DNA of 64,000 bases, from positions 3,658,001 through 3,722,000 of the forward strand of contig NZ_CP046444.1 in the NCBI RefSeq assembly GCF_014083945.1, written 5' to 3'. Below, one piece after another: positions 1 through 64,000 of this stretch. The notes under the pieces are model-generated. The model saw only the letters and a list, made by a program, of their open reading frames with translations, was not told where the DNA came from and searched no databases. The translations under genes and the position numbers were made by a program. Numbering within the stretch: position 1 is the stretch's first letter; the number at the start of each line of letters is the position of its first letter. Source of the stretch: Granulicella sp. 5B5 (GTDB lineage Bacteria > Acidobacteriota > Terriglobia > Terriglobales > Acidobacteriaceae).

Positions 1-2
1 TC

Positions 3-932
3 GTGGGCGAGGCCCAGATCCTCGGCCAGGTCAAACAATCCTGGTCCATCGCCCGCGAGGTCGGCGCGATTCGCTCCACCGACGCCGCCAGTTCAACGCT
101 CGACCCTCTCCTGCAGCGCGCCTTCTCCGTCGCCAAGCGTGTCCGCACTGAAACTCGCATCGGCAGCTCCACCATCTCCATCGCATCAGTCGCCGCCGAG
201 CTCGCCCGCGAGATCTTCGGCTCCCTCGCCGGCAAGACCGTCCTCCTCGTCGGCGCCGGCAAAATGTCCGACCTGACCGCGCGCCATCTCATCCAGCAGG
301 GCTGCACCACGCTGCTCGTCTCCAACCGCACGGAGGCCCGCGCCGAGAAGATCGCCGACGCCCTGCGCACACCTGCTATCACCACCGGCGTCATCCCCTT
401 CGATCTCCTGCACGCTGAATCCTACCGCGCCGACATCATCATCACCTCCACTGGCGCCGGACAGGTCTTCAACCCCGATCACGCCCGCTCGCTGCAGCAG
501 CGCCGCCGCAACCGTCCCGTCTTCTTCATCGACATCGCCGTCCCGCGCGACGTCGCCCCCGAAGTCAACAAAGTCGAAGGCTGCTTCGTCTACGACATCG
601 ACGACCTCCAGCGCGTCACCATGCAGAACCAGGCCAGCCGGGGCAGGGAAGCCGAAGCCGCCGAGTCCATCGTCACCAGCGAAGTCGCCCGCTACACCGA
701 ACGTCTCTCCCAGGCCCCTGCCACCGAATCCATCAAGCAGCTCCTCGCCGAAGCCGAAGCCACCCGCCAGGCCGAGATCGCCCGCATCCGCCAGCAGCTT
801 GCCGCCGAACCGCTCTCCGAAGCCCAGCTCGCCGCCATCGACCGCCTCACCAAATCCATCACTAACAAGCTGCTTCATCCGCAGATCGCGGCGCTCCGCA
901 GCCTCCCCCGCTCCAATGACACGGGAGACTGA
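3..932 (+). CDS. hemA: Glutamyl-tRNA reductase, 5' end outside the window
   Basis: Reduces glutamyl-tRNA(Glu) to glutamate-1-semialdehyde with NADPH, the first committed step of C5-pathway tetrapyrrole synthesis in the cytoplasm. The visible part opens inside the conserved GEAQILGQVK signature, which in complete enzymes lies after roughly 110-120 residues, so the first base triplet is an internal codon and the catalytic N-terminal domain is missing. The NADPH-binding Rossmann segment (VLLVGAGKMSDL, about residues 79-90 of the fragment) and the C-terminal helical dimerisation domain (PLSEAQLAAIDRLTKSITNK region) are complete up to the TGA. hemC lies about 1.4 kb downstream, separated by a degraded gene and an opposite-strand SCO1 gene. 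Identification is secure; only the 5' truncation is unresolved. Confidence 0.95.
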   Translation: MGEAQILGQVKQSWSIAREVGAIRSTDAASSTLDPLLQRAFSVAKRVRTETRIGSSTISIASVAAELAREIFGSLAGKTVLLVGAGKMSDLTARHLIQQGCTTLLVSNRTEARAEKIADALRTPAITTGVIPFDLLHAESYRADIIITSTGAGQVFNPDHARSLQQRRRNRPVFFIDIAVPRDVAPEVNKVEGCFVYDIDDLQRVTMQNQASRGREAEAAESIVTSEVARYTERLSQAPATESIKQLLAEAEATRQAEIARIRQQLAAEPLSEAQLAAIDRLTKSITNKLLHPQIAALRSLPRSNDTGD

Positions 933-1209
933 CCGCACAGCATCCCGGTAATCGTCTAGCTGTCGCTCTACTTCATCGTGATGGCCTTGTCAGCTCCATG
1001 GGCGGTTGGGGCCGACGTTGTTCGGCATGTGCAGCATCCTGCTCTCACGCTGGTACTTCCTCTGCGAAAGCCTCGACCCGTCTCTGCTCACACTTGCCGA
1101 CCGCTTCCGTTACGGGGTCCTGGTCTGCTGCATGTCCGCCGTCAGCTTCGTCAGCCAGCGCGGCTCAACTCGAGGTCAAGCTCGCCAGTGCGCTCGACAC
1201 ACGCTAGGT

Positions 1210-1374
1210 ATGGACCGGCGCTCTCAGCCTAAAGCCGAACTCGGCACCGGCCTCTGGGGCACGTGCGAGCTCGTCGAAAAGAACAGCAGCCGCATCCACG
1301 TCGAAAGCGGCGACCTTCCAGACGGCATGTCCACCAGCTTCCAGATAGAACTCCCGCTCGCGCAGCCGAACTAG
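1210..1374 (+). pseudogene. Histidine kinase C-terminal remnant (HATPase G2-box region)
   Basis: The last 55 codons before a TAG read like the end of a histidine kinase ATPase domain: GTGLW, then ELVEKNSSRIHVESGD, then SFQIELPL. This matches the usual GTGLGLW..I(V)EKnGGrI.v.S...G..F.i.LP order but lacks the GLG repeat of the G2 box. No H-box, N-box or G1-box is readable upstream in this frame. The sequence from about 950 to 1210 contains only short open stretches in all three frames, as expected for a decayed gene. It sits between hemA and a SCO1 gene. Together with the short spacers it fills the roughly 450 bases between them; nothing else is recognisable there. Confidence 0.45.
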
Positions 1375-1385
1375 GGGAGGCTCCT

Positions 1386-2234
1386 CTACGCCACGTGTCC
1401 CTTCGGCTTTCGCGTCAGCAGATACACCATCCCGATCACGATCAGCAGCGTCACCATCCCCGCAATCCCCAGTATCCGCACCACCGACACCGAGTACTTG
1501 CCCGCCGTCGGGCTATAGTTGCAGCAGTACAGGATCAGTAGGTCCACCGGGTTGCTGATCTTCTTCTCGCTCGCATCCAGCAGCGCCATCCGCAGGTCGC
1601 GCGGCTCATAGCTCACCCCAGCCAGGTACTTCGACATCTTCCCATCCGGCGTCGCGAACATAATCACGCTGGAATGAGCATACTGGTCCATCTTCCCATC
1701 CGGCCCCGGCACCATCACAAAGTGAAACCCCGTAGCATCGCTCAACGCATCGATCGAAGCCTTCGGCGCAGTCAGAAAATGCACAGCATCCGCCTGCCCG
1801 GTCATCCCGGCCTCGTTCAAAAACTGCTGTTTCTGCCCCACAGCATCCTGCGGTGTGTCCGTCGGATCGATGCTGAACACCATCACGTCGTAGTCTTTGC
1901 CCGCAGTCAGCGTCGTGGCTTTCAGCCCGGTCGCCAGCCCATGCAGCACCTGCGGGCACAGCATCGCGCACTTGTAATACACCATCGCCATCACCACTGG
2001 CTTGCCGTCGTACCAGGTAGAAAGCGCCCCCGTCTTTCCCGTCGAGTCCGTAAACGTCGCCGCCATTGGCAGCGTCTGCCCAAGCTTCTGCTCGATCCCC
2101 GCATGCTTCAGATACGCCGGCGGTGCCTGCGCCGTCGCCCCTAGCGGCTTATCAGCCGAGTACCCCTGCGCCCCCATCACTCCCGCGCCTACCCCCAGCA
2201 TCAACGCCATGCAGCCAACAGCAACAACTCGCAT
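1386..2234 (-). CDS. SCO1/SenC family copper chaperone / thioredoxin-like protein
   Basis: Probable membrane-attached, periplasm-facing protein that delivers copper to, or reduces, the CuA site of cytochrome c oxidase. Visible features are an N-terminal signal or anchor (residues 1-22, ending MGAQG), a thioredoxin-like fold with the metal-binding CxxxC motif (YKCAMLCPQ), and the conserved third ligand His in QYAHSS. A C-terminal transmembrane helix (ILGIAGMVTLLIVIGMVYLL) is followed by a basic tail. The C-terminal helix is typical of SCO proteins encoded with cox genes in this phylum, but no cox genes are visible here. It is divergent from hemC, with about 130 bases between the starts. The family call is strong; the exact partner is inferred. 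Confidence 0.9.
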   Translation of the reverse strand: MRVVAVGCMALMLGVGAGVMGAQGYSADKPLGATAQAPPAYLKHAGIEQKLGQTLPMAATFTDSTGKTGALSTWYDGKPVVMAMVYYKCAMLCPQVLHGLATGLKATTLTAGKDYDVMVFSIDPTDTPQDAVGQKQQFLNEAGMTGQADAVHFLTAPKASIDALSDATGFHFVMVPGPDGKMDQYAHSSVIMFATPDGKMSKYLAGVSYEPRDLRMALLDASEKKISNPVDLLILYCCNYSPTAGKYSVSVVRILGIAGMVTLLIVIGMVYLLTRKPKGHVA

Positions 2235-2362
2235 CCAGCACCTCTTCTTCTATCGTAAAGCGACGGTCAGCCCCGCGCACAGCAAACATCAACCTCCGCG
2301 CGATCATCGGCAGCGTACGCAGCCACTATCAACAGCCTACGCCGCTTCACCCGAGTATCCTA

Positions 2363-3382
2363 GTGACTGTGAGCACATCCACCATACGCATCGGTTCGCG
2401 CGGCTCGCAGCTCGCGCTCTGGCAGGCCAACCACATCGCCGATCAACTTCGCGCCAACGGCCACACCGTCGAGATCGAGGTCATCCGCACCGTCGGCGAC
2501 CGCATGCAGGACCCGCAGTTCGTCGCCCCCTCCACCTTCCCCGACGGCACGCCACTCGACTCCAAAGGCATCTTCATCAAGGAGATCGAAGACGCCCTCC
2601 TCGACGGCCGTGTCGACCTCGCCGTGCACTCGCTCAAAGACCTCCCCACCACGCTTGACCCCCGCTTCACCCTAGCCGCCATCCCACCGCGCGCCGATGC
2701 CCGCGACGCCTTCGTCTGCGAAGACCACTGGGGACTGCACATGCTCCCCTCCGGCGCCCGCGTTGCCACCACCAGCCCGCGCCGCCAGGCCATGATCCTC
2801 GCCCTCCGCCCGGACATCCAGTTCGTCCAGATGCGCGGCAACATCGACACCCGCCTCCGCAAGTGGGAGGAAGGCCAGTGCGACGCGCTTATCCTCGCCT
2901 CCGCCGGCCTCGACCGCCTCGGCCGCACCCAGCACGTCCACCAGCGCTTCTCCATCGACGAACTCACCCCCGCCCCCGGCCAGGGAGCCCTCGCCCTCGA
3001 AACTCGATGTCCTCACGCTTTGAAGGGGACGGGCTTCAGCCCGTCCGTTGCATCAGGGCAGAGGGAAGGGGCTTTAGCCCCGGAGGCTCTCAACGAGGCC
3101 ATCCGCGCCCTCAACTGTTGCGCCACCGAGTACGCCGTCACCGCCGAACGCGCCGTCCTCGACGCCCTCGGCGGCGGCTGCCAGCTTCCTCTCGGCGCTT
3201 ACTGCCACGCCTCCGACGACCAGTGGCATCTCCATGCGATGGTCGTCTCTCCCGACGGCGAACAGATTGCCCACATCATCCAGCGGGCTCCCATCGGCAT
3301 CGCCGCCACCGACCTCGGCCACTCCGTCGCCGAAGCCCTCAAGGCCCGCGGCGCCCTCGATCTCCTCCAGCAGACCGCATAG
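2363..3382 (+). CDS. hemC: Hydroxymethylbilane synthase (porphobilinogen deaminase) with an in-frame repeat insertion
   Basis: Polymerises four porphobilinogen molecules into hydroxymethylbilane. The family start motif IRIGSRGSQLALWQA follows two in-frame GTG codons (2363 and 2369). The long ATG-initiated reading frame upstream is antisense to the SCO1 gene and is not used. Substrate and cofactor signatures are visible: KGIFIKEIEDALL, DLAVHSLKDLPT, RRQAM and MRGNIDTRL. The dipyrromethane-binding cysteine is in GGGCQLPLG. Between the PGQGALALETR strand and the LNEAIRALN helix, where the family normally has only a few residues, this protein carries about 25 extra residues encoded by a dispersed palindromic repeat (see that entry). 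No Shine-Dalgarno is obvious. Confidence 0.95.
   Translation: MTVSTSTIRIGSRGSQLALWQANHIADQLRANGHTVEIEVIRTVGDRMQDPQFVAPSTFPDGTPLDSKGIFIKEIEDALLDGRVDLAVHSLKDLPTTLDPRFTLAAIPPRADARDAFVCEDHWGLHMLPSGARVATTSPRRQAMILALRPDIQFVQMRGNIDTRLRKWEEGQCDALILASAGLDRLGRTQHVHQRFSIDELTPAPGQGALALETRCPHALKGTGFSPSVASGQREGALAPEALNEAIRALNCCATEYAVTAERAVLDALGGGCQLPLGAYCHASDDQWHLHAMVVSPDGEQIAHIIQRAPIGIAATDLGHSVAEALKARGALDLLQQTA
3017..3087 (+). repeat. In-frame palindromic element, family R1, inside hemC
   Basis: Two short inverted repeats are visible: GACGGGCTTCAGCCCGTC and GGGGCTTTAGCCCC followed by GGAGG. They are separated by about 20 variable bases and preceded by GCTTTGAAGGG. The same arrangement occurs in the DUF2252 gene, in hemD and upstream of the inositol-phosphate synthase gene. 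In hemC it is read as ALKGTGFSPS ... GALAPEA without a stop or frame change. Confidence 0.85.
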
Positions 3383-3459
3383 CCCGCACTCACGCGAAAT
3401 TTGCCCGAGCCTTCAGCCCCGCCGCGCTCATCTCACCAGCGGAGGTCACAAAGCTCCTC

Positions 3460-4326
3460 ATGTCTTTGCTCGATCGCATCCTCTTTCCCGTCGACTTCTC
3501 GCCCTCATCCTCCGCCATGGCCGCCTACGTCAAGCGCGCCGCCGCCATCTTCCACGCGCACGTCACCCTCGTCCACGTCGCCGAGCTCAACCTCTACACC
3601 GGCATGGAGCTCGGCCTCCGCGCCATCGAAGACGTCGCCAAAGACCAGCTCCAAGCCGCCCGCGAGCGCCTCGGCGCCTACCTCACCGCCGACCTCCCGC
3701 TCGCCACCACCACCCGCCTCGTCTACCTCGGCGACCCCGCCACGCAGATCGCTCAGGCCGCCCGCGACATCCGCGCCAGCCTCATCATCATGCCCACGCA
3801 CGCCGGCATCTTCCGCCAGACGCTCCTCGGCTCCACCACCGCCAAGGTGCTCGACTCCGCCGCCTGTCCTGTCCTCACCAGCCGCCACGCCGAAACCATT
3901 GCTCCGCGCCCCATCGAGCACCGCGAGTGGCTCTGCGCCCTCGGCCTCACCGCCGACTCCGAACGAGTCCTCCGCTTCGCCGCCCAGGTCTCAACCGAAG
4001 CTCGCGGCCACATCTCCCTCATCCACGCCGTTCAGGTCAACCAGCAAGATCTCCCCATCGAGCTCGACCTGCAAGGCACCATCGAGTCCATCGCCCGCAA
4101 CCGCGCCACCCGCGAGCTCGACGAGCTCAAGCAAAAAGTCGGCGTCGAAGCCCCCGTCACAATCTCTCTCGGCAACGTCAAGCAGGCTCTTCTCGACGCC
4201 GCCAGCAACTTCGACGCCGACCTCCTCATGATCGGCCGCAGCCCCCACTCCACCCCTTTGGGCCGCCTCCGAGACCTCACTTACGCCGTCATCCGAGACT
4301 CCCCATTCCCCGTCCTCAGCATCTGA
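3460..4326 (+). CDS. Universal stress protein with two UspA domains
   Basis: A 288-residue tandem UspA protein. Domain 1 spans about residues 1-140 (start ILFPVDFSPSSSAMAAYVKRAA; nucleotide-loop region MPTHAG...LLGSTTAKVLDSAACPVL). Domain 2 spans about 150-288 and ends LLMIGRSPHS...VIRDSPFPVLSI. The second loop has lost the GxxG-9x-G(S/T) pattern, while the first keeps GS, so only the first domain may bind ATP. The ATG is chosen because it opens the first Usp strand and has GGAGG 14 bases upstream. A longer reading frame through hemC is an out-of-frame shadow. It lies 77 bases after hemC, possibly co-transcribed. The function in stress survival is inferred from the family only. Confidence 0.85.
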   Translation: MSLLDRILFPVDFSPSSSAMAAYVKRAAAIFHAHVTLVHVAELNLYTGMELGLRAIEDVAKDQLQAARERLGAYLTADLPLATTTRLVYLGDPATQIAQAARDIRASLIIMPTHAGIFRQTLLGSTTAKVLDSAACPVLTSRHAETIAPRPIEHREWLCALGLTADSERVLRFAAQVSTEARGHISLIHAVQVNQQDLPIELDLQGTIESIARNRATRELDELKQKVGVEAPVTISLGNVKQALLDAASNFDADLLMIGRSPHSTPLGRLRDLTYAVIRDSPFPVLSI

Positions 4327-4360
4327 CCCTGAGCCATCGCCATCCTCACCCACAAGGCCC

Positions 4361-4410
4361 GTCATTCTGAGTAAAGGCCCAACAGGACCGCAGCCGAAGA
4401 ACCTGGCTGC
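4361..4410 (+). repeat. Degenerate GTCATTCTGAG-type intergenic repeat
   Basis: Begins GTCATTCTGAG and ends GAAGAACCTGGCTGC, the pattern of a short dispersed repeat related to the family R3 copies elsewhere in the window. It lies between two convergent genes; nothing else is recognisable in the 220-base gap. Confidence 0.4.
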
Positions 4411-4546
4411 GTCAGCCTCACTCTACTGCCCATCGCTTTCTAACTGCCCTCACGGATGACGGCCTACGGTCGAGAGGACAAGTATTTCGGAATTTGAGGA
4501 CTAATCAAAGCCGACCTAATGGTTGGGATGGGGCACCGATCCACCA

Positions 4547-5125
4547 TCAATGCCCAAAACGGATAACCAGCCCAGCCCCAAGCCTGAGAGTGTTCTGCAC
4601 GTTGTCCGTTGCATTTGGCAGTTGCGTCCGCACCCAGGCCGCATCCATAAGACGAACGGCAAAACTCCGCTTCAGACGGTAGTCAAGACCGCCTCCTATC
4701 TGGAGCCCAAGGCTGTTAGCGTCACTTTGAGTACCGGTTGTTACCGGAAATAAGCTGCGGAAACCATTTGCCTCACCCACCAGGGCTTCACCGTATACCG
4801 AGATCCTGTGCTCCGCATGCCAGCGATATCGCGGACCGAACGTTTCCGTAACTAGCGAAAGCGGAATGCCGCTACTGCCGATCGAGCCCGTGTGACTGCC
4901 TGCGATATCGGCGGCAACGCCCCAGCCGTGCCAAAGATTTACCCCGAGCTCGACAGAGCCGCCGTTCAGCCAGAAGTTTTGATCGGTGCTTGCCTTAAGA
5001 GACTTTTCCGCAATATACGTCACACCCAGGTCCAGCTTCGACGTTTGATGCTGGCCAAGGCCGGGCATGGCTATGCCGAACAGCAACGTTAGCAATAGCG
5101 CGGGGATGATCCTACGGGCATTCAA
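4547..5125 (-). CDS. Outer-membrane beta-barrel family protein
   Basis: A 192-residue protein with a signal peptide (RRIIPALLLTLLFGIAMPGLGQ, cleavage near residue 25). It is followed by alternating amphipathic strands rich in Gly and aromatic residues (VELGVNLWHGWGVAADIAG, FGPRYRWH, ISVYGEALVGEANG, LGLQIGGGLDYRL, FAVRLMDAAWVRTQLP) and ends LRLGAGLVIRFGH, like a final barrel strand. This is the pattern of small eight-stranded OmpA-like or OmpW-like barrels that are common in acidobacteria. It lies just downstream of the NHL/Ig fusion gene on the same strand, with a 16-base gap, and may be co-transcribed with it. The ligand and role are unknown. Confidence 0.7.
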   Translation of the reverse strand: MNARRIIPALLLTLLFGIAMPGLGQHQTSKLDLGVTYIAEKSLKASTDQNFWLNGGSVELGVNLWHGWGVAADIAGSHTGSIGSSGIPLSLVTETFGPRYRWHAEHRISVYGEALVGEANGFRSLFPVTTGTQSDANSLGLQIGGGLDYRLKRSFAVRLMDAAWVRTQLPNATDNVQNTLRLGAGLVIRFGH

Positions 5126-5141
5126 TCTGTCTGGGCTCCGT

Positions 5142-8015
5142 TTACTCCACCGTCAGTCTGACAGTGGTTACATGCTGCAAGGAGGCGCCATTCGCGCCGG
5201 TAGCGGTTCCGAAAATCTGGATCGTGTAGGTATTCTGCGGCTCGCCAAAGAATCCGGAGTTCGAGCCGCAACCGGAGAGTGCCGCCATCGAGCCGAGGCC
5301 GAGGACGCTCACCACCAGCATCAGGAGCAACTTGAGCTGTCGGCTGCGTCTGCGCTGCTTCGTCGTAAACGGCAGCAGCAGCAACAGAGCAAGCATCGTT
5401 TCGCCCAGTGGTCCCAGATGCTTGAATTTCCGCAGGGCGGCTGACGTTTCTGCCGTTTGGACGGTCATGGTGAACATAACCGGCGAGCTTTCGAGTGTCA
5501 CTGCAGAGGGGTTGAAGCTGACCGTGGCTCCCGGAGGCAGGCCGGTGGCCGAAAGCGTAATCGGGAAGGTGAACGGTCCGTTCAGAGGTGCTACGGTGAA
5601 CGGGAACGTCACAGAATCACCCGGGTTCACGGTCTGGCTCGCGTTTCCGCTGTTAGCAATCGTGAAGTTGAAGTCGCCGACCAGTTGCGTCAACGTGGCG
5701 GACGTACTCGTGCTGAAGTTGTCGTTGCCTGTGTACTCGGCTGTGATGGCATAGCTCCCAGCGGTCGCAAAACTCGTTGTGATCGAGCCGGAACCACCGC
5801 TGAGGGGCTCTGTCCCAAGCGATGTACCGTTGGCATAGAACGTGACGGTTCCGTTCGGGACGGCCGTGCCCACGGTAGGAGCCACGGTAGCCGTAAAGGT
5901 GATGGGCTCGTTGACGAACAGCGCCGCCATGCTTGAGATGAGAGTCACATCGGTTGTCGCCTGAACGCCGGTGCCTGTCAGCAGGACCATCTGCGTCACC
6001 ACACCAGAGCCGCTTAAGGCGATGCTGCCTGAAGCCGCGCCTGCGGCCGTGGGCCTAAAGGCGATGTCCTGAGTGCAACTAGCGCCGGCGGCAAGCGTGA
6101 TTGGGGCGTCTGAGCAGGTCCCCCCGGGAGCCAACGTGAAGGGGCCACTTAGCGTTGGAGCGGCGACGGTCAGGGGGCCGGAACCGGTGTTGCCCAGCGT
6201 GATGGACTGAGCTGCTGTGGTGAGCCCGACGGAAGAGGAACCGAAGGCAAGTGCCGGCTCACCACCCATCCGGATGCGGTCGTTCAGGCTATCGGCGATG
6301 GCGAGGTTTCCGGCTGCGTCCGTCGCCGTGTCGGTGGGCTCGTTCAGGGCCGTTGCCGTAGCTGCATTGCCGTCGGCGTCGAAGCCCTGCTGGCCGTCGC
6401 CTTCCACGGTGGCGATGGTCCCGGCAGTGACCTCGCGGACGCGCTGGTTGTTGGTGTCGGCAATGTAGACGTTGCCCGCGGCGTCGACGCTTACGCCGGT
6501 CGGCTTGCTCAGGCTTGCGGCTGTGGCGTTTGCGCCGTCGCCTGCGTAGCCTCCGGCGAAGGTGACGGGACCGCTGCCCGCGAGGGTGGCGATCGTTCCG
6601 CCCGAGACCTCGCGGATGCGCTGGTTATGGCGGTCGGCGATGTAGACGTTCCCTGCGCTGTCGACCGCGATGCCTGTGGGTGTGTCCAGCGTGGCGCTGG
6701 TAGCTGCGCCTCCGTCTCCGGCGTAGTTCTGCTCCCCAGTTCCGGCGAGGGTAGTGATCGTTCCGCCCGAGACCTTGCGGATGCGCTGGTTGTCCGTATC
6801 GGCAATGTAGAGGCTGCCGCTCGCATCGACCGCGACCGAGCTGGGCAGGTCGAGCTCGGCGCTGGTGGCTGCGCTGCCGTCGCCCGAGAAGCCTGCCGTT
6901 CCGTTGCCCGCGACCGTGGTGATCGTTCCGCCGGAGACCTCGCGGATGCGCTGGTTGTGGCTGTCGGCGATGTAGAGGTTACCGCTCGTGTCGACTGCGA
7001 TGCCAGTCGGCGTGTCGAGTTGAGCAGAGATTGCGGCGCCGCCATCTCCGGAAAAACCCGCGATGCCGTTGCCGGCTACCGTGGTAATCGCGCCGTTGCT
7101 CTTTGCGACTTCGCGAATGACGTGATTACTTGTGTCGGCAATGAAAAGATTGCCTTGTGCGTCATAGGCGACAGCACTGGGAGACGCGAGCGTGGCGGAT
7201 GCGGCCGGGCCACTGTCACCGCTGTAGCCTACCTGCCCGGTTCCGGCTGTTGTGGTGACCGTTTGCGAAGGCGTAACCGTCAGAATGCCCTGCGCGCTGG
7301 CGGCAAGGGAGCCGGCGAAGAAGAGTGTTCCCCCTATTCCTCCCGCTTTCTTCAAAGTCTTCAGAAGAAAGCGGCTGAAGAGCAACTTCCGCGAGGAAAC
7401 CAGCGCAGTTTCCTGATCTCCCAGAATATTGGAGGCTGAATCCTGATCAGGAGGGAGTTGTATGCGGGCCTCAGGCCATGGAACCTCTTTCTTCGCTTCC
7501 ATGGGGAAAGACGTGTCAAACGCCATACGGATCGGATACCAGGACATCTCGATATCCAGCGAATCTTCGGCGACCGTCTGGAATCCCACGCGTCCATAGA
7601 GGGCAAGGGCCGCAAGGTTGGTTTTCTGAACGCGCAGGTCGAGCCTGCGGCCGTCCTGACACGCGCGTTCCTGCAGATGAAGGAGCGCCGCTGTGGCAAG
7701 ACCCTGACGGCGGTATTCACTCAAAACCGCGAGGTCGACGATGCGTAGCGAACCGGGAGCCGGAGCAACGAGCAGGCATCCCGCCGCCGTTTCCCCGTCG
7801 TGCAGCAGGATGTACTCAACGGCATCCGGATACCGCTGGGAGTAGGTGAGTTGGCGGCCGCGGAACTGCATGTCCTGAAACAGGGCGACCTGTTGCGGCG
7901 GAAGACCCGGCAAGCGCGTGGCCGTCTCCGCGAAGAGGCGGCGAAGGAAGGCAGTGTCAGAAACACTGCCTTCACGCAGGAAGCGGGTTGCGCCGAATTG
8001 TTGAGGTGCGGCCAT
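5142..8015 (-). CDS. GNAT acetyltransferase fused to a secreted NHL-repeat / Ig-like protein
   Basis: Residues about 10-160 form a GNAT domain with an acetyl-CoA loop RRQGLA. A linker and a Sec-like hydrophobic segment follow (LLFSRFLLKTLKK ... LFFAGSLAASAQG, about 211-242). After it come six NHL repeats (AGDGGAATSA..L..P.GIAVD..GN.YIAD..NQRIREV; the last one degenerate), a choice-of-anchor/HYDIN-like domain (ALAFGSSSVGLTTAAQSITL), an Ig-like repeat and a C-terminal module of hydrophobic segment, basic cluster, second hydrophobic segment with SGCG, and final strand. A cytosolic enzyme upstream of an internal signal sequence suggests two genes joined by loss of a stop, or an annotation-level fusion. 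The ATG at the start of the GNAT part is preferred over one 33 codons upstream, which would overlap the tail-collar gene. GNAT genes next to tail-collar genes are a known arrangement. Confidence 0.75.
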   Translation of the reverse strand: MAAPQQFGATRFLREGSVSDTAFLRRLFAETATRLPGLPPQQVALFQDMQFRGRQLTYSQRYPDAVEYILLHDGETAAGCLLVAPAPGSLRIVDLAVLSEYRRQGLATAALLHLQERACQDGRRLDLRVQKTNLAALALYGRVGFQTVAEDSLDIEMSWYPIRMAFDTSFPMEAKKEVPWPEARIQLPPDQDSASNILGDQETALVSSRKLLFSRFLLKTLKKAGGIGGTLFFAGSLAASAQGILTVTPSQTVTTTAGTGQVGYSGDSGPAASATLASPSAVAYDAQGNLFIADTSNHVIREVAKSNGAITTVAGNGIAGFSGDGGAAISAQLDTPTGIAVDTSGNLYIADSHNQRIREVSGGTITTVAGNGTAGFSGDGSAATSAELDLPSSVAVDASGSLYIADTDNQRIRKVSGGTITTLAGTGEQNYAGDGGAATSATLDTPTGIAVDSAGNVYIADRHNQRIREVSGGTIATLAGSGPVTFAGGYAGDGANATAASLSKPTGVSVDAAGNVYIADTNNQRVREVTAGTIATVEGDGQQGFDADGNAATATALNEPTDTATDAAGNLAIADSLNDRIRMGGEPALAFGSSSVGLTTAAQSITLGNTGSGPLTVAAPTLSGPFTLAPGGTCSDAPITLAAGASCTQDIAFRPTAAGAASGSIALSGSGVVTQMVLLTGTGVQATTDVTLISSMAALFVNEPITFTATVAPTVGTAVPNGTVTFYANGTSLGTEPLSGGSGSITTSFATAGSYAITAEYTGNDNFSTSTSATLTQLVGDFNFTIANSGNASQTVNPGDSVTFPFTVAPLNGPFTFPITLSATGLPPGATVSFNPSAVTLESSPVMFTMTVQTAETSAALRKFKHLGPLGETMLALLLLLPFTTKQRRRSRQLKLLLMLVVSVLGLGSMAALSGCGSNSGFFGEPQNTYTIQIFGTATGANGASLQHVTTVRLTVE

Positions 8016-8091
8016 GCCGTTTTGCTGTTGTCCTTTGAGCCCGAAGAGATAAACAGACTGTGCGCCGCAAGTGCCGCACAGCCACGCGCGG

Positions 8092-8730
8092 TTACCCCCG
8101 CGTGGGGAAGACACCCTGAAGAGCGATGATGAAGTACACCGCCAGATAGGGCGGCTCGATGCTGAAGGGCTGCCCGTTGCCGGTCAGAGAGTTCGTGACT
8201 GTGCCACCTCCGGGAGAAAGACCCGAGATCGATGCTGAAACACCCCCAAGACTGTGCGGATTGGTGCCGGCACTGGAAGCGTAGAGGGGCTGGCTGGCAG
8301 CCACATGACTGGGCGCACTGCCTGCCGCCAGATAAGGAGTGGAAGGAGCCGAAGCCTGAGCCGTCTGATTCCCGGCCTGAATGCTGACATTCACCGTGGG
8401 CGTTCCCCCTCCGCCGGAGGGCGTGAAAGTCGCCGCGTGCGTGTGTGGCGGCAACTGGGCCGTGGTGAGCGCCATGGATTCGACGCCGCCCTTTTGGCCG
8501 ATGTCATACGGCGGCAATCCGGGACCGGCACCCGCATGAAGGGGAATGCGCCCTTGCAGATCGGGCAGATTGAAATTAGTGGTGCCATTTCCTCCATAGG
8601 TAACGCCAAGCAGCGAAAACAGCGCCTGGTTTTGTGCAACGGGCAGAGTCTGCCCATTACACAAGGCCCAGCCGTACGGGGCATACTGAAAACTGACCAT
8701 TCGGATTTCACCGAGATACGGATCGCTCAT
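8092..8730 (-). CDS. Phage-tail-collar domain protein (microcystin-dependent protein / MdpB type)
   Basis: A 212-residue protein opening with MSDPYLGEIRMVSF and YAPYGWALCNGQTLPV, the hallmark of the tail collar (PF07484) family. NFNLPDLQGRIPLHAG, a TTAQLPPHTHA motif and a C-terminal PPYLAVYFIIALQGVFPTRG end follow. Related proteins form surface or tail-fibre tips; outside phages they are often called microcystin-dependent proteins and their role is unsettled. AAAGGAG lies 9 bases before the chosen ATG, which decides against the start eight codons upstream. No other phage genes are present, so this is a chromosomal surface-type gene and not a prophage. Its neighbours are a collagen-like protein upstream and a GNAT domain downstream. 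Confidence 0.85.
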   Translation of the reverse strand: MSDPYLGEIRMVSFQYAPYGWALCNGQTLPVAQNQALFSLLGVTYGGNGTTNFNLPDLQGRIPLHAGAGPGLPPYDIGQKGGVESMALTTAQLPPHTHAATFTPSGGGGTPTVNVSIQAGNQTAQASAPSTPYLAAGSAPSHVAASQPLYASSAGTNPHSLGGVSASISGLSPGGGTVTNSLTGNGQPFSIEPPYLAVYFIIALQGVFPTRG

Positions 8731-8826
8731 TTTTGAAACTCCTTTCGCTAGCACTTCGGTTTCGCTGTGAATGAAACTCTTCGCAGCAGCTTTACTTCCG
8801 TGACCTGAAAGAATGCAGATCGAGGC

Positions 8827-10458
8827 TTATGTGGGCGAGCCGCCAAAGTAGACATACCAGTGGTGGTTTCCATCACTGATGAGGTCAATGGCGTTAAATT
8901 CCAGCACTGAAGTCTGAGGAGCGTTCCCCAATCCAAGCCAGGGATCATAGATCACATCGCCAGAGGCGGCGTTCACGGTGAATCCGCTCGAACTGGAGGA
9001 TTGATAGGGATCGACGATCTTGATTTCCTGCCCCGCGAGAGTAGCCGGAGGCAGGGTGAGGCTCATGGGGTCCGTCGCCGTCACGTAGGAAACTTTCGTC
9101 GAAGAGGACGAAAGCATGGTGCCATCGGCGATGGTCCCGCCCCATGGCGACAGATTACTACCTGTGCCATCGACGCCCGCCTGGCCGGTGGAACCGGTAG
9201 CACCGATGGCACCGGTGCTACCGGAAGGACCTGTAGCTCCTGTTGCCCCCGTCACGCTTATGCCATCGGCACCTGTAGCGCCGGTGGCTCCCTGCGGGAG
9301 GAGAATGGTCCAGTAGGCGCTATTGGTGGGAAGAACAGCGGAAAACGGGCTCGCCTGGATGGCGTAATAGAGCTGGTTGTTATAGAGAACGACGTCGGCC
9401 CCAGAATAGGTGACGGAACCGTCATAGGAGCCCATGTAGGTCATGCCCGTGGCGCCCGTAGCCCCCGTGGCACCCGTAGCTCCCGTGCTTCCCACCGCTC
9501 CCGTGCTCCCCGTCGAGCCCTCTATGCCTGTAGCCCCCGTGGCACCTGTCATACCCGTCGCGCCCGTCACACCCGTGGCTCCTGTGCTCCCTGTAGAGCC
9601 CACGATTCCAGTAGCGCCCTGCGAACCTGTCATACCTGTGGCACCGGTGGCTCCCGTCACGCCGACAGCGCCGGTGGTACCCGTCGCGCCGGTTACACCC
9701 GCAATGCCAGTGGTTCCTTGCGCGCCCGTAGCACCCGTAGCACCTACGGCCCCCGTGACACCTGCAACGCCAGTAGCCCCTGTGACACCCGCAACGCCCG
9801 GCGCACCCTGATTTCCCTGTGCGCCTGTGGCTCCCGGTAAACCCGGAATCCCCTGCGAACCTGTAGCGCCCATAGCTCCCGTGGCTCCGGTCGCGCCCAT
9901 CGAGGTGATGGTCACGTTGAGATCGGCCTGGTGGCTGGTCTGGTCATTTTCCTTACTGTCGAAGACGGCGCTGGCTCCGGAAGACGAGGACAGGGCGATG
10001 CCGTGGTTGGTGCCGGGGTTCGTGACCCAGCCCTGGACGAGGCTGGTGACATCCAGCGTGATGAAGACGCCCGACGCTCCCGGCGAAAACGTCGTGAGGG
10101 CGGAGCCGATGCTGGGCGAATTGTCGTAGGTGATGCCGGACTCGGTCCAGGCCGACGTTACGGGCGAAACCGCGATCTGGCCGGTGGACGTGATGCGGTT
10201 GACGAAGAGCGTCACCGTGGCCTTGGACACCTGGCTGGCCGTAATGCCCGCAGGCAGGCCGGAGAGATCGAACTGGATGAAGGTCGTGCTGTTGCTGTCC
10301 ACGTACAGGTTGGACAGGTAACCGAAGTTCGCATTGGGCCGCAGGGCGCTGGTGTTCGCATCGGCAGTGAGGGCGAGATCGGCACCATGTGCGACGGCTA
10401 CAGCGAACAATGACGCGCCCAGAATGGAAAGCAGGCGAAACGCGGCAGAAGGTTTCAA
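8827..10458 (-). CDS. Secreted collagen-like (Gly-X-Thr repeat) protein with an N-terminal DNRLRE-like domain
   Basis: A signal peptide ([21 protein letters not shown]) leads into a DNRLRE-like beta-sandwich of about 155 residues ([34 protein letters not shown]). About 50 Gly-X-Y triplets follow, dominated by GAT, GVT and GST, so Thr and not Pro fills the Y position. Next is a CBM5/12-like segment ([23 protein letters not shown]), a few more triplets and a C-terminal beta domain ending [10 protein letters not shown]. Thr-rich collagen stalks occur in bacterial surface filaments such as spore hairs, so an extracellular stalk with a binding head is likely. The TTG start gives MKPSAAF with AGGGA about 9 bases upstream; a GTG three codons earlier is the alternative. 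A promoter-like pair lies about 160 bases upstream. Confidence 0.8.
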
Positions 10459-10620
10459 AACACACACTCCCTCATCCCATGCGAGCGCCGAGCAGCCAGA
10501 AAACGAAGCGCCTGCGGGAACTCATCAGAGAAACGACTCAACAACCATGAGCACCTGAAGCAAACGCCTTTACTGCGGCGAATGAGTAAGGCAGCTGCAC
10601 TTGAAGATAACTTGCGAAAC

Positions 10621-10647
10621 ATTATACGGGAACCGTGTGGGTGTCAA
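10621..10647 (-). promoter_or_regulatory. Sigma70-like promoter for the collagen-like gene
   Basis: Read on the minus strand, TTGACA is followed after 15 bases by TATAAT, both perfect consensus hexamers with a spacer slightly shorter than ideal. It points at the collagen-like gene and would leave a leader of about 150 bases. The rest of the intergenic region shows no other structure. Confidence 0.5.
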
Positions 10648-10726
10648 AAGAAATGTTAAAGACGCCTCGAAATTGCGCGATCTGAGAAAATACTCCGACG
10701 TCGTTGAGCAGCTTACGAGGTAGAAA

Positions 10727-12988
10727 TTGAGCCAGTCTGGGAATCGAAACGTATACATGGTGGGCGTACTGGTGTTGCTGGCGGTCATGGCAGCCTATGC
10801 GAACTCGTTTGAAAATGCGTTTCATTTCGACGACTTTCACACCGTTACCGACAACCCCGCGGTGCGGAGCATGGGCAATGTGCCGCGTTTTTTTACTGAC
10901 GCCACCCTGTTCAGCGTGCTTCCCGCCAATCGCACGTATAGGCCGGCGGTCTCGGCTTCGCTGGCGTTCGATTATGCGCTGGGGCATGGGTATGTCCCGT
11001 TCTGGTTCCACCTGAGCACGTTCGTGTGGTTCGTGATTCTGCTGGGCTGTTTGTTTCTGCTGTATGAAGACATACTGCAAAGGACGGAACCTTCGTCTGC
11101 CACGCCCTGGCTGGCGTTGGGAACCGTGGCGTGGTTCGGGCTGCACCCGGCCATGGCCGAGACGGTGAATTATGTGATCCAGCGGGGCGACGTGTACTGC
11201 ACGCTCGGCTGCGTGGCGGCGCTGGTGGTCTGGATACGCTGGCCGCGCCTGCGGCGATGGGGGCTGTATCTGCTGCCGTTCGTGGTGGCGTTGCTATCGA
11301 AGCCTCCGGCGGCGGTCTTCCCCGTGCTGCTGATGGCCTATGTGTGGTTCTTTGAGGCCGGTGAAGGAGTCGGGCGAGGGCGGAAGAGTGCCGTCGCGAT
11401 GTTGCCTTCGCTGGCGGTAACGGTCGCCGGACTCTGGCTGCAGTCGGCCATGACTCCGAAAAGTTTCGCGCCATCGATTCTTTCACCGTGGGCTTACAGG
11501 CTGACGCAGCCTTACGTCTGGCTGCGGTACTTCGGTGAGCTGTTTCTTCCGGTGCACCTGAACGTGGACTCGGACCTGCAACCTTTCGGCGGACTGAATG
11601 CGCGGGCGCTGGCCGGTCTGGTGTTTACGGCGCTGCTGCTGGTGGCGATCTGGTGGTCGGCGCGGAAAAAGCGGTTGTATCCGGTTGCGTTCGGGCTGAT
11701 CTGGTTTGTGGTGACGCAAATTCCCACCTCTGTCTATGCGCTGTCGGAGGTGGAGAACGATCACCGCATGTTCTTCTCATTTCCGGGGCTGATGCTTGCT
11801 GTGGTGTGGACGGCCTGGCTGGCGCTGGAGCGCGTCTTTGGGCCCGAGAAGCTGCCGCGGGTGCGCACGGTCGGCGTGGTCTGCGTGGTGTTGCTGCTGG
11901 CTGCGTATGCCCATGGCGTCATGCTGCGCAACCAGGTATGGCATACGGAGGAGTCGCTGTGGCGGGACAACGTGGTGAAGTCTCCGCACAACGGCCGCGG
12001 ACTGATGATCTATGGCCTGACGCAGATGAACAAAGGCGCGTATGCGGAAGCACTGGAATACTTCACGCGCGCTCTGCGCTACACGCCGAACTATCCGACA
12101 CTGGAGATAAACCTGGGAGTGGTGTACGGCGCCATGGGACGGCAGGCGCAGGCGGAACAGCACTTTGAACGGGCAGCGCTGCTGGGACCGAAGGATGACC
12201 AGACGCATGCGTTCTATGGACGCTGGCTGCTGGCGCAGGGGCGAATCGCGGAGGCCGTGGTGCAGGAGCGCGCAGCCGTGGCTCTGGACCCGGCGCGTCC
12301 AATGAATCACGATCTGCTGTTGATGGCGCTGCAGCAGGCAGGGGATGAAGCGGCGATGCGTCAGGCGGCTGTCGAAACGCTGCGTGCTGTTCCCGGAGAT
12401 ACAATCGCGCTCGCCATGCTGCGGGGCCGAGGGATGCCGGCATCATCGGCAGCGGCAAAGATCAATGCGTCGCTCACTGCGTATCGGACCGGTGAGTATG
12501 CGAAGGCGATAGCCGAAGCGCAGCAGGCGTTGGCCCTCGATCCCAGGTCGGCACTGGCGTACAACAACATCGGCGCGGCGTATGGCGCGATGGCCCGATG
12601 GGACGACGCGATTGCGAATGTGAACAAGGCGCTGGTGCTCGACCCCACCTTGCAGATCGCGAAGAACAATCTGACGCTCTATGAGCAGAAGAAGCAGGCG
12701 CGGGCCGGGACCGAGCCGATGACGGCGGCGGAGTGGATCAACCGCTCGCTGGCGTTGAACCAGGCCGGGAATTTCGAGGCGAGCCTGCAGGCGGCCCAGC
12801 AGGCGCTGACGCTGGATATGCATTCGGCCGAGGCTTGGAATAACATCGCAGCCGCGAATGAGGCGATGCATCGCTGGGACGATGCGATTGCAGCGGCGAA
12901 GAAAGCAATTGCGCTGAAACCGGACTTCCAACTGGCGAAGAACAACCTCGCGTGGTCGGAATCGCAGAAGAAGCTGGAGCAACATTAG
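10727..12988 (+). CDS. Polytopic membrane protein with C-terminal TPR repeats (TMTC / GT-C-like)
   Basis: A 753-residue protein. The N-terminal half holds about ten hydrophobic segments beginning YMVGVLVLLAVMAAYANSF. The first loop HFDDFHTVTDNPAVR resembles the DD motif loop of GT-C/TMTC-type protein O-glycosyltransferases. The C-terminal part from about residue 420 is a run of TPR units (ALEYFTRALRYTPNYPTLEINLGVVYGAMG; two near-identical blocks AYNNIGAAYGAMARWDDAIANV and AWNNIAAANEAMHRWDDAIAAA). A lipid-linked-sugar-dependent glycosyltransferase acting on envelope proteins is likely but not proven. A TTG start is chosen because GAGG lies seven bases upstream; an ATG ten codons further in is possible. 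Its 3' end overlaps the reading frame of the converging GT87 gene. Confidence 0.75.
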   Translation: MSQSGNRNVYMVGVLVLLAVMAAYANSFENAFHFDDFHTVTDNPAVRSMGNVPRFFTDATLFSVLPANRTYRPAVSASLAFDYALGHGYVPFWFHLSTFVWFVILLGCLFLLYEDILQRTEPSSATPWLALGTVAWFGLHPAMAETVNYVIQRGDVYCTLGCVAALVVWIRWPRLRRWGLYLLPFVVALLSKPPAAVFPVLLMAYVWFFEAGEGVGRGRKSAVAMLPSLAVTVAGLWLQSAMTPKSFAPSILSPWAYRLTQPYVWLRYFGELFLPVHLNVDSDLQPFGGLNARALAGLVFTALLLVAIWWSARKKRLYPVAFGLIWFVVTQIPTSVYALSEVENDHRMFFSFPGLMLAVVWTAWLALERVFGPEKLPRVRTVGVVCVVLLLAAYAHGVMLRNQVWHTEESLWRDNVVKSPHNGRGLMIYGLTQMNKGAYAEALEYFTRALRYTPNYPTLEINLGVVYGAMGRQAQAEQHFERAALLGPKDDQTHAFYGRWLLAQGRIAEAVVQERAAVALDPARPMNHDLLLMALQQAGDEAAMRQAAVETLRAVPGDTIALAMLRGRGMPASSAAAKINASLTAYRTGEYAKAIAEAQQALALDPRSALAYNNIGAAYGAMARWDDAIANVNKALVLDPTLQIAKNNLTLYEQKKQARAGTEPMTAAEWINRSLALNQAGNFEASLQAAQQALTLDMHSAEAWNNIAAANEAMHRWDDAIAAAKKAIALKPDFQLAKNNLAWSESQKKLEQH

Positions 12989-14357
12989 GGCATCGACTCA
13001 CGCGCGCGCGTCTGAGGCGAACGAAGACTGCCGCGCAGAGAAGCAGAAATAGCGCGGTCACGGGAACGACGCGGTCCACACGAACCATCGTCTCGACTGC
13101 GGGGGTGAGTGGTCGGCCTTCGGTAAAGACGTACAGGCTGGGCAGCCAGGCGCAGAACGACAGGGCGAGAAGCCATGCGGCAAGACGCCGTGGAAGAAGT
13201 CCGCGCTCGCCCAGAAGCAGCAGCGTGGCCGCTACCGGAAGAACGGAAGTGAACTGGTACTCCCATACTGTCGGATAGGCGAGAAAGAAGGTGACCGAGG
13301 TGGCAAGGAGCAGAAAGAGCGCGGCCTCAAAGCGCTGCTGCCTGTCGTGTGTGCGGGCGACCGCAATCGCCAGCAGCAGAACGGCCAGCACAGGAAGCTT
13401 ATAGAGCCAGCCGGGCGTGTGGGTCTGGAAGAGCGTATCGAGCATCACAGGCAGCGAGAAAATGTCGATGTGTTGAAGGCGGAACTGCGACTGTGCAATG
13501 AGATTCAGCCAGTGGACGCTGTTGTCTTTCATCGGCGGTGTCAGGAGGAAGTGGTTGGCGTAAATGTTCATGTGGTCGCGAACCCAGGAGGGATGCACGG
13601 CCTCCCATAGAACGCGGGTGAACTGGATGCGATTGGGATTGAGGACGGGAACGAACTCGAACGCCGCGGAGACAACAGCATAGAGGCCGAGTGCTAAAGC
13701 CGACGTCCTGCGGGTTTCGCGCAGCAGAAGCAGCAGCGGAAGCATCAGCAGGACAACCGGCTTGCTGAAGAGCGAAAGCAGAAGTCCGGCAAATAGGAGC
13801 GCAGCGGCTCTTCCCTGGCTTTCATGGCTGGGCCGCATTGCGGTGAGCTGAAAAAAACCGGCGAACAGGCATGCAAGCGCGAGGATGAGGATAGCTTGCG
13901 GATTGCCGACAAAAAGCATCCAGTAGGTCGGAAAAGCCGTGAGCAGGAGAAACCAGATCAGGCGCCGGTGAAGTGGATCGGTCGAGAGACGGGCGAGCAG
14001 CCAGGCGCTGGCGGCCATCATCGCCAGCGAGAGGAAGGTGAAGGCTCCGTAACTGGACATTGGGTCGAGCCTGCTGAGCCAGCTTCCCAGCACGACGGCT
14101 AGGGCCGGATGGCTGAGGTACCAGGTGAAGTGCGGCCCGTAAGCGGGCGGCGAAAAGGTATCGTAAACACCGTGGCCGGAGGTCAGGTTCAACCATGCCT
14201 TGGGCAGCGAGAAGTAATCGATGCCCTGCACATCGGCATGCATGGTATCGAAGAAGAAGCGATTGAAAAGGCCGAGCCGGAGACTGAGGAGCTCGACGAA
14301 GACCCAGGCGGCAGTGAGGGCTGGAAGCATGCGGATCGCAAGGCGGCGGAAGGTCAC
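12738..14357 (-). CDS. GT87 family (DUF2029-like) membrane glycosyltransferase with run-on 3' end
   Basis: A polytopic protein with about ten transmembrane helices and the short loops typical of GT87/DUF2029 polyprenyl-phosphate-sugar-dependent transferases (FNRFFFDTMHADVQGIDYFSLPKAWLN, then PPAYGPHFTWYLSHP). The GTG start overlaps the stop of the upstream GT2-GtrA gene in a GTGA tetranucleotide, with GGAGG just upstream, so translation is coupled. Recognisable membrane sequence ends at about residue 450 (FVRLRRARV). The remaining 80 residues are Ser/Pro-rich antisense of the TPR gene. A five-unit CG run lies exactly at the junction; one CG unit fewer would lead to a TAA within 25 bases, overlapping the TPR stop. 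The tail is therefore probably an artefact or a recent mutation. Confidence 0.8.
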   Translation of the reverse strand: MTFRRLAIRMLPALTAAWVFVELLSLRLGLFNRFFFDTMHADVQGIDYFSLPKAWLNLTSGHGVYDTFSPPAYGPHFTWYLSHPALAVVLGSWLSRLDPMSSYGAFTFLSLAMMAASAWLLARLSTDPLHRRLIWFLLLTAFPTYWMLFVGNPQAILILALACLFAGFFQLTAMRPSHESQGRAAALLFAGLLLSLFSKPVVLLMLPLLLLLRETRRTSALALGLYAVVSAAFEFVPVLNPNRIQFTRVLWEAVHPSWVRDHMNIYANHFLLTPPMKDNSVHWLNLIAQSQFRLQHIDIFSLPVMLDTLFQTHTPGWLYKLPVLAVLLLAIAVARTHDRQQRFEAALFLLLATSVTFFLAYPTVWEYQFTSVLPVAATLLLLGERGLLPRRLAAWLLALSFCAWLPSLYVFTEGRPLTPAVETMVRVDRVVPVTALFLLLCAAVFVRLRRARVSRCPNVAPASSAIPTTRGCSSPVGSPVSAQLLSSPLQSHRPSDASPHSRLRCYSKPRPNAYPASAPAGPPAGSPRNSRPGSTPASG

Positions 14358-15433
14358 ACGGCCTCCGAACGGCGAAAGATGAAGGTGCGCTGGATGGAGA
14401 AGCTGACCAGGCTGAGCGCGGATTCGACCAGCACTTTGGCGAGGAAGACGTTCCAGCCGAGCCGGTACGTGAGCGCATAGATCAAGCCGTAGCTCAGGCA
14501 CGCAATCACAGCCACCAGCGCATAGTAGCGCCAGATAGCGGCAGTGACCGGGCCCCGGTTGCGGAAGACGAAGCGGCGGTTCAGGGTGAAGTTGACCAGC
14601 GAACTGAGTCGGCCCGTGGCAACGCTGACGGCCAGGTTTTGCGTGGCGGCAAAGGCAATGCTGAAGCCGGCGAAGTCAACTGCCGCAGCCAGCAGTGACG
14701 AGAGATAGAAGCGCGCCAGCACGAAGTAGATGCGCATCGAATCCCACACCGGATTGAAGTGGGACGAGCGATTGGCGTCGATGTAAACCGTGCGGATAGG
14801 CACCTGCAGGGGTTTGGAGCCATCGCGGCAAAGATGCGCGAGCACGGTCATCTCGTACTCGTACCGTTCGCCGTCGAGCGTCATCAGGCCGGACAGAGCC
14901 GTTGGCGGAAGCCCGCGCAGGCCGGTCTGCGTGTCGGCGAGTCTGACCCCGGTGACGAACGTGAAGATGGAACGCGTGAGCGTATTGCCCAGACGGCTGC
15001 GGAAGGGCACATCGCCTGAAAAAGCGCGCACGCCGAGCACAGGACGGCCTGCGCTGAGAACGAGCGCGCGGGCAACGCTGAGAATGTCTTCGACGGTGTG
15101 CTGGCCGTCGGCATCGGCGGTGACGACGCCGAGGAGATCGGGGCGATGGAGCAGCAGGTGATTGAAGCCGGTCTTGAGGGCGCGGCCTTTGCCAAGGTTT
15201 ACAGCGTGGCGAAGGACGGTGACGCCGGTTCGCGCAAGTTGGTCGAACAGAGGCTGGAGGTCGGGGTCGCTGCCGTCGTCGACGACCAGAACATGGCCGA
15301 TGCCGGCAGCACGGAGAGCTTCCGCGAGCGTCGGAAGAATGGGCGCGGGCTGCCATGCTGGAATGAGCACGGCGATACGGCGCAGCGAATCGGGCTCCGG
15401 CGGAATTTGCAAGGACATGGGCATGGACAGCAT
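14354..15433 (-). CDS. GT2 glycosyltransferase (dolichol-phosphate-mannose-synthase-like) fused to a GtrA domain
   Basis: Residues about 18-235 form a GT2 catalytic domain (VLIPAWQPAPILPTLAEAL, VVDDGSDP, GKGRALKTGFN, TADADGQH as the DXD-like site). From about 240 to 359 come four transmembrane helices of the GtrA/flippase type (LAAAVDFAGFSIAFAATQN, LSSLVNFTLNRRFVFRNR, ending SFSIQRTFIFRR). It would attach a sugar to a polyprenyl phosphate at the cytoplasmic face, and the GtrA part could flip it for the adjoining GT87 enzyme. The order GT2-GtrA then GT87 with a GTGA overlap supports a donor-plus-transferase pair modifying surface polysaccharide or protein. Start codons at residues 1, 4 and 6 are all possible. 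Confidence 0.88.
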   Translation of the reverse strand: MLSMPMSLQIPPEPDSLRRIAVLIPAWQPAPILPTLAEALRAAGIGHVLVVDDGSDPDLQPLFDQLARTGVTVLRHAVNLGKGRALKTGFNHLLLHRPDLLGVVTADADGQHTVEDILSVARALVLSAGRPVLGVRAFSGDVPFRSRLGNTLTRSIFTFVTGVRLADTQTGLRGLPPTALSGLMTLDGERYEYEMTVLAHLCRDGSKPLQVPIRTVYIDANRSSHFNPVWDSMRIYFVLARFYLSSLLAAAVDFAGFSIAFAATQNLAVSVATGRLSSLVNFTLNRRFVFRNRGPVTAAIWRYYALVAVIACLSYGLIYALTYRLGWNVFLAKVLVESALSLVSFSIQRTFIFRRSEAV

Positions 15434-15567
15434 AACGCAGCGGAACGCCCTTCGTTCCGCTGCGCAGATTTGCTTCGTTCAGAGGATCGGCAATCAGACG
15501 GCTGTAAAGAGTTTTTGTCTACACCTCAGAATTCCGTAGCTATCTGAACCAGGATGAACCTCGATCA

Positions 15568-16089
15568 CTATGGCCTTCCCGGATGCAGCACCATCTCCGC
15601 AATCTCCTGCACGCGTCCCAGCGAAATACCCTCCCGCTGTTCCACCGCGATCGGATGCAGCGGGTCCTGCACAAAGAAGTGCGGCCGCCGCCCCACTCGC
15701 TGCGTCTGCACATCCACTTCCAGGTCGATCGTGTTGCCGTACACCGGCATCTCCGTCGCCAGGTACCCTGTAAACACAGGCTCGTTCTCGCGTCCTTCCA
15801 CCTTCCACATCGCATCGGCCCGCAGGTACGTCTTCGGGCTCACCTCTGCCCACACGCCCCAAATGAACGGCTCTTCCAGCCCATGCACCGGAATCGGAAT
15901 CCGCCCACGCAGATAAAACTTCGAACCGTCAATCACGCACTGGTCCTTGGTCATCTCCACGCGAGCTGCCTGTTCCGCCGCCGAAACCTCGCCTGCGGGC
16001 TTCGGGGCCTTCACGCTATAACTCAGCGACAACGCATGTCGCTCGCCACAGATACTGCACAGAAACTCACCCGCCACGTCACCAGCCAT
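15568..16089 (-). CDS. DUF2199 domain protein
   Basis: A 173-residue protein opening with a zinc-finger-like FLCSICGERHALSLSYSVKAP and continuing IDGSKFYLRGRIPIPVHG, FIWGVWAEVS and HFFVQDPLHPIAVEQREGISLGRVQEIAE. This is the consistent architecture of DUF2199 proteins, whose function is unknown. The chosen ATG has GAGGA directly upstream; the 48-codon upstream extension runs through an intergenic palindromic repeat and is not credible. It lies between pilT and the GT2-GtrA gene, all on the minus strand. The 130 bases after it hold nothing recognisable. Confidence 0.8.
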   Translation of the reverse strand: MAGDVAGEFLCSICGERHALSLSYSVKAPKPAGEVSAAEQAARVEMTKDQCVIDGSKFYLRGRIPIPVHGLEEPFIWGVWAEVSPKTYLRADAMWKVEGRENEPVFTGYLATEMPVYGNTIDLEVDVQTQRVGRRPHFFVQDPLHPIAVEQREGISLGRVQEIAEMVLHPGRP

Positions 16090-16130
16090 TCCTCTATTCT
16101 CCCACGCGACCGTGCGATGGTCGTCGATAA

Positions 16131-16170
16131 GCCCGTGCCCCACATCTCGCCTTTGAGGTGTGGACATCCG
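16131..16170. repeat. Palindromic repeat, family R2 (GTGCCCCA type)
   Basis: GTGCCCCACATCTCGC followed by GAGGTGTGGACAT; the arms CCACATC/GAGGTGTGG pair imperfectly. Related copies lie in the ALDH gene and upstream of nrdB. Confidence 0.55.
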
Positions 16171-16198
16171 GCAGGGCAAACCGCCAATCAGTCGGAAA

Positions 16199-17341
16199 TC
16201 ACCCGAGTCGGCCCAGTAACGACCGCAACTCATCAGGGTGATAGCAATGCGCCAGCGCCGTCTCTTTCGAGATCCGCCGCGCCCGCACCAGCTCCGCCAG
16301 CGACTGGTCCATCGTAGTCATTCCATCCGCGCCGCCCGTCTGTATCTGCGACCGGATCTGATGGTCGTTGCCCGTCCGTATCAGGTTCCGAATCGCCGGC
16401 GTGCCCAGCATGATCTCCACCGCCGGATACCGCCCCGCGCCATCCATCGCCGGAACCAGTTGTTGCGCAATCACCGCCAGCAGCGCCAGCGAGAGCTGCT
16501 GCCGTATCTGCGCCTGGTTGCTCTCCGGAAAGCTGTCCAGAATCCGCGACATCGTCTGCGCTGCATCGTTCGTATGCAAACTCGATAGCACCAGGTGCCC
16601 CGTCTCCGCCGCCGTCAGTGCAGCGCTCATCGTCTCCGCATCACGCATCTCGCCAATCAGAATCACATCCGGATTCTGCCGCAGCACCGCCCGCACCGCA
16701 TGCCCAAAGCTCGGCGTATCGTGCCCCACCTCCACCTGCTCCACAATCGAGTTCCGGTTCGCATGCTGATACTCCACCGGGTCTTCAATCGTGATGATGT
16801 GCTCCCGCCGCCGCGCATTGATCATGTCGATCAGCGCCGCCATCGTCGACGTCTTCCCGCTCCCCGTCGGCCCTGTCAGCAGGATCAGTCCCTGCCGCCG
16901 CTCCGAAAGCCGCGTCAGCACTCCTGGCAGATGCAGTGACTCCATCGTCGGCACCTGCGGCGGCAGCACCCGCAGGCTCGCCGCCAGCGTCCCGCGCTGA
17001 TAGTGCAGGTTCGCCCGAAACCGCCCGAGCCCCGGCCGCACAAAGCAAAAATCAATCGACCGGTTGGCCTCCAGCTCCTTCACCTGCCCGCTGCTCAACA
17101 GCGGCAGCAGCAACTCGCGGATATCATCGTCCGTCAGCGTCTTGCCCGCCACCACGGCTAGCTGTCCATTGATGCGCAGAGTCACCGCCGCCCCCACCAC
17201 CAGCACCACGTCGGACGCCCGCTGCTCCGCCGCCTGTTTCAGCAACGCATCTAGCCGCGTACGGTCATGGCTCTTCACCACCGTCGTCGAACGGTTCAGC
17301 TCATACACCAGTTCCGACAGATCGTTCTCAAACCCCGCCAT
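16199..17341 (-). CDS. pilT: Type IV pilus retraction ATPase PilT
   Basis: A 380-residue hexameric ATPase that depolymerises type IV pili at the inner-membrane base. An N-terminal PAS-like PilT domain (DRTRLDALLKQAAEQRASDVVLVV) precedes Walker A GPTGSGKTST, an Asp box (HIITIEDPVEYQH), Walker B DVILIGEMRD and a His box (TGHLVLSSLHTNDA). The PilT-specific AIRNLIR segment separates it from PilB-type extension ATPases. Its length matches the family. No other pil genes are nearby, so it may be an orphan or paralogous copy. The ATG gives a complete N-terminus. Confidence 0.93.
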   Translation of the reverse strand: MAGFENDLSELVYELNRSTTVVKSHDRTRLDALLKQAAEQRASDVVLVVGAAVTLRINGQLAVVAGKTLTDDDIRELLLPLLSSGQVKELEANRSIDFCFVRPGLGRFRANLHYQRGTLAASLRVLPPQVPTMESLHLPGVLTRLSERRQGLILLTGPTGSGKTSTMAALIDMINARRREHIITIEDPVEYQHANRNSIVEQVEVGHDTPSFGHAVRAVLRQNPDVILIGEMRDAETMSAALTAAETGHLVLSSLHTNDAAQTMSRILDSFPESNQAQIRQQLSLALLAVIAQQLVPAMDGAGRYPAVEIMLGTPAIRNLIRTGNDHQIRSQIQTGGADGMTTMDQSLAELVRARRISKETALAHCYHPDELRSLLGRLG

Positions 17342-17440
17342 CCAACCTCCTGCACTCTTCAGTGCCAGCCTTCGCGGTTAGACGTTGCCGCCCGCCGCAT
17401 GGCTTCCATCCTCATCTCGGATCTTTCCCACTGCAAGCCG

Positions 17441-17566
17441 CTACTCCCGGATATCAAACCTCCGGATCAGCCCATCCTCCACCCGGAAGATGTGTCCGAC
17501 CATCTCATCCATCAGCACCTTGCCCTCCAGGTCCTTCACCACTACACCCGCCGCAGAAACGCTACC
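17441..17566 (-). pseudogene. C-terminal remnant of a SnoaL/NTF2-like protein
   Basis: On the minus strand, 41 codons after an in-frame TGA read VVVKDLEGKVLMDEM, GHIFRVEDGLIRRFDI and RE before a TAG. That is the usual last strands of nuclear-transport-factor-2-like (SnoaL) proteins. No start or N-terminal half is present, so this is a truncated relic. It lies in the 437-base gap between pilT and the NIPSNAP gene, which otherwise holds only the compound repeat element. Confidence 0.5.
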
Positions 17567-17586
17567 TCATCCACGCCAGCCTCCTC

Positions 17587-17735
17587 TTGACACCACAGCT
17601 ACAATAAAGAGGTATCGCCAATCTCTGGAATAAAAGGTACATCTCATCCCGCGCCGCGGAACAAGCAGGGCAGGGGATACACTCTTAACCCCAATCCGCT
17701 CCGGATCTTACCCCCAAAAAAAGGGGGGAGGGTGC
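17587..17735 (+). other. Compound element E1, copy A (TTGACA-N7-TACAAT plus GGATCTT hairpin block)
   Basis: A TTGACA/TACAAT pair with a 7-base spacer is followed about 90 bases later by CTTAACCCCAATCCGCTC, then CGGATCTTACCCCC, an A-run loop and GGGGGGAGGGT. It is one of four copies sharing this order. It ends about 45 bases before the NIPSNAP gene, so it could be a leader or an independent small transcript. Confidence 0.55.
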
Positions 17736-17778
17736 TCACGTTGTCGTACTCTAAAAACGACGCCAACGGAGACCTCGA

Positions 17779-18546
17779 ATGGAACGCCGCGCCTTCATGA
17801 AATCAGCCCTCGCCACCGCAGCAACAACCTCCTTCGCCTCCCCTCCGCAGCCGCAGCAGGAGTTCTACGAGCTCCGCAAATACACCCTCCGCAACGGCCC
17901 GCAGTTGGCCCTTGCGCAAGGCTACTTCGAGCGCGCCCTCATCCCCGCACTCAACCGCCTCGGCTGCTCCCCCATAGGAGCCTTCAAGCTCGACATCGGC
18001 CCCGAAACGCCAACGTATTATGTGCTCATCCCCTCAACCTCCGCCGAGCTCCTCATCTCCCTCGACACCCGCCTCGCCGCGGACCCTGAATACATCCGCA
18101 ACGCTGCCGGCTTCCGCGACGCCCCCGCTTCAGCCCCAGCCTTCCAGCGCGCCGAACGCACCCTGCTCTCCGCCTTCACCGGATGGCCCAAACTCACGGC
18201 ACCCAAGCCCGGCAAGCGCATCTTCCAGCTCCGCACCTATGAAAGCCCCAGCCAGGTCGCCCACCAGCACAAAATCCAGATGTTCAACGAAGCCGAGATC
18301 GCCATCTTCATCCGCAGCGGCCTCAACCCGGTCTTCTTCGGCAACACGCTCATCGGCTCGCGCATGCCCAACCTCACCTACATGCTCACCTTCCCCAGCC
18401 TCGCCGACCTCACCGAGCACTGGTCCAAGTTCTCCGCCGATCCCGAATGGCACGAGCTCTCCCACAAACTCGGCAACACCGACGCCGACATCGTCAGCAA
18501 CATCTCCAACCTCTACCTCAGTCCACTACCGTTCTCGCAGATCTGA
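17779..18546 (+). CDS. NIPSNAP family protein with twin-arginine-type signal
   Basis: A 255-residue protein. An ERRAFMKSALATAATTSFA leader (twin Arg, hydrophobic stretch, Ala-rich end) suggests export by Tat. Two NIPSNAP-type ferredoxin-like domains follow: FYELRKYTLRNGPQLALAQ at about residue 30 and IFQLRTYESPSQVAHQHK at about 150, the second ending LTYMLTFPSLADLTEHWSKF and FSADPEWHELSH. Acidobacteria have many such paired NIPSNAP proteins of unknown function. The ATG has GGAG 8 bases upstream. It follows compound element copy A. Confidence 0.85.
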   Translation: MERRAFMKSALATAATTSFASPPQPQQEFYELRKYTLRNGPQLALAQGYFERALIPALNRLGCSPIGAFKLDIGPETPTYYVLIPSTSAELLISLDTRLAADPEYIRNAAGFRDAPASAPAFQRAERTLLSAFTGWPKLTAPKPGKRIFQLRTYESPSQVAHQHKIQMFNEAEIAIFIRSGLNPVFFGNTLIGSRMPNLTYMLTFPSLADLTEHWSKFSADPEWHELSHKLGNTDADIVSNISNLYLSPLPFSQI

Positions 18547-18552
18547 CGCACC

Positions 18553-18978
18553 CTACCGTCCATCAAACTTAGCCTGCGCCACCCGAAACCTCTCCAGGTT
18601 CTCCACCGCCCATAGCCAAAGCGGATGCACCTGTTCCAGCATCTCCAGCCCCAACTCCGTCACCGCATACTCCACCCGCGGAGGCACCTCCGCAAACACC
18701 GCCCGAGTCACCAGCCCATCGCGCTCCAATTGCCGCAGCGTCTTCGTCAGCGATTTCTGGCTCACTCCCTCCACCTGCTCCATCACCCGCGAAAACCGCA
18801 TCGGCTCGCCATTCTCCGCCAGCACCGCGAGCGTCCACAGTGTCCACTTCTCAGCCATGCGTGTCACCGTCTCGCGCACCAGAGAGTCCATCTCTGGCCC
18901 CAGCGCTTCGCACGCTTCATTTGCCTCTGCCCAGTCGATCTTCGATTTTTTTCGTGCCACTTTCTTTATTTTCCTCAT
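18553..18978 (-). CDS. HxlR family winged-helix transcriptional regulator
   Basis: A 141-residue protein with a basic N-terminus and an HxlR/MarR-like winged helix: EKWTLWTLAVLAENGEPMRFSR, VSQKSLTKTLRQLERDGL as the recognition helix, and VPPRVEYAVTELGLEML as the wing and following helix. The family DNA-binding core normally starts with a redox-sensitive Cys; here CEALG lies about 20 residues before the core and could serve. It is divergent from a short-chain dehydrogenase, with a perfect 14-base palindrome next to its own start, so autoregulation and control of the neighbour are likely. Confidence 0.88.
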   Translation of the reverse strand: MRKIKKVARKKSKIDWAEANEACEALGPEMDSLVRETVTRMAEKWTLWTLAVLAENGEPMRFSRVMEQVEGVSQKSLTKTLRQLERDGLVTRAVFAEVPPRVEYAVTELGLEMLEQVHPLWLWAVENLERFRVAQAKFDGR

Positions 18979-18981
18979 TAG

Positions 18982-18995
18982 TTACCTAAAGGTAA
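18982..18995. promoter_or_regulatory. Candidate HxlR operator
   Basis: TTACCTAAAGGTAA has perfect 6-base arms (TTACCT/AGGTAA) around AA. It lies 4 bases upstream of the HxlR start codon and 60 bases before the divergent dehydrogenase. Confidence 0.5.
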
Positions 18996-19054
18996 GTACA
19001 AGCCGAAAAGGTGCCTTATTGCCATTAGATACTGACTGCTTCATAGTACTCCTT

Positions 19055-19999
19055 ATGAAGACGAACTGGACCACCCGAGACATCCCGTCACAGCAAGGCC
19101 GCCGCGTTCTCATCACCGGAGCCAACAGCGGCATCGGCTTCCACACCGCTCTCGAGCTCGCGCGGCAAGGCGCTGAGATTATTCTCCCCGCCCGCTCACT
19201 CGCTAAATCCGAAGACGCCATCGCCCGCATCCGTGCCGAAGTCCCCAATGCAAAGCTCATTGCGGAAACCCTCGACCTCGCCGACCTCAGCAGCGTCCAC
19301 GCCTTCGCCGCTCGCATCGTCCTGCGTTTTCCCGGTCAGTCACTCGATCTCCTCATCAACAACGCCGGCGTCATGGCCATCCCACAGCGCGAGATCACTC
19401 CCGACGGCTACGAGCGCCAGTTCGCCACCAACTACCTTGGCCCCTTCGCGCTTACGGCGCTGCTCTACAACTCCATCAGGCAACAGCTCGGCTCGCGCAT
19501 CGTCATCGTCTCCAGCACTGCCAGCAAGTTTGGCAAAATCGACTTCAGCAATCTGCAGTCCGAGCGCCGTTATAGCCCCATGTGGCAGTGCTACGCGCAG
19601 TCCAAGCTCGCCGACTCCATCTTTGCGCTTGAGCTGCAGCGCCGACTCACCGCCATCAACTCGCCAATCATCACTACCGCCGCGCATCCTGGCTACGCCA
19701 TCACGAACCTGCAGACCAGCGGCCCTGGCGAAGGCTCCTTCATGATGAATCTGATGAGCATGGTACTGAAGCCCATCCTCTCGCACGACGCTCTGCACGG
19801 CGCGCTGCCCACGCTCTACGCAGCAGTCGATCCCAACGCGCAGCCCAGCGGCTACTACGGTCCCAACGGCTTCCAGGAGCTCAAAGGCAATCCTGCCCCT
19901 GCAAAGATCGCACCCGCTGCACAGGACCCCATCGTCGCCGCAAAGCTATGGGCAGTCTCCGAGCAACTCACCGGCGTCCCCTTCAACATCCACGCCTGA
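19055..19999 (+). CDS. Short-chain dehydrogenase/reductase
   Basis: A 314-residue SDR with cofactor motif TGANSGIGFHTALELA (TGxxxGIG), NNAGVMAIP (NNAG), active-site Ser in IVIVSSTASKFG and a YAQSK (YxxxK) catalytic pair. It resembles retinol-dehydrogenase/WW-domain-oxidoreductase-like SDRs, but the substrate is unknown. A C-terminal extension of about 60 residues (GYYGPNGFQELKG) is usual for that group. The ATG is chosen at the beginning of the homologous region; a much longer upstream reading frame runs antisense through HxlR. The stop abuts the stop of the converging ClC gene with no base between. Confidence 0.88.
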   Translation: MKTNWTTRDIPSQQGRRVLITGANSGIGFHTALELARQGAEIILPARSLAKSEDAIARIRAEVPNAKLIAETLDLADLSSVHAFAARIVLRFPGQSLDLLINNAGVMAIPQREITPDGYERQFATNYLGPFALTALLYNSIRQQLGSRIVIVSSTASKFGKIDFSNLQSERRYSPMWQCYAQSKLADSIFALELQRRLTAINSPIITTAAHPGYAITNLQTSGPGEGSFMMNLMSMVLKPILSHDALHGALPTLYAAVDPNAQPSGYYGPNGFQELKGNPAPAKIAPAAQDPIVAAKLWAVSEQLTGVPFNIHA

Positions 20000-21727
20000 T
20001 CAGCCCGCAGCCATCTCCTCATGCGAGAGGTGGCTGCCATCACCATCGCCTTCACCAATCGGTGCAAGCTCAGTCGCCAGTGAATCAATGCCCTCCGGCT
20101 GTACCACTACAATCAGTCGATCACCCGGCAGAAGCACTAAATCCGGCTTCGCCAGCAACACATTCTTCCCCCGCAGCACCGACACAATCCGCGAGTGGCT
20201 CACAGCTCCATCCACTGGCCGCACACGGATCTGTTTGCCCGCCCACTTGCTCTTCGGCCTCAGCACACCAGCCGTCAGCCGCGAACCATCGGGCAGGTCC
20301 AGCTCCAGTCCGCTCTGCAGCAGCGCCGCCAGATGCACATGCGTTACCTCGCTCGGCCAAGCGATGCCGCCATGCTCCAGCAGCCGCATCGCAACCTCCA
20401 CCTGCTCCGCCTGGTGCGCAGGCGAGTCCGCTCTCCCCGCCACCTGCGCCTCATACATGCTGCCGTACTTCACAAACCGCGACAGGTTCTTCTGGATCAC
20501 GAAGCTCAGCATCACCGCCAGCCCTGCCGGCACCAGCAGTGCATAGCCACCCGTCATCTCCACCACCATCAGCAGCGTCGCAATCGGCACGCGCGCCGCG
20601 CCGCCGAACACCGCCGCCATCCCCACAATCACCAGCCCTGCCGGTGCATGATGGCTCAGCCCACTGAACACGCCGCCCAGCATCGCCCCCACAAACAGGC
20701 TCGGCGCAAACACACCGCCCGACCCGCCCGACGACACCGTCAGCGAAAACGCAATCATCTTCGCGCCCAGCAGGATCAGCAGCAGCCGCAGCGCCATCTG
20801 TCCATCCATCGCCTGCTGCATCCAGCCATAGCCACCCGCCAGCACCTGCGGTAGCTTCAGCGCAATCAGGCCCACCAGCAGTCCACCAATCGCCGGCTTG
20901 ATCCACGGCGGTATCGGCAGCGCATGGAACCCATCGCGCATCCGGTAGAACACCTCCGGTAGCACCGTCGCCACCAGCCCGCTCGCTGCTCCCAGCGCGA
21001 TGTACCAAAGGTAGTGCGTCAGCTGCGTTGGCGGAAACTGTCCCGGCACCGTGAACAGCGGTTTGAATCCCACAAACGCGCCATTCACCGCATACGCCAC
21101 AATCGCCGCCAACATGCAGTACAGCAGCCCTTCGCTCTCAAACTCAATCCCGCTGTACAGCACCTCCACCGCAAACAACGCCGTCCCAATCGGCGACCGG
21201 AAGATCGCCGACAGTCCCGCGGCCATACCCATCAGCACCAGCAGCCGTCGCTCTCGCGTAGGCCGATTCAACCACGTCGCATACATCGACCCGAAACCTG
21301 CCGCGATCAGCGCCGTCGGCCCTTCGCGGCCGGCCGACCCGCCCGACCCAATCGTGATCGCCGAAGCCACCATCTTCAGCGGAGCCACCCGCGCCCGGAT
21401 CGTCCCACCCGTCCAATGCAGCGCCTTCACTACCGTATCGGTGCCGTGCCCCTCGGCCTCCGGCGCGAACGTATAAACGAGCCATCCCGAAAGCAGCCCG
21501 CCCAGCGTCGTCACCACCGGCACCAGCCACAGCCCATGCGGCCCAATCACCTGGTTCGGTGAGCCGCCCTCACCACGCAGCCCCGGCGGCGTATACCCCG
21601 CCATCCACTGCAGAAACAGCTTCTGCGAAGCGTCCAGCATCCACGTAAACACCTGCGCACTCAGGCCACCTACCACCCCAAGCACAACGGAATCTAACAG
21701 CAGCCGCGGGTTGTCTTTGCTTTGCAC
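20000..21727 (-). CDS. ClC-type chloride channel/transporter with C-terminal RCK_C-like domain
   Basis: A 575-residue protein. The membrane part has GSGGSAGREGP with the gating-type Glu of GREGP and a GGSGGVFAPSLFVGA pore loop. At the position of the GSGIP loop it reads GHGTD, so the central anion-coordinating Ser is replaced by His, as in a known prokaryotic subgroup. A regulatory tail from about residue 430 contains a CBS-unlike, TrkA_C/RCK_C-like domain (KSKWAGKQIRVRPVDG, SVLRGKNVLLAKPDLVLLPGDRLIVVV). It probably exchanges or conducts chloride in the inner membrane, with the tail sensing a ligand. The GTG start has no clear Shine-Dalgarno. Confidence 0.88.
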   Translation of the reverse strand: MQSKDNPRLLLDSVVLGVVGGLSAQVFTWMLDASQKLFLQWMAGYTPPGLRGEGGSPNQVIGPHGLWLVPVVTTLGGLLSGWLVYTFAPEAEGHGTDTVVKALHWTGGTIRARVAPLKMVASAITIGSGGSAGREGPTALIAAGFGSMYATWLNRPTRERRLLVLMGMAAGLSAIFRSPIGTALFAVEVLYSGIEFESEGLLYCMLAAIVAYAVNGAFVGFKPLFTVPGQFPPTQLTHYLWYIALGAASGLVATVLPEVFYRMRDGFHALPIPPWIKPAIGGLLVGLIALKLPQVLAGGYGWMQQAMDGQMALRLLLILLGAKMIAFSLTVSSGGSGGVFAPSLFVGAMLGGVFSGLSHHAPAGLVIVGMAAVFGGAARVPIATLLMVVEMTGGYALLVPAGLAVMLSFVIQKNLSRFVKYGSMYEAQVAGRADSPAHQAEQVEVAMRLLEHGGIAWPSEVTHVHLAALLQSGLELDLPDGSRLTAGVLRPKSKWAGKQIRVRPVDGAVSHSRIVSVLRGKNVLLAKPDLVLLPGDRLIVVVQPEGIDSLATELAPIGEGDGDGSHLSHEEMAAG

Positions 21728-21778
21728 TACTGTCTACGATGCGCGCAATGTGTTAAACAGCGCTGAAAATTTCGGCGG

Positions 21779-24184
21779 CTACTCTCCATAAGGCACCCAG
21801 ATGTTCTTTACCTGTGTAGCATGTCGCAGCCACCAGCGCCCTTCGGCCTTCGCGTTGAACCAATCTACTGCGCGCCCATCGTTCGCAAACACCTGCTTCA
21901 AGTTCCCAATCGACGCGGCCTTCACCATCGCACTCGCCACTTCATCGCGGAAGCTCCATACCGCATCCACATCGTCATGCTCGGCCAGCGTCTTGCCCAG
22001 CGACAGCGGTGGCCCTGCAACCAGGTTCACCACGCCACCCGGAACATCGCTCGTATCCAGCACCTGGTACAGCTCCGCCATCAGCGTTGCAGTTGTCTCG
22101 CTAGGCACCGCGACCACCGTGTTGCCCATCGCAATCGCCGGCAGCACCAGCGACATCAACCCCAGCAACGGTGCATCCTCCGGCGCCAGCACACCAACCA
22201 CGCCGACAGCCTCCTTCATCGCCAGCGTCACCATCTTCATCGGCGGATTGTGCACCGAACCCTCATACTTATCCGCCCATGCAGCATAAGCAAATGTGCG
22301 CTCAATCGTCGCCTCAATCTCACGCTCCGCCTGTGCTTCACCCACAAATGCCGCGAGCTTCGCCGCAATCTCAGCCTTGCGCTGCATCAGGTTCTCGGCC
22401 AGGAAGTACAGCACCTGCGCGCGTCCATGGGCCGCAGTCTTGGCCCACTTCGCACTCATTCCGCGAGCAGCCTCCACCGCATTCCGCACATCTTTGCGCG
22501 ACCCCAGCGGAGCCTCACCGACCAGCTCACCACCGCGCCCATACACCGGATAGCTATACCCCGAATCCGGCCGCGTCTGCTTCCCACCGATATACTGCTT
22601 CACCGTCCGATCAATCCCAAGCGCAGGCTCCGAAGAACTGGGTGCCCCATGTCTCGCTTCTGAGACATGGGTTTGCAGAGAAGCCTGTTGAGTTACGGTT
22701 GTGGTTGCTGCCTCCGCCCACTCCGGCACCAGGTACTCATACATCCCTTCCTTTCCACCCTCACGCCCATAGCCGGATTCACGATACCCGCCAAACCCAC
22801 ATGCCGCATCGAACAGGTTCGTCGCATTCACCCACACCACACCGGCCTTCACCTGCGCGGCCACATCCAGCGCGACATTGATGTTCTCGCTCCAGATACT
22901 CGCGGCTAAACCATACGTCGTATTGTTCGCCAGTTCCACAGCCTCCGCCGGAGTCCGAAACGTCATCGCCACCAGCACCGGCCCAAAGATCTCCTCCTGC
23001 GCCACCGTGCTCGCAGGCGAAACATCCGTTAGCAATGTCGGCTTATAAAACAGCCCCTTCTCCGGCATCGACATCTCCGGCTGCCAGCAAGTTGCCCCTT
23101 CGGCAACGCCCTGCTTTACCAGCCCTGCAATCCGTTCCAACTGCACCGCATCCACAATCGCCCCAATGTCGACAGCCTTATCCAGCGGCGACCCCACCCG
23201 CAGCGTCTGCATCCGCGCCTTCACCTTATCCAGCAGCCGCTCCGCTACGCGCTCCTGCACCAGCAGCCGCGACCCCGCGCAACACACCTGCCCCTGGTTG
23301 AACCAGATCCCATCCACCAACCCCTCAACCGCCGAGTCCAGGTCCGCATCATCGAACACAATAAACGGAGACTTCCCACCCAGCTCAAGCGACAACTTCT
23401 TCGAAGTCCCCGCCGTAGCCTTCCGAATAATCCGCCCCACCTCAGTCGATCCCGTAAACGCAATCTTGTCGATCCCCGGATGGCTAGTAATCGCCGCGCC
23501 CGTCTCGCCCGCGCCATTCACCACATTCAGCACACCGGCAGGCAGCCCAATCTCATCGGCAATCTCCGCCAGCGCCAGTGCACTCAGCGGAGTGTACTCC
23601 GCAGGCTTGATCACCACCGTGCACCCCGCAGCCAGCGCCGGAGCCACCTTCCACGCAAACATCAGCAGCGGAAAGTTCCACGGAATAATCTGCCCCACCA
23701 CCCCCACCGGCTCGTACCCAACAAGCTCCTCATCCCGCAACTGCGCCCACCCGGCATGATGATAAAAGTGCCGCGCCACCAGCGGAATATCAATGTCCCG
23801 CGACTCGCGAATCGACTTCCCGTTATCCAGCGTCTCCAGCACGGCTAACTTTCTGGCGTGCTTCTGCACCTGCCGTGCCAGCGCATACAGATACCGAGCC
23901 CGCTGATGCCCCGTCAGCGCCTGCCACCCCGGCAACGCCGCTCGCGCCGCTTTTACCGCCGCATCGACATCGCTCGCCCCAGCTGTAGCCACCGTCGCCA
24001 GCACCTCACCCGTCGCCGGATTCTTCGTCTCAAACGTCTCCGCACCCACGGCAGTCCACTTGCCACCGATGTAGTTCCCAAACCGCCGCCCATGCGCCTC
24101 GAGCCACTTCACCACCTCGCTCGCATCCTCCGGCGCCGGTCCGTACTCCATCGAATAAAACTTCTCCACTACGCCGCTTGCCAT
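21779..24184 (-). CDS. Two-domain aldehyde dehydrogenase (ALDH16-type)
   Basis: An 801-residue protein made of two ALDH folds. The first (about residues 35-500) is complete: IPWNFPLLMFAWK, FTGSTEVG, catalytic general base in LELGGKSP (E267) and nucleophile in NQGQVCCAGS (C301 by alignment). The second (about 530-801) keeps the fold signature (VGVVGVLAPEDAPLLGLMS) but lacks both catalytic motifs, like the pseudo-domain of ALDH16 proteins. The interdomain linker includes an in-frame R2 palindromic repeat (THVSEARHGAPSSS). It is the last gene of an operon after deoC and an unknown gene, so oxidation of acetaldehyde released by deoxyribose-phosphate aldolase is the likely role. Confidence 0.88.
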   Translation of the reverse strand: MASGVVEKFYSMEYGPAPEDASEVVKWLEAHGRRFGNYIGGKWTAVGAETFETKNPATGEVLATVATAGASDVDAAVKAARAALPGWQALTGHQRARYLYALARQVQKHARKLAVLETLDNGKSIRESRDIDIPLVARHFYHHAGWAQLRDEELVGYEPVGVVGQIIPWNFPLLMFAWKVAPALAAGCTVVIKPAEYTPLSALALAEIADEIGLPAGVLNVVNGAGETGAAITSHPGIDKIAFTGSTEVGRIIRKATAGTSKKLSLELGGKSPFIVFDDADLDSAVEGLVDGIWFNQGQVCCAGSRLLVQERVAERLLDKVKARMQTLRVGSPLDKAVDIGAIVDAVQLERIAGLVKQGVAEGATCWQPEMSMPEKGLFYKPTLLTDVSPASTVAQEEIFGPVLVAMTFRTPAEAVELANNTTYGLAASIWSENINVALDVAAQVKAGVVWVNATNLFDAACGFGGYRESGYGREGGKEGMYEYLVPEWAEAATTTVTQQASLQTHVSEARHGAPSSSEPALGIDRTVKQYIGGKQTRPDSGYSYPVYGRGGELVGEAPLGSRKDVRNAVEAARGMSAKWAKTAAHGRAQVLYFLAENLMQRKAEIAAKLAAFVGEAQAEREIEATIERTFAYAAWADKYEGSVHNPPMKMVTLAMKEAVGVVGVLAPEDAPLLGLMSLVLPAIAMGNTVVAVPSETTATLMAELYQVLDTSDVPGGVVNLVAGPPLSLGKTLAEHDDVDAVWSFRDEVASAMVKAASIGNLKQVFANDGRAVDWFNAKAEGRWWLRHATQVKNIWVPYGE
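22634..22680. repeat. Palindromic repeat, family R2, in frame in the ALDH linker
   Basis: GGTGCCCCATGTCTCGC, TTC, then TGAGACATGGG; the arms CCATGTCTC/GAGACATGG pair perfectly. On the minus strand it is translated as part of the linker between the two ALDH domains. Confidence 0.75.
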
Positions 24185-24253
24185 TGCTACCTCGCTAAAT
24201 CATTTCGGGGATGTTTTGTATCCATAGATGCTGATGACCGATCGCTTAACACC

Positions 24254-24982
24254 CTAGGGGGGTGGTGGCAGCTTGACCAATAAATCTCGAGCTTTCCACT
24301 CTTCAAATTTAGAAGCCATTTCTTCGGTATATTCAGAAATCCAATTTTCTTCATGTTCTATCGCCCACCCCACAATGTGGTTCCAGATTCTACCTACGTG
24401 CCCGAGCAGGTCCGACAGCAAGAGCTGAGAATTGGCCGGGTCACCAGTCAACAAAATTGAAGCTCTAGGCGTTGGATGACCACCGCGATCACAGTGATAT
24501 CCATAGTCTTTTCCCCGGAATCTTCCTTGTGAAGCTTTCCGCAGCTTTGCCGGACGAAAAAAGTCTTGTCTCTCTTCGTCATTGCTTCGAATCCATTGCT
24601 CAGCATCTTTGTCGCGCGACTCAAAAGCCCACGCAAGGTACTCGACTTCGACCATTTGTCGAAGCAGGGCCGATGCTGCATAGCATCGGCTTGTGGTGAA
24701 TAACTCTGCGCTTGCACCTGTGAGCTCGGATGCAATCCTAAGCAGCATAGATACCGCAACCGTCTCATCAGACCCATAGCCGAAAGGGGAGACTCCGGTC
24801 TTTCTGTCGGTTCCGGCTATATATCCAACAACGTGAAGAGTATCTCCAACCTTCTTGAATCGCTTCGAGGCAAAAAGCGCAAGCGAGCTTCGAAGTTCAA
24901 CGACGGATGGATCGATTGCAGCAGCAGAGACCCATACTTTCATCGACTCTATTTGTGACGCTGGTATCACCATATTTCTCAC
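24254..24982 (-). CDS. Unknown protein between deoC and the aldehyde dehydrogenase
   Basis: A 242-residue, mainly helical soluble protein that I do not recognise. Visible features are a conserved-looking ASALLRQMVEVEYLAWAFE helix, DAEQWIRSNDEERQDFF, a YHCDRGGHPTPRA segment that could bind a metal, and a Trp-rich C-terminal region (IWNHIVGWAIEHEENWISEY). The helix pattern is reminiscent of DUF5677-like proteins, but this is weak. Its base composition is clearly lower in GC than its neighbours and its codon use is less biased, suggesting recent acquisition. A GTG start overlaps the deoC stop as GTGA; an ATG three codons on is possible. Its insertion splits what is otherwise a deoC-ALDH pair. 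Confidence 0.65.
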   Translation of the reverse strand: MRNMVIPASQIESMKVWVSAAAIDPSVVELRSSLALFASKRFKKVGDTLHVVGYIAGTDRKTGVSPFGYGSDETVAVSMLLRIASELTGASAELFTTSRCYAASALLRQMVEVEYLAWAFESRDKDAEQWIRSNDEERQDFFRPAKLRKASQGRFRGKDYGYHCDRGGHPTPRASILLTGDPANSQLLLSDLLGHVGRIWNHIVGWAIEHEENWISEYTEEMASKFEEWKARDLLVKLPPPP

Positions 24983-26001
24983 GCAATCGGATGCCGATAG
25001 GTCGCCGAATACCTTCCCGTAACAAAATGCTCCAGCTGCCGCTCAATATCCGCCAGCATCGAACTAGCCCCGAACCGGAACAACGAAGGCTCCAGCCAAG
25101 GCCGTCCAAGCTCATCCTTCATCAGAGCCAGCCAATCCAGAGACTGCTTCGCCGTCTTGATCCCGCCCGCCGGCTTATACCCGACATACATCCCCGTCCG
25201 TTCCGCATACTCACGAATCGCCCTTACCATCACCAGCGAAACCGGCAGCGTAGCATTCACAGCTTCTTTGCCAGTCGACGTCTTAATAAAATCACTTCCC
25301 GCCATCATCGCCACCCAACTCGCCCGGGCCACATTCCGCAGCGTCAACAGATCGCCCGTCCCAAGAATCGCCTTCATATGCGCGGCCCCGCACGCCTCCT
25401 TGAACGCGGCAACCTCGTCATACAGCGCACCCCACTCGCCGTTGAACACATGCGCGCGCGTAATCACAATATCGATCTCGCTTGCCCCGGCTTCAACACT
25501 TCGCCGAATCTCATTCACCCGCTCAGCCAACGGGCTCAACCCGGCAGGGAAGCCCGTCGACACCGCAGCCACCGGAATCCCGCTCCCCTCCAACGCCTTC
25601 ACCGCCGTCTCCACAAACGCGTGATACACACAGACAGCACCCGTCGTAAGATGAAGCTTCTCAATCCCCAGCGCCTTCACCAGATGGTCCTGCAACGGCC
25701 GTCGAGCCTTCGCACACAACCGCTTCACCCGATCGGCACTGTCATCGCCCGAGAGCGTCGTCAAATCCATACACGCAATCGCGCGCAGCAGCCAAGCCGC
25801 CTGCCACTCTTTCTTCACTGTTCGCCGAGTCCCAATCGTCGCTGCGCGCCGCTCCACCGCGCTTGTATTCACCTGAACCTCATCCACCCAATCTAGGTTC
25901 AGCTCAATCCGCTGGTTCGGCGAAAGCTCTCGCCCATGCAGCGTCACCGGCACCGCCGCACCAAGCACCTCACCCAACTGTTCGCGCTCTCTAACACTCA
26001 T
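24979..26001 (-). CDS. deoC: Deoxyribose-phosphate aldolase
   Basis: Cleaves 2-deoxyribose-5-phosphate to glyceraldehyde-3-phosphate and acetaldehyde in deoxynucleoside catabolism. At 340 residues it is longer than the E. coli enzyme and resembles the extended form with an N-terminal addition of about 80 residues. Core motifs: MDLTTLSGDD, AVSTGFPAG, EIDIVI, the Schiff-base lysine strand FIKTSTGK, and VGYKPAGGIKTAK with the second essential Lys. It is the first gene of the three-gene operon leading to the ALDH16-type dehydrogenase. The start is the ATG just before REREQLGEVL. Confidence 0.95.
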   Translation of the reverse strand: MSVREREQLGEVLGAAVPVTLHGRELSPNQRIELNLDWVDEVQVNTSAVERRAATIGTRRTVKKEWQAAWLLRAIACMDLTTLSGDDSADRVKRLCAKARRPLQDHLVKALGIEKLHLTTGAVCVYHAFVETAVKALEGSGIPVAAVSTGFPAGLSPLAERVNEIRRSVEAGASEIDIVITRAHVFNGEWGALYDEVAAFKEACGAAHMKAILGTGDLLTLRNVARASWVAMMAGSDFIKTSTGKEAVNATLPVSLVMVRAIREYAERTGMYVGYKPAGGIKTAKQSLDWLALMKDELGRPWLEPSLFRFGASSMLADIERQLEHFVTGRYSATYRHPIA

Positions 26002-26022
26002 CGCTCGTACTCCCCATACAGT

Positions 26023-26088
26023 GTCATCTCGACCCGGAGCATCGCAGCTTCACCGCGATGCGCAGTGGAGAGACCTGCAGTTTGCTCG
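26023..26088 (+). repeat. Dispersed repeat, family R3, short copy
   Basis: GTCATCTCGACCCGGAGC, then ATCGCAGCTTCACCGCGAT, ending GGAGAGACCTGCAGTTTG. It lies in the gap between deoC and the DUF2252 gene, upstream of the latter. Confidence 0.7.
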
Positions 26089-26200
26089 CATTGCCACAAA
26101 TCTTGGGCCAAACGAACCGCCAAAGCAAAAGTGTATACCCGCAGCCCCATCCGCTATAAGCTTTCACAGGCACCGTTTCGCCCGCAGGAGCAACCACGAC

Positions 26201-27703
26201 ATGTCCACGCTCACCCCGCCATTGCCGCCCTCCGAGCGCGCCGCCCTCGGCCACGCCGCCCGCAAGCAGCTCGGGCGCCGCGCCCACGCCTCCATCGACA
26301 TTCATGCCGCCGCGCACGACCCCATAGCGCTCCTCCGCGCCTCGGAAAAAGACCGCATTCAGTCTCTCGTCGCCATCAAGCATGAGCGCATGACCGAGAG
26401 CTGTTTCAGCTTCTACCGGGGAGCTGTGCCTATCATGGCCTTCGACCTCGCCGCCCAACCCAACACCGGCCTCATCACCCAGCTCTGCGGCGACGCCCAC
26501 ATCTCCAACCTCGGTGCCTTCTCCGCACCGGCCGCAGGCCTCTCAAAGGGAATCGCAGGCGGCCTCACCTTCGACATCAACGACTTCGACGAGACCATCC
26601 GCGGCCCCTTCGAGTTCGACGTCAAGCGCCTCGCCACCAGCCTTATCCTCGGCGGCCGCGAAGCCGGCATCAAGCTCGCCGCGCGCCACAAAGCCGTCTC
26701 GCACTTCCTCGCCCGCTATCGCGAGCACATGCACACCTTCGCCGAACTTCCCATCCTCGAACTCGCCCGCTATCAGATCCACCGCCTCGCCCACATAGAC
26801 CCCATGCCCGCCATCCTCGCGCAGGCCGAGCGCTCCACCGTCGACAAGACCTTAAAATCCCTCACCGAGTCCACCAGCAAGAGCGCGAAGAACAACAAGG
26901 CATCGAACGCCAAAGCTTTGAAAGGGACAGGCGATACCCAGGTACCCCAAGGCTTCAGCCTTGGGTCTCATAAACAGGCAAGTAAGAAAGGGGTTTTAAC
27001 CCCGGAGGGAGCAGCCGACCGCCACTTCCGTTCCGACCCGCCACTCCTCCGCCGCATCACCGGCAAAGAAGCCGACAACGTCCTCGCCTCCCTCGGCCCT
27101 TACTCGCGGACACTGCAACCTGAGCGCCGCCACTTCCTCGACAAGTACCGCCCCATTGACGTCGGTTTCAAAGTCGTCGGCACTGGCTCCGTCGGTTGGC
27201 ACGACTACGTCATCTACCTTGAAGGCACGCACGACTGCAAGTCCGACCCGCTCTTCCTGCAGGTCAAGGAGGAGACCGCCTCCGCCTACGCGCCCTATCT
27301 GCCTGAAGGCTCGCAGCACACCCACAACGGTCACCGTGTGATGGACGGCCAGCGCGCCATGCAGCTCACCAGCGACCCCTTCCTCGGCTACACCACCATC
27401 GAAGGCCGCGACTACCTCGTCCGCCAGCTTAACGACCACAAGGCATCCATCGACCTCACCACTCTCACTGCGGACTCGCTGCTCGGTTACGCCGATCTCT
27501 GCGGCGAGCTCTTCGCCCGCGGCCACGCTCGCGCCGGAGACCCCGTCGCCATCGCCGCCTACCTCGGCAAGAACTGCCGCTTCGACGACGCCATCCTCAG
27601 CTTCGCCCACAACTACGCCGACCAGACCGAGCGCTACTGGGACCTCTTCAAAAAGTCCCTCAAGCCCGCAAGCCCACGCCGCAAGTCTCAACGCAAAGGC
27701 TAA
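26201..27703 (+). CDS. DUF2252 family protein with in-frame repeat insertion
   Basis: A 500-residue protein of a family distantly related to kinase-fold proteins. Typical motifs are visible: HERMTESCFSFYRGA, LCGDAHISNLGAF, FDINDFDETIRGPFEFDVKRLA, VGTGSVGWHDYV and RDYLVRQLNDHKAS. The function is unknown. Between the AQAERSTVDKTLKSLTE helix and the DRHFRSDPPLLRRI segment it carries about 33 residues encoded by an R1 palindromic element (ALKGTG ... GVLTPEG). The ATG has GCAGGAG 10 bases upstream; longer upstream frames read through the R3 repeat and are rejected. Confidence 0.88.
   Translation: MSTLTPPLPPSERAALGHAARKQLGRRAHASIDIHAAAHDPIALLRASEKDRIQSLVAIKHERMTESCFSFYRGAVPIMAFDLAAQPNTGLITQLCGDAHISNLGAFSAPAAGLSKGIAGGLTFDINDFDETIRGPFEFDVKRLATSLILGGREAGIKLAARHKAVSHFLARYREHMHTFAELPILELARYQIHRLAHIDPMPAILAQAERSTVDKTLKSLTESTSKSAKNNKASNAKALKGTGDTQVPQGFSLGSHKQASKKGVLTPEGAADRHFRSDPPLLRRITGKEADNVLASLGPYSRTLQPERRHFLDKYRPIDVGFKVVGTGSVGWHDYVIYLEGTHDCKSDPLFLQVKEETASAYAPYLPEGSQHTHNGHRVMDGQRAMQLTSDPFLGYTTIEGRDYLVRQLNDHKASIDLTTLTADSLLGYADLCGELFARGHARAGDPVAIAAYLGKNCRFDDAILSFAHNYADQTERYWDLFKKSLKPASPRRKSQRKG
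26915..27013 (+). repeat. In-frame palindromic element, family R1, inside the DUF2252 gene
   Basis: Begins GCTTTGAAAGGGACAGG. A first stem CCCAAGGCTTCAGCCTTGGG follows, then a variable A-rich spacer and a second stem GGGGTTTTAACCCC followed by GGAGGGAGC. Its start, end and reading frame are the same as in the hemC and hemD copies. Confidence 0.8.
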
Positions 27704-27756
27704 GCTTCCACGCGCTCTTCACTACTGTCTACCCTACTGCACTACTGTCTGTCCCT

Positions 27757-28170
27757 CTACACCCGTTCGATCATCACATCGGTCGACTTCATCAGCGCGG
27801 CAGCCGTCTGCCCCTTGCGCAGCTGCATCTCACGCACCGCATCCGATGTAATGATCGACGTGATCCGCTGATCGCCGATCTTCAGCACGATCTTCGCCAT
27901 CAACCCGCTGATCGTCACCTCTTCAATCACGCCCAACAGCTGATTACGCCCGCTCACCTTGCGGTACCGCTCGCGCGAAATCCTCATCGCAGGTTCCGGC
28001 TTCGTCTTCATCAGCGGACGCAGCGCACTCTCCGGCACCCTGTGGTGTCCCCCTGGCGTCTTTACTGTCTTCAGCTTATCGGCCAGTATCCACTGCTTCA
28101 GCGTCGGATAACTCACACCCAGCGCTGCCGCAGCCTCTCGCGGTTTCAACAGAACATCGACATCCGCCAT
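27757..28170 (-). CDS. Helix-turn-helix plus Mop/TOBE molybdate-binding regulator
   Basis: A 137-residue protein. Residues about 5-55 form an excisionase/MerR-like HTH (LLKPREAAAALGVSYPTLKQWI, KTVKTPGGHHRVPESAL). Residues about 70-137 form a Mop/TOBE domain (SGRNQLLGVIEEVTISGLMAKIVLKI, ending AAALMKSTDVMIERV), the fold that binds molybdate or tungstate. Such HTH-Mop proteins are thought to sense molybdate. GGAGG seven bases before the chosen ATG decides against a 51-codon His-rich upstream extension. It is divergent from nrdA. The roughly 515 bases between them hold the NrdR-like boxes and the cobalamin riboswitch. Confidence 0.85.
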   Translation of the reverse strand: MADVDVLLKPREAAAALGVSYPTLKQWILADKLKTVKTPGGHHRVPESALRPLMKTKPEPAMRISRERYRKVSGRNQLLGVIEEVTISGLMAKIVLKIGDQRITSIITSDAVREMQLRKGQTAAALMKSTDVMIERV

Positions 28171-28346
28171 CGCACATCCTCCGGAACAAGCCGAGTATAG
28201 CCCGGCAGTGCTTGCACCGACCTCGCCGGTCATCGCTCTCTTCCTATGACCAGAATGCTCATGGTGCCCATGTGCCCCATGAGCGGAGCTTTCTGTTTCG
28301 CTATAAATTTCTTTCGCGCACATTCCACGGCACCTCCCTCACATAT

Positions 28347-28391
28347 CCACAACCTATAGTCTTGCCCCGCCTCTGACCACAAGCTATAGTC
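28347..28391 (+). promoter_or_regulatory. Paired NrdR-like boxes upstream of nrdA
   Basis: CCACAACCTATAGTC and CCACAAGCTATAGTC lie exactly 30 bases apart. Each matches about 11-12 of the 16 positions of the NrdR consensus (acaCwAtATaTwGtgt), and the near-three-turn spacing is that of known paired NrdR boxes. They lie immediately upstream of the riboswitch. Confidence 0.65.
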
Positions 28392-28399
28392 GTTTTATT

Positions 28400-28575
28400 C
28401 CACGGTCTCCTCTCGCAAGAGTGGAGTGAAAAGGGAATCTGGTGAAACTCCGGAACTGCCCCGCAGCGGTAAGCAGGTACGAACGCCCTAACTGAAGACA
28501 CTGGTTGGACAAACCGGGAAGTCAGGGTCATTAGGTCCGAACCTGCAGAGTCCGAAGACCTGCCATGGAAACATC
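28400..28575 (+). promoter_or_regulatory. Cobalamin (adenosylcobalamin) riboswitch upstream of nrdA
   Basis: The conserved core is readable: GGGAATCTGGTGAAACTCC, GGAACTGCCCCGCAGCGGTAA, and the B12-box GTCCGAAGACCTGCC near the 3' end, with the intervening pairing elements in the right order. About 110 bases separate it from the nrdA ATG, where CACACGCCTCCGAGGGGAGG-like sequence can form an expression-platform helix. B12 riboswitches in front of class I ribonucleotide reductases are known to shut them off when B12 allows the class II enzyme to work. Confidence 0.93.
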
Positions 28576-28686
28576 GCACACGCCTCCGAGGGGAGGCGAG
28601 GTGACAGCTTCCCTCTGTCCTCCGCACAGCACGCGCGGCGGTCGCTGTCTCTTCGCACACACTCTGAGGCCTGGGAGGAACCACCC

Positions 28687-31140
28687 ATGGCCGCCGCTGA
28701 CTCCATCCACACCCAGACCACACTCGCCGACATCACTCCCGGCTTTCCCGTCCGCGAGGAGATGCCCGTCATGCACGTCCGCAAGCGCAACGGCGCGCTT
28801 GAGCCCGTCGACGTCAACAAGATCGTCCGCGCCGTCCAGCGCAGTTCCTATGGCCTCTCGCACGTCGATGCCATCCGCGTCGCCAGCAAGACCATCGGCG
28901 GCCTCTACGACGGCGCCACCACCCGCGAGCTCGACACCATCTCCATCGACACCGCCGCCTCCCTCATCGCCGAGGAGCCGCAGTACTCGCGCCTCGCCGC
29001 GCGCCTCCTCCTCGCCACCATCGTCAAGGAGGTCTCCGCGCTCAACCTGCACAGCTTCTCGCAGTCCATCGCCTACGGCCACGCCGAAGGCGTCGTCGGC
29101 AAGGCCACAGCCGAGTTCGTCGCCACCCACGCCCGCAAGCTCAACCACGCCATCGACGACTCTCTCTCCGACCGCTTCGAATACTTCGGTCTCCGCACCG
29201 TCTACGACCGCTACCTGCTCCGCGATCCCATCTCGCGCTGCGTCATCGAAACTCCGCAGCACTTTTTCCTCCGCGTCGCCTGCGGCCTCGCCGGCTCTCC
29301 GCATGAGGCCATCGCCTTCTACCGCCTCATCGCCTCGCTCGACTACATGCCGTCCTCGCCCACACTCTTCAACGCCGGCACCAAGCACCCGCAGATGTCC
29401 TCGTGCTATCTCCACGACAGTCCCAGCGACTCGCTCGACAGCATCTACGACACCTACAAGAACGTCGCCTTGCTCTCCAAGTTCTCCGGTGGCATCGGCG
29501 TGGCCTTCCATCGCGTCCGCAGCGAGGGCTCACTCATCCGCGCCACCAACGGCCTCTCGAACGGCATCATCCCCTGGCTCCGCACGCTCGACTCCTCCGT
29601 CGCGGCGGTCAATCAGGGCGGCAAGCGCAAAGGCGCCTGCTGCGTCTACCTCGAACCCTGGCATGCCGACATCGAGTCCTTCCTCGAGCTCCGCGAAAAC
29701 ACCGGCGACGGCGCTCGCCGCACCTACAACCTAAACCTCGCCAACTGGATTCCCGACCTTTTCATGCAGCGCGTCGAAGCCGACGCCATGTGGTCGCTCT
29801 TCGACCCCAAAGACGTCCCACACCTCCCCGACCTCTTTGGCGAGCCCTTCAAACTTCTCTACGAAGAAGCCGAGGCGCAGAAGCTCTACAAGCGACAGAT
29901 CAAGGCCCGCGATCTCTACCTCCGCATGATGCGTTCGCTCGCCGAAACCGGCAACGGCTGGATGACCTTCAAAGACGCCACCAACCTCAAGTGCAACCAG
30001 ACCGGCGCTCCCGGCAACGTTGTGCACCTCTCCAACCTCTGCACAGAGATCACCGAAGTCTCGTCGAAGGACCAGACCGCCGTCTGCAACCTCGGCTCCA
30101 TCAACCTCGCCCGCCATATCACGGTCGATGAAAACAACCAGCCCACCTTCGACTTCATCAAGCTAGCCGAAACCGTCCGTACCGCGGTCCCCATGCTCGA
30201 CCGCGTCATCGACATCAACTTCTATCCCATCCCCGGCGCCGCCTCCAGCAACGCGCAGTGGCGTCCCATCGGCCTCGGCATCATGGGCCTGCAGGACGTC
30301 TTCTTCCAACTCCATCTCCCCTTCGACAGCGCAGAAGCCCACGCGCTTTCAACCAAAATCCAGGAAGAGATCTACTACCACGCCCTCGTCGCCTCCTGCG
30401 ATTTAGCCGAAGCCAACGGCCCCCACAATACCTTCGCCGACACGCGCCTCGCCAAGGGCCACTTCCAGTTCGACCTCTGGAACGTCACTCCGTCCGACAC
30501 AACCCGCTGGGACGCTCTCCGCGCCCGCATCGCCCAGCACGGCGTCCGCAACTCTCTGGTCATCGCCATCGCCCCGACAGCCACTATCGCCAGCATCGTC
30601 GGCTGCTACGAGTGCATCGAGCCGCAGATCTCCAACCTCTTCAAGCGCGAAACCCTCTCCGGTGAGTTCCTGCAGGTCAACCGCTATCTCATCGAAGAGT
30701 TGCAATCCCGCAACCTCTGGACAGAAGACATGCGTATGAAGCTCAAGCTCTCCGAAGGCTCCGTACAAAACATCGAAGGCCTCCCCGACGACCTCAAGCT
30801 CCTCTACCGCACCGTCTGGGAAGTCCCAATGCGCGCCCTCATCGACATGGCCGCCGCGCGCAACGCCTACATCGACCAGTCGCAGTCCCTCAACCTCTTC
30901 GCTGAATCCCCCAACATCGGCAAGCTCTCCAGCATGTACATGTACGCCTGGAAGCAGGGCCTCAAGACCACGTACTACCTTCGCTCGCGCCCTGCGACAA
31001 AGATCGCCAAGACCACCGTCGCCACCGCCAGCACCCGCACCAACGCCGCAGCCTCCAACGCAACCACCGCAACAACCACGGACGCAGCAGCCATAGCCTG
31101 CTCACTCGAAAACCCCGAGTCCTGCGAAGCCTGCCAATAG
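28687..31140 (+). CDS. nrdA: Ribonucleoside-diphosphate reductase, class I alpha subunit
   Basis: An 817-residue catalytic subunit that makes deoxyribonucleotides. An N-terminal ATP cone (VRKRNGALEPVDVNKIVRAV, about residues 30-120) provides overall activity control. Catalytic barrel motifs are present: NAGTKHPQMSSCYL, NLSNLCTEI with the radical-site Cys and Glu, PTATIASIVG, and YAWKQGLKTTYYLRSRP with the tandem Tyr of the radical pathway. The C-terminal CEAC pair is the shuttle disulphide. An Ala/Thr-rich linker precedes that tail. GGGAGGA lies 6 bases before the ATG. It is controlled by a B12 riboswitch and NrdR-like boxes; nrdB follows after a repeat-filled gap of 159 bases. Confidence 0.95.
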   Translation: MAAADSIHTQTTLADITPGFPVREEMPVMHVRKRNGALEPVDVNKIVRAVQRSSYGLSHVDAIRVASKTIGGLYDGATTRELDTISIDTAASLIAEEPQYSRLAARLLLATIVKEVSALNLHSFSQSIAYGHAEGVVGKATAEFVATHARKLNHAIDDSLSDRFEYFGLRTVYDRYLLRDPISRCVIETPQHFFLRVACGLAGSPHEAIAFYRLIASLDYMPSSPTLFNAGTKHPQMSSCYLHDSPSDSLDSIYDTYKNVALLSKFSGGIGVAFHRVRSEGSLIRATNGLSNGIIPWLRTLDSSVAAVNQGGKRKGACCVYLEPWHADIESFLELRENTGDGARRTYNLNLANWIPDLFMQRVEADAMWSLFDPKDVPHLPDLFGEPFKLLYEEAEAQKLYKRQIKARDLYLRMMRSLAETGNGWMTFKDATNLKCNQTGAPGNVVHLSNLCTEITEVSSKDQTAVCNLGSINLARHITVDENNQPTFDFIKLAETVRTAVPMLDRVIDINFYPIPGAASSNAQWRPIGLGIMGLQDVFFQLHLPFDSAEAHALSTKIQEEIYYHALVASCDLAEANGPHNTFADTRLAKGHFQFDLWNVTPSDTTRWDALRARIAQHGVRNSLVIAIAPTATIASIVGCYECIEPQISNLFKRETLSGEFLQVNRYLIEELQSRNLWTEDMRMKLKLSEGSVQNIEGLPDDLKLLYRTVWEVPMRALIDMAAARNAYIDQSQSLNLFAESPNIGKLSSMYMYAWKQGLKTTYYLRSRPATKIAKTTVATASTRTNAAASNATTATTTDAAAIACSLENPESCEACQ

Positions 31141-31154
31141 CTCCACCAACCTCC

Positions 31155-31207
31155 GTCATCTCGACCGACCAACGGAAGCGGAGAGACCCCTGTATTTTGC
31201 TTGCACC
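31155..31207 (+). repeat. Dispersed repeat, family R3, short copy
   Basis: GTCATCTCGACCGACC, then GCGGAGAGACCCCTGTATTT. This shortened copy, without the central hairpin, lies between nrdA and nrdB. Confidence 0.65.
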
Positions 31208-31215
31208 ACCACAAC

Positions 31216-31267
31216 CTCTGGGTGCCCCATCTTCGCGACGGCATCATCGTCGCTAAGGTGGGTTGCA
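31216..31267. repeat. Palindromic repeat, family R2, between nrdA and nrdB
   Basis: CTGGGTGCCCCATCTTCGCGACG, then CGTCGCTAAGGTGGG; the arms are CCATCTTCGCGACG and CGTCGCTAAGGTGG with two mismatches. It lies directly upstream of the nrdB ribosome-binding region. Confidence 0.65.
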
Positions 31268-31299
31268 CACTCTCCATCGAGCCACCGAAAGGACCACAA

Positions 31300-32331
31300 A
31301 TGTCCAGCCACTCCTCCGTCGCCGCCCCCGACCACATCCTCGACCCCGGTCTCTGCCTCACGCTCCGCCCCATGCGTTTCCCAGTCTTCTACGACATGTT
31401 CCGCGACGGCATCAAGAACACCTGGACCGTCGAAGAGGTCGACTTCCAGACCGACCTCGCCGATCTGAAAACCAAGATCACCCCCGCCGAGGTCCACGTC
31501 ATCCAACGCCTCGTCGCCTTCTTCGCCACCGGCGATTCCATCGTCTCCAACAACCTTGTGCTCAACCTCTACAAGCACATCAACAGCCCCGAAGCGCGCC
31601 TCTACCTCTCGCGCCAGCTCTTTGAAGAGGCAGTCCACGTGCAGTTCTACCTCACGCTGCTCGACAACTATGTCCCCGACCCCGAAGAGCGCAACGCCGC
31701 CTTCGCTGCCGTCGAAAACATCCCCAGCATCAGCAAAAAAGCCGACTTCTGCATGAAGTGGATGGACTCCATCCAGCAGCTTGAAACGCTCGAAACTCGC
31801 GAGCACCGCCGCCAGTTCCTGCTCAACCTCATCTGCTTCGCCGCGTGCATTGAAGGCCTGTTCTTCTTCGCCGCCTTCGCCTACGTCTACTTCTTCCGCT
31901 CGAAAGGTTTACTCCATGGCCTCGCTGCAGGGACAAACTGGGTCTTCCGCGATGAGTCCTGCCACCTCGAGTTCGCCTTCGAGGTCGTCAACGTCGTCCG
32001 CGCACAAGAACCCGATCTCTGGGACGCCGAGCTCGAAGCCCAGGTCGTCACCATGCTCCGCGAAGCCGTCGACTGCGAAACCCAGTTTGCTGAAGACCTC
32101 CTCGCCGGCGGCGTCGCCGGCCTCAGCCTCCGCGACATGCGCGAGTACCTCGGCTACGTCGCCGACTCCCGCCTCCAGCGCCTCGGCATCGCTCCCGCCT
32201 TCAACGCCAAAAACCCCTTCGCCTTCATGGACCTTCAGGACGTCCAGGAACTCACCAACTTCTTCGAGCGCCGCGTCTCCGCCTATCAGACCGCCGTCGA
32301 AGGCGAGGTCGCCTTCACCGAGGACTTCTAA
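31300..32331 (+). CDS. nrdB: Ribonucleoside-diphosphate reductase, class I beta (radical) subunit
   Basis: A 343-residue ferritin-like subunit carrying the dimetal cofactor. Ligand helices are visible: ITPAEVHVIQRLVAFFATGD, QLFEEAVHVQFYLTLLD (E..H), FAACIEGLFFFAAFAYV (Glu) and FRDESCHLEFAFEVVN (E..H). The chosen ATG has GAAAGGA upstream and avoids reading through the R2 repeat. Its stop overlaps the stop codon of the converging TetR gene by four bases. Whether the cofactor is Fe-Fe or Mn-containing cannot be told here. Confidence 0.94.
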   Translation: MSSHSSVAAPDHILDPGLCLTLRPMRFPVFYDMFRDGIKNTWTVEEVDFQTDLADLKTKITPAEVHVIQRLVAFFATGDSIVSNNLVLNLYKHINSPEARLYLSRQLFEEAVHVQFYLTLLDNYVPDPEERNAAFAAVENIPSISKKADFCMKWMDSIQQLETLETREHRRQFLLNLICFAACIEGLFFFAAFAYVYFFRSKGLLHGLAAGTNWVFRDESCHLEFAFEVVNVVRAQEPDLWDAELEAQVVTMLREAVDCETQFAEDLLAGGVAGLSLRDMREYLGYVADSRLQRLGIAPAFNAKNPFAFMDLQDVQELTNFFERRVSAYQTAVEGEVAFTEDF

Positions 32332-32960
32332 CCCTCACTCTCAGCGCCTCGCACAATCAGCCCCAGGCTCTCCCTGTAGCGTTGCTCGAACCTGTCGAAG
32401 AGGACCCCGCCGCTTTGCCGCGACAGCGGGAACCTCTTCGCGTCGAGCTTCGCCCTGCGCGCCTCCAGGTCATATGCCGCCGACCGCTCACCCGGCCGCG
32501 GAAACACCGCCTGCTCCTCAATTACAAAGCTCACCGTGAACGTATACACCGTGCTCAGCAGCACCACCGCCTGCCGCACGGAAAACCCAGCCTCCACCAG
32601 CCGCTGCCCTACGCGCTCCGTCGTCTCCATATAAACCGTGTCCGTCAGGCGGGACCCCGCCACCATCCGCGCACCATCCCTATACTTCAACAGGGCCTCC
32701 CGCAATCCCATTCCAAACGTACGGACCCACACGGCCCAGTCACTCGCACCCTTCACGGGCACCAGGCCGGCAGCGCCCTCGGCCAGCACCAGCGTCGCCA
32801 TCGCATCAACCAGCTCTTCCTTGCTCTTGAAGTGCCAATACAGCGTCGGCGCCTGGATCTTCAACTCCGTCGCCAGCCGTCGCAGGGTAAGCTGCTCCAG
32901 CCCCACTTCGTTCAGCAGGTCCAATCCTGCCCGCACAACCATCTCGCGATTCACCTTCAT
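32328..32960 (-). CDS. TetR family regulator (TetR_C class)
   Basis: A 210-residue repressor with an N-terminal HTH (VVRAGLDLLNEVGLEQLTLRRLA, IQAPTLYWHFKSKEELVDAM) and a long helical ligand domain of the tetracycline-repressor C-terminal class (VGQRLVEAGFSVRQAVVLLSTVYTF). It is divergent from an alcohol-dehydrogenase-like gene, with a perfect palindrome in between, so it most likely represses that gene and itself. The ligand is unknown. Confidence 0.88.
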   Translation of the reverse strand: MKVNREMVVRAGLDLLNEVGLEQLTLRRLATELKIQAPTLYWHFKSKEELVDAMATLVLAEGAAGLVPVKGASDWAVWVRTFGMGLREALLKYRDGARMVAGSRLTDTVYMETTERVGQRLVEAGFSVRQAVVLLSTVYTFTVSFVIEEQAVFPRPGERSAAYDLEARRAKLDAKRFPLSRQSGGVLFDRFEQRYRESLGLIVRGAESEG

Positions 32961-33008
32961 AGCAGCAGGGTAGCAGCGCGGCAGTTGAAAATCTACCCGT
33001 GTTCGAGT

Positions 33009-33027
33009 AATCTAACAAGGTTAGATT
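33009..33027. promoter_or_regulatory. TetR operator between TetR and the oxidoreductase gene
   Basis: AATCTAAC, three bases, GTTAGATT: perfect 8-base arms. It lies 49 bases from the TetR start and 35 bases before the oxidoreductase start. Confidence 0.7.
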
Positions 33028-33061
33028 TATGGCCGCAATTCTTCCACCAAGGAGTACTCCA

Positions 33062-34030
33062 ATGAAGGCAGCAGTCGTCTATGGCCCCGGCCAAACTCCC
33101 CAATATGCCGACTTCCCCAACCCCACCCCCAGCGCCGGCGAAGAGCTCATCACTGTCCACGCCTCCGCCCTCAGCCACTTCACCAAAGGCCGCGCCTCCG
33201 GCTCACACTACAGTTCGGATGGCGTCTTCCCGGCAGTTGTAGGCGCAGACGGCGTCGGCACCACATCTGACGGCCGCCGCGTCTACTTCGTCCTGCCCGA
33301 AGCCCCCAACGGGGCCATGGCCGAACGCACCGTCGTGCGTTCCCGCCAGTGCATCGAGCTTCCCCCGGACATCGACGACATCACAGCCGCGGCCATAGCG
33401 AACCCCGGCATGTCCGCCTGGGCTGCTCTCGTCGAGCGCGCTCACTTGCAGCCTGGCGAAACGGTGCTTATCAACGGCGCCACCGGAACGGCGGGCCGAC
33501 TCGCGGTGCAGCTCGCAAAGTACCTCGGCGCTTCAAAAGTGATCGCCACCGCCCGCGACGCAAACGCCCTCGAAGACCTCCGCGCCCTCGGTGCCGATGT
33601 CCTCATCCCCTTCGACCTCGAGCCCGTTAATCCCCAGGGCCGCAGGCAGTACGAAGCCGCGCTCAAAGAGCAGTTTGCTCTCGGCATCAACGTCGTCATC
33701 GACTACCTCTGGGGCGTCAGCGCCGAAACCATCATCGTCGCCATCGCAAAAGCTATCGACGACGCCACTCCTGTCCGCTTCGTCCACGTCGGGGGCCTCA
33801 GCGGCGGCGAGATCCAGCTTCCCGGTGCGGCCCTGCGTTCCTCCGCCATCGTCCTCATGGGCAGCGGCAACAAGAGCGTCCCCATGCCCCGCCTGCTCGC
33901 CGCCATCCAAAGTGTCTTCGACGCCTTCATCCCTGCACAGCTTCAAATCAACCCAAAAGTTGTCCCGCTATCGCAGGTAAAAGCAGCCTGGGACGACATC
34001 GGAAAGCCCCGCATCGTCTTCGTGCCGTAG
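33062..34030 (+). CDS. Medium-chain dehydrogenase/reductase, quinone-oxidoreductase-like
   Basis: A 322-residue MDR protein opening MKAAVVYGPGQTPQYADFP, with a GroES-like N-terminal domain and a cofactor-binding motif GATGTAGRLAVQLAKYLGASKVIAT (AxxGxxG type, favouring NADPH). There is no structural zinc Cys cluster and no catalytic Cys/His pair, so it is a zinc-free quinone-reductase-like enzyme. The ATG is preceded by AAGGAG at about 7 bases; an upstream in-frame ATG in the operator region is less likely. Regulation by the divergent TetR protein is inferred from the palindrome. Confidence 0.88.
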   Translation: MKAAVVYGPGQTPQYADFPNPTPSAGEELITVHASALSHFTKGRASGSHYSSDGVFPAVVGADGVGTTSDGRRVYFVLPEAPNGAMAERTVVRSRQCIELPPDIDDITAAAIANPGMSAWAALVERAHLQPGETVLINGATGTAGRLAVQLAKYLGASKVIATARDANALEDLRALGADVLIPFDLEPVNPQGRRQYEAALKEQFALGINVVIDYLWGVSAETIIVAIAKAIDDATPVRFVHVGGLSGGEIQLPGAALRSSAIVLMGSGNKSVPMPRLLAAIQSVFDAFIPAQLQINPKVVPLSQVKAAWDDIGKPRIVFVP

Positions 34031-34082
34031 CCATGCACCGAGCCAAACAACGCCCGCTCCTGTCACGCGGTGGGGCCTTTAC

Positions 34083-34249
34083 CCAAAGACTCTTCGGCCT
34101 CCCAAAAAGCTTGTCATTTCGACCGGAGCATCGCAGCTTCATCGTGATGCGGAGTGGAGAAACCCCTGTATTTGCTGTAGCGAGAGCCGAAGGCACGAGC
34201 GTACCTCAACTACAAAAACGGCAAACGCGCAGTTTTGGGCAAAGCTCCA
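34083..34249 (+). repeat. Dispersed repeat, family R3, long copy
   Basis: About 165 bases closely matching a second long copy at 47906-48058. It includes GTCATTTCGACCGGAGCATC, a hairpin GCATCGC...GTGATGC, GGAGAAACCCCTGTATTTG and a downstream GCGAGAGCCGAAGGC block. It lies in the 450-base gap between the oxidoreductase and TetR genes, together with a small ORF and an operator. Confidence 0.8.
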
Positions 34250-34384
34250 CTACGACCGCACACGCACGCCATACAACAGCGACTCCGTCCGCGGATTCAG
34301 CAGATCGTGATACCCCAGGCTCAACTCCAGCTCAGAGAGATACACATACTCCTGCAACCACCCATGCAGCGACTTGATCCTCAT
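34250..34384 (-). CDS. Small protein of 44 residues, unknown
   Basis: MRIKSLHGWLQEYVYLSELE begins this short ORF, which ends LLNPRTESLLYGVRVRS. A textbook GGAGG lies 7 bases before its ATG, and the start region faces a 25-base perfect palindrome shared with the divergent TetR gene. It therefore looks regulated and translated. I do not recognise it; the end could be a leftover barrel strand of a larger protein, cut off by the R3 repeat that abuts its stop codon. Confidence 0.5.
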   Translation of the reverse strand: MRIKSLHGWLQEYVYLSELELSLGYHDLLNPRTESLLYGVRVRS

Positions 34385-34434
34385 CGTTAAACCTCCAGAA
34401 GGGAAGAGCGCCAATAAGCTGGCTCTCTGCACCT

Positions 34435-34459
34435 TCAATCTAAGCAACGCTTAGATTGA
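34435..34459. promoter_or_regulatory. TetR operator upstream of the WHG-domain TetR gene
   Basis: TCAATCTAAGC, AAC, GCTTAGATTGA: perfect 11-base arms, 22 bases before the TetR start and 50 bases from the divergent small ORF. Its core AATCTAA/TTAGATT is shared with the operator at 33009. Confidence 0.75.
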
Positions 34460-34481
34460 TTACACTGGTCTGGAGGCCACT

Positions 34482-35126
34482 TTGTCAAAGACCACCACCC
34501 ATCCGCCCACCACCATCCGCGACGAGCAGTACCACCACGGCGACCTCCGCCGCGCCCTCATGCAGGTCGCACTGGAGGCCCTCTCCGGCCCCGAACCCCA
34601 CGTCCTCTCCTTCCGCGACCTCGCCCGCAAGCTCGGCGTCACCACCGCCGCCCCCTACCACCACTTCAAAGACCGCTCCGAGCTCCTCGTCACGCTCGCC
34701 ACCGAAGGCTTCCATCTCCTCTTCGACTCCCTCAGCAACGCCGCCGCGCAGGGTGACACCTACCCGCAGAAGTCCACCGAACTCACCCTCGCCTATCTGC
34801 ACTTCGCCCGCACTCAGGTCGGTTACTACCGCGCCATGTTTCTACCCGAAGTCCGCGCCGCGGCAGACGCCAAACCTGAGTTCAAGTCCGCAGCTAACCT
34901 CGGCTTCAACCTAGTCTGCAACGTCATCGCGGAAGCCAACCCCGAGTTCTCCGCCCCGCAGGTCTCTGAGCGTGCCGTCTCGCTCTGGTCGCTCTTGCAC
35001 GGCATGATCGTCCTCAGCTCCTCCGGCATCCTGAAGCGCCGGCTCTCCCACCAGCACGAAGATCGTGTAGCGGTGGAGGCCGTCCTGCGTCTGCTCAACA
35101 CCGACCCACTGCCCTCTACCTCTTGA
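34482..35126 (+). CDS. TetR/AcrR family regulator with WHG-type ligand domain
   Basis: A 214-residue protein. The HTH is visible as YHHGDLRRALMQVALEAL and LSFRDLARKLGVTTAAPYHHFKDRSELL. The C-terminal part (YLHFARTQVGYYRAMFLPE, SLWSLLHGMIVLSSSGIL) matches the WHG class. The TTG start is supported by GGAGG 5-6 bases upstream. It is divergent from a 44-residue ORF across a perfect palindrome and therefore probably autoregulated. The ligand is unknown. Confidence 0.88.
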   Translation: MSKTTTHPPTTIRDEQYHHGDLRRALMQVALEALSGPEPHVLSFRDLARKLGVTTAAPYHHFKDRSELLVTLATEGFHLLFDSLSNAAAQGDTYPQKSTELTLAYLHFARTQVGYYRAMFLPEVRAAADAKPEFKSAANLGFNLVCNVIAEANPEFSAPQVSERAVSLWSLLHGMIVLSSSGILKRRLSHQHEDRVAVEAVLRLLNTDPLPSTS

Positions 35127-35293
35127 CACCGCCCGTACAATAGAACTGTAGGTAGAACCCCGCTCAGGCGGGGTTTCGTCGTCTGCGCTCTTTCTCAACT
35201 CTCGTCTCACCCTCGACCAAAGTGCAAACCAAAGGGTATACACCCCTAACTCCAATCCGCTCCGGATCTTACCCATCAAACCGGGGGAGGGTC
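35123..35293 (+). other. Compound element E1, copy B
   Basis: TTGACA, 7 bases, TACAAT; then an AACCCCGC-TCAG-GCGGGGTT hairpin; then CCCCTAACTCCAATCCGCTC, CGGATCTTACCC and GGGGGAGGGT. It sits in the 250-base gap before the alpha-mannosidase gene and starts over the stop codon of the TetR gene. Confidence 0.6.
35156..35175 (+). terminator. Terminator-like hairpin within element E1 copy B
   Basis: Perfect 8-base arms AACCCCGC/GCGGGGTT around TCAG, followed by a short T-containing stretch (TCGTC). It could end TetR transcription or an RNA starting at the TACAAT. Confidence 0.45.
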
Positions 35294-35375
35294 CCCGGCC
35301 ACTCAGCCCAAGCCGACTGACAATTTAGCCATCAATTGCTCACTTTCCTGTGCCGGATTTGATACCCTTGCGCCC

Positions 35376-38300
35376 ATGCGCTTCCGTGTTCTAACGCTTG
35401 CTCTGGCTCTCACGTCGTCCCTCGCTTTCGCGCAGTCCTTCACGCCCGTTCGCGAGCAGAAGAACCTCTCTCCCTCTGCCATCGCCAAGCTGCACACGTT
35501 GGAGACCCTCAACGCCCTCCCCGGCGGCGCCTGGCGCTTCCACGCCGGCGACATCCCCCACGGCGAGTCCATCTCGCTCGACGACTCATCCTGGCCGCTC
35601 GTCCAGACGCCCGAACCGCGCCACTCCGTCAAAGCCCCCAAGGACGCCGTCTGGTACCGCCGCACCATCGAGGTTCCCAAAACCCTCAACGGCTACGACC
35701 TCACCGGCTCTACCATCTGGTTCCAGTTCCGCGCCGACGCCAACGGCCCCATGCCACAGATCATCTACTTTAACGGCCGCCGCGTCGCTCTCGGTGACGA
35801 CCTCGAACCCATCGTCCTCTTCGAGCCCGCCCACCCCGGCGACAAGGTCCTCGTCGCCGTCAAGCTCCTCCACACCGTCGACGACAAGAGCTTCACCGGC
35901 GTCAACATGAAGATCGTCCCACCCACCGGCGGACGTCCTAACCCCGATGACATTCGCATCGAGTGCCTCACCGCAGCAAACCTGCTACCCGCGCTGCCCG
36001 CTCCGCGCAAAGACCTCCTGCCCACCGTCGAGCAGGCCATCGCTGCTATCGATACCAAAGCCCTCGCAGCAGGGAACCAGCAGGCCTTCGACGACTCGCT
36101 CCGCAAGGCCCAGCAGACCCTCGATCCGCTGCACTCGGTGCTCGCTACCGCGAAGGTTGACCTCACTGGCAACTCGCACATCGACGCCGCCTGGCTCTGG
36201 CCGCGCAGCGAAACCATCGACGTCGTCAAGCGCACCTTCACCACCGCGCTCCAGCTCATGAACGAGTACCCGGACTACACCTACACCCAGTCCGCCGCAC
36301 AGTACTCCGAGTGGATGGCCGACAAGTACCCCGCGCTCAACGAGCAGATCGCCCAGCGCATCAAGCAGGGCCGTTGGGAGATCGTCGGCGGCATGTGGGT
36401 CGAGCCCGACCTCAACCTCCCCGGTGGCGAATCGCTCGTCCGCCAGATCCTCGTCGGCCAACGCGAGTTCCAGAAGCTCTACGGCGTCACCGCCACTATC
36501 GGCTGGAACCCCGACAGCTTCGGCTACAACTGGCAGCTCCCGCAGATCTACAAGCGCAGCGGCATCGACTACTTCGTCACCCAGAAGATGCACTGGAACG
36601 ACACCAATCAACTCCCGTTCCGCCTCTTCTGGTGGGAATCGCCCGATGGCTCTAAGGTCCTCACCTACTTCCCAACCGACTACGTCCACGACAACGTCAA
36701 CCCCTCGCGCATCTCGGCCGACTACGCCGAGTCCGCCGAGCGCAACCCCGGCACCTTCGAGCACATGGACCTCTACGGCATCGGCGACCACGGCGGCGGC
36801 CCCACCCGCGACATGCTCGACCAGGCCGACCACTGGATCGCTGCCGGCAAGACCACGCAGGACGCCGTCCCCACCATGCGCTACAGCACCGCGCAGCACT
36901 ACTTCGACGACGTTCAGACGCACCTCAACCCCAACTCGCCCACCTGGAACTACGACTCCATCGCCAAGGGCTACACCGCACCACCGGCCGATGCCAAAGG
37001 TGACGTAGGCATCCCCACCTGGGACTCCGAGCTCTACTTCGAGTACCACCGTGGCGTCTTCACCACCCAGGCGAAGCACAAACAAAACATGCGCCGCAGC
37101 GAGACCGCAACCCTCAATGCCGAAAAATACGCGAGCCTAGCCTGGCTCGACGGCGACAAGTACCCCAACGACGTTCTCACCGAAAACTGGAAGAAAATCA
37201 CCTTCAACCAGTTCCACGACCTCGCCGCCGGCTCTGGCATCGCGGTCATCTACCGCGATGCACAGAAGGACTACACCGAGGTCTTCAACGCCGACAAGCT
37301 CATCGACGACAAGGCCCTCAGCACCATCGACGCCAGCATCGACACCCGCGGCAAAGTCGGAGTCCCCGTCATCGTCAACAACACCATGGCATGGCCGCGC
37401 ACGGAGCTCGTCAAACTCCATGTCGAGCTCCCCGAAGCCGCCAACGCCATCACTCTCACCGACGCGAAGGGAACCGTTATCCCCTCGCAGATCACCAACC
37501 ACGTCGCCGGCACCGACAGCTTCGATGTCCTCGTCCGCGTAGAGAACGTGCCCGCCCTCGGCTACACCGTGCTCCACGCCGAGAGCGCCAACAGCGAGGC
37601 CGTCAAGCCCGACACTGCCGACCTCCGTGTCGACGACACCGGCTCCGCCTACACACTCTCCAACGCACACCTCAAGCTCTCCGTCGACAAGGAACACGGC
37701 TGCATCACCAGCCTCACCGAGCAGGGCACCGAGTACTTCGCCCCGCACACCTGCGGCAACCAGCTTGAAACCTACGTCGACAAGCCCAAGAACTACGACG
37801 CCTGGAACGTCGATCCCGGCACCTACGACGTCCCCTTCACCCCCATCGACCACGTCGACTCCATCAAAGTTGTCGAAGACGGTCCGCTCCGCAAGACCAT
37901 CCGCATCGAGCGCACCTGGCAGTCCTCGCACTTCACGCAGGACATCTCCCTCGACGCCGGCGCCGACTTCGTCCGCGTCGCCAACGACGTCGACTGGCAC
38001 GAGACTCACGTCCTCCTGAAGGCCGCTTTCCCGCTCGCTGCCTCAGGCCCGAAGGCAACGTACGAGATCCCCTACGGCGCCATCGAACGCACCACCACCC
38101 GCAACAACAGTTGGGAGAAGGCGCAGTTCGAAGTCCCCGCACAACGCTGGGCCGACCTCGGAGACAGCAAGCAGGGCGTCAGCATCATCAATAACAGCAA
38201 GTACGGTTACGACGGCCTCAACAACGTCCTCCGCCTCACGCTGCTGCGCTCGCCCATTTGGCCTGACCCAGACGCCGACCGCGGCAAGCAGCACTTCACC

Positions 38301-38702
38301 TACGAGATCTACCCCCACACCGGCACCTGGCAGCACGCCGAAACCGTCCACCGCGGCTACGAGCTCAACACGCCGCTCACTGCGGAGCAGGTCTTCTCGC
38401 ACACAGGCACGCTGCCTGCAACCCACAGCTTCGCCGCCGTCGACAACCCCAACGTGGTCCTCTCCGCCGTCAAGAAGGCCGAGGACTCCAACGCCCTCAT
38501 CTTCCGCATGTACGAAGCCACAGGGCAGGGAACCGACGTCCACCTCCACATCCCCGCCGGCGCCGAGTACGCCGTCGAAACCAACCTGATGGAGACCCCG
38601 CTGCCCAACGCGCAGCACCTATCCATCAGCGGCGACACCATCAACCTCCCTATCAAGCCCTGGGAGATCCGCACCCTCGAAGTCGTCTACCCTAAGAAGT
38701 AA
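35376..38702 (+). CDS. Secreted GH38 alpha-mannosidase
   Basis: A 1108-residue retaining alpha-mannosidase with a signal peptide (FRVLTLALALTSSLAFAQ). A sugar-binding-like beta domain (about residues 50-190) precedes the GH38 catalytic barrel. The zinc motif is GNSHIDAAWLWP (H268, D270), and WNPDSFGYNWQLPQIY carries the nucleophile D380. The GH38 middle helical domain (NAEKYASLAWLDGDKYP, NQFHDLAAGSGI) and the long C-terminal beta-sandwich follow. Export to the periplasm or outside suggests breakdown of mannan or N-glycan-like material. It is monocistronic as far as visible, downstream of compound element copy B. Confidence 0.93.
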   Translation: MRFRVLTLALALTSSLAFAQSFTPVREQKNLSPSAIAKLHTLETLNALPGGAWRFHAGDIPHGESISLDDSSWPLVQTPEPRHSVKAPKDAVWYRRTIEVPKTLNGYDLTGSTIWFQFRADANGPMPQIIYFNGRRVALGDDLEPIVLFEPAHPGDKVLVAVKLLHTVDDKSFTGVNMKIVPPTGGRPNPDDIRIECLTAANLLPALPAPRKDLLPTVEQAIAAIDTKALAAGNQQAFDDSLRKAQQTLDPLHSVLATAKVDLTGNSHIDAAWLWPRSETIDVVKRTFTTALQLMNEYPDYTYTQSAAQYSEWMADKYPALNEQIAQRIKQGRWEIVGGMWVEPDLNLPGGESLVRQILVGQREFQKLYGVTATIGWNPDSFGYNWQLPQIYKRSGIDYFVTQKMHWNDTNQLPFRLFWWESPDGSKVLTYFPTDYVHDNVNPSRISADYAESAERNPGTFEHMDLYGIGDHGGGPTRDMLDQADHWIAAGKTTQDAVPTMRYSTAQHYFDDVQTHLNPNSPTWNYDSIAKGYTAPPADAKGDVGIPTWDSELYFEYHRGVFTTQAKHKQNMRRSETATLNAEKYASLAWLDGDKYPNDVLTENWKKITFNQFHDLAAGSGIAVIYRDAQKDYTEVFNADKLIDDKALSTIDASIDTRGKVGVPVIVNNTMAWPRTELVKLHVELPEAANAITLTDAKGTVIPSQITNHVAGTDSFDVLVRVENVPALGYTVLHAESANSEAVKPDTADLRVDDTGSAYTLSNAHLKLSVDKEHGCITSLTEQGTEYFAPHTCGNQLETYVDKPKNYDAWNVDPGTYDVPFTPIDHVDSIKVVEDGPLRKTIRIERTWQSSHFTQDISLDAGADFVRVANDVDWHETHVLLKAAFPLAASGPKATYEIPYGAIERTTTRNNSWEKAQFEVPAQRWADLGDSKQGVSIINNSKYGYDGLNNVLRLTLLRSPIWPDPDADRGKQHFTYEIYPHTGTWQHAETVHRGYELNTPLTAEQVFSHTGTLPATHSFAAVDNPNVVLSAVKKAEDSNALIFRMYEATGQGTDVHLHIPAGAEYAVETNLMETPLPNAQHLSISGDTINLPIKPWEIRTLEVVYPKK

Positions 38703-38726
38703 GAAGCAACCCGCCCAAAGGCGCGT

Positions 38727-39344
38727 TCACCGCGACTTCGGACACCGCACACCCTCCAGCACACCATTGAGCGTCGTCTGCGCATCGCGCAGCGCGCTCT
38801 GGGTGCGCTGCAGGCGGCTCATCATCAACGCGCCCTCCAGCGTAGCGATGATCGTATTCGCCAGCTGTCTTGGTTTCACACCGCTGCGAATCTCTCCCGC
38901 TCGCATCCCTGCAATCACAATCTTCGCCAGCCGGTTCTGCCAGCCATTCAGGGCCTCCAGCGCCAGCTCACGCAGCCGCGGGTTCCCATCGTCGGAGTCG
39001 ATAGCCGTATTCATCAGCACGCACCCGCCATCGATCACCGAAGGCGTCTCCACAAACACCGACACCGCGCGCTTCAACTTGTCCACCGCATTCGGAATCC
39101 CCTCCAAACGCTCCGTCCGCGTCTTCACACTCTTGGACAGCGCATACCGAAACGCCTCCACCGCCAGCTCTTCCTTATTCAAAAAGTGCCGGTAGATCCC
39201 GCCCTTCTCCAGCCCCGTCGCATCCATCAGCTCTTGGATAGAGCACGCCGTATACCCCCGCCGATTAAAGATCGGCGCCGCCTGCTCCAGGATGAACAGC
39301 CGCGTGGCCTCGCCTTTTGTTAACCCAGCGTCGCCCTCTCGCAT
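38727..39344 (-). CDS. TetR family regulator of the divergent efflux pump
   Basis: A 205-residue repressor. The HTH is LFILEQAAPIFNRRGYTACS, IQELMDATGLEKGGIYRHFLNKEELAVEAF. The effector part contains MNTAIDSDDGNPRLRELALEAL and belongs to the group often paired with transporters. GAGG 7 bases before the chosen ATG decides against a start 20 codons upstream, which would lie inside the operator region. Two palindromic sites separate it from a DHA2-type pump, arguing for drug-responsive control. Confidence 0.88.
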   Translation of the reverse strand: MREGDAGLTKGEATRLFILEQAAPIFNRRGYTACSIQELMDATGLEKGGIYRHFLNKEELAVEAFRYALSKSVKTRTERLEGIPNAVDKLKRAVSVFVETPSVIDGGCVLMNTAIDSDDGNPRLRELALEALNGWQNRLAKIVIAGMRAGEIRSGVKPRQLANTIIATLEGALMMSRLQRTQSALRDAQTTLNGVLEGVRCPKSR

Positions 39345-39374
39345 CGCTAAACCTCGCGTTTCACAGCATACCGA

Positions 39375-39440
39375 AAAAAAAGACGCATCGGTCTCTTTTC
39401 CCACTCATCTGATTCAAAAAGAGACCAACCGGTTTCTTTT
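39375..39440. promoter_or_regulatory. Tandem TetR operators upstream of the DHA2 pump
   Basis: Two related sites lie about 40 bases apart: AAAAGACGCATCGGTCTCTT, and AAAGAGACC then AACC then GGTTTCTTT. The second has 9-base arms with one mismatch; the first conserves one half-site (GGTCTCTTTT) well. Confidence 0.6.
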
Positions 39441-39500
39441 ATCGCACACGCGGTTAACGCACACGTGATCAAAGACTCCAGCTTTGTGAGGTAAGTCCCC

Positions 39501-41144
39501 ATGGCAACTGCCGTCGCCGCCCCCGAACTCGCTCCGGCCCGCGCACCCGCAGCCCGCAAGCTCATCAATCCATGGGTTATCGCCCTCACCGTCACCCTGG
39601 CCACCTTCATGGAGCTGCTCGACACCTCCATCGCCAACGTCTCGCTCCCGTACATCGCCGGCGGCCTCGGCCGCTCCTACGACGAAGTCACCTGGATTCT
39701 TACCACCTACCTCGTCGCCAACGCCGTCGTTCTGCCCATGTCCGCCTGGCTCTCCCGAGTCTTCGGCCGCAAGAACTACTACATGGCCTGCGTGGCCCTC
39801 TTCACCATCACGTCTTTCTTCTGCGGCATCGCTCCCTCGCTCGGCATCATGCTCATGGCCCGAGTCCTGCAAGGCATCGGCGGTGGCGGCCTCGCCCCGG
39901 TCGAGCAGGCCATCTTGGTCGACACCTTCCCGGCAGAAAAGCGTGCCTCGGCCTTCGCGCTCTACACCGTCGCCATCGTCACCGCCCCGGCCATCGGCCC
40001 CGTGCTCGGCGGTTGGATCACCGACAACTTCAACTGGCGCTGGGTCTTCCTCATCAACATCCCCATCGGCTTGCTCTCGCTCTTTTTCACCAACCGCTTC
40101 GTCTCGGACCCCGCATCCTTCGCGGAGGAGCGCAAAACCGTCCGCAAGCCCAGCACCGACGGCAAACCCGGCAAGCTCAACATCGACGCCCTCGGCATCG
40201 CCCTCATCGCCGTCGGCTCAGGAGCCCTCGAAGTCCTCCTCGACCGCGGCCAGATCGACGATTGGTTCGGCTCCAGCTTCATCTGCATGATGTTCGTCAT
40301 CGCTATCGCCTGCCTCGGCTTCGCCGTCTGGTGGGAGCTCCACGTCGCCGACCCCGTCATCGACTTCCGCATGTTGAAGACCCGCAACTTCGCCATCGCC
40401 AACCTCTACTACTTCATCTTCGGCCTCGGCCTCTTCGCGTCCACCACCATGATCCCGCAGATCCTGCAGACGCTCTACGGCTACCGCGCCATCGACGCCG
40501 GCCTCGTCCTCGGGCCGGGTGCGTTCGTCATCACCCTGCTCGCCCCGGTTGGCGCACAACTCGTCCAGCGCAAGATCGTCCACCCCCGCATCCTCCTCTT
40601 CGGAGCCCTCATCACCGTCGGCATCGCCATGATCCACTACAGTCACTTCAACCTGGCCACCGACTACAACCATTACGCCCTCGCCCGCGCCCTGCAGGGC
40701 CTAGGCTACGCCTTCTTCTTCGTCCCGCTCTCGGTCATCACCTACTCGCAGCTCAAGCCCAACGAAAACAATAAGGCGTCCTCGCTCACCAACTTCTTCC
40801 GCAACTGGGGCGGCAGCTTCGGCATCGCCTTCGCCACCACCATGGCCGACCGCCGCCAGAACTTCCACCAGGAGCGCGTCGGGGCCGCCAGCACCTCCAC
40901 CTCACTGCAGCTGCAAAGCTCCATCCACCAGCTCGCCACCTACCTCCAGCAGCACGGTTACTCCGCCGCGGACTCCACTTACGCCGCCACCACCCGCATC
41001 TACGCCCAGCTTCAGGCGCAGACCCAGCTCCTCGCCTTCATGGACGTCTTCCACTGGCTCGGCGTCATCACCCTCGTCGTCGCCCCGCTCGTGTGGTTCA
41101 CCACCAACTTCAAAGTCGGCGGCAAAGCCCCCGAAGCCCATTGA
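39501..41144 (+). CDS. MFS drug efflux transporter, DHA2 (EmrB/QacA) family, 14 TM
   Basis: A 547-residue protein. Family motifs: LDTSIANVSLPYIAGGL (D1 motif in TM1), GRKNYY in loop 2-3, RVLQGIGGGGLAP, and motif C GPVLGGWITDNFNWRWVFLI. The 14-helix pattern and a C-terminal periplasmic segment of about 90 residues with many Gln fit EmrB-like pumps that work with an EmrA adaptor; no emrA or tolC is adjacent. GAGG lies about 12 bases before the ATG. The divergent TetR gene and its operators suggest substrate-induced expression. Confidence 0.9.
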   Translation: MATAVAAPELAPARAPAARKLINPWVIALTVTLATFMELLDTSIANVSLPYIAGGLGRSYDEVTWILTTYLVANAVVLPMSAWLSRVFGRKNYYMACVALFTITSFFCGIAPSLGIMLMARVLQGIGGGGLAPVEQAILVDTFPAEKRASAFALYTVAIVTAPAIGPVLGGWITDNFNWRWVFLINIPIGLLSLFFTNRFVSDPASFAEERKTVRKPSTDGKPGKLNIDALGIALIAVGSGALEVLLDRGQIDDWFGSSFICMMFVIAIACLGFAVWWELHVADPVIDFRMLKTRNFAIANLYYFIFGLGLFASTTMIPQILQTLYGYRAIDAGLVLGPGAFVITLLAPVGAQLVQRKIVHPRILLFGALITVGIAMIHYSHFNLATDYNHYALARALQGLGYAFFFVPLSVITYSQLKPNENNKASSLTNFFRNWGGSFGIAFATTMADRRQNFHQERVGAASTSTSLQLQSSIHQLATYLQQHGYSAADSTYAATTRIYAQLQAQTQLLAFMDVFHWLGVITLVVAPLVWFTTNFKVGGKAPEAH

Positions 41145-41184
41145 TTTTAGATCGGGCGTTCTACCGGTCATTGGCGAAAAATCT

Positions 41185-41253
41185 GTCATCTCGACCGGAG
41201 CAGGACGGCTGTATCGTCTTGCGTAGCGGAGAGACCTGCAGTTCTGCTTGCAT
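41185..41253 (+). repeat. Dispersed repeat, family R3, short copy
   Basis: GTCATCTCGACCGGAGCAGG through GCGGAGAGACCTGCAGTT, ending 40 bases before hemD. Confidence 0.65.
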
Positions 41254-41292
41254 CACCTCTACACCCGCTGGAAATGCGCTCTAATAAGACTC

Positions 41293-42165
41293 GTGTCACA
41301 ACGAGTCCTAGTAACTCGCGCCCCGCACCAGGCCTCGGCCCTCGCCGAAGCCCTCCGCGCTCGCGGCCTCGAACCCATCCTCATCCCCACCATCGAGATC
41401 GCCTCACCCACCACCTCCGCCCCCCTCGACGCCGCCCTCGCCAGCCTCCCCACCTTCCACTGGATCATCTTCACCAGCACCAATGCGGTGGAGTCCTTCT
41501 TCCAACGCCTCGCGGCTTTGAAGGGGACGGGCTTCAGCCCGTCCGGAGAGAGCGGGGGCCTTCAGGCCCCTGAATCCAACCCTGCAAGCAGGGGGGCTTC
41601 AGCCCCGGAGGGAGCCAAGTTGACGGCATCCCTCCGCATCGCCGCTATCGGCCCCGCCACCGCCCGAGCCCTCGAACCATTCGGTATAAAACCCACTCTC
41701 GTCCCTCCACAAGCTGTCGCTGAGTCCCTCGCCGCCGCGCTCACCCCCTACGCCAAACAGCCCGACGGCACCGCAACCCGCTTCCTCATCCCCCGCGCCG
41801 AAGCCGCTCGAGACATCCTCCCCGAAGCCCTCACAGCCGCCGGAGCCGATGTCACCCTCGCCCCTGTCTACCGCAACATCATTCCCGCCGACTCCATCCC
41901 GGCCATCCGTGAGCTCTTCTCAACATCAGCCACTTACCCCAAAGCCGTCACCTTCACTAGTGGTTCTACCGTCAACAATCTAATTGCTTTACTCAATGCA
42001 GCCAGTCTCACTCTACCCCCAGCTCCGCTCCGCATCTCCATCGGTCCCATCACCTCAGCCGTGCTCCGCGGCCACGGCCTGCCGCCCCACGCCGAAGCCG
42101 ATCAGCCCACCATTCCTGCTCTTGTGGAAAAGGTGTCCGCCGCTCTTCTTCACATAAAGTCTTAG
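41293..42165 (+). CDS. hemD: Uroporphyrinogen-III synthase with in-frame repeat insertion
   Basis: Cyclises hydroxymethylbilane to uroporphyrinogen III. A 290-residue two-lobed protein: RVLVTRAPHQASALAEAL, PTIEIASP and FHWIIFTSTNAVESFFQRL in lobe 1; IAAIGPATARALEPFGI, AVTFTSGSTVNNLIALL and RISIGPITSAVLRGHGL in lobe 2. About 34 extra residues (ALKGTGFSPS ... GASAPEGA) encoded by an R1 palindromic element lie in the loop between the FFQRLA helix and LRIAAIGPATA. The GTG start aligns with the family start; an ATG 15 codons upstream reads through the R3 repeat. It is far from hemC and hemA in this window. Confidence 0.93.
   Translation: MSQRVLVTRAPHQASALAEALRARGLEPILIPTIEIASPTTSAPLDAALASLPTFHWIIFTSTNAVESFFQRLAALKGTGFSPSGESGGLQAPESNPASRGASAPEGAKLTASLRIAAIGPATARALEPFGIKPTLVPPQAVAESLAAALTPYAKQPDGTATRFLIPRAEAARDILPEALTAAGADVTLAPVYRNIIPADSIPAIRELFSTSATYPKAVTFTSGSTVNNLIALLNAASLTLPPAPLRISIGPITSAVLRGHGLPPHAEADQPTIPALVEKVSAALLHIKS
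41515..41616 (+). repeat. In-frame palindromic element, family R1, inside hemD
   Basis: GCTTTGAAGGGGACGGGCTT begins the copy. Three stems are visible: GACGGGCTTCAGCCCGTC, GGGGCCTTCAGGCCCC and GGGGGCTTCAGCCCC, the last followed by GGAGGGAGCC. The 102 bases are a whole number of codons and contain no stop in the hemD frame. Confidence 0.85.
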
Positions 42166-42204
42166 CGACAACCCACACATAAAAAGATGCTTACATCGTA
42201 AGCA

Positions 42205-43026
42205 TTAATGTGAGCTCCACGTCTTATCCACAGCGTTACAGAGCGTCTCGATTCCACACTCCGCGCACTTCGGCTTCCGTGCCAGGCAAATCTGCCGCCC
42301 ATGATGAATCACCTCGTGGCTGAACTGGATCCATCGGTCCTGCGGCAGAATCTGCATTAAGTCCTGCTCTACCTTCACCGGCTCATCGTACTTGGTCAGC
42401 TCCAGTCGCTTGCTGATTCGTAGCACATGCGTATCCACCACCACCCCGGCCGGAATCCCAAACCAACTCCCCAACACCACATTCGCCGTCTTCCGCGCGA
42501 CCCCAGGAAGCTGGATCAGTTCCTCAATTGTTTCCGGCACTTTACCGCTAAACTGTTCAACCAGAACTTTAGCGGCGCCCTGAATGTTCTTGGCCTTGGA
42601 CTTGTAAAACCCCGTGCTCCGGATGACTTCTTCAATCTCCGGCAGCGATGCCGCAGCCAGCGCCTTCGGCGTTGGATACAGTTTGAACAGCGTAGGCGTC
42701 ACCTTGTTCACATTCACATCGGTCGTCTGTGCCGAAAGTGCCGTAGCGATCACCAACTCAAACGCGTTGCGGTGGGTGAGCGCGCAGACGACGTTGGGGT
42801 AGAGGCGGCGAAGTCCATCAAGAATGGCGGCGAGACGCTCAGGGGCGAGCGGCGTCTTCGTCTTGCCGTTTTTGAGCTTGGCGAAGAGGGGTTCGCTGGC
42901 TGCGATCTTCCTGGCCTTCGCGGCGGGGACCCCTTCGATGGCGAGCTTGCGCTCGGTAGGGGTGAGCTTCTGGGGTGGGGTGAGGCCTTTGCGTGGCTGC
43001 CTGGTCGTGGTGGACTTCGTGGGCAT
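42205..43026 (-). CDS. nth: Endonuclease III (DNA glycosylase/AP lyase)
   Basis: Removes oxidised pyrimidines and cleaves AP sites. The helix-hairpin-helix LPGVARKTANVVL carries the catalytic Lys, VVVDTHVLRIS carries the catalytic Asp, and the 4Fe-4S site is C-6-C-2-C-5-C in CLARKPKCAECGIETLC. A basic N-terminal extension of about 60 residues, rich in Thr, Lys and Pro, precedes the core, longer than in E. coli. It is convergent with hemD. Confidence 0.95.
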   Translation of the reverse strand: MPTKSTTTRQPRKGLTPPQKLTPTERKLAIEGVPAAKARKIAASEPLFAKLKNGKTKTPLAPERLAAILDGLRRLYPNVVCALTHRNAFELVIATALSAQTTDVNVNKVTPTLFKLYPTPKALAAASLPEIEEVIRSTGFYKSKAKNIQGAAKVLVEQFSGKVPETIEELIQLPGVARKTANVVLGSWFGIPAGVVVDTHVLRISKRLELTKYDEPVKVEQDLMQILPQDRWIQFSHEVIHHGRQICLARKPKCAECGIETLCNAVDKTWSSH

Positions 43027-43117
43027 GGTTGCTAGGGTAGCGCAGGGAGAGGTGGACGGGGGGAGTGCTGCTCCTTCACCTCAGGGTTGATAATGGTTCT
43101 TGAACGGAGAAATTGCC

Positions 43118-43954
43118 TTGTCAGAATTGCCGCAAGTACCCATCACTCTTGAAGGTTCCAGTGTCTTGCACCAGATGTTTCGCTTTGACTGGACCGCCTG
43201 GAAGAAACTTCCTGCAACAGAACGCGCCGCACTCGCGGGAGAATTCAGCGAGATGCTCGGCCGTTGGGAGCGGGGCACAGGCAGGGCGCATCCAAACCAA
43301 TCCGCGCTGTTCTCGCAGATCGGTCACAAGGGCGATCTCACGCTGATCCATTTTCGCGACTCTCTGGAAGAGCTGAACCGGGTCGAATTGGAGCTGGCGC
43401 AGAGCGGTATCTATCCGTATCTGCAACTGTCGAGCTCCTATCTTTCGGTGGTGGAGCTGGGGCTCTACGAATCGTCGGAAAAAATTTATACACAACTGGC
43501 TGAAGCCGGTCTGGAGCCTGGGACGGCGGAGTGGAATGAGGGAATCAAAGAAGCTACGGCCCGAACGTTTGCCTCGCTGGCTACGCGTTTATTCCCGGCT
43601 ATTCCGCCGGCGAAGTACCTCTGCTTCTATCCGATGGACCGCAAGCGTGGAGAGAGCGTGAACTGGTATACAGAGCCGATAGCCGATCGTCGGGCCATGA
43701 TGCACGAGCATGGCTTGATTGGGCGTCGCTATGCGGATTTCGTCCGCCAGATCATTACCGGTTCGATCGGGTTCGATGATTGGGAGTGGGGCGTGGACCT
43801 CTTCGCGGATGATCCGGTCGTCTTCAAAAAGCTCATTTACGAAATGCGTTTCGATAAGGTGAGCGCGGTCTACGCATCGTTTGGGGAGTTCTTTCTGTCC
43901 GTGCGCGTTCCCGCGGCGAACGCTGCGCAGTGGTTTGACGGCACTCTAGCGTAA
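43118..43954 (+). CDS. hemQ: Coproheme decarboxylase (HemQ/ChdC, chlorite-dismutase family)
   Basis: Decarboxylates coproheme to heme b using peroxide. A 278-residue chlorite-dismutase-fold protein opening LPQVPITLEGSSVLHQMFRF. SSSYLSVVELGLYE carries the family Tyr region, and the proximal heme His is in MMHEHGLIGRRYADF. The chlorite dismutase distal Arg context is not apparent, supporting HemQ over chlorite dismutase. A TTG start with GGAG 8 bases upstream is chosen; another TTG six codons earlier is the alternative. It implies the coproporphyrin-dependent heme route together with hemA, hemC and hemD. Confidence 0.85.
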   Translation: MSELPQVPITLEGSSVLHQMFRFDWTAWKKLPATERAALAGEFSEMLGRWERGTGRAHPNQSALFSQIGHKGDLTLIHFRDSLEELNRVELELAQSGIYPYLQLSSSYLSVVELGLYESSEKIYTQLAEAGLEPGTAEWNEGIKEATARTFASLATRLFPAIPPAKYLCFYPMDRKRGESVNWYTEPIADRRAMMHEHGLIGRRYADFVRQIITGSIGFDDWEWGVDLFADDPVVFKKLIYEMRFDKVSAVYASFGEFFLSVRVPAANAAQWFDGTLA

Positions 43955-43974
43955 CGTCGATATACTCACCTCTG

Positions 43975-44601
43975 ATGATTACCAAGCTCACCGTCTTCCT
44001 TCTGGGCCTCTCCGCCGCCTCGGCCTGGGGACTCGTTTTCTTGCTCATGGCGCTTCAGTCGGCCTGCATCCCCATCCCGTCGGAGGTCATCATGCCCTTC
44101 GCCGGCTTCAAGCTTGGTCACTCGCTCAGCGATCTCATCCTCCTCGCCACCGTCGCCTCGCTGGCCTCAAACCTGGGCTCCATTCCCGCCTACTGGCTCG
44201 GAGCCCGCGGCGGCCGTCCCATGATCGAGCGCTACGGCCGCTACATCCTCCTCAACCGCCACGACCTCGACCTCGCCGACCGCTTCTTCGCACGCTTCGG
44301 CTCCATTGCCGTCCTCATCGGCAAGATGCTCCCCATCGTCCGCACCTTCATCGCCTTCCCGGCAGGCATCGCCCGCATGAACCAGGTCCGCTTCCACATC
44401 TACACCTTCATCGGCTCCTGGCCCTGGTGCTTTGTGCTCGCCTACATCGGCATGAAGCTCGGCGCTAAATGGAACTCCGACCCACGGTTCAAGGCCATCT
44501 TCCACCACTTCCAACTCAGTGTGGAGATCGTCATCGTCCTCGCCGCCATTTGGTTCCTCTGGACCCACTGGAAGAACCGCACCGGCGCTGAAAACGCTTA
44601 G
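43975..44601 (+). CDS. DedA family membrane protein
   Basis: A 208-residue inner-membrane protein of the DedA/SNARE-associated superfamily, proposed lipid-carrier flippases. Typical pieces: ESxxPPxPSE-like ACIPIPSEVIMPFAGFKLG, NLGSIPAYWLGARGGRP, FFARFGSIAVLIGKMLPIVRTFIAFPAG (the reentrant G..R.....R/PxxR...P.G signature) and a C-terminal helix. It starts 21 bases after hemQ, so the two may be co-transcribed without a functional link. Confidence 0.9.
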   Translation: MITKLTVFLLGLSAASAWGLVFLLMALQSACIPIPSEVIMPFAGFKLGHSLSDLILLATVASLASNLGSIPAYWLGARGGRPMIERYGRYILLNRHDLDLADRFFARFGSIAVLIGKMLPIVRTFIAFPAGIARMNQVRFHIYTFIGSWPWCFVLAYIGMKLGAKWNSDPRFKAIFHHFQLSVEIVIVLAAIWFLWTHWKNRTGAENA

Positions 44602-44634
44602 CAAAACCGTCGCTACCTCCTGTACAAGCGTTTG

Positions 44635-44704
44635 TTTTGAAGGGGCGGGACTTCAGTCCCGCCGTCACTCGACCGCGCATCGGAACGGCTTTAGCCGCGG
44701 AGGG
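44635..44704 (+). repeat. Palindromic element, family R1, intergenic copy
   Basis: GTTTTGAAGGGGCGGGACTT begins the copy; stems GGCGGGACTTCAGTCCCGCC and CGGCTTTAGCCG, followed by CGGAGG. It lies between the DedA and inositol-phosphate synthase genes, oriented like the in-gene copies. Confidence 0.8.
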
Positions 44705-44828
44705 CGAGGACTCCCAACACCGCTAACCGAACGCCCAAGCGGCGTCTTGCACCTGCATAGCGCGGTGAGCGATACTGACTTGTCCGCACAAACCGGAGAA
44801 TTTGTTCTTAGAAGGGTACGCCCAGAAA

Positions 44829-46187
44829 ATGTCTACACCCGACGCCGCGAAGCTTAATGCCGCGGCTCAGTCTTCCGCAGCAGATATCACTCCCCACAAA
44901 GGCAAACTTGGCATCATGATCCCCGGCATGGGCGCGGTTGCCACCACGCTCATTGCTGGTGTTGAGGCAGTCCGCCGCGGCTTCGCCCAGCCCATCGGCT
45001 CCATGTCGCAGATGGGCACCATCCGTCTCGGCAAGCGCACCGACGACCGCACCCCGCTCATCAAGGACTTCGCCCCCCTCGCTCCTCTCGACGACCTCGT
45101 CTTCACCGGCTGGGACATCTTCGGCGGCAACCTCTACGACGCCGCCAAGACCGCCGCCGTGCTCGACCGCGACCAGCTTGAGAGCATGAAGCCCTTCCTC
45201 GAATCCATCGAGCCCATGCCCGCAGCCTTCGAGGAGCGCTACGTCAAGCGCCTCACCGCCAAGGACAAGAAGGTCGGCAAGAACAAGTGCGACCTCGCCA
45301 ACCAGATCCGCAACGACATCGCCGAGTTCAAGACCAAGACTGATCGCCAGGTCATGATCTGGTGCGGTTCCACCGAGATCTACCACGAGCCCAAGGCCGT
45401 CCACCAGACCCTCGAAGCCTTCGAGAAGGGCCTCGTCGACGACGATCCGGACATCGCTCCGTCCATGCTCTACGCCTGGGCCTGCCTCAAGGAAGGCATC
45501 CCCTTCGCCAACGGCGCGCCGAACCTCACCGTCGACATCCCTGCCTTGCAGGAGCTGTCGAAGAAGATGAACGCGCCCATCTGCGGCAAGGACTTCAAGA
45601 CCGGCCAGACCTTCATCAAGACGGTCCTCGCGCCCGGCTTCAAGGCCCGCCAACTCGGCGTCAGCGGTTGGTACTCCACCAACATCCTCGGCAACCGCGA
45701 CGGCGAAGTCCTCGACGACCCGGACAACTTCAAGACCAAGGAAGTCTCCAAGCTGGGCGTGCTCGAGCACATCTTCCAGCCCGAGAAGAACCCCGCTCTC
45801 TACGGCGATATCTTCCACAAGGTCCGCATCAACTATTACCCGCCTCGCGGTGATAATAAAGAGGGTTGGGATAACATTGACATCTTCGGTTGGCTCGGCT
45901 ACCCGATGCAGATCAAGGTGGACTTCCTCTGCCGCGACTCTATCCTCGCCGCACCGCTGGCGCTCGACCTCTGCCTCTTCATGGACCTCGCCGCCCGCAC
46001 CCCTGTACTCCGCGGCCTCGGCATCCAGGAGTGGCTGAGCTTCTACTTCAAGGACCCCGATACCGCGCCCGGCGTCTACCCCGAGCACGACCTCTTCATC
46101 CAGTCCATGAAGCTCAAGAACACCCTGCGCCACATCATGGGCGAAAACCTCATCACTCACCTCGGCCTCGACTACTACGGCGAGTAA
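44829..46187 (+). CDS. Inositol-3-phosphate synthase (myo-inositol-1-phosphate synthase)
   Basis: Converts glucose-6-phosphate to inositol-1-phosphate with tightly bound NAD. A 452-residue protein with the NAD loop LGIMIPGMGAVATTLIAGVE, DLVFTGWDIFGGNLYDAA, ICGKDFKTGQTFIKTVLAPG with the catalytic Lys region, and SWYSTNILGNRDG-like GWYSTNILGNRDGEVL. Inositol would feed phosphatidylinositol or other inositol lipids or solutes. The ATG is at the conserved start; a perfect 19-base terminator stem follows the stop. Confidence 0.92.
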   Translation: MSTPDAAKLNAAAQSSAADITPHKGKLGIMIPGMGAVATTLIAGVEAVRRGFAQPIGSMSQMGTIRLGKRTDDRTPLIKDFAPLAPLDDLVFTGWDIFGGNLYDAAKTAAVLDRDQLESMKPFLESIEPMPAAFEERYVKRLTAKDKKVGKNKCDLANQIRNDIAEFKTKTDRQVMIWCGSTEIYHEPKAVHQTLEAFEKGLVDDDPDIAPSMLYAWACLKEGIPFANGAPNLTVDIPALQELSKKMNAPICGKDFKTGQTFIKTVLAPGFKARQLGVSGWYSTNILGNRDGEVLDDPDNFKTKEVSKLGVLEHIFQPEKNPALYGDIFHKVRINYYPPRGDNKEGWDNIDIFGWLGYPMQIKVDFLCRDSILAAPLALDLCLFMDLAARTPVLRGLGIQEWLSFYFKDPDTAPGVYPEHDLFIQSMKLKNTLRHIMGENLITHLGLDYYGE

Positions 46188-46202
46188 CTGCGGCGAAGGC
46201 AA

Positions 46203-46244
46203 AACAAAGCGGTCCCGCAAAATCGTTTGCGGGACCGCTTTGTT
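46203..46244 (+). terminator. Rho-independent terminator after inositol-phosphate synthase
   Basis: Perfect 19-base arms (AACAAAGCGGTCCCGC and onward) around an ATCG tetraloop, followed by a T-rich tract on the plus strand. Being almost symmetrical it could also serve the converging GIY-YIG gene. Confidence 0.85.
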
Positions 46245-46273
46245 TTTGTCGTTGCACTTGCTTTTCTTTCTTT

Positions 46274-46322
46274 CCATTCCGAGCGAAGTGAGGAACCTGC
46301 TTTTCGCGCGCGAAGCGCGCGC
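46274..46322 (+). repeat. Short dispersed repeat (CCATTCCGAGCGAAGTGAGG type)
   Basis: CCATTCCGAGCGAAGTGAGG, then AACCTGCTTTT and a CGCGCGCGAAGCGCGCG stem, overlapping the space just after the GIY-YIG stop. It is similar to the degenerate copy at 4361. Confidence 0.4.
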
Positions 46323-46327
46323 CCCGT

Positions 46328-46621
46328 CTACATGCCCGCCGCTAAATCCTCCCACGTCGGGTTCACCTTCTCGATCAGTGCGACTTTCTTTTCCCGCGTC
46401 CACGACTTCAGTTCGTTCTCGCGGCGTATTGCGCTGTTTACATACTGAAACCGCTCAAAGTAAACCAGACGGTGGATGTTGTAGTGGGCCGTATGCGTGC
46501 CTTCCCGCAACTGTCGATGCTGCGTCACCCTAAGCCGAAGGTTGTTGGTCATACCAACGTACAGGTTTCTAGACTTGCTGCTCAGCATATAAACAAAAAA
46601 GGCATACTCAGGATTGATCAC
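46328..46621 (-). CDS. GIY-YIG domain protein (UPF0213/YhbQ-like)
   Basis: A 97-residue single-domain protein: FFVYMLSSKSRNLYVGMTNN is the GIY-YIG core (variant VYM/YVG), followed by RVTQHRQLREGTHTAHYNIH with the catalytic-type Arg/His, YFERFQYVNSAIRRENELKSW with the conserved Glu, and KVALIEKVNPTWEDL. Stand-alone proteins of this type are widespread nucleases or nuclease-like proteins of uncertain role. A GTG start with GGAG 8 bases upstream is preferred; longer frames overlap the neighbouring small gene. Confidence 0.85.
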   Translation of the reverse strand: MINPEYAFFVYMLSSKSRNLYVGMTNNLRLRVTQHRQLREGTHTAHYNIHRLVYFERFQYVNSAIRRENELKSWTREKKVALIEKVNPTWEDLAAGM

Positions 46622-46635
46622 ACCATGCACTCCAT

Positions 46636-46881
46636 CTACCCGTGCGAAGGCTGTGTAAAGTCCGGCATGGAAGGCGAGCACGAGGCCTCGAGCCACCGGC
46701 TGATGTAGACACTGGCATGAGCTTCGCCACAGTAGTGGCGTGCGCCCTGGGCGTTAGCTGCTTCGTCGTTCCACTTCAGCACCTTCAACTCATCCGTATC
46801 GCACTGGATCATGAACCAGTGGATCGGGTTTGAGCTCTCCGTGCCGCAAATCTCGCATCGATACTGTATGACTGCCGCCAT
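46636..46881 (-). CDS. Small Cys-containing conserved-looking protein, unknown
   Basis: An 81-residue protein with a CEIC pair near the N-terminus (YRCEICGTESSNPIHWFMI) and a later HYCGEAHASVYISRWLE, so two Cys plus Cys/His could form a small zinc site. GGGGAGGA lies a few bases before the ATG, a strong ribosome-binding site. It lies just upstream of the GIY-YIG gene on the same strand. I do not recognise the family and assign no function. Confidence 0.65.
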   Translation of the reverse strand: MAAVIQYRCEICGTESSNPIHWFMIQCDTDELKVLKWNDEAANAQGARHYCGEAHASVYISRWLEASCSPSMPDFTQPSHG

Positions 46882-47005
46882 TAATGTGTCCTCCCCTGTG
46901 ACAATCGAGCCATCCGTTGCGGCATACGTTGTCCGTGGTCAGACCAAGAATAACCGAAACAGAAGAGTCGGGATGGAAATGGGGGAGAGCCAGGAGCGGC
47001 TCGCT

Positions 47006-47821
47006 CTAATTTTCTGACGGCCGTTCCACATGGTCGATGACGACAACCTCGGCCGGCCCCTTCACCGCATCTAACCTCAGCCCGAGCTGTTCTTTGATCG
47101 CGGTAAACAGCGACGGCGGCGCCCCCGGCCCGCTCTCCGCCGAGATATCGTAGGCCCACTTCAACGTGAAATCGTATCGCCCGGGAAGATCGGTCTGGTC
47201 GATGACCGGCCTGTCCTCATAGAAGTCCAGGTTGTCTGCCAAATCCTTCATCGACATGTTCGTGAACCTCAGGGTCCGCTGGCTGCCGTCGCCTGAATTC
47301 CCTGCGTTCATGGTCTCGTCCGGACCGGCGACCTTGAGATGCGGGCCTCCCTTCGCCACGGTCAGGGCATAGACAGGCATCTCACGCATCTCGCGGTGGA
47401 GCACCATGTGAAAACGCTCCGCAAGCAGCTTCTGATACATCCCCCGCAACTGGGTCACATTGGGAACGCCCGGTACGTCGGGAACTCCGCTGACGTCATA
47501 TCGGTCTTTGCTCAGCCACGCCGGTTCGCCAACGATCTGTCTGGTCTGGACTCCATAGGCGACAGCCAGGATGTCCATAACGGTGGCTCTTACACACTTG
47601 ATATGGTGGCCTTCGGATTCGAAGCTCCAGCCGCCAGCCGCATCAGGATCACTGGGTCTGATCGCAGCAACCAGAAAGCTGGGCGTCGCGTCCGCCGCCA
47701 TGGGCGGGTCTTTTTCGATGACGGTATTTGTCTTCGGCGTCTGGGCCATCCCCATCTGCACCACAAAAATTCCCAGAAAGACTGGATAAATCCGCAACAG
47801 CCTCACGGCATTTCGCTGCAT
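47006..47821 (-). CDS. TIGR03435 family acidobacterial secreted protein
   Basis: A 271-residue exported protein: signal segment LLRIYPVFLGIFVVQMGMAQ, then PSFLVAAIRPSDPDAAGGW, VRATVMDILAVAYGVQTRQIVG, KLLAERFHMVLHREMREMPVY and ALTVAKGGPHLK, and a C-terminal LPGRYDFTLKWAYD ... PPSLFTAIKEQLGLRLDAVKG, VVVIDHVERPSEN. This order is diagnostic for TIGR03435, a large paralogous family of Acidobacteria with unknown function, sometimes next to BlaR/M56 peptidase genes, which are absent here. AAGGGA lies 8 bases before the ATG. Confidence 0.88.
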   Translation of the reverse strand: MQRNAVRLLRIYPVFLGIFVVQMGMAQTPKTNTVIEKDPPMAADATPSFLVAAIRPSDPDAAGGWSFESEGHHIKCVRATVMDILAVAYGVQTRQIVGEPAWLSKDRYDVSGVPDVPGVPNVTQLRGMYQKLLAERFHMVLHREMREMPVYALTVAKGGPHLKVAGPDETMNAGNSGDGSQRTLRFTNMSMKDLADNLDFYEDRPVIDQTDLPGRYDFTLKWAYDISAESGPGAPPSLFTAIKEQLGLRLDAVKGPAEVVVIDHVERPSEN

Positions 47822-47905
47822 ATGGCGGTCCCTTCTGCACAAAAGATTTCGCTGATGTCCGAATATACGTCGGCAGCCTTGAAAGGTTCCATTGGGGCTT
47901 TGCAC

Positions 47906-48058
47906 AAAACTCTTGAGGCTCCCGAAAAGATTGTCATTTCGACCGGAGCATCGCAGCCTTATCGCGATGCGGAGCGGAGAAACCCCTGTATTTGTCGTAG
48001 CGAGAGCCGAAGGCGCGAGCCTACCTCAGCACCGCAAGCGGAGATTTTGTCCAAAGCC
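47906..48058 (+). repeat. Dispersed repeat, family R3, long copy
   Basis: A second long copy, matching the copy at 34083 over its full length with scattered changes. The central hairpin is GCATCGCAGCC...GCGATGC. It occupies the 313-base gap between the TIGR03435 and TonB-receptor genes; nothing else is seen there. Confidence 0.8.
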
Positions 48059-48134
48059 GTTCCCTCAGCAAACCACAACCACTATTGCAATCAGGTCAGG
48101 CGAGATGGGCTGTCCCGTCCCGCCTGACCTGCCC

Positions 48135-50516
48135 TTAGCGATTGTTCCCGAACTGCCACTGGACTCTGCCGAAGTACGAGCGCGCATCGCCTACGAACCC
48201 GCCCACGCCATTTGCTGCCGTGAAGTAAAGAGTATTCGTAAGGTTGCGTACGCCAAATTCACCCGACCAGCCACGGGCCTTGAAGCTGGCCACAGCATCC
48301 GCCGTCGTGTACGACGGGATCGAGTTCGTATTCAGCAGATCGGCAAACATGCTGCTGCGGTTGGTGAATCCGCCTGCGAGCGTGAATGTTTCGCCGCGGC
48401 CCACCGGCAGGTTATAGCTTGTCCACAGGTTGACGATGCGGTTGGGAACACCCTGCGGCCGCCGCCCTGTCGCTGCTGGGTTCGAGGGGTTGTCCGTCAA
48501 CGAGGCGTGCATGCCGGTGCCATTGGCCGTCAACTTCCAGCGCCGGTTTAGCACCAGCTCTACCGTGCCTTCACCACCCTGCGTTAGCTGGTCGTTGAAG
48601 ACGGGAATATCGCTGACCAGCGAGAAGACATTATTGCGCATCACGTGGAAGGCTGCGGCTGTCATCTGGACACGGTCATTGAGTACAGCGACCTTCACAC
48701 CAGCCTCGTACTGCGTGCCGTTCTCAGGCGCCTCCACGCCGTTCTGCGTGGCCTCAGAGCTGAAGTTCACGAGATTGCTGTGCGCCACGCCGAAGAAGGT
48801 CGAAACTCCCGGAAGCACTCGATACACCGTACCCACGTTCCAGCTGAAGGGTGTGTCGTTGCGGCTGTAGGTACTGGGCGGCTCGATCAGCACACCATTG
48901 CCGAGGCTTCGTCCGGGAACGAAGATCTGAGGAGCAAGCGTCGTCTGCCAAAAGTCCTCGCGGCCACCAACGCGCAGCTTCCAGCGGGGTGTCACGTCGA
49001 TCTGGTCGGTTGCATAGAGACCTTCGTAGCTGGCGTTCAGATGATCGAGAAATCCGGAGTGGGCCGCATCGCGCAGAAAGCTGAGTCCAGCTCTCGAAGT
49101 CTCAGGAATGACCGGCGCGAAGATGTTGGCGATGCTCTGCAGGTCGGCGGTCGAGCGGTTCGACACGTCCACCTGATGCTGCACCTCCACGCCAGTCAGC
49201 AGCGTGTGGTGAACCGAACCGGTACGGAAGCTCCAGACAGGCTCGCCTTCGTAGTCGAAGTCGTTCAGCACATCCTGCTGGTTGCGCAGTTGGCGCCCCG
49301 TGAGAGCGGACCCCACGACCGAGCCGCCATCGCCGTTTCTCAGAATAGAAAGGTTACGGTACATGTATGAGAACCGGTTGTTGACTGTGACAAGCGGCGT
49401 GGCCTGCCACACATCCGAGGCCGTGAATCGCCCAAGGGACTGGTCTCCAAAACCGAACGGAGTCGAGTACTTCGTCTCGCGCGGCACCACCGTGATGGGC
49501 GTGTGGTTGTAGTAGATCAAGCCTGCGGGGTCGGGAGTAGCCTGCAGATAACGGCCATCGCCTGCAAACAGCAGCACGTTATGGCTGGCCGTGAAGCCCA
49601 CCACGGGCCGAATCTCGTAGTCCCCGGCCGTCAGTGCGCGGTAGCCGTCCTTGTGCTGCATCAGGCTGTCGATGCGATAATCCAGTCCGTGCACGCCGGT
49701 AGCTCCGGTCAGATAGGCGCTGCCGGAGTACAGGCCGAACGAGCCCGCCTGGAACTGTGCGCCTGCGCCAAAGCGCGGAGAAGGTGTGTAGTGCACCAGG
49801 TTGATCGTGCCTCCCGGAGGCCCGCTGCCAAAGAGCGAGGAACCCGGGCCTTCCAGGATCTCAACTCGCTCCACTCCATTGAGCGAGTGCGGAATGCCGT
49901 TGCGCTCGTCTCCGTCCGAGAACCCATCGTTGTAGATGCGGGCTTCGAGGCCGCGAATCTGGAACCGGTCGCCGAATCCGAACCCGTCGGTGCCGCCCTG
50001 GATCACGCCGCTGGCATTGCGCACCGTCTCCGCCAGCTCAAGGTCCCCCTGCGAGTCGGATAACTGGTGGCCGATGACGACGACGCTCTGCGGAATATCT
50101 TCGAGCATGGTGCCGGTTTTACCGACCGTAGGTACCTGCTCCAAAGCATCGGCATCGCCTTGAACGGCAATGGATTGAGACGCCGACTGAAGCGAAAGCC
50201 GTACTGGCCAGTCGACCACGCCGTCGTTTGAGAGCCGGATGGACGAGTTCTCATAGCGGGCAAACCCCGCCTCCTCGATCGACAGCGAGTACGTGCCGGC
50301 TGGAAGGGATGAAAACTGATAGATACCGGCGTTGTCGGAGGTCGTTATTCTTTCGCTTCCATGGCTGGAGAGAACGATATGGGCCCCGGCAAGCGTGGCC
50401 CCGGAGGGATCGACAATTGAGCCACGAATCCCGGCACTCTGTGCCTTTGCGGCGAAAGAGGCGAAGATCGAAAGCAGGACAAGTCCTAAACAGCGTTTCA
50501 AATACAAACTGCGCAT
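48135..50516 (-). CDS. TonB-dependent siderophore-type receptor with N-terminal carboxypeptidase-like domain
   Basis: A 793-residue outer-membrane receptor. Signal peptide (LVLLSIFASFAAKAQS); a carboxypeptidase-regulatory-like Ig domain (IRGSIVDPSGATLAGAHIVL ... YQFSSLPAGTYSLSIEEAGF), an addition typical of Acidobacteria and Bacteroidetes; plug domain (VGKTGTMLEDIPQSVVVIG, FQIRGLEARIYNDG, VERVEILEGPGSSLFGSGPPGG) in the siderophore-receptor style; then a 22-strand-type barrel ending YFGRVQWQFGNNR. GGAG 5 bases before the ATG decides the start. A perfect 15-base inverted repeat lies 27 bases upstream; no clear Fur box is seen. Confidence 0.92.
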   Translation of the reverse strand: MRSLYLKRCLGLVLLSIFASFAAKAQSAGIRGSIVDPSGATLAGAHIVLSSHGSERITTSDNAGIYQFSSLPAGTYSLSIEEAGFARYENSSIRLSNDGVVDWPVRLSLQSASQSIAVQGDADALEQVPTVGKTGTMLEDIPQSVVVIGHQLSDSQGDLELAETVRNASGVIQGGTDGFGFGDRFQIRGLEARIYNDGFSDGDERNGIPHSLNGVERVEILEGPGSSLFGSGPPGGTINLVHYTPSPRFGAGAQFQAGSFGLYSGSAYLTGATGVHGLDYRIDSLMQHKDGYRALTAGDYEIRPVVGFTASHNVLLFAGDGRYLQATPDPAGLIYYNHTPITVVPRETKYSTPFGFGDQSLGRFTASDVWQATPLVTVNNRFSYMYRNLSILRNGDGGSVVGSALTGRQLRNQQDVLNDFDYEGEPVWSFRTGSVHHTLLTGVEVQHQVDVSNRSTADLQSIANIFAPVIPETSRAGLSFLRDAAHSGFLDHLNASYEGLYATDQIDVTPRWKLRVGGREDFWQTTLAPQIFVPGRSLGNGVLIEPPSTYSRNDTPFSWNVGTVYRVLPGVSTFFGVAHSNLVNFSSEATQNGVEAPENGTQYEAGVKVAVLNDRVQMTAAAFHVMRNNVFSLVSDIPVFNDQLTQGGEGTVELVLNRRWKLTANGTGMHASLTDNPSNPAATGRRPQGVPNRIVNLWTSYNLPVGRGETFTLAGGFTNRSSMFADLLNTNSIPSYTTADAVASFKARGWSGEFGVRNLTNTLYFTAANGVGGFVGDARSYFGRVQWQFGNNR

Positions 50517-50542
50517 GAGTTCTCCATGCCGCACACTTAAGG

Positions 50543-50557
50543 CGACCATTGTGGTCG
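50543..50557. promoter_or_regulatory. Candidate operator upstream of the TonB receptor
   Basis: CGACCATTGTGGTCG: perfect 6-base arms around TTG. It lies in the receptor's 5' region and does not resemble a Fur box. Confidence 0.35.
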
Positions 50558-50694
50558 TAGTTATATGCGACCGCTTCAGTCTGAAATGAACTCAAGGCTG
50601 GATTGTCATGGAATTGTCTGCAGGTTGTCGCTTTTCGCTGATATGGGTGGTGACACTGTCGCTTCTCGCCGTCGAACGCAAGCAAGCTCGACTA

Positions 50695-50851
50695 TTGACA
50701 CCACACGTACAATAGAAGAAGGGAACAGGAGACAGCGCGGCCTCAGGCCTGGCTCTTCCGAGTAGTTCCTTGAAGAGTAACCAGCGGTATGGTTACGAGC
50801 CTAACTCCAATGGGCTGCGGATCTTACCCCCAAAAACCGGGGGAGGGTGGC
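50695..50851 (+). other. Compound element E1, copy C
   Basis: TTGACA, 7 bases, TACAAT; a CGGCCTCAGGCCTGG stem; then CCTAACTCCAATGGGCTG, CGGATCTTACCCCC, AAAAA and CCGGGGGAGGGT. Here no plus-strand gene follows; engB converges from the right, so the element cannot be a leader for a downstream gene. It occupies most of the 341-base gap after the TonB receptor start. Confidence 0.6.
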
Positions 50852-50857
50852 ACAGTC

Positions 50858-51472
50858 TCACTCCGGCAATACACCCAGGATCTCCGCCCACAGCGGCTTC
50901 ACCCCATCCTGCGTCTTGGACGACACCGGCAGCACCCGTTCCACGCCGTGCGCCTTCCGCAGCGCAGCCAGCGACTTGGTCAGTTGGTTGCCGCCCAGAC
51001 GGTCGGCCTTCGTCCCCACCACGATGTGGGGCCGCTGCATCTGCCGCAGTGCTGTAATCAGCTGCGTGTCGCTCTCCTGCGGTGGAATGTTGGTATCCAC
51101 TAGGCAAACGCACAACGCCAGCTGCTCCCGCTCTTGCAGGTATGGCTCGATGAACGTAGGCCACTCCGCCGAGATCGACTTCGAGATCTTCGCGTACCCA
51201 TACCCCGGCAGATCGGCAAAGATCATCGAAGGCTTTTGCGAGTGCTTCTGGCTCGTCCCATCATGCAGCGCAAAGAAGTTGATCGCCCGCGTCCGCCCCG
51301 GCGTCGAAGACACCTTCGCCTCCTTCGACCCCAGCAGCGTATTGATCAGCGACGACTTGCCGACATTCGACCGTCCGAGAAACGCAACCTCCGGCGCATC
51401 GAACGTCCGCGCCGCAGTAGGGAAGTGCTCCGGCGCCATCGCCGACAGCAGAAACTTGGGTACAAATCGCAT
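50858..51472 (-). CDS. engB: Ribosome biogenesis GTPase EngB/YihA
   Basis: A GTPase needed for large ribosomal subunit assembly. P-loop GRSNVGKSSLINTL, switch region TPGRTRAINFF, G3 DLPGYGYAKI and G4 VGTKADRL are all present, with G5 VLPVSSKTQDG. Length is about 204 residues. The ATG before RFVPKFLLSAM is preferred; a GTG/ATG extension of eight codons is possible. It is divergent from the NHL-Ig gene. Confidence 0.93.
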   Translation of the reverse strand: MRFVPKFLLSAMAPEHFPTAARTFDAPEVAFLGRSNVGKSSLINTLLGSKEAKVSSTPGRTRAINFFALHDGTSQKHSQKPSMIFADLPGYGYAKISKSISAEWPTFIEPYLQEREQLALCVCLVDTNIPPQESDTQLITALRQMQRPHIVVGTKADRLGGNQLTKSLAALRKAHGVERVLPVSSKTQDGVKPLWAEILGVLPE

Positions 51473-51567
51473 CACTCTTGAGCTTACAGCTTCCACCAGC
51501 GCCTCGCGCTATGATGGAACACGAATCCGCACAGTGCAGCCAGCAGCACCCGCAGAGGAGGATTCCT

Positions 51568-53622
51568 GTGTCCGCGCGCCAACTCGCCATCGCCATCACG
51601 CTCCTCATCGCGGCTCGCCTCTACGCACAAGTCACACCCAGCTCCATCCTGCTGCCCACCGGCATGGCCTACGACACCGCCGGCAACCTCTACTTCACCG
51701 ACGCCAACCGCCACCAGGTCTTCGAGTCCACCCTCGGAGGCCAGCTCCTCCTCATCGCCGGCACCGGCACACAAGGCTACGCTGGCGACAACGGCCCAGC
51801 AACATCAGCCCAGCTCAACAGTCCGCAGGCGCTCACCATCGCCACCAACGGCACGCTCTACATCGCGGACACCGGCAACAACGTCGTCCGTGCCATCACG
51901 AACGGCACCATCACCACCCTCGCTGGAACCGGCAAACCCGGCTACTCCGGCGACAGCGGCCCCGCAACATCGGCCCAGCTCGATGCACCAAACGCACTTA
52001 CCCTCGACTCCACCGGCGCACTGCTAGTCTGCGACTCCGCCAATAACCGCATTCGCCGTATCGACATAACCGGTACCATCACTACCATCGCTGGCACCGG
52101 CATCCAGGGCTTCTCGGGCGACAACGGCCCCGCCACCGCCGCTCAGTTCGACACGCCCTCTGGCATCGCCACCGCCAACGGCGTGATCTACATCGCCGAC
52201 ACGCACAACCACCGCATCCGCATCATCGACTCCAGCGGCACCATCACCACCCTCGCCGGAACCGGCAAACCCGGCTACTTCGGCGACAACGGCCTCGCCA
52301 CCTCAGCTCAGCTCAACTCGCCACGCGGCCTCGCGCTTACCGCCACCGGCGCGCTCCTCATCGCCGACGCCAACAACCAGCGCATCCGCTCCATCTCCGC
52401 CACCGGCACCATCACAACCCTCGCCGGAGGCCCAACGCAAGGCACGACAACAGATGGCACAACCGCTCTCTCTGCCAATCTCAACACACCTCGAGCCGTT
52501 GCTATCTCCCCTTTCGGCTACTCCATCCTGGCCGACGCACCGAACCACACACTCCGCATCCTCGTCACCAACGGCGATCTCTACCTTCCTGCAGCCTTCG
52601 CACCAACCCGCACCACCGCGGTCACGTTCATCGCCGCTGGTACCGCAACCGTCACCGGCATCTCCACACCGCAAGGTGCCGTACAACTCACCATCGACGG
52701 CACCCCCGGCCCAACCGCGACTCTGGCTTCCGGAGCCGCAACCTTCTCGCTCCCCGCTGGAGCTCACACCATCACCGCCACCTACACCGGCGACGGCCTC
52801 AACCCCGCTGCCACCAGCTCAGCCATCACGCTCTCCGCTGGCAAAGCCGCCGCCACCGTCATCATGCAGCCACCATCTCCCAACGACTACGCAGGCATGC
52901 CTCTGCTGCTTAACGCCAATGTCACAGCCCCCACCGGCGGCACACCAACCGGCACGGTTACGTTTCTCGAAGGCCCTACCACCATTGCTACTGCCCAACT
53001 CACCGCAGGCATTGCCAGCGGAGTCTATCTTGCTCCCACCGCGGGCAGCCACACCATCGTCGCCTCCTACCTCGGCGACGCGAACTTCGCGCCAGGTAGC
53101 GCCCCCCCAATCACAGCGATCGTCAAGCCGATACCCGACTTCACGATCGCCACAACCGGCACCACCAACCAAACCGCTGCAGCAGGCGCCATCGCCACCT
53201 ACAACCTGAACATCACCCCCCAAAATGGCGCCTTTACCGGGGCCGTGTCCCTCGCTGTCAGCGGTCTTCCCTTCGGCGCTACAGCCAGCTTCGCTCCGCC
53301 GCAAGTTGTTCCAGGGGCCTCCGTCGCAGCCACAACACTCAGTGTGCAGACCCTTGCGCAACCTATCGCGCATCTTGCCACGCACACCACCGCGCCCTAT
53401 GCACTACTGTTCCTGCCGCTGATCTTCCTTAGGCGCAAATCGCGACGTTTGCTCCTCCCGCTACTTCCACTCGTGCTGTTTATCTCCGGTTGCGGAGACC
53501 GAGTCAACCAGCCGCCAACTCCAGCCGCAGGAATCTACACGCTCACTGTCAGCGCCACTGGAACGAATCTCGCGGGTATTCTCGTCGTCCACACCACTAC
53601 AGTCACTCTGACGATTGAATGA
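51568..53622 (+). CDS. Secreted NHL-repeat / Ig-like protein with C-terminal SGCG module
   Basis: A 684-residue protein. A signal peptide (RQLAIAITLLIAARLYAQ) precedes five to six NHL repeats of the AGTGKPGYSGDSGPATSAQL type, then two Ig-like domains (GAVQLTIDGTPGPTATLASG; GTVTFLEGPTTIATAQL) and a DFTIATTGTTNQTAAAGA domain. The C-terminal module is YALLFLPLIFL, RRKSRR, LLLPLLPLVLFISGCG, and the final strand GILVVHTTTVTLTIE. The same module ends the GNAT-NHL protein, so the two are paralogues of the secreted half. The GTG start has GAGGAGG 5 bases upstream. It is likely envelope-anchored or surface-displayed; the ligand is unknown. Confidence 0.85.
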   Translation: MSARQLAIAITLLIAARLYAQVTPSSILLPTGMAYDTAGNLYFTDANRHQVFESTLGGQLLLIAGTGTQGYAGDNGPATSAQLNSPQALTIATNGTLYIADTGNNVVRAITNGTITTLAGTGKPGYSGDSGPATSAQLDAPNALTLDSTGALLVCDSANNRIRRIDITGTITTIAGTGIQGFSGDNGPATAAQFDTPSGIATANGVIYIADTHNHRIRIIDSSGTITTLAGTGKPGYFGDNGLATSAQLNSPRGLALTATGALLIADANNQRIRSISATGTITTLAGGPTQGTTTDGTTALSANLNTPRAVAISPFGYSILADAPNHTLRILVTNGDLYLPAAFAPTRTTAVTFIAAGTATVTGISTPQGAVQLTIDGTPGPTATLASGAATFSLPAGAHTITATYTGDGLNPAATSSAITLSAGKAAATVIMQPPSPNDYAGMPLLLNANVTAPTGGTPTGTVTFLEGPTTIATAQLTAGIASGVYLAPTAGSHTIVASYLGDANFAPGSAPPITAIVKPIPDFTIATTGTTNQTAAAGAIATYNLNITPQNGAFTGAVSLAVSGLPFGATASFAPPQVVPGASVAATTLSVQTLAQPIAHLATHTTAPYALLFLPLIFLRRKSRRLLLPLLPLVLFISGCGDRVNQPPTPAAGIYTLTVSATGTNLAGILVVHTTTVTLTIE

Positions 53623-53707
53623 CCATGCCTCATCGACCGCAATTTGCCCAGCAAAACTCCTGCATGGACGCCCCGCGCCATTCTCTCGACCACTAGCGGC
53701 TCTTACC

Positions 53708-54748
53708 TCACATCGCTGCGTACCACTGAGCCGTCTTCCGCAGCGCCTCGACTAGGGACACCGTCACCTGCAGTCCAAGCTCCACGCGGGCTCGCTCCAC
53801 CGAAGGCACATAGTTGTTCATCGCCGCGCCCATTGCCGGTACACCTTGAATCTCTACACCGATCCCCGGCGCCAGAGTCTCGGCCGTTATCTGCGCCGCC
53901 TCGCGGATCGAATACGCCTCCTCTGATCCCACGTTATACGCCCGTCCGTCTTCACCGCGGACCAGCAGCGTCCATAGCCACGCCGCCAGGTCACTCATAT
54001 ACATCCACGACCGCCGTGGTGTTCCATCGCCCTTCACGACAATCGTCTCGTTGCGCATAGCCGCACTCAAAAAGTTTCCAATAGCGAAGTGCGCATCGAG
54101 CGGCAGTCTTGGTCCAACAAACGCAAATGGACGAGCGATCACGCACTCCAAGGAATCAAACGCTGATCGTTCCAGGCAAAGCATCTCCGCCGCCTTCTTC
54201 GTCGCCTCGTACGATCCCTCCGGGAGCCGCACCTCCCGTTGCTCCAAATAGTTCTCCGGCGTCTTCAGCATCTGCGTCGAGCGCCCATACACCGCTCCCG
54301 TCGAGACATACAGAATGCGCTTCACACCCGAGGCATGAGCGAAATCAAGGACCCGTTGCATGCCACGCAGTATGTCGTCATACAATTCGACATCCATCCG
54401 TCCGCTCTGCTGCCCTCCAGAGTCCGTCGCAGCGTGAACAATGTGGCTGAACGACCCATCAGGAAATTGAAAGTTCCGCACGTCCCCTTCAAGCAACGTG
54501 ATCGCAGCATCATCTGCAACCCATGCAGACTCGCTCCGAAACCTCGCAGCGTCACGGGTAAGTACGGTTACCCGCACACTCAACCGCATCTCGCGGTTCG
54601 CTCGTAGCAACGATTCCAACAGCCAGTGTCCGAAGAAGCCTGTTCCACCAGTCAAAAGCACGCGCGCGTCCTTCAACGCTTCAAAGGCCGCCGCTGCTTG
54701 AACTATGACGTTGGCGAGATCTTCATCCGGAAGTGGCTTGTACGGCAT
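53708..54748 (-). CDS. NAD-dependent epimerase/dehydratase (extended SDR)
   Basis: A 346-residue extended SDR acting on nucleotide sugars. NAD motif LLTGGTGFFGHWLLESLL; active site Ser-Thr in ILYVSTGAVYG and SYEATKKAAE (YxxxK); substrate-side motifs RPFAFVGPRLPLDAHFAIGNF and RSWMYMSDLAAWLWTLL, AYNVGSEEAYSI. It resembles dTDP-sugar dehydratases or reductases; the exact sugar is not determinable. A GTG eight codons upstream is an alternative start. It is divergent from the MarR gene across a 12-base palindrome. Confidence 0.85.
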   Translation of the reverse strand: MPYKPLPDEDLANVIVQAAAAFEALKDARVLLTGGTGFFGHWLLESLLRANREMRLSVRVTVLTRDAARFRSESAWVADDAAITLLEGDVRNFQFPDGSFSHIVHAATDSGGQQSGRMDVELYDDILRGMQRVLDFAHASGVKRILYVSTGAVYGRSTQMLKTPENYLEQREVRLPEGSYEATKKAAEMLCLERSAFDSLECVIARPFAFVGPRLPLDAHFAIGNFLSAAMRNETIVVKGDGTPRRSWMYMSDLAAWLWTLLVRGEDGRAYNVGSEEAYSIREAAQITAETLAPGIGVEIQGVPAMGAAMNNYVPSVERARVELGLQVTVSLVEALRKTAQWYAAM

Positions 54749-54797
54749 CCCTTCAGTATGCGTCTCCTTCACGTCTCTGCCAACCGATAAACAGCTA

Positions 54798-54809
54798 AAC
54801 TTGCAAGTT
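54798..54809. promoter_or_regulatory. Candidate MarR operator
   Basis: AACTTGCAAGTT, a perfect 12-base palindrome 27 bases before the MarR start. A near copy, AACTTGCAAGTC, lies at about 63195 in element E1 copy D. Confidence 0.55.
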
Positions 54810-54836
54810 GTACTGTTAATCTAATACACTGTCACA

Positions 54837-55274
54837 GTGACGCGGAAATCGATCGAACTCGCTGTTGTCGACTTCAATCACGCCATCGGGATGTTGGTAC
54901 GCCGGGCTCGTGTCGCTGCTTCGTCAGACGAGATCTCGTGGTCTGAGGTCGCCGTACTCAACCGAATTGCAAAGCATGGTCCCTCCACGACGGCTGATCT
55001 CGCGCGAGCGCAGGGCATGCGTCCTCAATCTATGCGCACCATCGTTGCCGCGCTCGAAGAATCAGGATGGATCGAGCGTCGTCCTCACGCCACCGATGGC
55101 CGCCAGGTTGAGCTTCATCTCACTCCAAAGGGGTCGGCGATGCACAAGCGTGCGGGTGATGCCAAGCGCACATGGCTGGCCCAGGCCATATCCTCACTCA
55201 ATGAGCACGATCAGGAAACTCTCTTTTACGCGGGCGAGATCATTAAACGATTAGTGGAAGAAGACCGGTTCTGA
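54837..55274 (+). CDS. MarR family transcriptional regulator
   Basis: A 145-residue winged-helix regulator: ISWSEVAVLNRIAKHGPSTTADLARAQGM, PQSMRTIVAALEESGWIERRP with wing HATDGRQVELHLT, flanked by dimerisation helices. It begins with GTG. It is the first gene of an apparent operon with an isochorismatase-like hydrolase (37-base gap) and an MFS transporter (2-base gap), so it probably senses the compound handled by these two. A palindrome in front of it suggests autorepression. Confidence 0.9.
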   Translation: MTRKSIELAVVDFNHAIGMLVRRARVAASSDEISWSEVAVLNRIAKHGPSTTADLARAQGMRPQSMRTIVAALEESGWIERRPHATDGRQVELHLTPKGSAMHKRAGDAKRTWLAQAISSLNEHDQETLFYAGEIIKRLVEEDRF

Positions 55275-55311
55275 CGAGGTTGCTCCTCCCTGAAACTCTG
55301 AAAGGACGAAT

Positions 55312-55896
55312 ATGCCCCTTACGCAGCTCGATCCCATCGCCGCCCTTCTCGTCATCGACCTGCAGAAAGGCATCGTCTCGATGCCTCTTGCACACGACAC
55401 CACCGATATCGTGGAACGCTCTGCTCGGCTCGCCCGTGCCTTCCGCCTGCACCATCTGCCCGTCGTGTTGGTCAACGTAACAGGCCGCGCACCCGGCCGT
55501 ACGGACATACCGAGTCCGGTCTCCGCACCTCCGCCCGGCTGGGATGAGCTCGACCCACGGCTGGACCAGCAACCAGGCGACATCTTTATCAGCAAACAAC
55601 GTGTCGGCGCCTTTCTAGGCACTACGCTCCACGAACAGCTGCGCCAGCGCGGTGTCACGCAGATCTTCCTCACCGGCATTGCCACAGCCTCTGGCGTGGA
55701 ATCGACCGCGCGCAGCGCCTTCGACCTTGGCTACAACGTGGTCTTCGTCACCGATGCGATGACCGACCGCGACCCAGAGACCCATCAGTACTACGTGGAG
55801 AAGGTCTTCCCACGGCGTGGTGAGACAACTACGACGCAGAACGTTCTCGACCAGCTTGCAGCAAGGCCGCCTGAGTCGCCAAACGAAAAGGAGTAG
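55312..55896 (+). CDS. Isochorismatase-like hydrolase lacking the catalytic Cys
   Basis: A 194-residue protein of the isochorismatase/cysteine-hydrolase superfamily. The Asp (ALLVIDLQKGI) and Lys (FISKQRVGAF) of the usual triad are visible. The position of the nucleophilic Cys reads ATASGVESTAR with Gly, as in the true isochorismatase-type branch that lacks the Cys. The cis-peptide region LTGIAT is present. The substrate is unknown; co-expression with MarR and an exporter suggests an aromatic compound. AAAGGA lies before the ATG. Confidence 0.85.
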   Translation: MPLTQLDPIAALLVIDLQKGIVSMPLAHDTTDIVERSARLARAFRLHHLPVVLVNVTGRAPGRTDIPSPVSAPPPGWDELDPRLDQQPGDIFISKQRVGAFLGTTLHEQLRQRGVTQIFLTGIATASGVESTARSAFDLGYNVVFVTDAMTDRDPETHQYYVEKVFPRRGETTTTQNVLDQLAARPPESPNEKE

Positions 55897-55898
55897 TA

Positions 55899-57206
55899 GT
55901 GCAGAGTACATCCGAACCAGGTGTCGAACAGGGGGCATCCATACGCCAGCCAAGGTTCGCACACGCATGGCGAGCCTTGCGTCATCGTAACTTCCAGCTC
56001 TTCGTCTCGGGCCAGAGCATCTCGTTGATAGGCACCTGGATGACGCGCCTTGCAACGAGCTGGCTCGTCTACCGGCTCACGCACTCCGCGTTGCTGCTGG
56101 GCGTCGTAGGTTTTGCCGGCCAGATTCCGACCTTCCTGCTTGCTCCCTTTGCCGGCGTGCTCATTGAGCGCATGGACCGCCGCAAACTCCTCGTCTGGAC
56201 ACAGGCATTGGCAGCGGTCCAGTCGCTCGCGATGGCCGCGCTCACCCTTGCGCATCGCATCACTATTCACGAGATCGTCGTCCTCAGCATCCTGCAGGGC
56301 GTCATCAACGCCTTCGACATGCCGGGACGCCAGTCCTTCCTCGTGCAGATGGTCGAAAGCCGCGACGACCTCTCAAACGCCATCGCCATCAACTCCTCGA
56401 TGGTCAATGCCGCACGGCTCATTGGCCCCGCGCTCGCAGGTATCGTGATCGCGGCCGTTGGCGAGGGCTGGTGCTTTGCCATCGACGGCATCAGTTATTT
56501 CGCCGTCATCGTCTCACTGCTGATGATGTCTGTTCCGCCGCGTGTCATCCGTCGCGCGACCGTCACCATGGTGGAGCAGCTCAAAGAAGGCTGGTCGTAC
56601 GTCAGCACTTTCCGTCCGATCCGCACGATTCTGACGCTCTTCGCCTTGCTCTCCCTCATGGGATGGCCTTACGCTGTGCTCTTGCCCATCTTTGCTGCGC
56701 AGGTATTGCACGGCGGTCCGCACACTCTCGGCTTCCTTACAGGAGCTTCAGGGATTGGCGCGCTCGTCAGCGCGCTCTCACTCGCAGTCCGCAAATCCGT
56801 CCGTGGTCTTACTCGAATGATTCCAATTGCTGCAGTGGTCTTCGGCGTGGGGTTGATTCTCTTCGGCCTCTCGCACTGGCTCTGGCTCTCGATGCTGCTG
56901 ATGCTCTTCGTCGGCTTCGGCATGATGCAGGGGCTCGCATGCAGCAACACCATCATCCAGACGCTTGTCCCAGAGGACAAACGCAGCCGAGTGATGAGCT
57001 ACTACACGATGGCGTTCGTCGGCATGGCCCCATTTGGCAGCCTGCTCGCGGGCGGTCTCGCGCACTGGATCGGCGCGCCGAAGACCGTGATGTTTACAGG
57101 CGCTGCGTGCGTTCTGGGAGGCATCTGGTTCACGCTGGAGCTTCCCGCTATCCGCAAGATCATCAAGCCAATCTATCAGGAACTCGGAATTCTGCCGGTG
57201 AAGTAA
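55899..57206 (+). CDS. MFS transporter (MFS_3 / enterobactin-exporter-like)
   Basis: A 435-residue, 12-helix permease: RNFQLFVSGQSISLIGTWMTRLATSWLVYRL is the family TM1 signature, followed by GVLIERMDRRKLLVWTQ (loop 2-3), DMPGRQSFLVQMV, and PEDKRSRVMSYYTMAFVGMAPFGSLLAG in the second half. It begins with GTG two bases after the hydrolase stop, with AAGGAG inside the hydrolase end. Export of an aromatic or siderophore-like product is plausible from the operon and the EntS-like family, but the substrate is unknown. Confidence 0.88.
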   Translation: MQSTSEPGVEQGASIRQPRFAHAWRALRHRNFQLFVSGQSISLIGTWMTRLATSWLVYRLTHSALLLGVVGFAGQIPTFLLAPFAGVLIERMDRRKLLVWTQALAAVQSLAMAALTLAHRITIHEIVVLSILQGVINAFDMPGRQSFLVQMVESRDDLSNAIAINSSMVNAARLIGPALAGIVIAAVGEGWCFAIDGISYFAVIVSLLMMSVPPRVIRRATVTMVEQLKEGWSYVSTFRPIRTILTLFALLSLMGWPYAVLLPIFAAQVLHGGPHTLGFLTGASGIGALVSALSLAVRKSVRGLTRMIPIAAVVFGVGLILFGLSHWLWLSMLLMLFVGFGMMQGLACSNTIIQTLVPEDKRSRVMSYYTMAFVGMAPFGSLLAGGLAHWIGAPKTVMFTGAACVLGGIWFTLELPAIRKIIKPIYQELGILPVK

Positions 57207-57317
57207 GGCCAATACCCCACCCCTCCCCCCGGATACTTTTCGATCCAAAGTCCTCAGCAGATAGCGTTTAGCCTCGGACTTGTGTTTGCTCCAAAACAGG
57301 TGCACTCGCTATCGGTG

Positions 57318-57596
57318 TCAGGCGTTCTTCTCAAGAAGCATCGCAACGAAGAGATCGAAGCCGCGGTCCTTCGCAAGCTGCTCCGCTGTGTGCCCTTTGT
57401 TGTTTGCATGGGAGGCGTCCGCGCCATGCTCCATAAGCGCGCGCCCCACAGGCACGCTGCCCTCCACCGCCGCCAGCATCAGCAGTGTCCAGCCATTCTG
57501 GTTTGCAAGGTTGGCATCGAGCCCCTGCTCCAGCGCCTCGCGCAGCCCCGCCTCATCCCCACGCTTGATCAGGTTCTGCGCGCCTCGATAAGTCAT
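57318..57596 (-). CDS. Small ankyrin-repeat protein
   Basis: A 92-residue protein with two to three ankyrin repeats: LIKRGDEAGLREALEQGLDANLAN, QNGWTLLMLAAVEGSVPVGRALMEHGADASH, NNKGHTAEQLAKDRGFDLFVAMLL. There is no signal peptide. The ATG overlaps the gmhA stop by one base (TAATG), so it is translationally coupled as the last gene of the glycan operon. It is a likely protein-protein interaction module with an unknown partner. Confidence 0.82.
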   Translation of the reverse strand: MTYRGAQNLIKRGDEAGLREALEQGLDANLANQNGWTLLMLAAVEGSVPVGRALMEHGADASHANNKGHTAEQLAKDRGFDLFVAMLLEKNA

Positions 57597-58195
57597 TATG
57601 ATTGTGCCTCTCCAAATCCCGGCCCGAAGTAGCACCGCTCCACCACCATGCAGAAGATATGCTCCAGCGCCAGCTGCGACTCCTGAATATTCATTGTTAC
57701 ATCGCAAGGCACAATCACGTTGATCTCCGCCAGTTCGGCCATCCTGCCGCCATTGTTTCCAGTGAACGCGATTGTGCGCACGCCCATCTGTTTCGCCAGC
57801 GCCAGCGCCTTCAAACAGTTCTTCGAGTTGCCGCTCGTCGAGATCGCCAGCAGCACATCGCCGGGCAACCCGAGCGCCTCCACCTGCCGCTCAAAGACGT
57901 TCTCATAGCTATAGTCATTGCCAATCGCCGTCAAAATGCTCGAGTCCGTCGTCAGCGCGATCGCGCGCAGGGCAGGGCGGTCCACCGTTAGCCGCGAGAC
58001 GAACTCCGCAACCAGATGCTGCGCATCCGCCGCCGAGCCGCCGTTGCCGCACACCATCAGCTTGCGCCCGGTTTTCATCGCCTCCGCGGTCACGCGCCCG
58101 GCCTCCAGCACCGCGGCATGGATCGTCTCATCCGCGAGCACGCGCGTCATCGTCGCCACCGACTGCTCCAGTTGCTTCTTCACCAGGTCCATCAT
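57596..58195 (-). CDS. gmhA: Phosphoheptose isomerase (sedoheptulose-7-phosphate isomerase)
   Basis: A SIS-domain protein of 199 residues converting sedoheptulose-7-phosphate to D-glycero-heptose-7-phosphate. Motifs: GRKLMVCGNGGSAADAQHLVAEF, LTTDSSILTAIGNDYSYENVF with the catalytic Glu region, LLAISTSGNSKNCLKAL, and IPCDVTMNIQESQLALEHIFC with the family His/Gln. DiaA is the alternative, but the glycan operon favours GmhA. The start overlaps the GT2 stop in an ATGA. Confidence 0.9.
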   Translation of the reverse strand: MMDLVKKQLEQSVATMTRVLADETIHAAVLEAGRVTAEAMKTGRKLMVCGNGGSAADAQHLVAEFVSRLTVDRPALRAIALTTDSSILTAIGNDYSYENVFERQVEALGLPGDVLLAISTSGNSKNCLKALALAKQMGVRTIAFTGNNGGRMAELAEINVIVPCDVTMNIQESQLALEHIFCMVVERCYFGPGFGEAQS

Positions 58196-59211
58196 GCGAA
58201 CGTCCGCTCCCCGAGCGTCACTGCGTCCTGCCGCGGATGCCCGGCGGGCTTGTCAAAGTTCAGCCGCTCCAGTTCTACCGCATAAGGCCGGTGCTGCAGC
58301 TGTGTGTAGATCGCCCCGACATACTCACCCATCACTCCGAGAAACACCAGCATGATCGACTGCAGAAAAAACAGCCCAATAATCATCGGCGCCACGCCCA
58401 CCGTGAACGTGTACCAGAAGATCAGTTTCGCAGCGAGATACCCAAGCGCAACGAGGAACGACAGCACCGCGCCCGCGAACCCTGCAAACGACGCCAGCCG
58501 CAGCGGCACCTTCGAGTGGTTAATGATGCCAAGCATCCCAATGTCATACAGCGTGTACCAGTTGTTTTTCGTCACGCCGAACTTGCGCGCTGGCTGATCG
58601 TACTCCAGCTTTACGGTCGGCAGCCCGATCTCCGCAATCATGCCGCGAAAATATGGATAAGGATCGTCGAAGCTCTTCACCAGGTCCACAACCTTGCGGT
58701 CGTACAGTCCAAATCCCGTAAAGTTCTGGATTGTCTGCACCGAGCTCAGCCGTTCCGCCAGCTTGTAGTACTGCTTGCGTAGCCAGAACATCAGCGAGTT
58801 CTCTTCACTCGTGCGCTTCACGCCCAGCACGCAGTACGCGCCCTGCTCCCATGCAGCGATCATGTCCGCGATCATCGGAGGCGGGTCCTGCAGGTCGGCG
58901 ACAATCCCAATCACCGCGTCGCCTCTTGTCTGGCAAAGGGCATGCATCGGTGACCGGATGTGTCCGAAGTTGCGCGCATTCACGATCACCTTCACGTTCG
59001 GATCTTCGGCCGCAATCCTCTTCAGTATCGCGACAGTATTGTCCTGCGAGGCGTTATCGATAAAGATGTGTTCATACTCATATCGCCCGATCTGCGCCAT
59101 CACAGCGCGCACCTGGTTGTAGAGGTTCAGCACGTTCGCCTCTTCGTTGTAGCAGGGCGTCAGGATCGAGATAGTCTTCGCGCTCACGGTCTTGCTGCTC
59201 TCCTTGCCCAC
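58192..59211 (-). CDS. GT2 polyprenyl-phosphate glycosyltransferase (GtrB/ArnC-like)
   Basis: A 339-residue protein. The catalytic part has ISILTPCYNEEANVLNLYNQV, IFIDNASQDNT, NARNFGHIRSPMHA and VADLQDPP (DxD-like), followed by two transmembrane helices (LASFAGFAGAVLSFLVALGYL; VAPMIIGLFFLQSIMLVFLGVMGEYV) and a Tyr/Arg-rich tail, as in GtrB and dolichyl-phosphate-sugar synthases. It would charge undecaprenyl phosphate with a sugar, and the adjacent GtrA protein could flip it. Only 3 bases separate it from the GtrA gene. Confidence 0.9.
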   Translation of the reverse strand: MGKESSKTVSAKTISILTPCYNEEANVLNLYNQVRAVMAQIGRYEYEHIFIDNASQDNTVAILKRIAAEDPNVKVIVNARNFGHIRSPMHALCQTRGDAVIGIVADLQDPPPMIADMIAAWEQGAYCVLGVKRTSEENSLMFWLRKQYYKLAERLSSVQTIQNFTGFGLYDRKVVDLVKSFDDPYPYFRGMIAEIGLPTVKLEYDQPARKFGVTKNNWYTLYDIGMLGIINHSKVPLRLASFAGFAGAVLSFLVALGYLAAKLIFWYTFTVGVAPMIIGLFFLQSIMLVFLGVMGEYVGAIYTQLQHRPYAVELERLNFDKPAGHPRQDAVTLGERTFA

Positions 59212-59214
59212 AGC

Positions 59215-59850
59215 CTACGCCACGGTTCTATCCACTGTATCCTCTGCGTCGGTATCGGTGCTCGGCTTTTGCCGAAACGTCACATGCTTGTGCCCGAGGA
59301 AGCTGTAGATCATCGCGAAAAAGATCAGAAAGATCCCAGAGATATAACCTGCCGCGGCCTTGCCATGGGCCGCGTGCTGCACCCAGTGCAGCGGCGCGCC
59401 GCTTAGGTGCGCCTCTACCACGAGGCTGGCGGCGTGCAGTGGCGCATGGAAGTGATGCAACACAGCCTGCAGCACACCCGTTAGCGCGGAGAGCGTAAAT
59501 ACGCTCGGAATCCAGCCCACGCCGTAGACCGCGAAGGCCTTCATCCACTCATGCAGGTAATGTCCCTTGCTGCGGAAGACGAGGTATTTGTAGCCAGTGA
59601 ACGAGACGGTGATGTTGATCGGCGTCACAATCGCCGAAGCCATCACCACGGTCAGGTAGAGATACTTCGTCGGCACCACATCTGTCAGCAGTGTCAATGC
59701 GGTCGCATAGCTCACATAACTGAACGCCGTGTTGAAGCAGCCAACGCAGAGATATCGCAAAAACTGCCCTGGCGGAAACAGCGCCAGTACCCGCTCGCGC
59801 AGACTCGGCCGTTGCGGTGAAACCGATACCGGTGTGGTCATCTCGCTCAT
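59215..59850 (-). CDS. GtrA family flippase-like membrane protein
   Basis: A 211-residue protein with four to five hydrophobic segments (FLRYLCVGCFNTAFSYVSYATAL, YLTVVMASAIVTPINITVSFTGYKYLVF, YISGIFLIFFAMIYSFLGHKHVTF). The FNTAF...NF/ISFxxxKYLVFR pattern is characteristic of GtrA. It is thought to flip undecaprenyl-phosphate sugars made by the GT2 enzyme encoded next. A central loop of about 60 His-rich residues is longer than usual. The start overlaps the FkbM stop in an ATGA. Confidence 0.88.
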   Translation of the reverse strand: MSEMTTPVSVSPQRPSLRERVLALFPPGQFLRYLCVGCFNTAFSYVSYATALTLLTDVVPTKYLYLTVVMASAIVTPINITVSFTGYKYLVFRSKGHYLHEWMKAFAVYGVGWIPSVFTLSALTGVLQAVLHHFHAPLHAASLVVEAHLSGAPLHWVQHAAHGKAAAGYISGIFLIFFAMIYSFLGHKHVTFRQKPSTDTDAEDTVDRTVA

Positions 59851-61082
59851 GCAGACGCGCTCTTTCGTGGAACCGCTGTAGCGGCCCGTTGCTCTGCACT
59901 GCGCAGCCGTTGCGGTGGCACGGCGTAGAGTACCGTCTGCAGCCCATCGCCGTCATACGCGCGCAGAAAGTAACAGTACGCTGGCTGCATCGACCGCAGC
60001 AATAGCGGTATACGCCACACATCCGCCTGCGTGTGATACACGCACACCGCCAGCACAGGCATCTCGCACTCGATCGTCCCGCGTGCCCCAAGCAGCGCGC
60101 CGTACTCAGCGCCTTCGATGTCCATCTTGATCATCGTCACGCGCTGTCCGGCAAACATCTCATCCAGCGTGCGGCACTCTACGTCTACGCCCTCATCGCT
60201 CGTTGTGGAGGTCGCCGCTCCGCTCATCGCGAAGCGCAGTGTGCAACGCTCAGCACCTACCGCGCACGCTATCGGATGGATCTTCGCTGCCACCGAGTGC
60301 GGCAGCCCAGCCACATATGCAGCGAGCTTGCCTGCAGAGACCGCATCGGCCTCCACGGCATATACGTCCTCGAATCGCTCGCCGCTCCACTCCAGCATCT
60401 GTCGGATCGTATCTCCATCGAACGCGCCGCAGTCCACCAGCACTTCGTCTTCGCGCGGCTCCAGAAGGTCGGCAGGGAAGTACGTCGTCACCGGAGCAGG
60501 GTACGGAAACCCTCGCGCATCGCCTAGCGCCCGCCATCGAATGTTGGCGCGATAGACCGCCAGCGACTCAGCGTCCTCCCATAGCGTCTCGGCCTCCAGC
60601 ACCTGCGGCAGGGCCTCATACAAGCGGTGAGGCGGTTCATTCAGCAGCAGCATCGTCATAAAGTCATTGCCGAACCGCCAGAACAGCGGCGCATAGCTCG
60701 ACACGGCAACGCAACCCAGTGCATGCAGCTTCGCCTCCGTATCCACATACCAGTGAAAGTCGTTCCAGATCGTCACGAAGAAGACCGCTTTCGCGCCGAA
60801 CCGCTCTGCAGCCTCCCGCGGAGACACCACAGTAAGCCCTGCCACCAACTCCCCCCACCGCGTAGCATTGCCGTCACAAACCGCCAGCGGCTCTATGCCA
60901 ATCGTGCGCAGCGACTCCACTGCGCGCCGCCCCAGCGTTCCTGCTCCATAGAGAACACAACGACCACCATGCGCCGCCAGTAGCTCCGCCAATGCATGGT
61001 TCTCGCGCGCTCGCACCTCGGCAGGCGATTCGATCAGCACCTCGCGCAGCGGCGTCTCGATCGCGGCCCTGCTTCCATCCAT
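59847..61082 (-). CDS. FkbM family methyltransferase with N-terminal Rossmann-like domain
   Basis: A protein of about 411 residues. An N-terminal Rossmann-like segment (CVLYGAGTLGRRAVESLRTIGIEPLAVCD) resembles the PglD/CDP-glycosyl-like domains found in front of sugar-modifying enzymes. The C-terminal FkbM methyltransferase has VLVDCGAFDGDTIRQML (SAM motif I), VYAVEAD, and VTMIKMDIEGAEYGALLGA. It probably O-methylates a glycan sugar. The ATG with GAGGGGG about 6 bases upstream is chosen; a GTG nine codons earlier overlaps the KdsC-like stop as GTGA and is equally possible. Confidence 0.85.
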   Translation of the reverse strand: MDGSRAAIETPLREVLIESPAEVRARENHALAELLAAHGGRCVLYGAGTLGRRAVESLRTIGIEPLAVCDGNATRWGELVAGLTVVSPREAAERFGAKAVFFVTIWNDFHWYVDTEAKLHALGCVAVSSYAPLFWRFGNDFMTMLLLNEPPHRLYEALPQVLEAETLWEDAESLAVYRANIRWRALGDARGFPYPAPVTTYFPADLLEPREDEVLVDCGAFDGDTIRQMLEWSGERFEDVYAVEADAVSAGKLAAYVAGLPHSVAAKIHPIACAVGAERCTLRFAMSGAATSTTSDEGVDVECRTLDEMFAGQRVTMIKMDIEGAEYGALLGARGTIECEMPVLAVCVYHTQADVWRIPLLLRSMQPAYCYFLRAYDGDGLQTVLYAVPPQRLRSAEQRAATAVPRKSASA

Positions 61083-61105
61083 CCCGAGTCCCCCTCTGCT
61101 GCCTG

Positions 61106-61654
61106 TCACTGTGTCGGCGGTTGCATCAGAAACACATCACGCCCGCGCAATCCGCGCGCTGCAATCACGGCATCGGCAAACTGCCGCACCGCTCCGCGGC
61201 CTCCCGGCAACTCGGCAACAAATCCGCTCTCGCCACGCCCACGCACATACGCCAGCACCTCGGCGGCAGCGTTGGCCGGGCAGGCGCACATGCCAGTGAT
61301 CTCCATCGCAAACAGGTCATTCACATCGTCGCCGAAGAAACACGTCTGCTCCAGCGCCACGCCGAGTTGTGCCGCGAACTCCCGCAGCGCAGCCGCCTTA
61401 TCGCGCGTCCCCTTGGCGACAAACGGAATGTGCATCTTCTTCGCGAACAGGTCCACCTGTGCGGCTGGCTCGCCCGAGATCAGCGCCATCTTCATGCCGA
61501 GACGCCGTAGCAAACTCACGCCCATGATGTCCGCGAAGGCGAAGCTCTTGAACTCCTCGCCGCTGGGTGACCACGTCAGCCGCCCGTCGGTCAGCACGCC
61601 ATCCACATCGAACGCAACAGCCTGCAACGTTCGCAGCATCTCCTCGTTGGCCAT
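61106..61654 (-). CDS. KdsC-like HAD phosphatase (YrbI family)
   Basis: A 182-residue HAD-superfamily phosphatase: FDVDGVLTDGRLTWSP (DxDG nucleophile motif), FADIMGVSLLRRLGMKMALISGE (motif II), FVAKGTRDKAAALREFA (Lys) and CFFGDDVNDLFAMEI (motif IV). This is the KdsC class that dephosphorylates Kdo-8-phosphate or nonulosonate-9-phosphates. Next to neuB it is best read as the phosphatase for the NeuB product, but Kdo or KDN chemistry cannot be excluded. The ATG overlaps the neuB stop by one base (TAATG). Confidence 0.87.
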   Translation of the reverse strand: MANEEMLRTLQAVAFDVDGVLTDGRLTWSPSGEEFKSFAFADIMGVSLLRRLGMKMALISGEPAAQVDLFAKKMHIPFVAKGTRDKAAALREFAAQLGVALEQTCFFGDDVNDLFAMEITGMCACPANAAAEVLAYVRGRGESGFVAELPGGRGAVRQFADAVIAARGLRGRDVFLMQPPTQ

Positions 61655-62529
61655 TAGACGTGCGCGCCCACGCGCCGCAGCTTCTTCATCACCGGAATCT
61701 CTTCCTCGTACACACGCTTGATGCCGTCGCCCATCGACTGCTCGCACAGCCGGATGTCGCGCACCAGCCGCGAGATCCCATTCGGCTCCAGCGACGCCGC
61801 CTGGTCCGAGCCCCACATCGCGCGGTCCATCGTAATGTGCCGCTCCACGCAGCACGCACCCAGCACGCTCGCGGCAACCGAGGTTGGGATGCCGGTCTCA
61901 TGCCCCGAGTAACCCACCGGCAAGCCGTAACGCTCGATCATACTCGGGATCGCGCGCAGGTTCAGCTGCTCATACTTCGCCGGATACGTTGAAGTCGTAT
62001 GCATCAGCACCAGGTTGTCCTCGCCCAGCACGTTTACCGCGTGGTCGATCTCCTCATACGTGCTCATGCCCGTTGAGGCGATCACCGGCTTGCCCTTGCT
62101 GCGGATGTGCCGCAGCAGGTGGTCATCGGTTAGCGATGCCGACGCGATCTTGTACACCGGTGGGTTGAACTGTTCGATGAAGTCCACACTGGCCTCGTCC
62201 CACGGCGAGGCAAACCAGTCGATCTTCACCTGCTTGCAGAAACTGTCGATCTCGGCGTAGTCCTCTTCGTGAAATTCGAGCCCATGCTTCAGGTCGCCAT
62301 TGGTATCGCCGAACGGATTGGGCCGCGGCGTCGCGAGTTCGGCCGCGGTGTACACCACGTCGATCGTGCGCTTCTGGAACTTCACCGCATCGCAACCGGC
62401 AGCCACCGCCACGGAGATCAGCCGCTTCGCCAGGTCCACGTTGCCGTTATGGTTGATGCCGATCTCGGCGATGATGTAGCAGGGCTGGCCTGCGCCCAAC
62501 TCACGGTTTCCAATGCGTACGGTCTTCAT
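61654..62529 (-). CDS. neuB: N-acetylneuraminate synthase-type nonulosonate synthase
   Basis: Condenses phosphoenolpyruvate with a hexosamine (ManNAc or a phosphorylated or modified analogue) to a nine-carbon acid. The TIM barrel is clear: CYIIAEIGINHNGNVDLAKRL, AVKFQKRTIDVVYT, FASPWDEASVDFIEQ, YKIASASLTDDHLLRHI, ASTGMSTYEEI, LMHTTSTYPA, VGYSGHETGI and VERHITMDRAMWGSDQAASL. At 291 residues it lacks the C-terminal SAF (antifreeze-like) domain present in typical NeuB. No epimerase or CMP-sugar synthetase gene is in the window, so the exact sugar is open. Confidence 0.88.
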   Translation of the reverse strand: MKTVRIGNRELGAGQPCYIIAEIGINHNGNVDLAKRLISVAVAAGCDAVKFQKRTIDVVYTAAELATPRPNPFGDTNGDLKHGLEFHEEDYAEIDSFCKQVKIDWFASPWDEASVDFIEQFNPPVYKIASASLTDDHLLRHIRSKGKPVIASTGMSTYEEIDHAVNVLGEDNLVLMHTTSTYPAKYEQLNLRAIPSMIERYGLPVGYSGHETGIPTSVAASVLGACCVERHITMDRAMWGSDQAASLEPNGISRLVRDIRLCEQSMGDGIKRVYEEEIPVMKKLRRVGAHV

Positions 62530-62648
62530 GCTGACTCCGATGCCCAGTTTTAGCCTGGGGCTCGACGGCGCAGGAACGCGCCGTTCTTAGCTCTTCGGAT
62601 TCTTTCAGGGAGTCCGTGGGCTGTCTACCTGACCTGAGCTGCGTTGAT

Positions 62649-63017
62649 CTACCGCAGGTAGCTGTCGTCCCTGGCGATCCAGTCCTGCCGCGGGGGTGCG
62701 AACAGGTCGAAATCGACCGTGTCCTCCAGCGCCTCGGCCGAGTGCGGCAGTCCACCGGGGATGACCAGCACCTCACCAGCCCGGATAATGTGCTCCATCG
62801 GGGCCGCCTCGTCGCCGAGAAGGAACTTAAGCGCTCCCTCGGTGATATAGCTGATCTGTTCGTTTGGATGGCTATGTCGTGGCACAATGCAGCCCTTCTT
62901 CAGCACAATTCGTGCCAGCATCCCCTGCTCGCCGGTTACGAACTGCCGGGTCAGCAGTGGATTCATCGTCTCTACCGGGAGCTTGTCCCAGCTCGTATGT
63001 TGCAGTTCAGTCGCCAT
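62649..63017 (-). CDS. Single-domain cupin protein
   Basis: A 122-residue cupin. Motif 1 is IVPRHSHPNEQISYITEGALKF (HxH, E) and motif 2 GEVLVIPGGLPHSAEAL (His), so a complete metal site is predicted. The rest is short and without other domains. It lies upstream of neuB on the same strand with a 119-base gap and may be the first gene of the glycan operon, as some cupins there act as sugar isomerase-like or regulatory proteins. The gap holds nothing recognisable. The function is unknown. Confidence 0.82.
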   Translation of the reverse strand: MATELQHTSWDKLPVETMNPLLTRQFVTGEQGMLARIVLKKGCIVPRHSHPNEQISYITEGALKFLLGDEAAPMEHIIRAGEVLVIPGGLPHSAEALEDTVDFDLFAPPRQDWIARDDSYLR

Positions 63018-63149
63018 CGCCTCAGCCTACAACGGCAGCGCCCACGCCGTCTTCAATGGATGGCTGCACTTCGGAAAGAAGAGACCGGAATTTCGTCGGC
63101 TTACCTCTCATCGCCTGTGGAGAACTCTGGCTCAGCCTTCCACAGAACC

Positions 63150-63353
63150 TTGACACTGCCTATATAATGAGACGAATACAGCAATAAAGTATGTAACTTG
63201 CAAGTCAATCGTGGAACGACTCTTCGCAACCGGAGCTGCATCAACTTCGACGGCAGGACTGCCAGTTCACAACCCACCTCCCCGACGAGGTGATCCACCC
63301 CTAAGTCTATATTGCTGCGGATCTTGCAGGAAAAATGCCGGGGGGACCCCTCC
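63150..63353 (+). other. Compound element E1, copy D (divergent copy upstream of the ammonium transporter)
   Basis: TTGACA, 7 bases, TATAAT; then, further on, CCCCTAAGTC, GCTGCGGATCTTGC and a CCGGGGGGACCCC stem. The GGATCTT block is conserved but its hairpin arms differ from copies A-C. It includes AACTTGCAAGTC, close to the MarR-site palindrome at 54798. It fills most of the 369 bases between the divergent cupin and the transporter gene. Confidence 0.5.
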
Positions 63354-63386
63354 GCCTAAAACAACACTAGAAGGGAACTGTATCGG

Positions 63387-64000
63387 ATGGCGAGATTGAG
63401 GCTGATTTCAGGAATTCGGGACCACTCGGCAGGCGCGGGCCGCCTCTTCAAGGCGGGCTTTCTGCTGACTGCGGGTCTCGTCTCGGCAACTCCGCTACTG
63501 GCGCAGGTCCCCGATCGCCTCGCCGCCCTGGAGAAGGCAACCGCCGCGAACACCGCTGCCGTCGCCGCCGCGCAGTCCAACGCCGACAATGCCTGGATGC
63601 TCACCAGCGCCGCCCTGGTGCTGATGATGAGCGGCCCCGGCCTGGCCCTGTTCTACGGCGGCCTGGTCCGCAAGAAGAACATACTCGGCACCATGATGCA
63701 GACCTTCGCCATGATGGCGATCATCACGGTCCTGTGGGCGTTCCTGACCTACTCCCTGGCCTTCGGCCCAGGCAACGCCTTCATCGGCGGCTTCAGCCAC
63801 CTCTTCCTCCACGGAGTGGGCGTCACCCCCAACACCGCTTACGCCGCGACGATCCCTGAGCAGACGTTCATGATCTACCAGCTCATGTTTGCGATCATCA
63901 CCCCCGCGCTGGTCACCGGCGCCTTTGCCGAGAGGATGAAGTTCTCGGCGATGGTGGTCTTCCTCACGCTGTGGGCCATCTTCGTATACAGCCCGATGGC
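63387..64000 (+). CDS. amt: Ammonium transporter (Amt/MEP/Rh), 3' end outside the window
   Basis: The first 204 residues of an inner-membrane ammonium channel. A signal-peptide-like N-terminus (FLLTAGLVSATPLLAQ) and a short Ala-rich periplasmic segment precede NAWMLTSAALVLMMSGPGLALFYGGLVRKKN, the Amt family signature in TM1. FAMMAIITVLWAFLTYSLAF and YQLMFAIITPALVTGAFAERMKFSAMV follow. The reading frame is open to the last base. The ATG has GAAGGGA about 10 bases upstream. A glnK gene would be expected nearby but would lie outside the window. Confidence 0.93.
   Translation, partial: MARLRLISGIRDHSAGAGRLFKAGFLLTAGLVSATPLLAQVPDRLAALEKATAANTAAVAAAQSNADNAWMLTSAALVLMMSGPGLALFYGGLVRKKNILGTMMQTFAMMAIITVLWAFLTYSLAFGPGNAFIGGFSHLFLHGVGVTPNTAYAATIPEQTFMIYQLMFAIITPALVTGAFAERMKFSAMVVFLTLWAIFVYSPM

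Follow-up and report, generated by a model that had tools for sequence, protein, structure and literature searches.

Gene hemC (porphobilinogen deaminase, 339 aa; 2363..3382, + strand) carries within its reading frame a palindromic segment that recurs elsewhere in the genome. This raises the question of how such a segment came to be read as part of a conserved enzyme, and whether it was kept for the peptide it adds. The gene lies in a window of 64,000 nucleotides, by which the whole stretch of DNA analysed here is meant.

The element in hemC and its distribution

Sequence and translation confirmed what a preliminary description had proposed, namely a palindromic element inserted in frame in hemC. 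It is a dispersed, 72-nt unit with two hairpins (3017-3088, + strand, head type A), composed of GCTTTGAAGGGGACGGGCTTCAGCCCGTCC, a spacer and GGGGCTTTAGCCCCGGAGG. Its in-frame translation is ALKGTGFSPSVASGQREGALAPEA, and the peptide stretch of the HemC insert reads ALKGTGFSPSVASGQR. R1, a covariance model of the element built in this analysis, matched it over the full length (77.3 bits, E 1.2e-18). The head hairpin, GGACGGGC-TTCA-GCCCGTCC, has an 8 bp stem and the loop TTCA (3027..3046, +). A 21 nt spacer (3047..3067, +), unconserved in the alignment of copies, separates it from a tail hairpin with a 5 bp stem, GGGGC-TTTA-GCCCC, followed by the foot GGAGG (3068..3086, +).

The whole element family follows this plan, in which the two hairpins, head and tail, are conserved and the spacer between them, about 20 nt long, is not. 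Spacers among the copies of this genome were of near-fixed length and displayed a median pairwise identity of only 0.38. Both stems covaried: in the copy alignment, for which 37 of the 46 strict-pattern copies (see below) were used, 96.9% of the stem cells were paired, and 42 cells displayed two-sided changes against 11.4 in shuffles, none of 500 shuffles reaching as high a value. Taken as single-stranded DNA, the bottom strand of 3017-3087 folded into both hairpins (z -2.68). Consensus feet of the hairpins were GAAGG and GGAGG, the GTAG foot being absent. Within the window, the element found no match in Rfam at the gathering threshold; the sole Rfam match there was a cobalamin riboswitch (28386-28581, 114.7 bits).

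The further proposal that the segment is dispersed, mobile palindromic DNA was borne out by its abundance. The strict pattern TGAAGGGGNNGGGCTTCAGCCC, with at most 2 mismatches, occurred at 46 places in the genome (3.93 Mb, single contig) and its reversed control at none. A covariance-model search of genomes, suggested earlier as a check, returned at least 129 R1 matches in this genome at E<=0.01 and at least 140 at E<=0.1; these totals are lower bounds, 150 of about 1,900 candidates having been scored, and weak matches include elements with other heads. R1 matches (E<=0.01) were recorded in 24 of 28 Granulicella genomes, the present one included, and their number per related genome ranged from 0 to 135. 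Of 31 genomes searched with the strict pattern, 11 contained it, this one among them, and every one of these is a Granulicella; it was absent from the 12 genomes that represent six further genera of the order.

Three other copies lie in the window. Two of them are composites that mix modules of heads A, B and C, and occur in the genes hemD and DUF2252, for which copies of the same orientation and frame had been announced; both indeed lie in sense direction and start in the ALKGT frame. In hemD (uroporphyrinogen-III synthase; 41293..42165, +), whose PF02602 domain (residues 16-279) spans the insert, the composite element (41515..41613, +) consists of head A, an extra, third hairpin of type B (41555-41570) and the tail (41593-41613). 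The copy in the DUF2252 gene (26201..27703, +; PF10009, E 2.1e-109) is broken up by another head hairpin. It extends over 26915..27010 (+; R1 38.7 bits), with the start of head A, a type C head (26938-26970) and a tail hairpin, and reads in frame ALKGTGDTQVPQGFSLGSHKQASKKGVLTPEG. The fourth copy (44634..44705, +; R1 72 bits) lies between called genes. The window further contains, in two genes on opposite strands, repeats of about 165 nt (6400-7071 and 51755-52427) that resemble each other after reverse-complementing one of the two, and a coding repeat with a 9-nt period (9443-9793) inside the called gene 8827-10410.

The HemC insert is flanked by the two Pfam domains of the enzyme (PF01379, residues 8-215; PF03900, residues 258-327), and its presence among relatives is restricted. 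The preliminary description had set a derived insertion against a segment conserved in all acidobacterial HemC, and had suggested an alignment to separate the two. Among the 26 genus genomes in which the loop was covered, only two displayed the insert, this one (G000) and G. paludicola (G015), as expected of a derived insertion; in the same survey the fragment from G007 ended before the loop and one genome of the 28 gave no match. In a wider HemC alignment (45 of 80 loci), the element appeared in the printed loop region only at L096, which is the same record as G015 and was counted once (L118 is a fragment). The loop is short in distant Acidobacteriota, in agreement with the earlier claim of about 25 extra residues where the family has only a few, but this claim did not hold within the genus, where the loop is not short. 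Own HemC has 339 residues versus 327 in the closest relative (+12) and 330 in many others (+9), so that the element took the place of part of the loop sequence. In G. paludicola (L096 / L197), the same loop contains the element together with a second repeat, translated CHPERSAAESKDL.

In HemC, the inserts of G000 and G015 occupy the same place, with 13 of 21 spacer positions identical, a level reached by 1.5% of own-copy pairs; in the tree, G000 joins G014, with G015 outside. One ancestral insertion in hemC, subsequently lost in G014, is likely, though not proved, and is favoured over two. The loop around the insert also differs, and an exact empty site in hemC could not be defined. According to the predicted model (mean pLDDT 89.8; 61 for residues 221-230 and 74 for residues 231-240), the HemC fold would be intact and the insert would form a poorly ordered loop. 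The GGCQLP region is unchanged and C273 is invariant in the alignment; we take these to represent the cofactor cysteine region.

HemD carries the element in G000 and G009 (R1 match inside the G009 gene). Other inserts occupy this loop in G014 (head C-like and tail-like pieces among them), G015 and G001, and what may be a decayed copy is present in G033. The alignment covered 26 genomes; in its remaining rows the loop is shorter, apart from two that carry no information (G002, mis-framed, and G036, a fragment). Both the HemC and the HemD loops also accept other repeats.

Association with transposase genes

The element is associated with genes of REP-associated tyrosine transposases (RAYTs). The 30 of 56 relative-search rows that had loci, from 28 genomes including the present one, were inspected for R1 matches around the RAYT gene. 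Inverted matches occurred on both sides at 17 of these loci, on one side at nine and on neither at four, i.e. at least one side was matched at 26 of 30; L031, with no match, was left out of this count. Ends were inverted on both sides at all seven RAYTs displaying at least 54% identity to the query RAYT from G015, a set that includes the query itself, one 44-residue fragment and one RAYT with weak matches (21-22 bits).

A complete-looking unit was found in G. paludicola (L080). Its ends lie at 1497-1569 (+) and 2004-2074 (-), with the head outermost at both, and the gene of a tyrosine transposase stands between them. Its 156 codons used include the reading MPDHIHLLL, presumably the HUH motif. 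This head-A transposase scored 24.9 against PF01797 (cut-off 23) and 72.2 with the NCBIfam model REP_Tyr_transpos (NF047646), below the 80-bit cut-off that L032 and L033 exceeded. The latter two belong to the present genome, which has three Y1 transposases, one IS200-like and these two of the REP-associated family. A protein search of the own genome did not find a close relative of the head-A transposase, the best identity being 45% (L032), with L033 at 35%.

RAYT L032 has ends with head B on both sides, and RAYT L033 adjoins hairpins of a third head, C. Heads A, B and C are followed by a similar tail, although the tail test for head C was loose: a tail-like hairpin was present at 25 of 30 places with type C heads (without control), and one of these 25, at L350, turned out to be the head that belongs to an adjacent type A copy. 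The best explanation as a whole, which we consider likely, is that the hemC element is the end of a RAYT transposon whose tail also occurs with other heads. Mobilisation would have taken place within the own genome, where the two RAYTs lie near ends with other heads. Inverted pairs of ends with only a short stretch between them were also encountered, at 930017/930162 and 1054174/1054418 in G002:C1 and at 15353/15499 in G033:C14. They are perhaps remnants of transposons without transposase gene.

Orientation, host genes and a possible route of insertion

Element orientation is coupled to local GC skew. Seventy own copies were examined, taken from the 72 best R1 matches (3657569 and the partial 112374 were left out) and including a few composites or copies with another head. 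In all 70, the head-to-tail strand was the locally C-rich one, i.e. GC skew was negative on the element strand. Likewise, 35 of 37 single-orientation copies in other genomes (n=21) lay on the C-rich strand, the remaining two having skews of 0.000 and +0.009; several copies in G002, G009, G032 and G033 displayed weak skew (0 to -0.09). This second count considered 45 of 56 matches, after removal of four same-place duplicates and seven weak matches (one of which, in L215, was on the opposite strand), and eight of the 45, in loci with both orientations, were set apart; L215 and L220 each contributed three neighbouring copies, which are not independent. Elements were concentrated in strongly skewed DNA, the median absolute skew being 0.271 at elements versus 0.143 at 860 regular places.

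Along the chromosome, stretches of strong GC skew, positive in some and negative in others, form a mosaic with stretches of little skew. In the window, skew stayed at about -0.2 to -0.4 throughout some 26 kb (16000-42000) regardless of gene strand, and this stretch borders others with skew near zero or positive. Gene strand was rejected as the cause of the skew since skew at codon position 3 tracks the stretch and not the gene strand. Gene dnaA lies at 2.14 Mb. Among the stretches sampled around it, 1.80-1.82 Mb had negative skew, 2.00-2.02 and 2.40-2.42 Mb had positive skew, and 2.20-2.22 Mb gave a mixed picture; an origin near dnaA, with a G-rich leading strand, is plausible. One of the chromosome halves set by dnaA contained 33 + and 3 - copies and the other 19 + and 15 -. 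A simple replichore cause of the orientation was rejected because it fails on this second half: chromosome halves explain orientation in part, local skew all of it.

The strand lock extends to other sequences. Of 34 matches to type C heads, the 30 with loci were examined, and 29 of them shared one orientation; the single exception lies beside RAYT L033, as does one place where skew is near zero. These heads are not independent of the element family, given the tail-like hairpin that the loose test detected at 25 of 30. A repeat of the form TCGACCGGAGC ... GGAGAGACCTG lay on the C-rich strand at all 30 examined places (30 of 75 matches had loci). Since this repeat, without recognised kinship to the element, has the same lock, the cause of the lock may be broader than RAYT action. 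Its four occurrences in the window (26034, 34123, 41195 and 47943) all point in the same direction.

A preference of the transposon for certain targets could produce such a lock if the insertion target were common only on C-rich strands, and a slight pyrimidine preference was in fact observed just upstream of the element. Yet, a two-pyrimidine target, as estimated from base frequencies, would have a strand preference of less than 2-fold, too little for 70/70, and no stronger target motif was found in 37 copies; we consider this explanation improbable. Similarly unlikely is a role of the element as functional RNA or as a polar motif that organises the chromosome, with an orientation kept by selection and an incidental presence in genes. 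Compensatory changes in both stems and the full orientation bias of the 70 copies agree with a function of this kind, but the inverted ends flanking transposase genes, match numbers between 0 and 135 in related genomes, the occurrence of both sense and antisense copies inside genes, and a bias that tracks local skew rather than chromosome half all argue against it.

Genes are strongly avoided by the element. When gene calls were made with a simple, uncurated codon-usage script, 13 of 70 copies lay 60 bases or more within a called gene and 57 did not, whereas coding DNA made up about 79% of 20 sampled stretches (p 5e-27). In the count of in-frame copies that had been suggested as a further check, 11 of the 13 were sense and two antisense (UvrA and MurD). 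Nine of the 11 sense copies shared the codon phase of the hemC copy, eight reading LKGTG, and two, in an asparaginase and an ABC transporter gene, were in another phase. Neither strand bias (p 0.15) nor frame bias (p 0.065) was significant with so few copies. Host genes also include those of a MiaB-type protein, a GH20 enzyme, an M20 peptidase and QueA (two copies). A Pfam match was obtained for the genes of 11 of the 13 intragenic copies (L022 had none and L256 was unscanned), and the parallel drawn with Rickettsia palindromic elements holds for these in-frame copies in Pfam-matched genes.

The idea of one stop-free frame and one orientation in genes, by contrast, found no support, given the two antisense copies, the two copies in another phase and the lack of significance of both biases. 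The common orientation is real relative to local strand composition but not to genes. These same observations bear on the suggestion that the peptide was selected, the element then serving as a coding module that enzymes acquired in a favoured frame. The codon phase common to nine of 11 sense copies and the fact that HemC, HemD, QueA (two copies) and the MiaB-type gene represent conserved enzymes can be quoted in its favour. Besides the exceptions in strand and phase and the non-significant biases, it is opposed by the frequency of intragenic copies, about four times rarer than coding DNA, by the different inserts found in the same HemD loop of G014, G015 and G001, and by hairpins that are equally conserved between and inside genes; we regard it as very improbable. 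In-frame insertion looks tolerated rather than selected, and since genes are so strongly avoided, the intragenic copies look like the surviving, tolerable remainder.

The explanation preferred here is that the hemC insert is probably a solo end of a RAYT-type (HUH, Y1) transposon, scattered as single strands and tolerated in genes. One transposon end would correspond to a REP-like unit that measures about 72 nt and combines a head hairpin particular to its family with a spacer of free sequence and with a tail of shared type. In full units elsewhere in the genus, two such ends, inverted relative to each other, enclose the gene of a small tyrosine transposase. Acting on single-stranded DNA, the transposase would have scattered solo ends, probably at the replication fork. 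Insertion coupled to the fork would give all ends the same orientation with respect to replication, of which the C-rich strand is the present-day trace, and later inversions would have moved skew and elements together. Such inversions are needed by the fork model because orientation is mixed on one of the halves set by dnaA. Further points that count against the explanation are the four RAYT loci with no R1 match, the failure to find a close head-A transposase in this genome, the missing GTAG foot, the lack of an exact empty site in hemC, the weak skew at several copies in G002, G009, G032 and G033, and the strand lock of the repeat without recognised kinship. Most insertions in genes would have been lost, and those in frame and stop-free in tolerant loops, as in HemC and HemD, would have been kept as passenger peptides, presumably neutral ones.

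A more far-reaching version can be put forward only tentatively. It assumes that insertion occurs solely as single strands, at the fork and on one template, with orientation as a near-perfect fossil of fork direction that later inversions left intact along with local GC skew. It also assumes a superfamily of mosaic ends, with various heads and a single kind of tail, that shares this rule and occasionally adds peptides to essential enzymes. It is weakened by the change of skew near dnaA, which is not neat, and by the unrelated repeat with the same lock.

Place among known elements

The kind of element is already known from RAYT/REP systems and intragenic REPs; what is described here is a well supported family in an unusual place. 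REPtrons, formed by REPs and RAYTs, share with the Granulicella family the HUH Y1 gene, the inverted flanking palindromic repeats and the many dispersed copies (PMC2817692, PMC8266576). Granulicella ends differ from them by a length of about 72 nt, two hairpins, the absence of a GTAG foot and a similar tail combined with different heads; REP classes without GTAG have been described (PMC6006769). REPINs are likewise short, mobile palindromic DNA with a less conserved spacer and a proposed RAYT dependence (PMC3116915). Yet, a REPIN consists of two inverted REPs, whereas the hairpins of the Granulicella element are different and non-inverted and together form one transposon end. HUH Y1 chemistry is also shared with IS200/IS605 elements, such as IS608 and ISDra2, for which insertion into the lagging-strand template would fix orientation (PMC6006769). 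In contrast to these, Granulicella ends were found solo and dispersed and not as whole insertion sequences.

Closest by description are the TIRYTs and their TIRtrons, with RAYT-like genes and longer, sometimes double-palindromic inverted repeats (PMC3733652). An acidobacterial TIRYT group was reported in 2013 from T. saanensis, K. versatilis, A. capsulatum and G. mallensis (gma794), and in K. versatilis one of the TIRs is a member of a repeated family (PMC3733652). The Granulicella family possibly corresponds to this same group, a likeness drawn from the description and not from sequence. In its available parts, the TIRYT description names no dispersed Granulicella family, strand lock or acidobacterial intragenic copies, and REPs inside genes of other phyla, uvrA among them, were already described there (PMC3733652). 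Among the literature matches listed (titles and abstract starts, with few subscription journals), no description of the Granulicella family or of its strand lock was found. The preliminary description knew of no account of such a family in Acidobacteria; a RAYT-like acidobacterial group is on record (PMC3733652). Rickettsia palindromic elements, compared by description, share the presence of in-frame palindromic repeats in conserved proteins (PMC3733652); the Granulicella element differs in having an identified transposase partner and in that genes are a minority site.

The spread of REPs is still poorly understood (PMC8266576). With units composed of transposase and ends, solo copies and a 70/70 strand bias, the Granulicella family makes a single-strand, fork-coupled route directly testable. 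It also provides clear cases in which mobile DNA adds sequence to HemC, HemD and MurD, usually regarded as essential enzymes, while their domains stay recognisable.
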